A stretch of DNA of 36,345 nt from Candidatus Cloacimonadota bacterium (GTDB lineage: Bacteria; Cloacimonadota; Cloacimonadia; Cloacimonadales; Cloacimonadaceae), in assembly GCA_029565535.1 (NCBI GenBank), contig JAKQNZ010000182.1, positions 1 through 36,345 of the forward strand, given 5' to 3'. The position numbers and the translations under genes were made by a program. Below the pieces are notes generated by a model. It did no database searches. It had not been told where the DNA came from and worked only from the letters and a program-made list of their open reading frames with translations. Shown here piece by piece: positions 1 through 36,345 of this stretch (position 1 is its first letter; every line of letters begins with the position of its first letter).

Positions 1-316
1 CTTGAACGACAAGGGCGAAACAATGTCCATCAAGAACACCTTTGGGGAATACGCCTACAAGCTGAAAGTGAATTCCACCAAGAGCATGGTTGGTCATATG
101 CTGGGCGCAGCAGCAGGAATCGAAGCAATCGTATGTGTAAAAACCATAGAATCCGGAATCATCCATCCAACCTTAAATCTCACTCATCCCGATCCGGATT
201 GCGACCTGGATTACACCCCGCATAATGCCGTGAAGCAAACCGTAAACACTGCTCTATCAAACTCCCTTGGTTTTGGGGGTCATAACTCCGCGATAATAAT
301 CAAGCGTTTTGCCTGA
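1..316 (+). CDS. fabF: 3-oxoacyl-ACP synthase II, C-terminal part (5' end outside window)
   Basis: This is the last 104 or so residues of a beta-ketoacyl-ACP synthase II, the cytoplasmic enzyme that condenses malonyl-ACP with a growing acyl-ACP in fatty acid synthesis. The frame is open to the window edge, and the first visible residues (LNDKGET) match the segment that follows the catalytic HGTSTP motif, which lies upstream of the window. The second conserved stretch TKSMVGHMLGAAAG is present, with the conserved Lys and catalytic His; the tail NSLGFGGHNSAIIIK is typical of the family C-terminus. rnc follows after 19 nt on the same strand, a pairing seen in many bacteria. Identification as FabF rather than FabB rests on the tail motif and context. 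Confidence 0.93.
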   Translation, partial: LNDKGETMSIKNTFGEYAYKLKVNSTKSMVGHMLGAAAGIEAIVCVKTIESGIIHPTLNLTHPDPDCDLDYTPHNAVKQTVNTALSNSLGFGGHNSAIIIKRFA

Positions 317-335
317 TTCCCTGTTCTAAGCCTTT

Positions 336-1118
336 ATGATGGAGAAGCAGATGAAATCGATCATCTCCCGCATCGTAGATTATTTTAACGGGAAAAAGAT
401 CAGCGAGCAGTATCCCAAATGGGAAAAAAGCCTCGTTCAGCTTCAAAAACGCCTTGATTACAGCTTCCATGATCCCACCCTGCTGCATGCCGCTTTAACT
501 CATAAATCATATCTCCGCAGGCGCTACGACGATCATAAGGTGCCATCTCCCTTTGAGCGGATGGAGTTTCTGGGTGATTCGATCCTGGGTTTTATCGTAA
601 GCAAAGAGCTCTTTACCCGCCATCCCGATGAACAGGAAGGCAAGCTCTCCAAGCTGAAATCCAAGATCGTTTCTGAAACCTACCTAACCTTGAAAGCCAA
701 TGCCCTTGACTTGGGCAAGTATGTGTTGCTGAGCCCGGAAGAGCAACAATCCGGAGGAGCAGCCAAAGCCTCCATTCTCTCTGACACGATGGAAGCCATG
801 ATCTGCGCCATTTATCTGGATAGCGGTATCGCCGCAGCCGGCAGATTCATCCGACAGCATATCCTGGTGGATTATGAAACCACGGTCACCCGCGACGAAC
901 TGGTAAACTACAAAAGCATCCTGCAAGAATACATGCAAAGCAAAAACCAGGAGCCACCCCGCTATATCACTATCGCCGAAGAAGGGCCGGAGCACAATAA
1001 AACCTTTGTGGTGGAAGTGCGTCTGGGCAATAAACTGCTGGGAACCGGCAAAGGCAGCACCAAGAAAAACGCTCACCAGGAAGCAGCCAGATTGGCTTGT
1101 CAGAAGCTGGGAGTGTGA
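336..1118 (+). CDS. rnc: Ribonuclease III
   Basis: RNase III cleaves double-stranded RNA in rRNA precursors and structured mRNAs. The 260-residue protein has the RNase III signature ERMEFLGD at residues 74-81 and the downstream metal-binding acidic residues in SDTMEAMICAIYLD (about D150 and E153). A C-terminal double-stranded RNA-binding domain runs from about residue 190 (NYKSILQEYMQ) to the end, with the basic GKGSTKKNAHQEAA helix. The length is normal for the family (220-260), with a modest N-terminal extension. The start ATG at 336 is followed by another at 339, and either could be used. It lies 19 nt after fabF and is probably co-transcribed with it. Confidence 0.96.
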   Translation: MMEKQMKSIISRIVDYFNGKKISEQYPKWEKSLVQLQKRLDYSFHDPTLLHAALTHKSYLRRRYDDHKVPSPFERMEFLGDSILGFIVSKELFTRHPDEQEGKLSKLKSKIVSETYLTLKANALDLGKYVLLSPEEQQSGGAAKASILSDTMEAMICAIYLDSGIAAAGRFIRQHILVDYETTVTRDELVNYKSILQEYMQSKNQEPPRYITIAEEGPEHNKTFVVEVRLGNKLLGTGKGSTKKNAHQEAARLACQKLGV

Positions 1119-1285
1119 CGTTTACAGGAGCACGGATTTTTATTCTACCACCGAGGACACTGAAGGCACCGAAACAATCTATATGAAACCTATTAATTAT
1201 CCTTGCCTCAGTTCCTCATTGCTTCAAATATCTCTGCTTTTCTCTGTATTGAAATGAAATAAGAACCCTGATTGGCACGGATAAT
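1119..1285. repeat. Intergenic spacer with degenerate 'cacagag'-type repeat
   Basis: The spacer between rnc and the radical SAM gene contains a low-complexity block (about 1144-1172, CCACCGAGGACACTGAAGG and following) resembling a decayed CCACAGAGGACACAGAGG-type repeat. At 1232-1259 it has a stretch reading CTCTGCTTTTCTCTGTATTG, which matches the inner part of the inverted repeats around the GxxExxY gene at 14109-14791 with about one mismatch over 20 bases. No gene is seen. It ends about 27 nt before the radical SAM start codon. Confidence 0.6.
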
Positions 1286-2236
1286 TTGAAAAAGCTGATC
1301 TTCCCGGTTTTCATTCCCATGCAGGGCTGTCCGCATCGCTGCATTTATTGTGATCAAAGCAAGATCAGCGGTGTTGGCGAGGAAGAAATACGTACTCAGC
1401 TTGCCGCTGCGAGAAGCTTCTTGGATAGGCATCCTGGTGAGCCCAAGGAAATAGCCTTTTATGGCGGCAGTTTTACTGCCCTAAGCTTAGAAAAACAACA
1501 TAGCCTGGCCGAAGCGATTCTAAGCTCTGCAGATTATAAAACCAGCCTCAGGATATCGACTCACCCGCTTTACATCAATGCCGATATTCTGGCTAATTGC
1601 CATAAACTGAGGATAAGCTGCATCGAACTAGGCATCCAGGACTTCAATACAGCAGTTTTGAAAGCTTCCGGAAGGGGATATGACTCAGAGACAGCACTGA
1701 ATGCCTGTCAATTGGTAAAAGATAGCGGTTTCATGCTCGGAGTGCAATTGCTGCCTGGCTTACCGGGCAGCTCAAGCACAGAAAACACGCTTGCCCTGAA
1801 ACAGATTAAACCCCACTACCTTAGGCTTTATCCGCTCATTGTAATCAAAGATACGCCCCTGGAGACGCTGTACCGGGAAGGGAAATACCGGCCATTGTCT
1901 CTGGATACTGCGCTTGAGCTTTGTGCCGATTATGCGGAATTATGTGAAAATGAGGGGATAAATATCATAAAAATCGGTCTGCCTTCAAATCTGAACCCCG
2001 CCGACGTTATTGCTGGCCCCTGGCATCCAGCTTTTGGAGAACTTGTAAAGGCGGAAAGGCTGGTCAGACAACTTGTGCTGGCTATCAAGGCCGGCATGGA
2101 AATAAAACTCGACAAAAAGCAAAGGGCTCTGATAATGGCGCACAGTGGCAGATACCAAGCAATTCTGCAAAAAAGGCTTGAAAATTGCTGTAAGAATCCT
2201 TGTCAGACTGTGACCTCGCTTTTGGCAAAGTCATAA
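1286..2236 (+). CDS. Radical SAM protein (Elp3-like, without acetyltransferase domain)
   Basis: The 316-residue protein carries the radical SAM motif CxxxCxxC as CPHRCIYC (C15, C19, C22), which binds the [4Fe-4S] cluster that cleaves S-adenosylmethionine. A second family motif, AFYGGSFTAL, follows at about residues 57-66. The N-terminus (FPVFIPMQGCPHRCIYC) and the LGVQLLPGLPG segment resemble the Elp3/COG1243-type radical SAM proteins often found near rnc in anaerobes; the C-terminal GNAT domain of true Elp3 is absent. The substrate is unknown. The start is a TTG at 1286, chosen because it places the usual short beta-strand before the cluster motif; no strong ribosome binding site is seen. 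It is probably a tRNA- or protein-modifying enzyme. Confidence 0.82.
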   Translation: MKKLIFPVFIPMQGCPHRCIYCDQSKISGVGEEEIRTQLAAARSFLDRHPGEPKEIAFYGGSFTALSLEKQHSLAEAILSSADYKTSLRISTHPLYINADILANCHKLRISCIELGIQDFNTAVLKASGRGYDSETALNACQLVKDSGFMLGVQLLPGLPGSSSTENTLALKQIKPHYLRLYPLIVIKDTPLETLYREGKYRPLSLDTALELCADYAELCENEGINIIKIGLPSNLNPADVIAGPWHPAFGELVKAERLVRQLVLAIKAGMEIKLDKKQRALIMAHSGRYQAILQKRLENCCKNPCQTVTSLLAKS

Positions 2237-2297
2237 CTGAGTTTACAGCCTGTATAAACCTGAAAAATATGCTTAAACAAGCATAGAAGGAACGCTG

Positions 2298-3803
2298 ATG
2301 AAAAAGCTTTATCTTCTGATGATGGCTGTAATGGTCCTTTTGGGAGCTTGCCAGATAAAAAATCCTACGCTACCCAAATGGGATATTGAGCTCGATCTCC
2401 CTCTGGTCAACGACAGGTTTTATGTATCTGATCTGGTTGACAGCAGCAATATCGCCATCGACAGCACAAATGTTTTACTTATTACTGCAAATGGAAGCGC
2501 CGAATCTGATGAATTCGGACCCATTCCATTCACGCCTGGAGTTGACATGGGAAACATCCCAGTCCCAGGAACTGGCCGCGAGCTCTTCCTCCCCTTTGTA
2601 GATGATGACGGTGAGGTTGAACCTGCTTATGCCGAGATTCACGCCGGCCTGATCCGCACCAGATTTGCCAATGTGCACAGCAGTGTTCAGGAGCTGAAGC
2701 TGGTATTCCACAATATCTTCACTTCCACTGGAGCGGAATTCAGCATCACCTACACAGGGGACAGCGGCTGGATATCGGTGAATCTTGCCGGTCTGCATCT
2801 GGGAAGCAGCAGTTCAAACCAAGTGATCAGTGAACTGCCTGTTACTCTGGTCGTAAGCCCTGCTCTACCCGAAGGCACCACATCCGCTCAATTCAGCATC
2901 CAGGCCAATTCGCTAATCCTGTTTGCCAAATTCCGCGGTCGTCTACATGATTTTTCTCTGGCGATGGATAGCGGCTTGGGCGGTATTGACATCAGTTATC
3001 CCTATGGCATTGATCAGGCTGTAGCCCTTCAGGAAGCATCCCTGAAGGTATATCTGAAGAATTACATTGGCTTTAACGCCATGTTTACCGGCAGGATTAA
3101 AGCCCAGAATGAGGCGGGAGAAACCCGCTTTATCGACATTGTGGACGATAATGGCAACAACTATTTTGCTCCTGCCGCCTCGGGAGCTCAACCGGGCGAG
3201 ATTACTCTGGATTTTCACAACAACGTAAGCTATCTGCTGCAGATTATGCCCACACATCTGGAAATGGTGGATGGTGTACTGACGATCGATAGCGGACAGG
3301 TGATCGGAGATGTGGAAATGAACGACCAGCTCTTCTGCGATTACCTTATCAATGCTCCCATGACCTTTATCTTCCACCAGCACGACATCATAATCCGGGA
3401 AGAACAGGTAATCAATATTACAGAAGAAAACCGAGAGCGGATCAGAAAAAACGCGGTTTGGGCTATGCTGCAGTTGCAGGTGCAAAATAAGCTTCCCATT
3501 GGGGCCAGAGCCCGGGTCTATTTTAGTACCATCCCCACGACCATAAGCGAAGATGGCAGCATCGGATTCGAAGGCTTTTCTGAAGAAATGACGATCCACA
3601 GCTCCCAGGCCGAAGCAGGCTGGCAAAGCCAGGAACTTAGTATTGACGAGGCAGAGATGCAGATCCTTACCGCACCTACCATTTACCTGCGCTGGGTTTT
3701 CAGTTTTGAAGAATCCAATGGACCGGTGACGATTTATGCAGGAACTGCAGATTATATCCATGTAAAAGGCATGATGATTGCCAAGCTGGTTGTGGAGGAT
3801 TAA
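2298..3803 (+). CDS. Large outer-membrane-type lipoprotein of unknown function
   Basis: The 501-residue protein begins with a lipoprotein signal peptide, MKKLYLLMMAVMVLLGAC, with lipobox LGAC and lipidated Cys18. The remainder is beta-rich with no domain I recognise: repeated acidic, hydroxyl-rich strands and no catalytic motif. It is the first gene of a tight set with a predicted outer-membrane barrel (1 nt between stop and next ATG) and a VWA-like membrane protein, so a role in envelope assembly or surface display is the reasonable inference. The upstream spacer holds a 7-bp hairpin (2268-2285, TATGCTT/AAGCATA) without a T-run. The ATG at 2298 is preceded by AGAAGGAA about 8 nt upstream. 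Confidence 0.8.
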   Translation: MKKLYLLMMAVMVLLGACQIKNPTLPKWDIELDLPLVNDRFYVSDLVDSSNIAIDSTNVLLITANGSAESDEFGPIPFTPGVDMGNIPVPGTGRELFLPFVDDDGEVEPAYAEIHAGLIRTRFANVHSSVQELKLVFHNIFTSTGAEFSITYTGDSGWISVNLAGLHLGSSSSNQVISELPVTLVVSPALPEGTTSAQFSIQANSLILFAKFRGRLHDFSLAMDSGLGGIDISYPYGIDQAVALQEASLKVYLKNYIGFNAMFTGRIKAQNEAGETRFIDIVDDNGNNYFAPAASGAQPGEITLDFHNNVSYLLQIMPTHLEMVDGVLTIDSGQVIGDVEMNDQLFCDYLINAPMTFIFHQHDIIIREEQVINITEENRERIRKNAVWAMLQLQVQNKLPIGARARVYFSTIPTTISEDGSIGFEGFSEEMTIHSSQAEAGWQSQELSIDEAEMQILTAPTIYLRWVFSFEESNGPVTIYAGTADYIHVKGMMIAKLVVED

Positions 3804-3804
3804 G

Positions 3805-5055
3805 ATGAAGAATAATCTTTTTGCCTTCCTTGCCGCTTTGCTGTTAGCAAGCCCTCTCCTGGCCTTCAACACAGGAAAATCAATCCTCTTCGCCGATAGC
3901 TATATGCTGCGGGCTCAAGGCGTGGAAGCCGCTTATTGGAATCCCGCTAATCTGGTGCGGCAGAAACATATAGACTTTTGGGCACCCGGGCTGAACATGG
4001 GGGTCAGCGTAGCTAACAACTCCTTCGATCTGGATACCTATAACTTCATCGTAGGTCAGGATTACCTGGAAGACGCTGATAAGCAACTGATTCTTAACAA
4101 GATAAATGGGAGTCTTCATACTGAAATGGAAGCCCAGGTCAGCCTGTTTGGTTTCACTCTAGACAATATGTCCTTCTCCAGTGCTCTGCATGCCATGGGC
4201 AAGCTTGCCTTGTCGGAACGCTACCTGGAACTGCTTCTGTATGGCAATACCGACAGCTTGTACGTATTCGATAAAGGCACCACCGACGCCAAAGGAATCA
4301 GCTACGTGGATTTTACCTTTGGAGCAGGAGGTTTTGAGATCCCGCTTTTACCCAGCGAGTATCCCGTTCTGCGCACCGGTTTTTCGGTTAGTGCTCTGGT
4401 CGGAGTGGCCAATGCCGACCTAACTGAGTTTTACGGCTACCTCCAATCCGGGTGGGATGGGATAACCCTGCATCAGGATATCACTCTCCGCACCGGATTC
4501 GGTGGTTATGGTCATAAAGCTATGTTGGGTGCAGCCTGCGATCTTAGCCAGAATTTACAGCTAGGCCTTACCCTGGATAATCTTTGGGGAAAGCTTACCT
4601 GGAGCGCGGTAGCAGAAGAGTTGCAATACAGCTTGGTAGCGGATAGCGTTTACGCCGTGGATATTCAGGATGATTTTTATGTGCTAAGAGATGAAAGGGT
4701 TGCTATCGCAGATTATGCCACAGAATTGCCTCCTGAAATCAGGATGGCCGCTTTGTGGAAGGATAATAAATACTCATTTTCTGCCGACTATGTGCAGGCT
4801 TTCAAACATTCCGCTGCCACCAGCAAGGTAGGCAGATTGTCCTTTGGAGCGCAGTTGCTCCCCCTGCCGTTTTTACCGCTGAATTTCGGTCTGGCTTTGG
4901 GCAATGAAGCTTATCCCTGGCGGGCCAGCTATGGCTTTGGCCTGAAAAGCAAAGGCAGCGAATTCGGTTTCAGTGTACAAAGCATTGATTCCATTTTCCC
5001 CGGTCAAAAATCAAAAGGAGTCTCCTTCGGATCTTATATCCGACTCTGGATCTGA
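3805..5055 (+). CDS. Predicted outer-membrane beta-barrel protein (PorV/FadL-like, DUF5723-like)
   Basis: The 416-residue protein has a cleavable signal peptide (MKNNLFAFLAALLLASPLLA) followed by alternating short strands rich in Gly, Tyr and Phe. The motif YWNPANLVR near the N-terminus is the 'NPA' signature of barrel proteins in the FCB group, and the chain ends in aromatic beta-strands (SFGSYIRLWI), as expected of an outer-membrane barrel. The ATG at 3805 is preferred over an in-frame TTG at 3778: GGAGGA at 3795-3800 is well placed, the signal peptide begins there, and the upstream lipoprotein gene stops at 3803. The next gene overlaps the stop by 1 nt (TGATG). Specific cargo or partner is unknown. 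Confidence 0.78.
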   Translation: MKNNLFAFLAALLLASPLLAFNTGKSILFADSYMLRAQGVEAAYWNPANLVRQKHIDFWAPGLNMGVSVANNSFDLDTYNFIVGQDYLEDADKQLILNKINGSLHTEMEAQVSLFGFTLDNMSFSSALHAMGKLALSERYLELLLYGNTDSLYVFDKGTTDAKGISYVDFTFGAGGFEIPLLPSEYPVLRTGFSVSALVGVANADLTEFYGYLQSGWDGITLHQDITLRTGFGGYGHKAMLGAACDLSQNLQLGLTLDNLWGKLTWSAVAEELQYSLVADSVYAVDIQDDFYVLRDERVAIADYATELPPEIRMAALWKDNKYSFSADYVQAFKHSAATSKVGRLSFGAQLLPLPFLPLNFGLALGNEAYPWRASYGFGLKSKGSEFGFSVQSIDSIFPGQKSKGVSFGSYIRLWI

Positions 5056-7052
5056 TGCTGAAATACGTTTTACCCATCCTTTTCGCCCTGCTAATCTCAG
5101 GTTATTACAACTATAGAACGCAGCCGGAAATTCCAGTTTCACGGCGCTGGATGCTATTTGCCCTGAGGTTTGTATCCTTGTTGATATTGCTTACTCTCTT
5201 ACTGAATCCCATATTGTATTATACGCAGCGTAAAACCCTTGCTCCCAAAGCGATTTTACTGGAGGACAGCTCCGCCAGTATGGAACTTAAGCATGGGTCA
5301 TCTGCCAAAGCTGCCAGCCTGAAACCCCTGGCCGATAAACTGGCAGGGCAGTTTCGGGATGCCGGGTACGAACTGGAAACATATCGCTTTGCAGCAGGAT
5401 TGGAAGGTGACAAAAGCGGATCTCTGCTTGCAAAAACTATAGAAGATCTGGCCAAGGCCAAGAAGCTGAACCGTCCTGCTGCCATGATTCTGCTTTCTGA
5501 TGGCTGGCTGAGGGACGAATCTCTGGCAGCCATTTCCCGGCTGGGCAGTCCCTTTTACGTAATTGCCGATAGCAGTAGCACGCTGATTCCCGATCTTGAG
5601 ATTAGCTCGGTAATAAGCAACCGTTATGCATATCGGGGCGAGCCCAATACCATCAGGGCAGATATAGTGTCGCACAATTACAGCGGCCCTGTTCAGGCCA
5701 GGCTGCTGGTGGGAAGCAAAACCATTTCCACTCAGAACCTGAGACTGGAAGAAGGCAAAGCTCAAAGCCTGGATTTTAATCATCGCTTCAACTCCACCGG
5801 TTTTTTTCCCTGGAAAGTGGAACTAAGCGCTTTAACCAGCGAAAGCCGTCTAAGTAACAACAGCTATCCCGGGGCAATCGAAGTACTGGCCGATAAACAG
5901 CGGATATTGCTGATATCCGATAAACCGGCCTGGGATAATAAATTTACTCTGGACGCCATTGCCACCAATCCACGCTGGCAAACCGAAAGCTACCTGAATC
6001 GTGAAGGGCGGCTCTTCAGCGGTGAAACCCCGGTTTCCAGGCTATCAGCAGAGAATCTGGCCGTGATTGTGATAATCAACAATGGCAATCTGAAATTGGA
6101 CAGCGCTACCGCCAGCTTTGTAAACAGCAGCTTTGGCAGGGGAATCGGCTTGCTCTATCAGGGCTTGCCCGTAGCAGAGCTTGCCTCCAGCCTGCCTTTG
6201 CAGCGCTCAAACATCCAAAGCTCCTATCAGGGCTTTCTTAGCCCCACCCCCCAGGGCTCTGCCTACCCGATGCTTAGCCCGCTTACGAGTTCTGCCAAGG
6301 ACTTGCCGCCTTTGGACTATTATTACGTGTCCGCTTTACCCGGTTCTGAGATATTGGCTACCATTAATAACCCCCAGAATTCACCTGCTATTGCCGTAAA
6401 AACCATGGGGGGAAGCCGCTGTTTGGCTTTTGCCACCTTGAACCTTTGGCGCTGGCAGTTGCAAAGCGGTGAAGAAGGATACAACAAGCTGATCAGCAGC
6501 AGCCTTACCTGGCTAAGCAACAAAAGTAGTGGCGCATACAGCGCTATCTATAACAATAGCTATTTCCTGGGAGAGGAAATCCGCATCCGCCTACGCAATG
6601 AAGACGAAGTCCGCCAAAGTAAACTGGATGCAAATCCGCGGATCAGGATCCTGGGTAAAGATAACAAGGAAGTCGCAGCTGATTACATGACCCGCGACGG
6701 AGATGAATTCAGTTTCACAGCCAGCTTGAAAGAGCCGGGAACCTATAGCTTTGAGATTTCCGACAAAGAGAGCGGACAAAGTACCAAAGGCCGCTTTGAA
6801 TTAAGCGACAGCTCCCTGGAAAAGCGCGATTTTGGTTATAACCTGCCTCTTTTATCCTGGCTGGCCAATGAAACAAACGGCAAGCTGCTGTTCCAGAGCA
6901 ATCTCAATGCCTTTTCTCCCCTTCCTGCCCAAGCAGAGGAACTGGTGTCCAGAAAGGAAATCGCTTTGTATAAAAAGTGGTACTTCCTCAGTCTGTTTAT
7001 CCTGGCTTTTTGCCTGGAGCTCTATTTCAGGCGGCGCTGGGGATTGCTATAG
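5055..7052 (+). CDS. Membrane protein with von Willebrand factor A-like and amidotransferase-like regions
   Basis: The 665-residue protein starts with two membrane segments (about residues 4-19 and 34-56), then a VWA-like domain with a MIDAS-type DxSxS motif (LLEDSSASM, D71/S73/S75) and the strand AMILLSDGW. A central region (RILLISDKPAWDN) resembles the class I glutamine amidotransferase-like fold that commonly follows VWA in such proteins. A last membrane helix (about 641-658) ends in the basic tail RRRWGLL. The layout, two N-terminal and one C-terminal helix around a large periplasmic part, matches BatA-like VWA membrane proteins found in Bacteroidota and Planctomycetota. It is translationally coupled to the barrel gene and ends 8 nt before a convergent gene. 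Function is unknown, probably envelope related. Confidence 0.75.
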   Translation: MLKYVLPILFALLISGYYNYRTQPEIPVSRRWMLFALRFVSLLILLTLLLNPILYYTQRKTLAPKAILLEDSSASMELKHGSSAKAASLKPLADKLAGQFRDAGYELETYRFAAGLEGDKSGSLLAKTIEDLAKAKKLNRPAAMILLSDGWLRDESLAAISRLGSPFYVIADSSSTLIPDLEISSVISNRYAYRGEPNTIRADIVSHNYSGPVQARLLVGSKTISTQNLRLEEGKAQSLDFNHRFNSTGFFPWKVELSALTSESRLSNNSYPGAIEVLADKQRILLISDKPAWDNKFTLDAIATNPRWQTESYLNREGRLFSGETPVSRLSAENLAVIVIINNGNLKLDSATASFVNSSFGRGIGLLYQGLPVAELASSLPLQRSNIQSSYQGFLSPTPQGSAYPMLSPLTSSAKDLPPLDYYYVSALPGSEILATINNPQNSPAIAVKTMGGSRCLAFATLNLWRWQLQSGEEGYNKLISSSLTWLSNKSSGAYSAIYNNSYFLGEEIRIRLRNEDEVRQSKLDANPRIRILGKDNKEVAADYMTRDGDEFSFTASLKEPGTYSFEISDKESGQSTKGRFELSDSSLEKRDFGYNLPLLSWLANETNGKLLFQSNLNAFSPLPAQAEELVSRKEIALYKKWYFLSLFILAFCLELYFRRRWGLL

Positions 7053-7059
7053 CCAGAGT

Positions 7060-7719
7060 CTAATCGGGCAGGCGGCTTTGCTGCAGCAACTCCTGAAAGC
7101 GCAGTTGACCAGGGGTGTTGGCCTTAGATTTGAAGGGGAACTTCGCCTCAAAGCTCTCTACCGCCACAGGATCAAGAGAATAGGCATCTGATTCTACAAA
7201 CCGGCCATCTAGATTGTTCAAGGACCCCTGTACCAGCTCCAGGGCCATTAATGCCGGTGAGATATATCCATCCTTAGTCAAAAGGCCATAGATTTCTCCG
7301 GCCAGAAAACCAAAACGTTTATAATACTCCGGATCACCATAAATCACTACACTCTCATAGCCAAGCCCGGTTGCCAGGCAAAGGGTGTGCCGGATCAATG
7401 CGGAACCGATTCCCTGACCTTGATAATCTGGCAATACGCTTACCGGGCCGAAGGTAAGAGTGGGAACAGAGCCCTTCCCAGCCGTCAGAATCCTCGACCT
7501 GGCATACATAATGTTGCCTACGAGCCTGTCTCCCAAGATGGCCACATAGTCCAATTCTGGGATAAAATCGGCAGAATCTCGCAAAACATGCGCCAGCCAA
7601 TGCTCGTCGCAGCCCGGAACATGTACGTTCCAAAACGCTTCCCTGGTAAGGTTTTCCACTGCCTGATACTCATGCGGCGTTTCCAACCTTAATACCAGGT
7701 TTTCAGCTTTAAAGTTCAC
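7060..7719 (-). CDS. GNAT family N-acetyltransferase (YhbS-like)
   Basis: This 219-residue protein has the acetyl-CoA binding motif of GNAT enzymes, VLPDYQGQGIGSALI (QGQGIG at 100-105), followed by the YhbS-type segment YESVVIYGDPEYYKRFGF. It should transfer an acetyl group from acetyl-CoA to an amine; the substrate is unknown. The start is a GTG at 7719 overlapping the stop of the upstream 2Fe-2S subunit by 4 nt (GTGA), so it is the last gene of the purine operon and probably translationally coupled. Its inclusion suggests either acetylation of a pathway amine or simple hitchhiking. It faces the VWA-like gene with only 7 nt between stop codons. Confidence 0.88.
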   Translation of the reverse strand: MNFKAENLVLRLETPHEYQAVENLTREAFWNVHVPGCDEHWLAHVLRDSADFIPELDYVAILGDRLVGNIMYARSRILTAGKGSVPTLTFGPVSVLPDYQGQGIGSALIRHTLCLATGLGYESVVIYGDPEYYKRFGFLAGEIYGLLTKDGYISPALMALELVQGSLNNLDGRFVESDAYSLDPVAVESFEAKFPFKSKANTPGQLRFQELLQQSRLPD

Positions 7720-8201
7720 TTGGTCTGGCTCTGATTTTCAGCCCTCATGATCCGGGCAGCTTGCAGGATGGCGTCGATTATCTGTTGATAGCCTGTACAA
7801 CGGCAGATATTCCCTTTGATAGCATTTCGGGCCTCATTTCGGCTGGGATTGGGATTCTCCAGCAAAAAGGCAAAGGCGGAAAGCACCATTCCGGGTGTGC
7901 AAAATCCGCATTGAATAGCGCCGGCGTCCACGAAAGCCTGCTGCACGGGATGCAATGTCCCATCCGGGGGCGTGAGACCTTCAATGGTTATAACTTGCTT
8001 TTCGGCCACATCCTTCAGCTTTAGCTTGCAGGAACGAACCGCTTTGTTATCAACCAGCACCGTGCAGCTTCCGCAAACTCCGATGTCGCAGCCAAGCTTG
8101 GTGCCGGTAAGACCCAGGTCTTCACGCAGCCAGGTGCTAAGCTTCATGTCGCAATGCTGGGAATCCAGCTCGTGGACAGAACCATTTACCACTATCTTCA
8201 T
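7716..8201 (-). CDS. Molybdenum hydroxylase, 2Fe-2S small subunit (XdhC/CoxS type)
   Basis: The 161-residue protein is a typical small subunit of xanthine dehydrogenase-type enzymes, shuttling electrons from the Mo centre. It contains the plant-ferredoxin-like cluster ligands C38, C43, C46 (CDIGVCGSC) and C58, and the second all-helical cluster ligands C98, C101 (CGFCTPGM) and C133, C135 (CRCTGYQ). All eight cysteines are present. It overlaps the Mo-binding subunit gene upstream by 4 nt and the GNAT gene downstream by 4 nt. No FAD-binding subunit gene is adjacent, in contrast to the second Mo enzyme in this window, whose iron-sulfur subunit is fused to a FAD domain. Confidence 0.95.
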   Translation of the reverse strand: MKIVVNGSVHELDSQHCDMKLSTWLREDLGLTGTKLGCDIGVCGSCTVLVDNKAVRSCKLKLKDVAEKQVITIEGLTPPDGTLHPVQQAFVDAGAIQCGFCTPGMVLSAFAFLLENPNPSRNEARNAIKGNICRCTGYQQIIDAILQAARIMRAENQSQTK

Positions 8202-10468
8202 AGTTTTTCTCTCCTTAGATATTCCTGCACCTGTGGCGCCAGAGGTTGATCAAAAAAGCGTTTGCCCGTTGCCCGATAGAGAGCATTGGCAATGGCAGGA
8301 GCTGTAATCTCCAGGGTAGGTTCGCCGATCCCTTTAGCACCAGAAGGCGAGTTCGGATCGCGGTTTTCGAGAAAGATGGCCGTCAAATCCGGAAGATCAG
8401 TACTACGCAACACCCGGTAATTATGGTAGTTGCTCACCTTGGGAGTTCCTTCCGACAGAGGAACTTGTTCGTAGAGCCCATAGCCGGCCCCCATGGCCAT
8501 TCCGCCATAGAACTGACCTGCCAGCATGGCCGGATTGATTGCTCTGCCCAGGTCGTGAGCCGCCACTATGTTCAACAGGGTGATCTGCCCTGTTTTCTGA
8601 TTCACCTTCAGTTCCACTGCTTGACAGCCATAAACCCATGTAAAATAAGCGTTCCCGTGGCCTGAATGCTCATCCCAGCTAACCCTGGGAGCCTGAAATA
8701 CCCCAAAGGCATAAGGATAAATCTGATTGGCATAGCACATGCGAATCGCACTGAAATAATCTGCCACTTCCTGTCCTTCGGCGTTTAGAACCTTGCCACT
8801 ATCATAGCTGCAGCCAGAAAGTTGCATAGCGGCCTGAACCCCTTCCACGATCCTTTCTCTCACGATTTTTGCGGCATTAACCGTCGCCCCTCCACCCAGA
8901 AGTGTTCCCCGGGAAGCTACGGTTGTGCCGCCATCAGGGATATTGGAGGTAGAAGGAAAGCGATAGCGGATAAGGTCTTTGGGAATGCCCAGTTCTTCGG
9001 CTGCGATAAGGATCATGGCACTTTCGGAGCCCTGGCCGTTTTCGTGAATCCCGGTTTCCAATAGCACGCTGCCATCGGGCTGAATATTGATTATTGCGCT
9101 GTTAAAATCCGTTCCTTCCGCACCCAGGCTCATACCTCGATAAGAAATCGCATATCCGATCCCATACCATTCATCTTTGGCTGGGTCTCCAAAGCTGCAA
9201 TTATGTTTTTTATTCTCATAATCTATCTCAGTTAAAACCGCGTCCATGGCTTGTTTTAGCGAAACTGTATGAGTGCTTAAGATCTGGCCGGTAATTGTGG
9301 TGCTGCCTTGCTTTACCATGTTTATCCTGCGAAAATCGCTTTCGTCCATGCCCAGCTTTTGTGCGGCCATTTCGATAAGTTGCTCGATGGCAAAATTCAC
9401 CTGAGGCGAGCCAAAACCTCTGAATGCACCTGTGAAAACGTTGTTTGTATATACTCCATATACGTCGCAATGCACATTCGGAACCTCATAGCACCCACAG
9501 CATTGTACAGTGGAACGCCAGGTAACCCAGGGGGTTACGCTACAGTAAGCGCCACTGTCGGCCACCATGCGCACCTTTACCGAAACGATATGTCCATCAT
9601 TCTGCAAGCCCATGCGATATTGCATTTTATAGGGATGGCGTTTGTAGCTTTCACGGATGCTCATTTCGCGGCTGTAGGTAAGCTTTACGGGTTTTCCGCT
9701 CAGATATGCACACAAGGCAGCCCGGGCACATACCAGAGCCGCGGTGTCGTCCTTGCCGCCAAATCCTCCGCCCATTGGAACCGTTTTCACCTCCACATCG
9801 CTAAGCTTGATGCCCAGGGTGGAAGCCACGAACCTGCGGGTGCTAAAGGGATGCTGCATACTTCCCAAAACCTCCATCACGCCGTCCGGCCTTAGCTGGC
9901 AGAGCGCTGATTCCGGTTCCAGGTAGGCATGCTCGATGCGTGAAGTATTAAACTCCTGTTCGATTATCAGATCAGCTTCCTTTTCGCCGCTTTCGATGTT
10001 TCCAGTGCGAACGCAATGGTAGTTGCAAACATTGCTGCCATGCCCGGGATTTATCAGGGGAGCGTCCTGCAGTAAAGCGGCTTCGGGATCAAATATGGCG
10101 GGTAGCTCTTCCAATTCCAGCTTGATAAAAGTTAAGGCCGCCAAGGCCTGTTCCCGGGTTTCAGCCACCACCAGGGCCAGAACATCGCCTGTGGAGCGGA
10201 TGCGCCGGTTTACCAGGGTGGGATAGTCTCTAATAATCTGCCCAAACTTGATGTTTCCGGGAATGTCTTTCGCCGTGTAAACTGCCGCCACGCCTTTCAG
10301 CTTCAAAGCTTCTGAAAAGTCAATCGAAATCAGCCTGGCGCTGGGCACAGGAGCGTGCAGGGGAACTGCGTGCAGCATCCCCGGAAGGATGTAATCGTCG
10401 GTATATTTGGCTTTTCCGCTTACTTTGGCTACGGCATCATTACGCCAGGCATCAGTAAAGGCTTTCAT
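8198..10468 (-). CDS. Molybdenum hydroxylase, molybdopterin-binding large subunit (XdhD/xanthine dehydrogenase-like)
   Basis: The 756-residue protein is a full-length Mo subunit of the xanthine dehydrogenase superfamily. Visible landmarks in order are an N-terminal aldehyde-oxidase a/b hammerhead domain (about 1-125), the RIEHAYLEPESAL segment, the cofactor loop PMGGGFGGKDD, the TGAFRGFGSPQ active-site loop, the repeat HENGQGSESAM, and the C-terminal GAKGIGEPT with the catalytic Glu at about 716. In the E. coli yge region the equivalent gene is xdhD, whose product has the 2Fe-2S domain fused; here it is separate. A purine or purine breakdown product is the likely substrate given the neighbouring hydantoinase, ygeY and ssnA. 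It overlaps the genes on both sides by 4 nt. Confidence 0.9.
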   Translation of the reverse strand: MKAFTDAWRNDAVAKVSGKAKYTDDYILPGMLHAVPLHAPVPSARLISIDFSEALKLKGVAAVYTAKDIPGNIKFGQIIRDYPTLVNRRIRSTGDVLALVVAETREQALAALTFIKLELEELPAIFDPEAALLQDAPLINPGHGSNVCNYHCVRTGNIESGEKEADLIIEQEFNTSRIEHAYLEPESALCQLRPDGVMEVLGSMQHPFSTRRFVASTLGIKLSDVEVKTVPMGGGFGGKDDTAALVCARAALCAYLSGKPVKLTYSREMSIRESYKRHPYKMQYRMGLQNDGHIVSVKVRMVADSGAYCSVTPWVTWRSTVQCCGCYEVPNVHCDVYGVYTNNVFTGAFRGFGSPQVNFAIEQLIEMAAQKLGMDESDFRRINMVKQGSTTITGQILSTHTVSLKQAMDAVLTEIDYENKKHNCSFGDPAKDEWYGIGYAISYRGMSLGAEGTDFNSAIINIQPDGSVLLETGIHENGQGSESAMILIAAEELGIPKDLIRYRFPSTSNIPDGGTTVASRGTLLGGGATVNAAKIVRERIVEGVQAAMQLSGCSYDSGKVLNAEGQEVADYFSAIRMCYANQIYPYAFGVFQAPRVSWDEHSGHGNAYFTWVYGCQAVELKVNQKTGQITLLNIVAAHDLGRAINPAMLAGQFYGGMAMGAGYGLYEQVPLSEGTPKVSNYHNYRVLRSTDLPDLTAIFLENRDPNSPSGAKGIGEPTLEITAPAIANALYRATGKRFFDQPLAPQVQEYLRREKL

Positions 10469-11547
10469 TGGTTCCTCCGCAATTCATAATGGCTCCAAAA
10501 GTCCTGATAGGGATTGGGTGTTTCACTGAAGGATGGCACTACGGGAACCGGCGCTCCCAACCGTTCAGGGTGGTACTTATCCAGATCTGGAATCCAACCC
10601 ATCAGACGGGCGGGATTGCTTCCGATTAGTTCAAACAGACGCTCAAAGCTCAGCTTCCCCTTTTGCACCAATTGCTCTGCCAGCAGGGTAAATAGCGACC
10701 CGCTGCCTGCGATGCCCATCGGTGTGTTTACGGGTTTCAGGATACCCTTGTCCTTGTCGGCGGTCCCAAAGGCACAGTGATCGCTGGCAATGATGTCGAA
10801 TACTCCATCCTGCATTAGTTCCACCAGTTGACCCCTGCTGTTCTCACTGCGCAGAGGCGGACTGCAGAGCCAGCGATGTCCCTGGGGATCATTCAAGGCG
10901 TCTTCATTCAGCACCAGATAATGGGGAGCGGTCTCGCAGCTTATACCGCCAAACTCACTTTTCGCAGCTCTAATCAGCAGAGCAGCCTGGGGGGTTGATA
11001 CGTGAACGATATGCACTGGATAATTGTGTTTTATTGCCAGATCGAGCACCTTTTCCACGGCGTGGATTTCTGCCTTTTCAGGACGCCGCAAAGTGTGGTC
11101 CAGAGGCTTTTGAAAAGGATAGCGGCTGCGGTATTCCTCTATCGTCGTATTGTCTTCGCAGTGTAGCAGCAGCCTTGGTTTGTGGCTGCTTAGCTCGTTC
11201 ATCAGCCGCGCTATGGCTTCATAGCTTTGGTAAAGCCCTTCTTTACGGTAGGTGGTGTATAGCTTCAAGTCGGTGTCCTCACCCAGGAGCGGAATGATCT
11301 TATCCGGAACTAATTCGCCGGGGGTAAGATGCCAAAACACCTTGCCATTGAATGTCCTGGCGTTTTCACGCATTTGGGCCAGTTTATCCGTCAGATCTTC
11401 CTCCGGGCTTTCGGTTACAAATACTCCGATTCCTTCCAAGCCGCTATGCTCATGCAGGCGGTTAAAGCTATGCCAATCATCAGCCAGTTTGTGCCCGGCG
11501 ATTGTTTCGCCGATATGCACATGAAAGTCGTAAATTCCGCAGCTCAT
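10465..11547 (-). CDS. Short hydantoinase/dihydroorotase-like cyclic amidohydrolase
   Basis: The 360-residue protein belongs to the dihydropyrimidinase/hydantoinase/dihydroorotase branch of the amidohydrolase superfamily, which hydrolyses cyclic amide rings. Expected metal ligands are all present: HxH at H9/H11 (YDFHVHIG), a Lys in TDLKLYTTY (K95, the probable carboxylated lysine), H129 (LLLHCEDN), H182 (HIVHVSTPQ) and D256 (IIASDHCAF). I take the start at ATG 11547, overlapping the upstream stop by 4 nt; a longer reading frame to 11691 would run through the upstream gene. From that start the protein begins almost at the HxH motif, so it lacks most of the beta-sandwich domain that brackets the barrel in normal hydantoinases (about 450 residues). 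In context it is the HyuA/allantoinase-like ring opener of purine breakdown. Confidence 0.85.
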   Translation of the reverse strand: MSCGIYDFHVHIGETIAGHKLADDWHSFNRLHEHSGLEGIGVFVTESPEEDLTDKLAQMRENARTFNGKVFWHLTPGELVPDKIIPLLGEDTDLKLYTTYRKEGLYQSYEAIARLMNELSSHKPRLLLHCEDNTTIEEYRSRYPFQKPLDHTLRRPEKAEIHAVEKVLDLAIKHNYPVHIVHVSTPQAALLIRAAKSEFGGISCETAPHYLVLNEDALNDPQGHRWLCSPPLRSENSRGQLVELMQDGVFDIIASDHCAFGTADKDKGILKPVNTPMGIAGSGSLFTLLAEQLVQKGKLSFERLFELIGSNPARLMGWIPDLDKYHPERLGAPVPVVPSFSETPNPYQDFWSHYELRRNQ

Positions 11548-12704
11548 AATCTCACCGCTCCCGGATCTTTTAATCCATGCCCCGTTATCAGCAGCACCAC
11601 CTGGTCTTTGTCTTTTATCCAGCCATGTTTTTTTGCCTGTTGCAGCCCGGCCAGCGTGGCTGCTGACGAAGGTTCGGCAAAAACACCCCATTGCCGGGCC
11701 AAGCCAAACTGAGCTTCCAGTATCTCAGCCTCGCTGAGCCGTAAAGCTTTTCCTTCGCTTTCCCAAAGCGCTAGAACCGCCCAATGCGCCAGGGCCGGAG
11801 TTTTTACACTGATGGAGTCGGCCAGGGTTTCGGGATGCAGCGCATCCCGGTAAATCCCAGATTCCCAATAGCTGGTTATCGCATCGCTGCTTTCAGCCTG
11901 AACGCAGAGCAGACGGGGCAGACGCTCTCCCAAACCGGCTCTCTGCAAATCCACAAAGGCCTTATAGATGCCGGTCAGAATCACACCATCGCCAACCGGG
12001 ACAACAATCCAATCGGGCACTTTCTGGCCATTCTGAAGAAAGATTTCCAGTCCGCTGCTTTTCTTTCCGTCCACAGTAAGGGGGTGATAGCCTGTGTTGC
12101 GACAAAGGCAGTGATGGCTGTGCGTATAGTCCAATGCGGCTTTGAAGGCATCGTCGTAGGTTCCCTTAACCTTGTGAAGCTTTGCTCCATGAACCTGAAT
12201 CTGAATCAGCTTGGCGGGCGGCGCGCTTTCCGGAGCGAAGATAACAGCTTTTTTACCAACTGAGGCAGCCAGACAGGCCAGGGACGAAGCGGCGTTGCCG
12301 GTGCTGGCTGCCACGATTTCGTCTATTCCCTTCTGAACCGCATCAGCCACTACCAGTTGGGAAGCACGGTCCTTGAAACTACCGCTGGGGTTTTGGCTGT
12401 CCAGCTTGAGAAGTAAATTCGGATGAGGAAAAGCCCCGGAGATCCGAGGCCGGTACAGAGGCGTATTACCCACCGGTAAAGGCGGATAGAACTTCGTGTC
12501 CACCGCGCTGAACAGCCGGAGATCGGGCTTTCGTTTCCAGCTTTGGGCGATCTTTTTGTAATCAAACACAGCTTCCAGAACTCCCTTCAGAGGCATTCCG
12601 GGTTTATAATCCCGGCTGCAATCCGGGCATAAATAGTTCAGCTTACCAGGCTCAAAATCCCTTCCGCATTCGGTGCAGCGATAGGCCACAAGGAAACACT
12701 TCAT
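11544..12704 (-). CDS. Threonine-synthase-like fold-type-II PLP enzyme with N-terminal zinc ribbon
   Basis: The 386-residue protein starts with a four-cysteine zinc ribbon (C10, C13, C26, C29), then a fold-type-II PLP domain: PLP lysine in SGSFKDRASQ (K111), asparagine loop ASTGNAAS (134-140) and the phosphate-binding VVPVGDG (about 234-240). The VGDG loop and the zinc ribbon are typical of proteins annotated as threonine synthase. It does not sit with homoserine pathway genes but between ygeY and the hydantoinase, so a beta-elimination or deamination step on an amino acid released from purine degradation is an attractive alternative. It may replace YgeX (diaminopropionate ammonia-lyase) of the E. 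coli cluster. The start ATG at 12704 has GGGAG about 8 nt upstream. Confidence 0.8.
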   Translation of the reverse strand: MKCFLVAYRCTECGRDFEPGKLNYLCPDCSRDYKPGMPLKGVLEAVFDYKKIAQSWKRKPDLRLFSAVDTKFYPPLPVGNTPLYRPRISGAFPHPNLLLKLDSQNPSGSFKDRASQLVVADAVQKGIDEIVAASTGNAASSLACLAASVGKKAVIFAPESAPPAKLIQIQVHGAKLHKVKGTYDDAFKAALDYTHSHHCLCRNTGYHPLTVDGKKSSGLEIFLQNGQKVPDWIVVPVGDGVILTGIYKAFVDLQRAGLGERLPRLLCVQAESSDAITSYWESGIYRDALHPETLADSISVKTPALAHWAVLALWESEGKALRLSEAEILEAQFGLARQWGVFAEPSSAATLAGLQQAKKHGWIKDKDQVVLLITGHGLKDPGAVRL

Positions 12705-12842
12705 TCATCTATCTCCCAAGCTCGCTTCCCGAGTTGCCCTGCAATTCCTCCCGAGATCCAGCCATCTCCCATTCGCGAGGCATTCGGGAGGGTGTGGGGT
12801 GGCATTCGGGAGGAAAAGCGGTGGCAAGCAAGGAAGCATTTG
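12705..12842. repeat. Spacer with short direct and inverted repeats (GGCATTCGGGAGG)
   Basis: The spacer between ygeY and the threonine-synthase-like gene holds two copies of GGCATTCGGGAGG (12779-12791 and 12801-12813, 22 bp apart) and an inverse partner CCTCCCGA (12747-12754) that could pair with either TCGGGAGG to form alternative hairpins. A related shorter element, ATTCGCGAGG, is at 12771-12780. It is transcribed as part of the operon, so it could act in mRNA processing or stability, or be a small REP-like relic. No protein is supported here. Confidence 0.5.
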
Positions 12843-14036
12843 TTAAAGTCCCAATTCGTAAACCAGAGCGGCGTAAAAAGCGGCAGCCTTGGTAAGATGT
12901 TCCACAGGACAAGCTTCATTGGGGGCATGGGCATATACTTCGTTGCCAGGCCCCATCCCGATACAGGGAATGCCAAACATCCCTGCGATCGAAACGCCAT
13001 TCGTGGAGAAAGTCCATTTGTCTATAAAGGGTTCTGCAGAAAGAGTCTCGGAATAAGCTTTGGCGGCACTCTGCACATAAGGTGATTCCAAGGGAGTAAC
13101 CCAGGTGGGATAGTATTTCTCAGTGGGATACACCAAGCCGGTGAAAGCCGCTTCTTTGTAAGTCAGAACCTCAATTTCCGCTTCGGGATGCCCTGCCAGC
13201 CGGCAAGCCTCTTTTACCTCCGCCACCGCGCTATCCTTGGTTTCACCCCAGGTAAGCCTGCGATCGAGGTGGATCCGGGCACTATCCGGTACCGCACATT
13301 GGCTGGGTCCGGTGAAATATACTTCTGTTACACAAACGCTGCCTTTGCCCAAAAATTCGTCAACGTGCAGCCTTTCGTGCAGCTTTTCAATCTCCAGGGC
13401 AATGCGGCTGATCTTATAGATGGCGTTGTCGCCTCTTTCGGGAGCCGAGCCATGACATGACAGGCCTTTCACGTGCACCTGCATTTCCATGCGTCCGCGG
13501 TGGCCACGATAGATGTTCAGGTTGGTAGGTTCTGTGATTACAACCAGTTCAGGTTTGATCTCACCTTCCTTCAGGATATATTGCCAGCATAGCCCGTCGC
13601 AGTCTTCTTCCATCACTGTGCCGGTAAAATAAATGCTAAACTTGTCGCCTATCCCAAGGTCTTTAATGATCCTTGCAGCAGTCAGCATACTGGCCATTCC
13701 GCCTTCCTGATCAACGGTGCCGCGTCCCCAAACCTTGCCATCCTTCACATGGGCGTCAAAGGGATCAAAGTCCCACAGACTGAGGTCGCCTGGGTAAACG
13801 GTGTCGATATGGGCGTCGAAGGCTATCACTCTGGGGCCGTTTCCGATGCGGCCAATAACGTTTCCCAGGGGATCTATGTAGGCCTCGTCCATCCCAATCG
13901 CCTGCATTTCCTTCAAGATGCATTCCACCACTTCTTTTTCCTTGGTGGAAAAAGCGGGAATGCGCACCATATCCATCAAGAATCTGGTGCTGGTTTCTTC
14001 GTAGGCTTTGGCTTTCGCCATGATTTCTTTATACAT
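12843..14036 (-). CDS. ygeY: YgeY family M20 metallohydrolase
   Basis: This 397-residue protein is an M20/ArgE-DapE type zinc hydrolase of the YgeY group. Metal-binding motifs are AFDAHIDTVYPGD (H76, D78), GRGTVDQEGG (D109, E111) and MEEDCDG (catalytic E143/E144), with a C-terminal metal His in NEVYAHAPNE. The dimerisation domain begins near GHRGRMEMQVHVKGL. YgeY proteins hydrolyse an amide or N-carbamoyl bond; the gene occurs with ygeW, ssnA and selenium/molybdenum hydroxylases in clusters linked to anaerobic purine breakdown, though the exact substrate is not certain to me. AAGGAG stands 8 nt before the ATG. In the operon it follows ssnA but is separated from it by the inverted-repeat GxxExxY cassette. 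Confidence 0.92.
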   Translation of the reverse strand: MYKEIMAKAKAYEETSTRFLMDMVRIPAFSTKEKEVVECILKEMQAIGMDEAYIDPLGNVIGRIGNGPRVIAFDAHIDTVYPGDLSLWDFDPFDAHVKDGKVWGRGTVDQEGGMASMLTAARIIKDLGIGDKFSIYFTGTVMEEDCDGLCWQYILKEGEIKPELVVITEPTNLNIYRGHRGRMEMQVHVKGLSCHGSAPERGDNAIYKISRIALEIEKLHERLHVDEFLGKGSVCVTEVYFTGPSQCAVPDSARIHLDRRLTWGETKDSAVAEVKEACRLAGHPEAEIEVLTYKEAAFTGLVYPTEKYYPTWVTPLESPYVQSAAKAYSETLSAEPFIDKWTFSTNGVSIAGMFGIPCIGMGPGNEVYAHAPNEACPVEHLTKAAAFYAALVYELGL

Positions 14037-14108
14037 TGGAGAACTCCTTAATTAATATTATTTACACAGAGGGTGTTTTGCGGTAGGGGCTGCAGTTCCG
14101 CTGAGATC

Positions 14109-14190
14109 GAAGGTTTTGATGTGTAGAACGTTACTACGTTTTCTTCTCAACACAGAGAAAAGCAGAGTTACACAGAGAAAAGCAGAGGAA
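14109..14190. repeat. Left arm of 82-bp inverted repeat
   Basis: This 82-bp segment is the reverse complement of 14710-14791 with two differences (80 of 82 matching; mismatches at arm positions 10 and 63). Its outer part reads GAAGGTTTTGATGTGTAGAA, with the short palindrome AACGT-TACT-ACGTT; its inner part is a double CACAGAGAAAAGCAGAG unit, repeated about 21 bp apart. The pair encloses the GxxExxY gene. It lies downstream of that gene and 73 nt upstream of ygeY. Confidence 0.95.
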
Positions 14191-14248
14191 TCCTGGTTAA
14201 GGTTACAGGGTTTTAGATCTTTTTTTGTTATGGAGGATAGGGTATTAT

Positions 14249-14686
14249 TCATTTTCCGTGCTCGATGAGCAGGCTGTCCATATCATGGTTAGAAAGCTTG
14301 CCATAGTTAAGTCTGATACGCTGGATGCCGTCTCTTAACAGAGGAACGTTAAAATTGATCAAAAGACCCAGAGGCAGGTTGCTTAACACAAGATAGGACA
14401 TTAGCTGAGCCTCGAAAACAGGAAGCATCTCTTTGACAGCCTTCAATTCCACGATGATCGCATTCTCCACTATCAGGTCAGCCCGAAACACACTTTTACA
14501 CTCTGAGCCTTTGTAAATGATCGGGATAGGGACTTCGCTTTTATAGCGCAACCCCCTGAACTGCAATTCCTTGCAGAGGCATTCGTGATATACTTCTTCC
14601 AGTAAACCTGGACCAAGGTTCCTGTGAACCTCGATGCAAGCCCCAATAATCCTTCCACTTAGAGTATTTAGTGTATTTTCATCCAT
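14249..14686 (-). CDS. GxxExxY family protein
   Basis: The 145-residue protein contains the family motif GPGLLEEVYHECL (G-x-x-E-x-x-Y) at about residues 25-37, followed by the YKGSECKSVFRADLIVENAIIVELKAV region, where D-x(n)-ExK spacing (D69, E79, K81) recalls PD-(D/E)XK nuclease-like folds. The C-terminal NLPLGLLINFNVP segment is also typical. The function of the family is not established. The gene is on the same strand as the purine operon but sits inside an 82-bp inverted repeat (14109-14190 and 14710-14791) that has nothing to do with its neighbours, so it looks like an inserted cassette. Such genes are often found with repeats of this type in environmental genomes. Confidence 0.9.
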   Translation of the reverse strand: MDENTLNTLSGRIIGACIEVHRNLGPGLLEEVYHECLCKELQFRGLRYKSEVPIPIIYKGSECKSVFRADLIVENAIIVELKAVKEMLPVFEAQLMSYLVLSNLPLGLLINFNVPLLRDGIQRIRLNYGKLSNHDMDSLLIEHGK

Positions 14687-14709
14687 TCCTTAACCTTTTT
14701 GTTTATCAA

Positions 14710-14791
14710 TTCCTCTGCTTTTCTCTGTTTAACTCTGCTTTTCTCTGTGTTGAGAAGAAAACGTAGTAACGTTCTACACATTAAAACCTTC
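14710..14791. repeat. Right arm of 82-bp inverted repeat
   Basis: This arm is the mirror of 14109-14190, matching at 80 of 82 positions in inverted orientation. The inner end contains two tandem CTCTGCTTTTCTCTGT units (14713-14728 and 14733-14748). Outside the arms the flanks share only weak similarity (a GGCAGG/ATCC-type hairpin at about 14799-14815 on this side), and I could not see a convincing target-site duplication. It lies 23 nt upstream of the GxxExxY start and downstream of the ssnA stop. Confidence 0.95.
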
Positions 14792-14852
14792 ACTTTGAGG
14801 CAGGATCGGCATCCTATACTACCATTCATCTCTGTCCCGGTGTGGAACGAAC

Positions 14853-16181
14853 TTAGAACCTGTCCCACAGTTTCGCAGCCAGCTCTCTGGACCTGGCCTT
14901 GATTTCGGCTTCGTCGATATCGAGCAGCAGTTCCCCATTCCACATCAGCACCTTGCCTCCACAAATAGTGGCATCCACTCTGGCTTGGGAAATACCGTAG
15001 ATAATGTGTCCCAGCCAGGTGTTTTCGTCCAAGGGTGTATGAGGATCGTAATCAACCACGATGAAATCTGCAGTACCGCCTTCGGCGATGGTTCCATGCT
15101 TTGCACCCCAGTATTTCTGAGCGATCAGGGGATTATTGAATATCAAAGTGGAGGCAATTTCCATGAATGCAGAGGAAGGATTGTTTTGCTTTAAGTGCTG
15201 AGCCCAAAGGCCAACGCGCAGTTCTTCCAGCATGTTCACGGTCATCGCATCGGTTCCCAAGCCTACTTTAATCCCCAGTTCCTGCATTTTGCAAACATCG
15301 GCGATGCCAACGGCGTTATTAAGATTGCTTTGGGGATTTGTAACTACAGCCGCACCCCTTTCCGCAACCAGCATCATTTCCTTGGGATTCAGATGCACTC
15401 CATGGGCCAGGATGCTGTGGGAATTTATCAAGCCAAAGTCGTTCAGCCTTTCCACCACTCGCTTTCCAAAGTGCTCGATATTAAAACGCTGGTCGGATTC
15501 CGCTTCTGCAGCGTGAATGTGAGTTCCGCACTCCAAGTCTTGCACCAGGCTTGAAATCGTAGCCAGGGTTTTGTCGCTGAGAGTAAAGGCCGCATGCATG
15601 CCAAACAGCGCTTTCAGGTCTTCGTCTTCCGCCATCTCGCACTGCTTTATCCAATCTGCGTTTTCCTCTATGCCGGCTTTACAGACTTGCTCGCCGTCGC
15701 GATCGGATACTTCGTAGCAAAGGCTTGCTTTCAGCCCTGCTTGCTTCACTGCTTTGGCTATCTGATTCAAGGAGCCGGTAACCGCAAAAGGTGAGGCATG
15801 ATGGTCGATGATCGTGGTAGTGCCTTTACGGATTGCGGACAAAGCAGAGATCAGAGCGCTGATATAATTATCCTCAGCCAGCAGTTTTTTGTCCAGGCGC
15901 CACCAAAGGTTATTCAGCACTTCATTGAAGTCCTTGGAAGGAGCAGCTTTCCCCAGCCCGGTTACCAGGGTTGAATAGAAGTGATGATGCGCATTGATCA
16001 GGCCAGGCATGATCAATTTTCCTGCTATGTCGATCCTTTCACATTCTTCCGTGTCAAACTGCCCGGCAGTAGCAATTTTACTGATTCTACCATCCTCCAC
16101 CAGCATAGCCATGCCTCTCAGGATGGGTTTTTCGGCTGTGAAAGTGAGGATATCCCCACCCAAAACTATGTATCTGTTCAT
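14853..16181 (-). CDS. ssnA: SsnA family putative aminohydrolase
   Basis: The 442-residue protein is a metal-dependent amidohydrolase of the SsnA/guanine-deaminase-like group. It has an N-terminal beta-sandwich, the metal motif GLINAHHHFYS (H65-H67), THIHAAEAESD, ILAHGVHLN and the metal Asp in GLGTDAMTVN, then a C-terminal sandwich strand GTADFIVVDYDP. Members deaminate or hydrolyse purine-like rings; the E. coli ssnA gene lies in the yge/ygf/xdhD region connected with anaerobic purine degradation. It is the first gene of the - strand operon, with AGGAGATAAT directly before its ATG, and is divergent from mtnA. The substrate is not deducible here. Confidence 0.92.
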   Translation of the reverse strand: MNRYIVLGGDILTFTAEKPILRGMAMLVEDGRISKIATAGQFDTEECERIDIAGKLIMPGLINAHHHFYSTLVTGLGKAAPSKDFNEVLNNLWWRLDKKLLAEDNYISALISALSAIRKGTTTIIDHHASPFAVTGSLNQIAKAVKQAGLKASLCYEVSDRDGEQVCKAGIEENADWIKQCEMAEDEDLKALFGMHAAFTLSDKTLATISSLVQDLECGTHIHAAEAESDQRFNIEHFGKRVVERLNDFGLINSHSILAHGVHLNPKEMMLVAERGAAVVTNPQSNLNNAVGIADVCKMQELGIKVGLGTDAMTVNMLEELRVGLWAQHLKQNNPSSAFMEIASTLIFNNPLIAQKYWGAKHGTIAEGGTADFIVVDYDPHTPLDENTWLGHIIYGISQARVDATICGGKVLMWNGELLLDIDEAEIKARSRELAAKLWDRF

Positions 16182-16482
16182 ATTATCTCCTGTGGTTCTG
16201 AAAATAGGATTGCAAGGAAAAGGCAGAGGTAGATATTTGTCAAGCCTGAAAGTGATACGGAGGGTTTGGAGGATAAAAGCCGGAATTTTTCTTGCCCCGC
16301 TGGCAGATAATACACAAAACCACGATGCTGAAACAGGAATGGTCGCCCTGATCTTGAAATTCTTGGTATCATCGGTTTGGACAAGCCCTTCAACCCTTCC
16401 CGGCCAAGAAAGATATTGACGAAAATCCGGCTTTGCAGATGAATAACATCAGAAAAATGGTATGTAAAATTATGGAGAATAA
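16182..16482. promoter_or_regulatory. Divergent intergenic region between ssnA and mtnA
   Basis: This 301-bp gap separates the two divergent operons and must contain both promoters. On the - strand TTGACA occurs at 16243-16238, and on the + strand TTGACG at 16416-16421, but neither has a convincing -10 box at normal spacing. Short reading frames here have no coding character. GGAG precedes the mtnA ATG by about 8 nt. No repeat or strong hairpin was seen. A shared regulator binding here would control both the purine and methylthioadenosine operons. Confidence 0.5.
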
Positions 16483-17517
16483 ATGCAAATAAACGGAAAA
16501 GACTACCGCTCGGTGTGGTTCGAACACCAGCGGGTAAAAATGATAGATCAAAACAAGCTTCCGCACGAATTTAAAATCGCGGAGTACAGCAACTATCTGG
16601 AAGTGGCAAATGCCATCAGGGAAATGACGGTGCGCGGCGCACCCGCTATTGGTGCTGCAGCAGCCTATGCCCTGGCTCTGGCGGCTCAGAATGCGCCGGA
16701 CAATAAATTCCGTGCGTATCTGCGCACCGCCAGGGACGAATTAATCGCCACGCGTCCCACCGCAATCGATCTGAACAATGGGGTGAGCCACGTGTACGAA
16801 AGCACCCTGAAGTTCATTCCGGATTATGCTCATGCGCGGCAAGTGGCCATTTTGGCAGCCCGGGAATTCGCCCAGAAAAGTGCCGAAGATTGCCATCAGA
16901 TTGGGATAGTCGGCCAAGAGATTGTTCCTCACGGAGCCAGGATTTTAACGCATTGCAACGCCGGAGCTCTGGCCACCGTGGATTGGGGCACGGCCCTGGC
17001 GGTGATCCGCATGGCGCATAAAAAACGCAAGGATATCTTCGTGTACGTGGATGAAACCCGTCCCCGCTTCCAAGGGGCCCGTCTTACTGCCTACGAACTG
17101 GAGCAGGAAGGTATCCCTCATGCCATCATAACCGACGGAGCGGCAGGATTTTACTTCTGGAAAAATGAGATAGACCTGGTGATTACAGGCGCAGACCGCA
17201 TCTGCCTGAACGGCGATATCGCCAATAAAATAGGCACCTATGAGAAAGCAGTTCTGGCTCATGAACACAAGGTTCCCTTTTACGTGGCGGCGCCGCTTAC
17301 AACCTTCGATTTTACCTGTAAGGAAGGCTCGGATATCCCAATTGAGATTAGAGATGAGGACGAGGTAAAGCGAATCAACGGAAGCTATCTGGCCAATCCA
17401 GGCTCTCCGGCCTTGAACCCCGCCTTCGACATTACTCCCGCCCGGTATATAAACGGAATAATAACTCATGCAGGAATCTTTAAACCCAAAGAAGCAGCTC
17501 AGAAGGTGCAGGGATGA
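16483..17517 (+). CDS. mtnA: S-methyl-5-thioribose-1-phosphate isomerase
   Basis: MtnA converts methylthioribose-1-phosphate to methylthioribulose-1-phosphate in recycling of methylthioadenosine, a by-product of polyamine synthesis and radical SAM chemistry. The 344-residue length is standard. Family motifs seen are RGAPAIGAAAAYALAL, ILTHCNAGALATVDWG (active-site Cys), ITDGAAGFYF and the signature GADRICLNGDIANKIGTY (catalytic Asp). These favour MtnA over the related ribose-1,5-bisphosphate isomerase and eIF2B-like proteins. The stop overlaps the next gene's ATG by 4 nt, tying it to a deaminase that supplies the methylthioinosine route. It is the first gene of the + strand operon. Confidence 0.93.
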   Translation: MQINGKDYRSVWFEHQRVKMIDQNKLPHEFKIAEYSNYLEVANAIREMTVRGAPAIGAAAAYALALAAQNAPDNKFRAYLRTARDELIATRPTAIDLNNGVSHVYESTLKFIPDYAHARQVAILAAREFAQKSAEDCHQIGIVGQEIVPHGARILTHCNAGALATVDWGTALAVIRMAHKKRKDIFVYVDETRPRFQGARLTAYELEQEGIPHAIITDGAAGFYFWKNEIDLVITGADRICLNGDIANKIGTYEKAVLAHEHKVPFYVAAPLTTFDFTCKEGSDIPIEIRDEDEVKRINGSYLANPGSPALNPAFDITPARYINGIITHAGIFKPKEAAQKVQG

Positions 17518-18830
17518 CATTTGAAATCGTAATTGAAAACGGCACTCTGGTGACCATGGATGGTCAGTCTCAGGTGCTGGAAAACCACAGTTTGGGGATC
17601 AATAAAGGCAAAATAGCAGCTATCTTTCCTGCCGGAAGCAGTTCTTTCTGGGCAAAAGAAAAAATCAACGCGCAAAACTGCCTGGTGACTCCCGGCCTGA
17701 TAAACGCCCATTCACATTTGCCAATGACCTATTTCAGGGGGCTGGCCGATGACCTCCCCCTGCAAAAATGGCTGCAGGAATACATCTGGCCACTGGAAGC
17801 AAAACTGGTGAACCCGGAATTTGTGTACGACGCTACCCTGCACGGAGCCGCTGAAATGCTGAAAAACGGGATCAGCACTACCAACGACATGTATTTTCAC
17901 ATGGGCAGCATCGCCGACGCCTGCATCAAAGCAGGGCTCAGAGTGATAATCAGTGAAGCGTTGATCGATCATCAACTGACGGAAGAAGACCGCAACTGCT
18001 GCATCGGCAACCGGATCAAGAAACTGAGAGAAGACTATCGGGATCAACCCCTGATAGATTTTTCCCTGGCTCCGCACTCGATCTACACCTGCTCTCCCGA
18101 CACTTTGAAAAAATGTGCCGAAGTAGCCAAAGAAAACGGTTTTCTGATTCACATGCACCTCAGTGAGACCAGCGAAGAAGTGCAGAATTGTGTCAAGACC
18201 CATGGCAAAAAACCCGTGGAATACATTAATGACCTGGGACTTTTGGAAGTAAATGGAGTCCTCGCACATGGAATTTGGGTGGATGACGAGGAAATGGACA
18301 TCCTGGCCAGAAACGGTAAGTCCAGCATCGCCATCTGCACGGAAAGCCACCTGAAGCTGATCTCAGGCTTTGCCCCGCTGAAAAAGTACCAGGAAAAAGG
18401 CATCAACCTCTGCCTGGGAACCGATGGCGTAGCCAGCAATAACAACCTCGATCTGCTGGAAGAAGTTTCGCTGACCGCCAAACTTCACAAGGCAATAAAT
18501 AATGACCCCACTCTGCTGCCAGCCAAAGCGGCCTTTGCCCTGGTAACCTGCAACGCCGCCCAAGCCATTGGAAGAAGCAGAGAACTGGGAAGCCTGGAAA
18601 AAGGAAAACTGGCCGATATCGCCATCTTCGATCTGGACAAACTGGAAAACCAACCCGTTTACAACCCATACTCCCAATTGGTTTACGCCATGGGCAGCAA
18701 CAGTGTGCGCGACCTGCTGATCAACGGCAGAATCGTAATGCAAAACCGTCATTTAACCAGAATCAATGAGGATCTTCTGCTAAAGCGCGCCAAGGCTTAC
18801 TGTGATCTGATCCGCAAAGAGATAAGCTAA
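17514..18830 (+). CDS. mtaD: 5-methylthioadenosine/S-adenosylhomocysteine deaminase
   Basis: The 438-residue amidohydrolase has the metal motif GLINAHSHLPMTYFRGLADD (H66, H68), IHMHLSETSEE, LAHGIWVDDEEM and GTDGVASNN, matching the MtaD family that deaminates methylthioadenosine to methylthioinosine and S-adenosylhomocysteine to S-inosylhomocysteine. The adjacent overlapping mtnA supports methylthioadenosine as substrate: methylthioinosine phosphorolysis would give hypoxanthine and methylthioribose-1-phosphate. The phosphorylase itself is not in the window. It overlaps smpB by 1 nt (TAATG). A role on guanine or another aminopurine is less likely but cannot be excluded. Confidence 0.9.
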   Translation: MTFEIVIENGTLVTMDGQSQVLENHSLGINKGKIAAIFPAGSSSFWAKEKINAQNCLVTPGLINAHSHLPMTYFRGLADDLPLQKWLQEYIWPLEAKLVNPEFVYDATLHGAAEMLKNGISTTNDMYFHMGSIADACIKAGLRVIISEALIDHQLTEEDRNCCIGNRIKKLREDYRDQPLIDFSLAPHSIYTCSPDTLKKCAEVAKENGFLIHMHLSETSEEVQNCVKTHGKKPVEYINDLGLLEVNGVLAHGIWVDDEEMDILARNGKSSIAICTESHLKLISGFAPLKKYQEKGINLCLGTDGVASNNNLDLLEEVSLTAKLHKAINNDPTLLPAKAAFALVTCNAAQAIGRSRELGSLEKGKLADIAIFDLDKLENQPVYNPYSQLVYAMGSNSVRDLLINGRIVMQNRHLTRINEDLLLKRAKAYCDLIRKEIS

Positions 18831-19267
18831 TGAAATCGATAAAAAACCGGAGAGCAAGTCATGAATATTACATTGTGCAAAGCTTTGAAGCCGGAATAGT
18901 GCTGCAAGGCACAGAGATTAAGTCAATCCGGGCCGGAAAGGTGAACTTCAAGGATAGCTTTGCCAAGGTGGAGCGCGGTGAATGCTGGCTGCACAATCTG
19001 CATATCAGCCCCTGGGAAAAAGCCTCTTACTTTAATCACGATGCTGAACGAAAACGCAAACTTCTGCTGCATAAGCACGAGATAAACCGTCTGAAGACCA
19101 AGGTGGACGAACAAGGCATGACTCTGGTGCCACTGGAAATAGTGATAAACGAACAGGGACGCTGCAAGATAATAATCGCCCTGGCCAAGGGCAAAAAATA
19201 CTTCGATAAGCGCGACAGCCTTCATCAGAAAGACTTGCAGCGCGATAGAGAAAGACACGAGGATTAA
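18830..19267 (+). CDS. smpB: SsrA-binding protein SmpB
   Basis: SmpB binds tmRNA and delivers it to stalled ribosomes for trans-translation. The 145-residue protein has the expected oligonucleotide-binding barrel with IVLQGTEIKSIRAGKVNFKD and the basic C-terminal tail KKYFDKRDSLHQKDLQRDRE. Length is normal. Its ATG overlaps the mtaD stop by 1 nt and the xanthine-dehydrogenase-type gene starts 17 nt after its stop, so a translation-rescue gene is embedded in a metabolic operon. The tmRNA gene itself was not found nearby. Confidence 0.95.
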   Translation: MKSIKNRRASHEYYIVQSFEAGIVLQGTEIKSIRAGKVNFKDSFAKVERGECWLHNLHISPWEKASYFNHDAERKRKLLLHKHEINRLKTKVDEQGMTLVPLEIVINEQGRCKIIIALAKGKKYFDKRDSLHQKDLQRDRERHED

Positions 19268-19284
19268 AGGATAAGGCAGGTTTT

Positions 19285-20763
19285 ATGAAAGAGAAGCAGA
19301 TTAGGGAACCCCTGGTAAGCCACCAAAACCAGATCAGGTATTATTTGAATGGTACCGAGCAGAACGATACCATCCCCGCCGGACAGAGCACCCTGAATTA
19401 CCTGAATAAAACAAAACACCTCTATGGCACCAAGTGTAGCTGCAACGAAGGCGATTGTGGCGCTTGTACGGTTGTGGTAGCCTATCCTAAAGAAGGCAGC
19501 ATCGTGTACGAAGCGATCAATTCCTGCCTTTACCCTGCGGCCAAACTGCATGGCAGACATCTGATCACCGTCGAAGGCCTGGGCACTCCCGAAAGGCTGC
19601 ATCCCATCCAACAGGCTATGTTGGATTTCCATGGAACCCAGTGCGGATATTGCACTCCCGGCTTCGTGATGAGTATGTTTGCTCTTTTCGCCTCCGTAGA
19701 GCATCCGGATAAGGAAACAATCTTTCAGGCTCTGGAGGGCAATCTCTGCCGTTGTACCGGCTACCAGTCCATCCTGGAAGCTGCACATTACATCAGCGGA
19801 AGATACACTCCGCGGGATCTGGTTCCAGACTGGTGCCGCGAAATCGAGCAGTTGCTTTTCAACTTTTCCGAGCCAGCCAGAATGATCCTGAGTGGCGGAG
19901 GAAGCAACCAACAGGTGCAACGCTATCACACACCTGAGGATACTAAATCGCTTTTTGACTTGTTGCAACATGAGCCTGACGCGGTATTGATCGCCGGAGG
20001 AACAGACCTGATGGTGCAGATGAATATCGGCCGCAAGGAATTTCCCCTGCTGGTGGATATATCGAGGCTTAACGATCTGCAGAGGCTATACTTGCAAAAG
20101 GACGGACTTCATATCGGGGCATGCGTAAGCTATGCCACGCTACTGAATTCCGGCATAGTTAATACCGACTATCCTACGCTGCACAAGTTGATTCTGCAAA
20201 TCGCCTCACAGCAGATCCGCAATTTTGGCACTCTGGGCGGAAACATTGCCAATGCCTCTCCGATCGGAGACAGCCTGCCACTTCTGATGGCGCTCGACGC
20301 CACGCTGCTATTACAAACCAGGCTGGAAATCAGACTGCTGCCAATCAGGGAATTTTTCCTTGGCTACCGTAAGACCGCCTTGCAAAAAGGTGAGATAATC
20401 AGAGAGATTGTGTTGCCACCCATTCCCGAAGTTACCTACGTTAATACGCTCAAAAGCGCCAAACGCAAAAGTGTGGATATCTCGAGCGTGATAACGGCTA
20501 TTTGCCTTGAACAAGAACTGGGCTTTGTGAAATCCGCCACTTTGGCTTTGGGAGGAGTAGCACCCACACCTGTTCTGTCTGAGGTATTCAGCAAGCTGAT
20601 GTGTCGCAAACCTCTGGACAGCCTGAATTCCAAAGCCATCGGAAAAGCCGTAGCAGCCGAATTCAAGCCCATTTCCGATGTGCGCGGCAGCGCTATCTAC
20701 CGCAGCAGGCTGATCGCCAACCATATCCAGATTTATCTCAACGACCTGCAAAGGGGAGAGTAA
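19285..20763 (+). CDS. xdhA: Xanthine dehydrogenase-type subunit, 2Fe-2S plus FAD domains
   Basis: The 492-residue protein has the organisation of Rhodobacter-type XdhA. An N-terminal plant-type 2Fe-2S domain carries C51, C53 (atypical extra spacing), C58, C61 and C81; a second 2Fe-2S domain carries C120, C123 (CGYCTPGF), C155 and C157 (CRCTGYQ). From about residue 200 on lies a FAD domain with LIAGGTDLMVQ (235-245) and FGTLGGNIANASPIGDS (about 314-330), then a CO-dehydrogenase-flavoprotein C-terminal domain. It passes electrons from the Mo subunit encoded 1 nt downstream to FAD and then NAD+ or a ferredoxin. The methylthioadenosine genes upstream favour hypoxanthine/xanthine as substrate. 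The gene symbol follows the bacterial two-subunit convention. Confidence 0.92.
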   Translation: MKEKQIREPLVSHQNQIRYYLNGTEQNDTIPAGQSTLNYLNKTKHLYGTKCSCNEGDCGACTVVVAYPKEGSIVYEAINSCLYPAAKLHGRHLITVEGLGTPERLHPIQQAMLDFHGTQCGYCTPGFVMSMFALFASVEHPDKETIFQALEGNLCRCTGYQSILEAAHYISGRYTPRDLVPDWCREIEQLLFNFSEPARMILSGGGSNQQVQRYHTPEDTKSLFDLLQHEPDAVLIAGGTDLMVQMNIGRKEFPLLVDISRLNDLQRLYLQKDGLHIGACVSYATLLNSGIVNTDYPTLHKLILQIASQQIRNFGTLGGNIANASPIGDSLPLLMALDATLLLQTRLEIRLLPIREFFLGYRKTALQKGEIIREIVLPPIPEVTYVNTLKSAKRKSVDISSVITAICLEQELGFVKSATLALGGVAPTPVLSEVFSKLMCRKPLDSLNSKAIGKAVAAEFKPISDVRGSAIYRSRLIANHIQIYLNDLQRGE

Positions 20764-20764
20764 A

Positions 20765-23062
20765 ATGCAAAACACCGAAAACGCAATGAAGAACAGAAGT
20801 ACAAGCCAGCACCTGTCCGGAGCACTTCATCTAACTGGAAAATCACGCTTTATTGCCGATGAAGCCCCTTTGCAGGGAACCCTTTATGCAAAGTTCCTTT
20901 TTTCGCCTGTGGCGCATGCCAGGCTTCGCAAGCTGGACATCAGCCAGGCCGAAAGCTATCCGGGCATTTATAAGGTGATCACCGCTGCCGACATCCCCGG
21001 CCAAAACATGATCGGGCATGTGATAAAGGACGAACCGCTCTTCCCAACCCTGGAGATCATGTATGCTTTCCAGCCCCTGGCCATGGTTCTGGCCGAAGAC
21101 GAACGCTGTGCCGAACTTGCCTTGGCGCAGATAAAAATTGACTATGAAGAACTACCGGCAATCTTCGATCCTGAGGATGCTGACGCACGCGAGATGTGGT
21201 ATGTACCCCAGCGCAAGATCGAAAACGGAGATGTGGATAAAGCCTTTGCAGAAGCCACATATATAATGGAGGGTAAAACAAGCAACAGCGGCCAGGAACA
21301 CTTTTATATGGAAGGCCAGCGAGCTTATGCAGTACCATTCGAAGGCAATCGCATCCTGTTACACAGCGCCACTCAGAGCACTATGGAGGTGCAAGAAGTT
21401 ACTGCTCATGTTCTGGGGATTCACGCTCACGACATCGTGGTGGAAGTTCCGCGTTTGGGGGGAGCTTTTGGCGGCAAAGAACGCGCAGCCACGATCTGGG
21501 CTTGCATGGCGGCTTTGGGTGCCTTTGTTACCAAGCGACCGGTGTTGGTTCAGCTAAGCCGCGACGAAGACATGCATGCCACCGGCAAACGCCATCCCTT
21601 TACCAGCCTGTGGAAAGTTGGCTACGATGAAAAAGGGAAAATCCTGGCTTACGACATCCAGCTATTGGCTAATGGCGGTGCGTATTCCGATCTCTCCGTG
21701 GCAATTTTGGAAAGAGCGATGTTTCACAGTGAAAACGCCTACCATATCCCAAACATCCGGATAAGAGGCAGGGCCTGCCTTACAAATCTGCCTCCAAACA
21801 CGGCATTCAGAGGTTTTGGCGCACCCCAGGGAATTTTCGTTATCGAGGGAATTCTGGATAAAATTGCCTTGCAACTTGGTTTGGACAGGCTGCAGATCCG
21901 CAAACTGAACGCATATAGAAACGGCGACATCACTCCCTATGGACAGGAGATCAAGGCTAGCCAGATGACCCAAATCTTCGACCATCTGTCCCAAAAAGCC
22001 GATTATGAGAGCCGCAAATCAGAAGTGGAAACCTTTAATAATAAAAACGAAAGATTCAAACGCGGCTTGGGGATAGTGCCGGTAAAATTTGGCATTTCTT
22101 TCACCACTGCGTTGCTGAACCAAGGCTCAGCCCTGATCTGGGTGTATATCGACGGCAGTGTATCCGTCACCACTGGCGGAGTGGAAATGGGACAGGAACT
22201 TTCTACCAAGATGGCGGAAGTGGTGGCCAGGATATTGGGTATCTCCACCAGCAGAATCAAAGTGGAATCCAGCAACACACAAAGAGTGGGAAACGCTTCT
22301 CCTACTGCTGCTTCCACAGGAAGCGACATAAATGGCAACGCCGCCAGAATTGCCGCGGAAAAAATCCGCCAAGCCCTTTGCGAACCTGCTGCAGAGCTTA
22401 TTAAGCAGGAACATGAGCTGGATGTAAAGCCGGAAGACATCGTTTTCACAGCAGATATGGTGTACAGCCATGCACAGCCAGACTTATGTGTCAGCTTTAT
22501 AGATCTCATCCGCTTTGCCTATAATTCGCGCATTCCCCTGGCAGCCTATGGCTATTACCGGACTCCGCAACTATGGTTCGACCGTGAGCTTGGTAATGGC
22601 CATCCTTTCCACTACTACGTTTATGGCGCAGCCCTGGCTGAAGTGGAAGTGGACACCCTGCTGGGTGAGCATAGTTTGCGAAGCTTCCACATCGTTCACG
22701 AAAACGGCCAGAGCCTGAACGAAAGGATCGACCTGGGTCAGATTATCGGCGCGGCGATCCAATGCTATGGCTGGTGCACGATGGAAGACCTGAAGTGGAA
22801 CGAACAGGGCGTATATACCAGCGCTAATCCATCCACTTACAAGATTCCGGGCATCCGCGATCTCCCCGAGATATTCACAGTGGAAATCCTGCCTTCTCAG
22901 TCTACGGAAGCTAGTGTCTTTGGTTCCAAGGCGGTTGGCGAACCCCCGTTTATCTATGGTCTAGCGGTGTTTTTTGCTTTGCAGGACGCCATCCGCAAAG
23001 TAAATCCGGAGGCCAGCCTTAGTTTTCCCGCTACGCCGGAAGCTTTACTCCTTTTCTCCTAA
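20765..23062 (+). CDS. xdhB: Xanthine dehydrogenase, molybdopterin-binding subunit
   Basis: The 765-residue protein is the catalytic Mo subunit. Visible landmarks are the N-terminal hammerhead domain (about 12-125), [14 protein letters not shown] (conserved Gln and substrate-binding Glu), [10 protein letters not shown] cofactor loop, [12 protein letters not shown] (substrate Arg), [30 protein letters not shown] and the C-terminal SKAVGEPPF with catalytic Glu at about 726. The Glu/Arg pair is as expected for true xanthine dehydrogenases, supporting purine hydroxylation (hypoxanthine to xanthine to urate). The start ATG at 20765 follows the upstream stop by 1 nt. Its last 18 nt overlap the 3' end of the convergent aquaporin gene. 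Confidence 0.93.
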
Positions 23063-23743
23063 AAGGCGATAGATCAGGCCGCCAAAGATACCTCCCACGA
23101 TCGGAGCCAGCCAGAATATCCAGAGCTGCTGAAGGGCCAAACCGCCTGCATAGATGGCTACGCCGGTGCTGCGAGCGGGATTGACGGAGGTATTGGTAAC
23201 CGGGATACTGATCAGGTGGATCAAAGTTAACCCCAAACCAATGGCGATCGGAGCAAAGCCGGCTGGTGCTTTCCTATCCGTGGCACCCATAATGATGATC
23301 AAAAACATAAGGGTCATCACAATTTCACAGATTATTCCTGCCGTCATGGAATAACCTCCAGGAGAATGGAGTCCCACCCCGTTTGAGGCAAAACCCGCCT
23401 TGACATCGAATCCAACTGCTCCATTGGCAATCAGAAATAGCACCCCGCCGCCAACCATGCCACCCAGAACCTGGGCTATGATATAGGGAACCAGGTCTTT
23501 ACCCGGAAATCTGCCCCCGGCCCAAAGCCCAAAGGATACGGCAGGATTGAGATGACAGCCGGAAATATGCCCTATGGCGTAGGCCATGGTGAGCACCGTT
23601 AAGCCAAAAGCCAGAGATACGCCCAACAGGCCTATCCCCACATTGGGAAAGGCGGCAGCCAGAACAGCCGAACCGCAACCACCCAGAACCAACCAGAAAG
23701 TTCCGAAGAACTCTGCGCCCGTGCGTTTAACTAAACTTGGCAT
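23045..23743 (-). CDS. aqpZ: Aquaporin Z-like water channel (MIP family)
   Basis: This 232-residue protein has six predicted membrane helices and both NPA boxes: HLNPAVSFG (66-68) and SVNPARSTG (188-191). The Phe in LAFGLTVL, His in LIHLISIP and Arg after the second NPA correspond to the narrow aromatic/Arg filter of AqpZ, favouring water over glycerol. The protein sits in the cytoplasmic membrane. AAGGAG stands about 7 nt before the ATG at 23743. The gene is convergent with and overlaps xdhB by 18 nt; it has no evident link to purine metabolism. Confidence 0.93.
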
Positions 23744-23785
23744 TTTCTTTTCTCCTTATTTGTTTGTTGAGGTTATGTTTGCTAC

Positions 23786-24454
23786 TCAGCTCTTTGCGCC
23801 CTGGTCCTGTGTTCCGTTAATCGGATAGGTTTTTTTGAATTGCTTCATACTTACAAGGGCGTTTATCATAATCATCGAAGGAAAAATAAAGCAGTTTAAA
23901 ACTCCATACGCTTTCCAGCCATCTTCAGCGTAGGAATAAAAGAGATAAACGCAGATTATGATTGAGAATATGGTAGCATATAGTGACTTGTAACTTTTTA
24001 ACATAATACACACTACTGAAACATACAGGCTCAAACTGACAGCTATCAAAAAAAGCTGCAGGGGGTCTGAGTTATTGAACCCATAGACAGCGCTGAACAG
24101 CTTTTCGCCGGTGAACTTTGCAATTACGAGAGAAATGCTGATCATGAGAACAACTGCAGCCACCAAGGACATAATCTCGTTGCGGGTCATTTTATAGCGA
24201 CCGGCAGGAAAACGTTTTAAGATCGTTCGCCTCATAATCTGTACTGCAGTCCATATTCCCAGAACCAAAGAGATATTCAAGAACAAGGGGCTGGGCAGCC
24301 AGCTTTTCAAGATCAGCTTTGATACTATGCTGGTTACACCCAAAATATAAAAAGACAGCGCAAACAAAACCATTATCGCCCCGCTGAAAAACCAGGCGGC
24401 GCTAACCGAGGACAAGGCATTATCTGGCTGTGCATTAACCTTTTCAGATAACAT
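23786..24454 (-). CDS. Polytopic membrane protein of unknown function
   Basis: The 222-residue protein has about six hydrophobic segments (around residues 14-40, 55-72, 91-112, 131-150, 162-182 and 190-208), short loops, and no catalytic motif I recognise. AAGGAG precedes the ATG at 24454. It lies 42 nt before the aquaporin start and 21 nt after the FG-GAP protein on the same strand, so it may be co-transcribed with either. It is somewhat more AT-rich and richer in Ile, Ser and Phe than neighbouring genes. Confidence 0.65.
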   Translation of the reverse strand: MLSEKVNAQPDNALSSVSAAWFFSGAIMVLFALSFYILGVTSIVSKLILKSWLPSPLFLNISLVLGIWTAVQIMRRTILKRFPAGRYKMTRNEIMSLVAAVVLMISISLVIAKFTGEKLFSAVYGFNNSDPLQLFLIAVSLSLYVSVVCIMLKSYKSLYATIFSIIICVYLFYSYAEDGWKAYGVLNCFIFPSMIMINALVSMKQFKKTYPINGTQDQGAKS

Positions 24455-24475
24455 AATTCACTCCTTTTCCTTGGG

Positions 24476-26668
24476 TTATCTCAGCAGAAGCAGCTTATCT
24501 ATCTTCTGCGTCGTTCCATCATCAATCCTGTAAAAATACACGCCGGCCGGCAGCCTCTTACCCCTTTGGTCATGGCCGGCAAACTCAATCTCTCCACTTC
24601 CAGAAAGCTGATAAGCCATCACTTTTTGTCCCTTCAGATTGAATATCTCCAGCTTTGAAGGGCTCTTTACGCTATATCTCAAATGGCTAAGTCCGTGGCT
24701 GGGGTTCGGATAGAATCCGCTCAGCTCTGGCTGGACAATCTGCTCATCGAGCCCAACCACATTAACCAAAACGCTTTGAATAACCGATTCTCCCGCTATA
24801 TATTTTGCACTAACTCCCAATGTATGCTCACCCAGGGGAAGGCTGTCGAACAGCCAATAGGCATCCTGGGTTATGGCTGTCGGAGATCCATCCAGATAAA
24901 CCCGGTAATACTCGAAAGGCGAGGTACTGCCGTCGTTTGGCCCTTCCCAGCTCAACATTATTCCTCCCACATTATCGTAAGTAAGATTGGTGGGGGGATT
25001 CAACACGGCCCCGGAGTAGCGCAGGTTGCGATAAAAGCTGAAAGTGCCGTCGTAATCGCCCAAAACCAGATCGAGATCACCGTCGTGATCGATGTCCACT
25101 AAAGCCGGAGCTGCGTTTTGATCGGTGCTGATTCCGGCAAAGATCGTATTATTGGCCGTCCAGCCAAAGCCTTCCTTCAGATAGCAATGCAGATCACCCC
25201 AGGCATCACCGGCTACGAAATCCAGATCACCATCCTCATCCAGATCGCCAAAACTCATTGAGCAATCTGAGCTTACATCTATTGTCCCAAAGTAATTGGG
25301 AAACAACACCCAGTTTGCCTGGGAGGGACTGCCCTGATTTTCGTAGTAGAAAAGGTTTCCGGCCTCATTCCCGACAGCCAGATCAAGGTCGCCATCGCTG
25401 TCCAGATCCACCAACCTGGGAACCGACCAACCCCCAAGTGCAATATTGCCAAACACCAGCGGCATCAGTTGCAGCCCGATGCCGGTATTGCGGTAATAAT
25501 ACAGGTGGCCGTTCAGGTCGCCTACAATCACTTCGGGAAGCCCGTCGCCGCTTACGTCTCCACAGGTCGCAGCGGCATAAATCGAGTGATCGATGATGCT
25601 GAAATAGGCGTTATCCTGCTGCCAGGCAGGACTATAGGCATCACCTGTGTTGCGCAGGAATTTGATGTCGCCCAGTTGGGTTCCGCTTAGCAGGTCAAAG
25701 TCTCCATCGCCGTCCCAATCGTATAAAAAGGGGCTGCTCGCACCTCCGAGATCTATCACTCCGCCAAAAAGGGTGGAATCTTCCTGCCAGACCGGCGCTG
25801 CGTTGGTTCCGGTATTCAGATAGTATTTCAAAGGCCCGGAAGCGGTTCCGTAAAGCAAATCCAGCTTACTATCCCCATTCAGGTCGGCCAGATCGGGAGA
25901 ATTCCAATAAGTTCCCATCCCCAGGCCGCTGAAGAGGGAGCTGTTCTCCTGCCAAAGCGGATTGGCCGCGGTGCCATTATTCTGAAAGAATATAAAGCCC
26001 TGTCCGTCCCTTCCGCAGAGAACATCCTGATCGCCATCCAGGTCCAGATCGCAAAACACAGGATAGGCATAGAGCCCAACGTCACCCAGGCTTAGCTGGG
26101 ATGCCATGGAAAATGTGGCGTTAAGGGAAGTCCCGGTATTGGTAAACAGTAGCACACCCCCATCCTCACTGAGGCCGATTAACAGGTCATAATCGCCGTC
26201 GTTGTCTATATCAGCGAGGTCAGGAACTGGATAAGATCCCAGTGAAAGAGAACTAAAAAAACCTGGGACTTCATTGAAAGATGGATTTCCGGGAGTGCCG
26301 GAATTGACAAAGTAGTGCAAACCCGTGTAGCCGCCAGTTACCAAATCCAGATCGCCGTCGCCATCCAGATCCACCGAAATGGCCAGTTCGGAAGCAAGGC
26401 CGGAAATGGACTGCAAATAATCTGCCCCGATCTCAAAATCCGGCACGGTGGATGAACCAGTATTACAGATAAAGACTGGGGAACGAAGGGTATTTCCTAA
26501 CCAGAAATCGGTTTTCCCATCGCCGTCCACATCGGCAAAGCGTGGCTGAGAAAAGGATAAGCTGGGTATTCCGCTGGGGTTGAAGAGGCTGTTATCCTGT
26601 TCCCAGGGCTGGGAAAACAAACTGAATGCCGCAAAGCATCCGACAAGCAACAAGAGCATCCGTTTCAT
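24476..26668 (-). CDS. Secreted FG-GAP/VCBS repeat protein with type IX sorting domain
   Basis: The 730-residue protein has a signal peptide (about residues 1-19) and ten calcium-binding FG-GAP/VCBS-type repeats, each marked by a DxDxDGxxD motif followed by a short strand; the first is DVDGDGKTD (46-54) and the last DIDHDGDLD. Then come a fibronectin-III-like domain (about 555-640) and a C-terminal sorting domain (about 652-730): FYPNPSHG, LEIFNLKGQKV and LPAGVYFYRI. The tail is the type IX secretion signature of the FCB group, so the protein is probably exported across the outer membrane and anchored to the surface. Its role may be adhesion or binding of extracellular polymer. A good promoter lies just upstream (26697-26725). 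Confidence 0.92.
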   Translation of the reverse strand: MKRMLLLLVGCFAAFSLFSQPWEQDNSLFNPSGIPSLSFSQPRFADVDGDGKTDFWLGNTLRSPVFICNTGSSTVPDFEIGADYLQSISGLASELAISVDLDGDGDLDLVTGGYTGLHYFVNSGTPGNPSFNEVPGFFSSLSLGSYPVPDLADIDNDGDYDLLIGLSEDGGVLLFTNTGTSLNATFSMASQLSLGDVGLYAYPVFCDLDLDGDQDVLCGRDGQGFIFFQNNGTAANPLWQENSSLFSGLGMGTYWNSPDLADLNGDSKLDLLYGTASGPLKYYLNTGTNAAPVWQEDSTLFGGVIDLGGASSPFLYDWDGDGDFDLLSGTQLGDIKFLRNTGDAYSPAWQQDNAYFSIIDHSIYAAATCGDVSGDGLPEVIVGDLNGHLYYYRNTGIGLQLMPLVFGNIALGGWSVPRLVDLDSDGDLDLAVGNEAGNLFYYENQGSPSQANWVLFPNYFGTIDVSSDCSMSFGDLDEDGDLDFVAGDAWGDLHCYLKEGFGWTANNTIFAGISTDQNAAPALVDIDHDGDLDLVLGDYDGTFSFYRNLRYSGAVLNPPTNLTYDNVGGIMLSWEGPNDGSTSPFEYYRVYLDGSPTAITQDAYWLFDSLPLGEHTLGVSAKYIAGESVIQSVLVNVVGLDEQIVQPELSGFYPNPSHGLSHLRYSVKSPSKLEIFNLKGQKVMAYQLSGSGEIEFAGHDQRGKRLPAGVYFYRIDDGTTQKIDKLLLLR

Positions 26669-26696
26669 TATGATCTCCGTTTTTTATGCTGGGTCT

Positions 26697-26725
26697 ATTA
26701 TTTATCAATCATGTGGGAATGTCAA
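26697..26725 (-). promoter_or_regulatory. Sigma-70-like promoter for the FG-GAP protein gene
   Basis: On the - strand TTGACA (26725-26720) is followed after 17 bp by AATAAT (26702-26697), one change from TATAAT. The predicted start would be near 26690, giving a leader of about 22 nt with GGAG before the ATG at 26668. This is the clearest promoter in the window. Confidence 0.7.
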
Positions 26726-26910
26726 TCTATTTTACCTGGTTTACGATCGCCAGAGCTTGAAAGCTGAGGCTTGTATTCTTTTTTTCGCGATCAGTTCCCC
26801 TTTCTTTTCATAAAGCTTGCCTTTTTTGCGCACTTCAAAAAGCTGGTTCAGAATGGGTTATTTTTCCCATGCGAAAGAACTTATACATAGCTATTATAAG
26901 CGAGGAGATT

Positions 26911-28083
26911 ATGAAAAACTCAGCCAAGGTCAAAGCCCTGATAAACGAACTGGAAGCCCTGCAGCAAAATCTGCACGGCAAAGACTTCCTTCTCACCTGG
27001 GAAAACAGCGTGGACAACCTGAAGGCCGTGATGCTGGTTGCCGAGATTCTACAGCTTTTACACCTGGAAAAAAAGCCATGGCGCATCTTTGACTATGGCC
27101 TGGCCATTTCGATTTTCCGTGATAACAGCACCCGCACGCGCTTCAGCTTTGCCTCTGCGGTTAATGGCCTGGGGCTTGCGCTTTCCGAGTTGGACGAGGT
27201 GAAAAGCCAGATCGCACATGGTGAAACGGTACGTGAAACAGCCAACATGATTTCATTTTTAACCGAGGTAATCGGCATCAGAGACGATATGTATCCCGGC
27301 GAAGGGCATACCTACATGGTGGAAGTAGCCGATGCGGTAACCGAAGGCTTTCAGAACGGCGTTCTGGCTCAGAGACCCAGCCTGGTAAACCTGCAGTGCG
27401 ACCTCGATCATCCCACCCAGAGCCTTTCCGATCTGCTGAAGCTGAAGGACTACTTTGGCGGTTGGGAAAACCTGAAAGGCAAGAAGATCGCCATGAGCTG
27501 GGCTTATTCGCCTTCCTACGGCAAACCACTTTCGGTTCCCCAAGGCGTGATTAACCTGATGACCCGCTTCGGTATGGATGTGGTTCTGGCTCATCCGGAA
27601 GGCTATGACCTGCTTCCGGAAACCCTTGAAACAGCGTCCGGTTTTGCCAGGGCAAGCGGCGGATCCTTCAGCCTGACCCACAGCATGGAAGAAGCATTCC
27701 ATAATGCCGACATCGTATATCCCAAATCCTGGGCACCCATGGCAGTAATGCAGGAAAGAACCAGATTATTGCGCGGCGGCGACAAGCAGGGACTGAAAGA
27801 CCTGGAACAGCACTGTCTGGCCGAAAACGCAAGGCATATTGACTGGGAATGCGACGAAGCCAGAATGCAGCTTACCAAAAACGGCAATGCGCTATATGAA
27901 CACTGTCTGCCCGCAGACATCAGCGAGGTAAGCTGCAAAAGGGGCGAAGTGGCTAAAAGCGTGTTTGAGCGTTATCGTCTGCACACCTATCAGGAAGCGG
28001 GATATAAACCTTTCGTGATCGCCTCCATGATCTTCAATAGCAAGGTTCCAAACGCCGCAGCAAAACTGAAGAGCTTTTTTTGA
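26911..28083 (+). CDS. ygeW: YgeW family (knotted) carbamoyltransferase
   Basis: The protein (390 residues from ATG 26911) is an aspartate/ornithine-carbamoyltransferase relative. It has the carbamoyl-phosphate site DNSTRTRFSF (73-77), QCDLDHPTQSLSDLL (HPTQ at 167-170) and YEHCLPADISE (HCLP at 331-334), plus the AWAYSPSYGKPLSVPQG insertion that marks the knotted YgeW group. Orthologues in E. coli sit with ygeX, ygeY and hyuA; the likely role is phosphorolysis of an N-carbamoyl compound from purine breakdown to carbamoyl phosphate, which carbamate kinase (not in the window) could use to make ATP. I prefer ATG 26911, with GAGGAG 5-10 nt upstream, over an in-frame ATG at 26869. Confidence 0.93.
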   Translation: MKNSAKVKALINELEALQQNLHGKDFLLTWENSVDNLKAVMLVAEILQLLHLEKKPWRIFDYGLAISIFRDNSTRTRFSFASAVNGLGLALSELDEVKSQIAHGETVRETANMISFLTEVIGIRDDMYPGEGHTYMVEVADAVTEGFQNGVLAQRPSLVNLQCDLDHPTQSLSDLLKLKDYFGGWENLKGKKIAMSWAYSPSYGKPLSVPQGVINLMTRFGMDVVLAHPEGYDLLPETLETASGFARASGGSFSLTHSMEEAFHNADIVYPKSWAPMAVMQERTRLLRGGDKQGLKDLEQHCLAENARHIDWECDEARMQLTKNGNALYEHCLPADISEVSCKRGEVAKSVFERYRLHTYQEAGYKPFVIASMIFNSKVPNAAAKLKSFF

Positions 28084-28227
28084 ATTAGGTAGCGGCTGAT
28101 TACAATCCCCCGGTTTTTCTTTTCTACGCATCAAAACCAGTTATCAAAGGCAGGCTCTCCAGCCTGTTCACAGATACACCTCTGCTTTTATCTGTGTTGA
28201 AAATGACATAAATTAAGGAGTATATAA
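28084..28227. other. Spacer with hairpin and repeat motif before the PLP enzyme gene
   Basis: The spacer holds a 6-bp hairpin CAGGCT-CTCC-AGCCTG (28151-28166) without a T-run. At 28179-28206 is the stretch CTCTGCTTTTATCTGTGTTG, matching the inner motif of the GxxExxY inverted repeats with one mismatch in 20. AAGGAG stands 7-12 nt upstream of the next ATG. No gene is seen. Confidence 0.6.
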
Positions 28228-29667
28228 ATGCCAAAACTGATCAGCAGCATCGATGCCGCAGTGGCCAAGAAAAACGCTCTGCGGTGCAAACAGCGCGGAA
28301 TCATCCTACCCACGATCCGGCAGCAGATGTATCCGGAGACCATCCCCGAAGCAATCAAGCAGAAATTGCAACCCATCGGGCTTTGGGATATCAACCCCCT
28401 CAATCTTTTCCGCATTACCTGGAAAAACGACATTAAAACAGGGCTTTTCGGAAAGCCAAACTTCCTGGAAATCCCTTCGGAACTTAGCGGCGTAAAAGCC
28501 AGAATTATTGGCATGGTGGGGAAGTATTTCCCAACCGGAGCGCATAAAGTGGGTGCGGCTTATGGCTGTCTGGCACCCCGGCTGGTTTCAGGAAGCTTCG
28601 ATCCCGAGATTCACAAGGCTGTATGGCCTTCCACGGGAAATTACTGTCGGGGCGGAGCTTTCGATTGCGCCCTTCTGGCCTGTCCGGCCGTGGCCATTCT
28701 GCCCGAAGAAATGAGCCAGGAACGTTTTACCTGGCTGCATGAGATCGGCTCTGAAGTTTTTGCCACTCCCGGCTGCGAATCAAACGTTAAGGAAATCTAC
28801 GACAAATGCGCAGAACTGCGTCCAGACCCCACTTACGTTATCCTGAACCAGTTCGATGAATTTGGCAATCCCTTCTGGCATTATCATGTTACCGGAAACG
28901 CCATTCACGAAGTTTACAATCTGCTGAGAAAACCCGGCAGCCGCCTCAGTGGATATGTAAGCGCAACCGGAAGCGCAGGCACTATCGGAGCTGGGGACTA
29001 TCTGAAAAAACACTTCCCACTCATGAAGACCAACGCCAGCGAAGCCATGGAATGCCCTACCCTGCTGAATAACGGCTTTGGCGGCCACCGCATCGAAGGA
29101 ATTGGCGACAAACACATCCCCTGGGTGCATAACGTGCGGCAAACGGACATGGTAACCGCCATCCGCGACGAAGACTGCATGCGGCTGTTAAGGCTCTTCA
29201 ACGAACCCCTTGGGCTGGAATATCTTAAGCAAAGCGGCGTGGCTAATACGGAAGATCTCTCGCTTCTGGGGATTTCCTCGATTGCCAACCTCCTGGCCGC
29301 CATCAAGATGGCCAAATACTATGATTACAATGAAGATGACATTATCTTCACAATCTTCACCGACAGTGCCGAAATGTATCTTTCCCGGCTGCAGGAGCTA
29401 AATGACAGCAAGGGGGCGTACAGCAGCCTCCAGGCCGCACTGGATAGAGAAGCAGCCCTGAATGCCCAAAGCTACGACAACCTGCTGGAGCTGAGCTACC
29501 AGGACAAAAAGCGCATTCACAACCTGAAGTATTACACCTGGGTGGAACAGCAAGGCAAGACCTACGAAGAGATTTTGAAACAGTGGGACCCGGAATACTG
29601 GATCGAAACCTTCGAAACTAATCTGGAACAGCTCGACCATGCCATTGAATCCTTTAACGCACTGTAA
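28228..29667 (+). CDS. TrpB-like fold-type-II PLP-dependent enzyme of unknown substrate
   Basis: The 479-residue protein has a fold-type-II PLP domain: the lysine loop FPTGAHKVGAAYG (K107) resembles the GAHK of tryptophan synthase beta, the asparagine loop is PSTGNYCRGG (about 134-143), and the phosphate-binding loop is ATGSAGTIGAGDYL (246-259). The C-terminal 120 residues are helical and specific to this protein. It does not match cysteine synthase, threonine synthase or YgeX closely by motif. Its place right after ygeW and before a MocA-like gene suggests a deamination or C-N/C-S lyase step on an amino acid released from purine breakdown. The start has AAGGAG 7-12 nt upstream. Product is unproven. 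Confidence 0.8.
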   Translation: MPKLISSIDAAVAKKNALRCKQRGIILPTIRQQMYPETIPEAIKQKLQPIGLWDINPLNLFRITWKNDIKTGLFGKPNFLEIPSELSGVKARIIGMVGKYFPTGAHKVGAAYGCLAPRLVSGSFDPEIHKAVWPSTGNYCRGGAFDCALLACPAVAILPEEMSQERFTWLHEIGSEVFATPGCESNVKEIYDKCAELRPDPTYVILNQFDEFGNPFWHYHVTGNAIHEVYNLLRKPGSRLSGYVSATGSAGTIGAGDYLKKHFPLMKTNASEAMECPTLLNNGFGGHRIEGIGDKHIPWVHNVRQTDMVTAIRDEDCMRLLRLFNEPLGLEYLKQSGVANTEDLSLLGISSIANLLAAIKMAKYYDYNEDDIIFTIFTDSAEMYLSRLQELNDSKGAYSSLQAALDREAALNAQSYDNLLELSYQDKKRIHNLKYYTWVEQQGKTYEEILKQWDPEYWIETFETNLEQLDHAIESFNAL

Positions 29668-29695
29668 ACAACGACCTTAGAAACATGAATCCAAT

Positions 29696-29779
29696 GCTAT
29701 ACCCATCCTTTACCCATCCTGTAAACATAGAGAATGATATGGATGGGTATAGCTTTACATCTCTGGGGCGGGATGTAAA
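29696..29779. other. Structured spacer: nested and tandem hairpins before the mocA-like gene
   Basis: A perfect 13-bp inverted repeat (GCTATACCCATCC at 29696-29708, GGATGGGTATAGC at 29741-29753) encloses a smaller hairpin TTTAC-CCATCCT-GTAAA (29709-29725). Just after it comes a third hairpin, TTTACATC (29754-29761) with GATGTAAA (29772-29779). ACCCATCC occurs twice. The element is in the 151-nt gap upstream of the mocA-like start and would fold strongly in RNA. It could be a leader regulatory element, an operator or a transposon relic; no known riboswitch consensus was recognised. Confidence 0.6.
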
Positions 29780-29818
29780 AGTCTGGAGCTGGCCAAAACC
29801 TGCATCTCAGGCCGGAAA

Positions 29819-30361
29819 GTGAACCCAGACAACATGAAAACCCTTATGGCAATAATTCTGGCTTCCGGCAAAGGGAAGCGGTTTGGCATGCCCAAAGCCG
29901 AAGCTATGCTGGAAGGACAAAGCTTTCTGCAAAAGATTTGTAACAGCCTGGATCAGGCAGGATTGGCTTATCTGGTGGCGCGCTATCCCGATACCGAGGA
30001 TATGCTGGCCACTTTACGCCGGGCCAGGGCAGAATTACTGCTACAGAATTCGAATGACGGCTATAGCGGATTATTGGTGTTCCCGGTTGATTACCCACTG
30101 GTGCGGCCTCAAACTCTGGCAAGCCTTGCCAAAGTGCATTACCAGAGTCCGGAAGCGGTTATCCGCCCTGTTTACAATGGTTTGCGGGGACATCCCATCG
30201 TTATCCCCGTTAGCCTGGAGCTTGGCTCAGGAGTGCTTCAACAAGGCCTTAAGGAAATAATCAGGCTGAGCGGAATGGCTCTACTCGATCTCAGCGTGGA
30301 TGACCCCGGAATAACTCGTAATATTAATACCCAGGAGGACCTTTGGACGCCAAAGAACTGA
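29819..30361 (+). CDS. mocA: MocA/YgfJ-like molybdenum cofactor cytidylyltransferase
   Basis: The protein (180 residues from GTG 29819) is a small nucleotidyltransferase with the signature AIILASGKGKRFGMPKAEAM, the metal site VFPVDYPLVRP and the family segment GLRGHPIVIP. This matches MocA-type enzymes, which add CMP to molybdopterin to make the cytosine dinucleotide cofactor used by many XdhD/xanthine-dehydrogenase-type enzymes; ygfJ has the same place in the E. coli cluster. It is slightly shorter than usual (about 190). The start is uncertain: GTG 29819, ATG 29834 and ATG 29846 are all possible, none with a strong ribosome site. The 3' end overlaps the nitroreductase gene by 19 nt. Confidence 0.82.
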   Translation: MNPDNMKTLMAIILASGKGKRFGMPKAEAMLEGQSFLQKICNSLDQAGLAYLVARYPDTEDMLATLRRARAELLLQNSNDGYSGLLVFPVDYPLVRPQTLASLAKVHYQSPEAVIRPVYNGLRGHPIVIPVSLELGSGVLQQGLKEIIRLSGMALLDLSVDDPGITRNINTQEDLWTPKN

Positions 30362-30888
30362 TTTTATCACGCCACAGCGTACGAAACTTTTTGCCCAATC
30401 CCATCCCCCCCGATGTTCTGAATGATATTTTGGAAGCCGGACGCCTGGCGCCCTCTGCGCAAAACAGACAACCCTGGCGCTATCTGGTCTACACGGATAA
30501 TGACAAAATCCAAAAGCTGGCCTTGAATTGCGGCTTGATAGGGCTTTCCAATTTCTTCATCCGCAAAGCTCCCTGCCTGATCATCGCCTGTGCGGACAAA
30601 AAAGACAATCTGCAGTTGAATGGCCAGGATTATTATCTGGTGGATACCGCCATTTCCTTTCACCAGATGATGCTGATGGCGCTGAGTCACGGCCTTGGAA
30701 GCTGCTGGCTGGCTGCCTTTTCGGAGAAAAAACTGCGTAGCTATCTTCAGATTCCCGCTTCCTGGCGGATCGTGGCTCTTTCCCCCTTTGGCTACCCAGC
30801 GGAGAAAAGCCTTTACAGCAAAGCGGTCAGTGGTTTTGCCCAGAGCGCAAAACGTAAAGCTCTGGAAGAAATTGTCGAATTCAGATAA
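30343..30888 (+). CDS. Nitroreductase family flavoprotein
   Basis: The 181-residue protein has the nitroreductase N-terminal FMN motif SRHSVRNFLPNPIP (about 9-22), LEAGRLAPSAQNRQPWRYLV, and MALSHGLGSCWLAAF near residue 115-125, followed by ALSPFGYPAE. These enzymes use FMN to reduce nitro groups, quinones or flavins with NAD(P)H. The start is a TTG at 30343 just after AGGAGG (30333-30338), overlapping the mocA-like gene by 19 nt, so translation is probably coupled. A role in the purine pathway is possible but not evident. Confidence 0.88.
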   Translation: MDAKELILSRHSVRNFLPNPIPPDVLNDILEAGRLAPSAQNRQPWRYLVYTDNDKIQKLALNCGLIGLSNFFIRKAPCLIIACADKKDNLQLNGQDYYLVDTAISFHQMMLMALSHGLGSCWLAAFSEKKLRSYLQIPASWRIVALSPFGYPAEKSLYSKAVSGFAQSAKRKALEEIVEFR

Positions 30889-30945
30889 AAGGCATTCAAA
30901 ACCGAAACGACCGGATCAACTGGTATCCCATAATTAACAGAAGGT

Positions 30946-30969
30946 GGCAGAGCTTGTCAAAGCTCTGCC
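30946..30969. terminator. Hairpin between convergent genes (possible bidirectional terminator)
   Basis: A perfect 10-bp stem, GGCAGAGCTT (30946-30955) and AAGCTCTGCC (30960-30969) with loop GTCA, lies between the nitroreductase stop and the stop of the convergent beta-helix gene. The position suits transcription termination, but no T-run follows on either strand, so it may act only as a 3' end stabiliser. Confidence 0.45.
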
Positions 30970-31012
30970 AAGACCTGTCTGGCATGCAATCTGAATCTGG
31001 TATTTCAGCCAA

Positions 31013-34000
31013 TTACTTTCTGCGGAAGCTATCTTCAGCCACTACTCTATAAAAACTTCGATTCTGGGCTGCCGCACCCAAATGCAGGTAGTTTGGCGAA
31101 GAGCTGCTGCCCAAAAGGCCAAACCCGGCATTGGGTAACTCCGAATGATAGATGTAATAAGTATCCGCACCCGGAACGCTATCCCAGGAAAGCATCAAAT
31201 CGTTGTCGATGATTTCTACGTTTAGTTCCACCGGCGCTCTGGGCGTGGCATCCTGGGAGGTCCAAAATCTGCTGTAAGCGCTTTCCGTGGAGCGCCCAGT
31301 GCTGTCGATGGCTTTCACTTTCCAATAGTAAAGCGTACCCGGCTGGCAAAACTCGCCGTAAACCTGAGTTGCGTAGGTTAGTAAGCTGTCTGGGGCAGAA
31401 AAATCCGCACTCAGATCACGGTATACTGTATAAAAAACCGTGTCTCCCGGATCCGGATCGCTCGCGGGCTGCCAGGATAAAAGCGGACTGGTTAGCATCA
31501 CAGTTTCATCCTGAGCTGGACTGAGAATGGAAAATGCCGAAGGATGTTCTGGAACAGCAGTATTGAAATAGAGGAAGGTTTCGTAGCTATTCGTGGTTTG
31601 CCCCTGGGTATCGGTAGCGCTTACCCGCCAGTAGTAACGGGTATCGTCGGCCAGGACGCCCTCTGGAACATGAAACACCGTTGAGCTAAGCCCGGGATAA
31701 TCCAGCAGGCCACTGCTAAAGCTGCTGTTCAAGGCTAGTTGTAAATGATAGAGAACCAGGTCACCCGGCGTTGGATCGATGGCTTCCTCCCAGTCCAGAA
31801 CAGGGACAAGGGTTTCCACCACAGCGGCAGATACCGGACTGGAAAGATGGAATCTGGCAGGAGCATCGCCGATATTGGTTTCTCTCCAGGGCGTGTAATC
31901 CACATTCCCGATTACCCCGTCCCCAAAGCGAGCTGTAGGCCCCTGATCATCACCCCACCAGTTATATTCTGCGTTTATCGTATTAGCGGTTGTGCTTTGG
32001 ATTCCATACATTGTGTTTCCCACAATGGCATTGGCATCACCCAGGCTGGTTCCGATAAGTGGATTGGCGTTTACCGAGATATGAATGCCAACTTCATTGG
32101 CTAGAATGTGATTACGAATAATGCTGGGTTGTGAACTTCCTCCAGTTAGTTTTATCCCAAAATTTCCTCCCCTGATTACACAGCTTTCGATGATGGGCAG
32201 TGCGGAATTATTTACGAACACGTTGCCATTGGTGCCGCCATTCCGAATAACGCAATTGCGCAGATATGAGCCTGCCACGAGATAGTTTGAAAAGCGAACT
32301 CCATTGAAGGTACCCATCACGTCGCTCAGGGCTCCAAAGGTAGCACCTTCGGCCTGAAGTCCGCCCGTAAGAGATGGACTGCTGCTGTTTCCCACCGATA
32401 AACCATAGCCATTTTGAAACAGAAGCACCAAGCCGGAGTTTATCTTTAAAATGGGTGCAGAACTGCCGTAGATGCTGATATCACCTGAAACTTCCACAGG
32501 AATGGAGGGATTATCCCAGGTATAGTTTTGACCCAGGGTGGCACCGCTGATCAGAATGCGGTCGGGATTGTTGCCTGAGAAAAAGTTACCCACTCCACTC
32601 ACCACGTCGAAGGCTGCAGCGTTGGTTTTGATCGGATAACCGTCGTTGTTTACAAAACTACAGTTATTTACGATGGGACGTGCAGAAGAAGTGGCCACGA
32701 TGCCGTGTCCGGAGTTTGAGCTGAAGATGCAGTTTTCGAAGCGTGGTGCGGAGCTGTTTACATATATGGCACAATATTGAGAATTGTGTTCCAGATACTC
32801 GAAAGTGCAGTTAGTAAGCACGCTGAGCCCCTCATTCAAGTAGGGATTGAAGATCAATCCCAAGGGAACCTCCCCCCCTGCGCTACGGGTAAAGACGACT
32901 CCGGTTGCTTCCAGAGAGCCTCTCAAGGATGGAGAAGATGCACTTCCCACCGTAATCCCCACCAGGTTTGGAATTCTGATCACAGTTCCCGCTAGAATCT
33001 TGATATGCGGTAGAGAACTGTCATAAATCGAAAAATTTCCGGTAAGCAGATAAGGCACTCCTGCGTTTCTCCAGGTCCCGCTGGTATTTACGTTTTCTGC
33101 TCTTAGTTCTATGAGGTCGTAGGCGTTGCCGCTGAAGTAATTGTTCTGTCCCAGCACCCTGAGGGAATTTGCTCCTATAGAGAGGGGATAACTGCCACAG
33201 CCGAAAATTACGTTGCCTGAGATTTGAGGAAGCTTGCCGGGATTTACGTAGATACCCTTGGCGGAACAATTGTAGATGGTGGAGCCGGTAATATTTGCGC
33301 TTTGGCAATTTATGTTGATTGCCGCAGCATTGTTATATCCCGCATCTTTGATTATACAGGCAGATACCAGGCAGTTATCGGCAAACTGGTTGAAATTGAT
33401 TCCTCCCCAGTATCCTGGAACCGCCTCCAAACCCCTGAAGGTGACCCCCGTAGCGTTCAGCGAACCTCTCAGCGAACTGGAACTGGTGCTGCCAAAGCTG
33501 ATCCCGATTCCTGAAGAAAATTCCACCACACTGCCATAAGGAATGGTTAGTACGGGAGCGTCAGAATCATATACGGTTACATTACTTATAACATTCAGAG
33601 GAACCTGCTGCCTGACAAACCCCGTATTAACGCTTATTCCCCCTCCCGTACAGCGAATGCTTTGCGTGGCGTTATTCATATAGCTATTACCTCCGCCCAG
33701 CTTGTGAACATCGGAAAAATACATGTTTATCGGCCTGGAATTATTACTAAATGTACTGCCGCTGAGAGAAAAATTTGCTCCATTGCTGCAGTTCAGCCCG
33801 TAGTTGTTGTTCTGGGTAAGAATGCAATTTTGAATTGTAAGCAGATTGTTGCAGCGCACATATAAAGCGGCTGTGGGGGTGGAATTCACTCCGCTGATCG
33901 TGCAGGATACAAGGCTGGAAGCTATCGTGAAGGATTGAACGTCGATCCCGCTCCACCCCACATCCGGATCCACTGCGGCGAAGCTAACTCCAGCAGCATT

Positions 34001-34828
34001 TATCCCTCCCGTAATGGCAGAGGATGTGGTAGAACCTATGTAAAGAGATTTTCCGGTTCTGAACAGGATATGAACTCCGTTATCGATGCTTAGCAAGGGT
34101 CCCGAGCTATCTCGCACGGTAAGATTTCCAAGAGCTTCATAAGGTATGCCAAGGTTTGACATGCTGCTGTTTTGATTTATGGTCACCTCTCTCAATAGGA
34201 TGCGGTTTGGATTATTATCGCTGAAGCTGTTGCCACTGCCGATTCCGCTCAGAAGAGACGGATTCCAGTTTGCCGGATAGCCAAGGTTGGATTCGAAGCT
34301 GCAATCCTGTACATAAGCGCTGGCAACCACGGAATGATGCAGCCCATAATTGGCCGAATATCGGAAAACGCAGTTGTAAAACATTGGATTACCGCCATTT
34401 ACGTCAATGAGGCCATTGCTGGAGCCCCCATATTCCAATACGGCATGCTGAAACACCACATTGTCCTGCAACATGAATTGATTCGTGCGGATATAGTTCC
34501 AGAACCCTGGAGAAGGAGTGTCGCTATTGGCAGTGAACAGCACAGGATTTTCCGCAGTTCCATTCACTATCATGCCCCCTTTGTAATTCATGGTATTGGC
34601 ATGACCGATATTGATGCCGGCCCCTGAATTGAATTTCACGATAACCCCGGCATCGATGGTAACCACAGGATGGGAAGAACCATAGATGCTTACCCCTCCG
34701 CTTATGATATAGGGGGAGCCAGCCAGGTTCCAGGTGACAGAATTTGAGATAGTCCCGCTTACTGTGGTAGATGCGAAAGCCAGAACCAGGACAAAGATAA
34801 AAATAAAAACCAAAACACACCTTTTCAT
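31013..34828 (-). CDS. Giant secreted right-handed beta-helix protein with Fn3-like domains
   Basis: The 1271-residue protein has a signal peptide (about 1-20) and a long beta-helix region (about 25-985) made of short Asn/Ser/Gly-rich strands (for example NCIFSSNSGHGIV, YNWWGDDQGP). It contains five modules of about 185 residues, each opened by a G-x-[IL]-[ST]-[IV]-Y-x-S-x-x-P unit near residues 44, 234, 414, 597 and 781 and a following G-(S/T)(L/I)-x-G-(S/G)-L-x-A-x-G-V-x-F strand. After that come two Fn3-like domains (about 994-1090 and 1096-1195) and a third short one. The C-terminus (YRVVAEDSFRRK) has no type IX sorting motif. TATAAT is at 34905-34900 on the - strand, with TTGACC 20 bp upstream (wider than usual). 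AAGGAG precedes the ATG. Function is likely surface attachment or glycan binding. Confidence 0.88.
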   Translation of the reverse strand: MKRCVLVFIFIFVLVLAFASTTVSGTISNSVTWNLAGSPYIISGGVSIYGSSHPVVTIDAGVIVKFNSGAGINIGHANTMNYKGGMIVNGTAENPVLFTANSDTPSPGFWNYIRTNQFMLQDNVVFQHAVLEYGGSSNGLIDVNGGNPMFYNCVFRYSANYGLHHSVVASAYVQDCSFESNLGYPANWNPSLLSGIGSGNSFSDNNPNRILLREVTINQNSSMSNLGIPYEALGNLTVRDSSGPLLSIDNGVHILFRTGKSLYIGSTTSSAITGGINAAGVSFAAVDPDVGWSGIDVQSFTIASSLVSCTISGVNSTPTAALYVRCNNLLTIQNCILTQNNNYGLNCSNGANFSLSGSTFSNNSRPINMYFSDVHKLGGGNSYMNNATQSIRCTGGGISVNTGFVRQQVPLNVISNVTVYDSDAPVLTIPYGSVVEFSSGIGISFGSTSSSSLRGSLNATGVTFRGLEAVPGYWGGINFNQFADNCLVSACIIKDAGYNNAAAININCQSANITGSTIYNCSAKGIYVNPGKLPQISGNVIFGCGSYPLSIGANSLRVLGQNNYFSGNAYDLIELRAENVNTSGTWRNAGVPYLLTGNFSIYDSSLPHIKILAGTVIRIPNLVGITVGSASSPSLRGSLEATGVVFTRSAGGEVPLGLIFNPYLNEGLSVLTNCTFEYLEHNSQYCAIYVNSSAPRFENCIFSSNSGHGIVATSSARPIVNNCSFVNNDGYPIKTNAAAFDVVSGVGNFFSGNNPDRILISGATLGQNYTWDNPSIPVEVSGDISIYGSSAPILKINSGLVLLFQNGYGLSVGNSSSPSLTGGLQAEGATFGALSDVMGTFNGVRFSNYLVAGSYLRNCVIRNGGTNGNVFVNNSALPIIESCVIRGGNFGIKLTGGSSQPSIIRNHILANEVGIHISVNANPLIGTSLGDANAIVGNTMYGIQSTTANTINAEYNWWGDDQGPTARFGDGVIGNVDYTPWRETNIGDAPARFHLSSPVSAAVVETLVPVLDWEEAIDPTPGDLVLYHLQLALNSSFSSGLLDYPGLSSTVFHVPEGVLADDTRYYWRVSATDTQGQTTNSYETFLYFNTAVPEHPSAFSILSPAQDETVMLTSPLLSWQPASDPDPGDTVFYTVYRDLSADFSAPDSLLTYATQVYGEFCQPGTLYYWKVKAIDSTGRSTESAYSRFWTSQDATPRAPVELNVEIIDNDLMLSWDSVPGADTYYIYHSELPNAGFGLLGSSSSPNYLHLGAAAQNRSFYRVVAEDSFRRK

Positions 34829-35071
34829 GTTATCTCCTTATAAAAGCTGCTTACCAGACAGGAGTATCGCTGCCCGGAATGGGAATTCTAGTACATGGAA
34901 TTATAGGAAATGGGATTATTGAAATGGTCAAGCGATAAATCCCTTCCCAACCGAAACGTATGTGGTAATATTTCAACAGATGAGCATCTCATAAAACCTG
35001 GTTGTGGAAAAGAAACACCAGCCTTGGATGCACATATTGCGGATTGAGTAAAGCAATGTCTGCCATACAAA

Positions 35072-35097
35072 AAAGGGCGATCCGCAGATCGCCCTTT
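35072..35097 (-). terminator. Rho-independent terminator of the M16 peptidase gene
   Basis: An 11-bp perfect stem (AAAGGGCGATC at 35072-35082, GATCGCCCTTT at 35087-35097, loop CGCA) lies 16 nt after the M16 stop. On the - strand the stem is followed by a run of six T before GTATGG, as in an intrinsic terminator. It could also act in the other direction, less well. Confidence 0.85.
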
Positions 35098-35112
35098 ATG
35101 TGTGGTTAAATC

Positions 35113-36345
35113 CTATTCTTTGGGAAACATATATACGCTAAGTCTGTTTTTATCGAAGGTGGCGTATTTATTGGCCATCCTTACGATGGCAGCCTTATCT
35201 ATACTCTGCTGTATGGCTGGAAAATCCATCAGAGAATCTATGGACAGGCCATTGCCCAGATTGCTGCTCATGCTTGATGCCCAGTAGCTATTTTTGGTTA
35301 GGCTTTCCTCGTAGCGTTTTTGCTGGGTCGTTTTGGCGTTTTGTACGAATTTATCTTCAAAATTCCCCAGACGGATGCTGTCCAGAGTGGCGAAAACGGC
35401 TTTATTCAGCTCTTCAGCCCTTTGGGGATCACAGCCCAACCAGGTGTTTGCCCGGAAATTCGGCTTTGGATACGGGGTTAATGTAGTCCAGAAACTTACT
35501 CCGTAGGTTCCGCTCATGTTTTCACGGACGTTTTCCCGCAGCTTTTCATTGGCTACGATCGACAAAGCATTGACTCCCAGCAATTCTGCAGCCGAAAACT
35601 CCGCTTTCCCAAGGGATACGTTTGAAACGAAGCCACGCTCGCTGCCTTTGTTGAAACGTACTTCCTTCTTTCCGGTAAAGGATTTCACTTTCGGATCGCG
35701 GATCTTGTCTTTGCGCTTCAGAGTTGGCAAATTGGCCAGATAGACTTCGCAGTATTGTCTTAGCTGAGCTTCGTCGAAGTTTCCCACGATGCAGAAGCTG
35801 AAGTCATCATAATCGCCAAAGCGATCCCTGAAAATGCGCTCCACCTGTTCCAGGCTTACTCCGTCCAGGTCTTCAGGACGCAATCCGGTCTTGAGGGGAT
35901 GATGATTGTAAACTATGTGATCCAGGGTATCGTCGAAGGCGTTGGATGGATCAAGCAGGGAGTTTTGCACGAAAGCCCGCATCTGGGTAAGAGAGGCAGA
36001 CAGAGCGTCTGAATTGAAGCGCGGACGCAATGAATATAGATAAATCATCTGGAACATCAGTTCCATATCACGGGGAGAACATTCGCCGCTCCAGCCTTCG
36101 CGGAAGGTTTCAATCCGGGGATAAACATAGGCAAGCTTACCAACTGTGGCTTTTTGCAGAGAGGGTGCGTCAAAACTTCCAAATCCAGAGGTCATCATAT
36201 AGGAAAGACCTTTGCGTAATTGCTCAAAGCTGACACGACAAAGCTGAGATCGGAAAGTTATCCACAACTTCAGGAAATATTTCACCACGATCAAGGGGAA
36301 AATGCCAATTATCCTGCTATTTTGCCCCCAATCCAACCCATTTTG
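35113..36345 (-). CDS. M16 family (insulinase-like) zinc peptidase, C-terminal part (5' end outside window)
   Basis: About 410 residues are visible and the frame is open to the window edge. They match the C-terminal half of PqqL-like M16 peptidases: SGFGSFDAPSLQKATVGKL, GECSPRDMELMFQMIYLY, SFCIVGNFDEAQLRQYC and ENVRENMSGTYGVSFW (the R/Y substrate-binding segment). The catalytic HxxEH lies in the N-terminal half, which is not in the window and cannot be checked. Family proteins are periplasmic or outer-membrane linked and about 900 residues long. The first 45 visible residues (around IIGIFPLIVVKYFLKLW) fit the family less well than the rest, so a frame error or divergence near the edge is possible. 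The perfect terminator 35072-35097 follows. Confidence 0.82.
   Translation of the reverse strand, partial: QNGLDWGQNSRIIGIFPLIVVKYFLKLWITFRSQLCRVSFEQLRKGLSYMMTSGFGSFDAPSLQKATVGKLAYVYPRIETFREGWSGECSPRDMELMFQMIYLYSLRPRFNSDALSASLTQMRAFVQNSLLDPSNAFDDTLDHIVYNHHPLKTGLRPEDLDGVSLEQVERIFRDRFGDYDDFSFCIVGNFDEAQLRQYCEVYLANLPTLKRKDKIRDPKVKSFTGKKEVRFNKGSERGFVSNVSLGKAEFSAAELLGVNALSIVANEKLRENVRENMSGTYGVSFWTTLTPYPKPNFRANTWLGCDPQRAEELNKAVFATLDSIRLGNFEDKFVQNAKTTQQKRYEESLTKNSYWASSMSSNLGNGLSIDSLMDFPAIQQSIDKAAIVRMANKYATFDKNRLSVYMFPKE

What the first reader, a model, noticed from the sequence alone, without database searches (positions are those of the whole stretch)
14109..14791. GxxExxY gene enclosed in an 80/82-identical inverted repeat, inserted in a metabolic operon
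Seen: two 82-bp arms in opposite orientation, two mismatches, bracketing a single gene between ssnA and ygeY. Each arm has an outer unique part with a small palindrome and an inner tandem CACAGAG-type unit. This looks like a discrete mobile or recombining cassette with no transposase of its own. The near-identity suggests recent insertion or ongoing correction.
Basis: partly seen in the sequence, partly recalled or inferred. Interest (0 to 1): 0.75.

Follow-up and report, generated by a model that had tools for sequence, protein, structure and literature searches.

The report
Self-contained mobile nuclease gene cassette
A small gene for a predicted DNA-cutting enzyme, bracketed by mirror-image arrays of a 7-letter word, is one copy of a widespread and apparently undescribed mobile element that hops between the genes of operons in bacteria and archaea and leaves gene-less copies of its ends behind.

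Summary
In detail: 83-nt arms (14109-14191, 14709-14791; 98% complementary) enclose one GxxExxY gene. Congeners lack the gene at this junction. The arrangement is a property of the whole gene family: of 78 GxxExxY loci from about 18 phyla, 83% have inverted repeats in their 250-bp flanks, against 8% of control ORFs. The arms are tandem units of CRCNRAG pointing at the gene (other tails in other protein clades), and the unit type follows the protein tree (13 changes, 49 expected). Between the two arms of a locus the fixed letters of the unit almost never differ (0-1.4%), while N differs in 33%: the mark of a recognition site, not of RNA pairing. In a closed genome, 97%-identical elements sit at two unrelated sites, with identity beginning and ending exactly at the outermost units. 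Gene-less arm pairs exist, and array number per genome rises with gene number. The predicted fold is Cas4/lambda-exonuclease-like. Best reading: a REP/RAYT-like mobile element whose nuclease is PD-(D/E)XK instead of HUH. Mobility of the unit is well supported; that the nuclease does the moving is inferred. No description was found in the open-access papers searched.

The parts
14109..14191 (+). Arm downstream of the gene (gene is on the minus strand); outer part 14109-14149, inner tandem units 14150-14167 and 14170-14187
   Evidence: inverted repeat I1, 83 nt, 98%; 18-mer copies
14249..14686 (-). GxxExxY gene, 145 aa, predicted PD-(D/E)XK nuclease of Cas4/lambda-exonuclease-like fold; E30, D70, E80, K82, Q94 invariant in 55 homologues
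14709..14791 (-). Arm upstream of the gene; inner tandem units 14713-14730 and 14733-14750, outer part 14751-14791
   Evidence: inverted repeat I1; 18-mer copies
14064..14073 (+). Extra outer unit ACACAGAGGG just before the ygeY ribosome-binding region; a similar unit (CACCTCTGTG read in gene sense) lies at the same relative place in the related G004 element
   Evidence: sequence; alignment with the G004 element
14830..14845 (-). Possible extra outer unit on the ssnA side (CTCTGTCCCGGTGTGG), near the ssnA stop codon
   Evidence: sequence only
28180..28199 (-). Half-arm relic at the ygeW / PLP-enzyme junction, the place where seven relatives carry a cassette
1229..1259 (-). Gene-less arm-like array
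   Evidence: 1229-1259; 1232-1249

Best explanation
The segment is one copy of a small mobile element (median 530 bp arm to arm) found across bacteria and archaea: a GxxExxY nuclease gene plus two inverted arms of tandem short units (core CRCNRA plus a clade-specific tail). SHOWN by comparison: the gene with both arms is present or absent at a site, moves as a whole, ends at the outermost units, makes no detectable target duplication, sits in operon junctions in the direction of the operon, and has gene-less arm-pair derivatives. INFERRED: the Cas4/lambda-exonuclease-like GxxExxY nuclease binds its cognate units in both arms, cuts or resects there, and so moves or copies the element and, in trans, the gene-less arm pairs: a REP/RAYT-like way of life carried by a PD-(D/E)XK nuclease. 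The gene is probably expressed from the host operon (inferred from its orientation).
For: Inverted repeats flank 83% of 78 family members against 8% of control ORFs; arms are CRCNRAG arrays pointing at the gene. Unit type follows the protein tree, 13 changes against 49.2 expected. Arm-to-arm mismatches spare C, C, A, G of the unit and hit N. Gene missing at the ssnA-ygeY junction in congeners; 7 of 23 genomes occupied at ygeW / PLP. 97%-identical elements at two unrelated sites of a closed genome with ends exactly at the outermost units; a second such pair in G076. Gene-less arm pairs. Array number rises with gene number over 125 genomes, and AATT-type arrays rise with AATT-type genes. Catalytic residues invariant; Cas4/lambda-exonuclease-like fold. 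Cross-phylum and cross-domain mixing in the tree.
Against: No biochemical evidence that the nuclease binds or cuts the arms. No exact empty site at nucleotide level, because intergenic DNA of sister species is too diverged. Roughly a sixth to a third of family members show no clear inverted arms. Some genomes hold many arrays and no gene (G022, G019, G029). Genome-level correlations are not corrected for relatedness.
Confidence: 0.62

Rival explanations
1. Passive cargo. The arrays are independent dispersed repeats moved by another enzyme, and GxxExxY genes, useful to the host, are trapped between two of them. The nuclease has nothing to do with mobility.
For: Arrays exist without the gene, some genomes have many arrays and no gene; gene recurs at fixed operon junctions.
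Against: Arms always point at the gene; no constant other gene nearby; unit type tracks the GxxExxY tree, and arrays correlate with gene number.
Confidence: 0.17
2. RNA-level element, like the 23S rRNA intervening sequences: arms pair in the operon transcript and a double-strand RNase cuts the gene out, which makes insertion in operons harmless.
For: Codirectional placement in operon junctions; an inverted repeat in any transcript can pair; rRNA intervening sequences also carry a small ORF (PMC4990558, listed).
Against: No G-U bias in arm mismatches, 65 compatible against 69 incompatible; the N position of the unit is free to mispair, 33%; no Rfam match; not in rRNA.
Confidence: 0.06
3. Homing-type element: the nuclease cuts existing arrays at other places and the cassette is copied in by recombination, so it spreads only into sites that already hold an array.
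For: Gene-less arrays exist as potential targets; the trpE-trpG-like and ygeW / PLP junctions are occupied by genes from several tree positions; no target duplication.
Against: At the two G008 sites and the G076 pair the element ends exactly at its outermost units with no further array outside, though an array wholly replaced would leave none.
Confidence: 0.1
4. Invertible switch: recombination between the arms flips the gene to turn its expression on and off.
For: Inverted arms around a single gene.
Against: 35 codirectional against 3 opposite loci where both neighbours share a strand; no recombinase nearby; arms short in most members.
Confidence: 0.03

Closest known systems
RAYT / REP / REPIN systems (REP-associated tyrosine transposases; PMC2817692, PMC3116915)
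   Same: Nuclease gene flanked by two cognate repeats in inverted orientation; gene and repeat coevolve; repeats dispersed without the gene; copy number correlates with the gene; no target duplication
   Different: PD-(D/E)XK instead of HUH Y1 domain; arms are tandem arrays of 7-8 nt units rather than single GTAG-tagged palindromes; spread over about 18 phyla and both domains with multiple unlike copies per genome
23S rRNA intervening sequences with S23-protein ORF (PMC4990558)
   Same: Small ORF enclosed by an inverted repeat
   Different: Not in rRNA, other protein family, no sign of RNA pairing
Cas4 / lambda-exonuclease family nucleases (including Cas4-like genes of casposons, PMC4046053)
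   Same: Predicted fold and active-site residues
   Different: Stand-alone minimal protein, no Cas1, no recombination partner, own inverted arrays
Rpn/YhgA-like recombination-promoting nucleases (from memory, not tested)
   Same: PD-(D/E)XK nucleases suspected of mobilising DNA
   Different: Other family; not known to carry cognate inverted arrays
MITEs / insertion sequences with terminal inverted repeats
   Same: Autonomous and gene-less copies share terminal inverted repeats
   Different: No DDE transposase, no target duplication, termini are degenerate arrays

Membership tests
GxxExxY (TIGR04256 / PF13366) | Profile match over the curated cut-off | tested here: met
   147.7 bits against cut-off 35; 142.8 against 22
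GxxExxY (TIGR04256 / PF13366) | PD-(D/E)XK active-site residues | tested here: met
   E30, D70, E80, K82, Q94 invariant in 55 homologues; fold like Cas4 SSO0001 and lambda exonuclease
RAYT / REP system | Gene flanked by cognate repeats in inverted orientation | tested here: met
   83% of 78 loci against 8% of controls
RAYT / REP system | Gene and repeat coevolve; repeat number correlates with gene presence | tested here: met
   not corrected for relatedness
RAYT / REP system | HUH (Y1) transposase domain | tested here: not met
   only PDDEXK_3 / GxxExxY profiles match
RAYT / REP system | Repeat is a 20-40 nt palindrome tagged GTAG or CGTC | tested here: not met
   tandem CRCNRA units; single arm does not fold significantly
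Classical insertion sequence | Target-site duplication | tested here: not met
   78 loci no different from random at 3-4 nt; none at two G008 sites
Classical insertion sequence | DDE, serine or tyrosine transposase | tested here: not met
   only gene is PD-(D/E)XK; no constant partner
23S rRNA intervening sequence | Inside rRNA, arms pair as RNA | tested here: not met
   between protein genes; no wobble bias; no Rfam match
Invertible phase-variation cassette | Both orientations occur | tested here: inconclusive
   35 of 38 codirectional across species; read data not available
Known anti-phage defence system | PADLOC profile match | tested here: not met
   no match
Casposon | Cas1 integrase | tested here: not met
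   single-gene element; no constant partner gene

The most novel reading that the evidence does not exclude
GxxExxY elements are a new, cross-domain class of autonomous mobile DNA: a minimal Cas4/lambda-exonuclease-like nuclease acts alone on inverted arrays of a short cognate unit to move itself, and it has seeded the common but unexplained CACAGAG / CACGAATT / CACGGATT intergenic arrays of environmental genomes.
Probability: 0.45. Interest if true: 0.92.

Novelty: new variant of a known kind. Interest (0 to 1): 0.8.

Why it matters
It gives a common 'protein of unknown function' family, present in bacteria and archaea of about 18 phyla, a concrete role and a cognate DNA motif, and offers an origin for short tandem arrays found between genes in many environmental genomes. 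If confirmed, a transposition-like process would be run by a stand-alone PD-(D/E)XK nuclease of Cas4 type without a DDE, HUH, serine or tyrosine recombinase, and it would be a second, independent invention of the REP/RAYT lifestyle.

Tried and rejected
RNA-hairpin reading: disfavoured by absence of G-U bias, motif-position mismatches and no Rfam hit. Target-site duplications: looked for in 78 loci and at two G008 sites, none. Constant partner gene: none. Defence or phage gene: no PADLOC, no PHROG; none of 86 candidate stretches in viral contigs was a real relative; one Halogranum virus (two records) holds a distant homologue. Solved homologue by sequence: none. Empty sites in Bacteroides (radA junction): not run because that genus could not be used as a search centre. 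Exact ssnA-ygeY insertion point: intergenic DNA of congeners too diverged to align. Single-arm folding: not significant. dN/dS of the window gene against G004: dS saturated. Literature: GxxExxY in two open papers, neither about this; the array sequences turned up only in two unrelated animal-biology papers.

Full report
OBSERVATION. The two arms are at 14109-14191 and 14709-14791 (83 nt, 98% complementary) and bracket one ORF, 14249-14686 on the minus strand. That ORF is a GxxExxY protein (TIGR04256, 147.7 bits; PF13366 PDDEXK_3, 142.8 bits). It lies between an amidohydrolase and an M20 peptidase on the same strand, consistent with ssnA and ygeY. Each arm has two 18-nt units ACACAGAGAAAAGCAGAG and an outer part with a small palindrome. 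Elsewhere in the genome only short, partial arm matches exist; the outer 31 nt occur nowhere else.

EMPTY SITES. ygeY is present in all eight other genomes of the genus. In the seven where the junction with ssnA can be read, the GxxExxY gene is absent: five have roughly 100-200 bp of unrelated DNA, and G006 and G007 have longer spacers with arm-like repeats (CTCTGCTTTTCTCTGTGTT) but no gene. The closest relative of the window gene (81% identical) sits in another junction (ygeW / PLP enzyme) of G004, although the host ygeY proteins are 92% identical. So the cassette changed place within the genus, or old paralogous copies were lost differentially. At the ygeW / PLP junction 23 genomes were compared. 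Seven hold a cassette, with different arm sequences; one has a gene-less hairpin (G012); the window genome has a half-arm relic (28180-28199); two could not be read fully; the others have about 20-130 bp without the gene.

THE ARRANGEMENT IS FAMILY-WIDE. A genome-contig scan gave 80 loci in species of about 18 phyla of bacteria and archaea. The 250-bp flanks of 78 testable genes contain an inverted repeat (score >=24) in 83%, against 8.2% of 464 other ORFs in the same contigs; at score >=40, 51% against 1.3%; left flank of one locus against right flank of another, 2.6%. Direct repeats: 23% against 10%. A second sample of mostly more divergent genes from the window's phylum gave 79% against 3.5% for shuffles. 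The arms are nearly always tandem units C-R-C-N-R-A-G with 1-3 nt spacers, pointing at the gene, the outer end often TTCACC. Element size is 530 bp at the median. In other protein clades the tail changes: CRCNRATT, CACGAATG, CACGAAA, CGCTGATG, ACAGGATT.

COEVOLUTION. The letter after CRCNRA was read from the flanks alone and placed on the protein tree: 13 changes, shuffled mean 49.2, none of 200 shuffles as low; the G type 5 against 41.6. Because the members come from many phyla and different genomic sites, gene and unit type travel together. The tree also joins genes across phyla and domains, for example Geobacteraceae with Methanoperedens, SH-aLRT 99.

WHAT IS SELECTED IN THE ARMS. Mismatches between the two arms of a locus are not biased to G-U (65 against 69). 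By unit position they are C 1.4, R 5, C 1.0, N 33, R 9.5, A 0, G 0.7%, and 17.7% outside units. This is what a recognition motif gives, rather than base pairing or simple copying. Caution: units were defined in one arm by the motif, and the alignments require some match; the contrast within the unit is nevertheless strong.

MOVEMENT. In the closed genome G008, elements 97% identical lie at C1:799,633 (head-to-tail dimer) and C1:807,121 (trimer). Similarity starts exactly at CACGCAG and ends exactly at GCGTG, the outermost units; the DNA outside differs and shows no duplication. A pair 83% identical in G076 begins at GCCGCGGAT, and the shared arm ends at ATCAGCGGC followed by a short shared tail. 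So the cassette moves together with its arms. Head-to-tail copies (G008, G007) show that amplification or recombination also occurs. Over 78 loci no target duplication is visible. Neighbours vary, with recurrent junctions: one between trpE-like and trpG-like genes in proteobacteria and one between mutA-like and mutB-like genes in Bacteroidaceae. Those gene names are my reading of the sequences; the attempted profile search failed. In the tree the trp-site genes fall in several places, with weak support. Where both neighbours share a strand the gene is codirectional in 35 of 38 loci.

GENE-LESS DERIVATIVES. Five arm pairs in -> <- order without a gene, spaced about 100-240 bp, were read in the genus and family. 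Over 125 genomes of the phylum, three-unit CACAGAG arrays are commoner where the gene is present (53/82 against 10/43 genomes; p 1e-5; Spearman 0.54; outside family f1 odds ratio 15.6). AATT-type arrays (734 in all, against 2 for the reversed pattern) are commoner where the AATT-type gene is (p 3e-4), while G-type arrays show only a weak excess in the same genomes (p 0.08). Some genomes keep many arrays without the gene (G022, G019, G029), as after loss. Relatedness was not corrected for.

PROTEIN. AlphaFold model with mean pLDDT 90; closest solved folds are SSO0001, which I know as a Cas4 protein, and LHK-Exo / lambda exonuclease. E30, D70, E80, K82 and Q94 are invariant in 55 homologues, so nuclease activity is probably kept.

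MECHANISM. Shown by comparison: a discrete unit, bounded by arms, mobile, array-specific by clade, with gene-less copies. Inferred: the nuclease recognises CRCNRA units and cuts or resects at the ends. Inverted arms would let a freed 3' strand fold back, which could also explain how the arms stay alike (speculation). It works like REP/RAYT (inverted repeats around the gene, coevolution, copy-number correlation: PMC2817692) but fails the defining HUH domain and palindrome features, so it is not a member.

NOVELTY. Two open-access papers mention GxxExxY, neither in this context, and the array sequences are not discussed. Closed-access work and preprints could not be searched. I rate it a new variant of a known kind (REP/RAYT-like), with a substantial chance that it deserves a class of its own.

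Noticed in passing
window 28180-28199: Half-arm relic CTCTGCTTTTATCTGTGTTG between ygeW-like and PLP-enzyme genes, the junction occupied by cassettes in seven relatives.
   Followed up: yes
window 1229-1259: Another arm-like array on the minus strand without a GxxExxY gene.
   Followed up: no
L224 (G008:C1:807,118-808,732): Copies 1 and 3 of a GxxExxY trimer carry the same insert of about 100-150 bp in the gene, perhaps another small repeat.
   Followed up: no
L078, L085, L086, L090, L105, L108, L140, L152: GxxExxY cassettes recur between trpE-like and trpG-like genes of beta- and gammaproteobacteria, from several positions of the protein tree: an insertion hotspot or very old site.
   Followed up: partly
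ssnA-ygeY junction of G004, G006, G007 (L068-L070): Other purine-rich arrays (GGTGAAAAAGTGGAAAGG, GTGATGAAGTGATGA) follow the stop codon and CTCTTTTACTCTTTG arrays precede the next gene; possibly further unit families of the same kind.
   Followed up: no
genomes G022, G019, G029 of the window's family: Dozens of cognate-type arrays but no GxxExxY gene detected, as if the nuclease had been lost.
   Followed up: no
L111, L134, L102, L065, L208: Arms that themselves contain array-loop-inverted-array hairpins, as if a gene-less element had inserted on each side of the gene.
   Followed up: no
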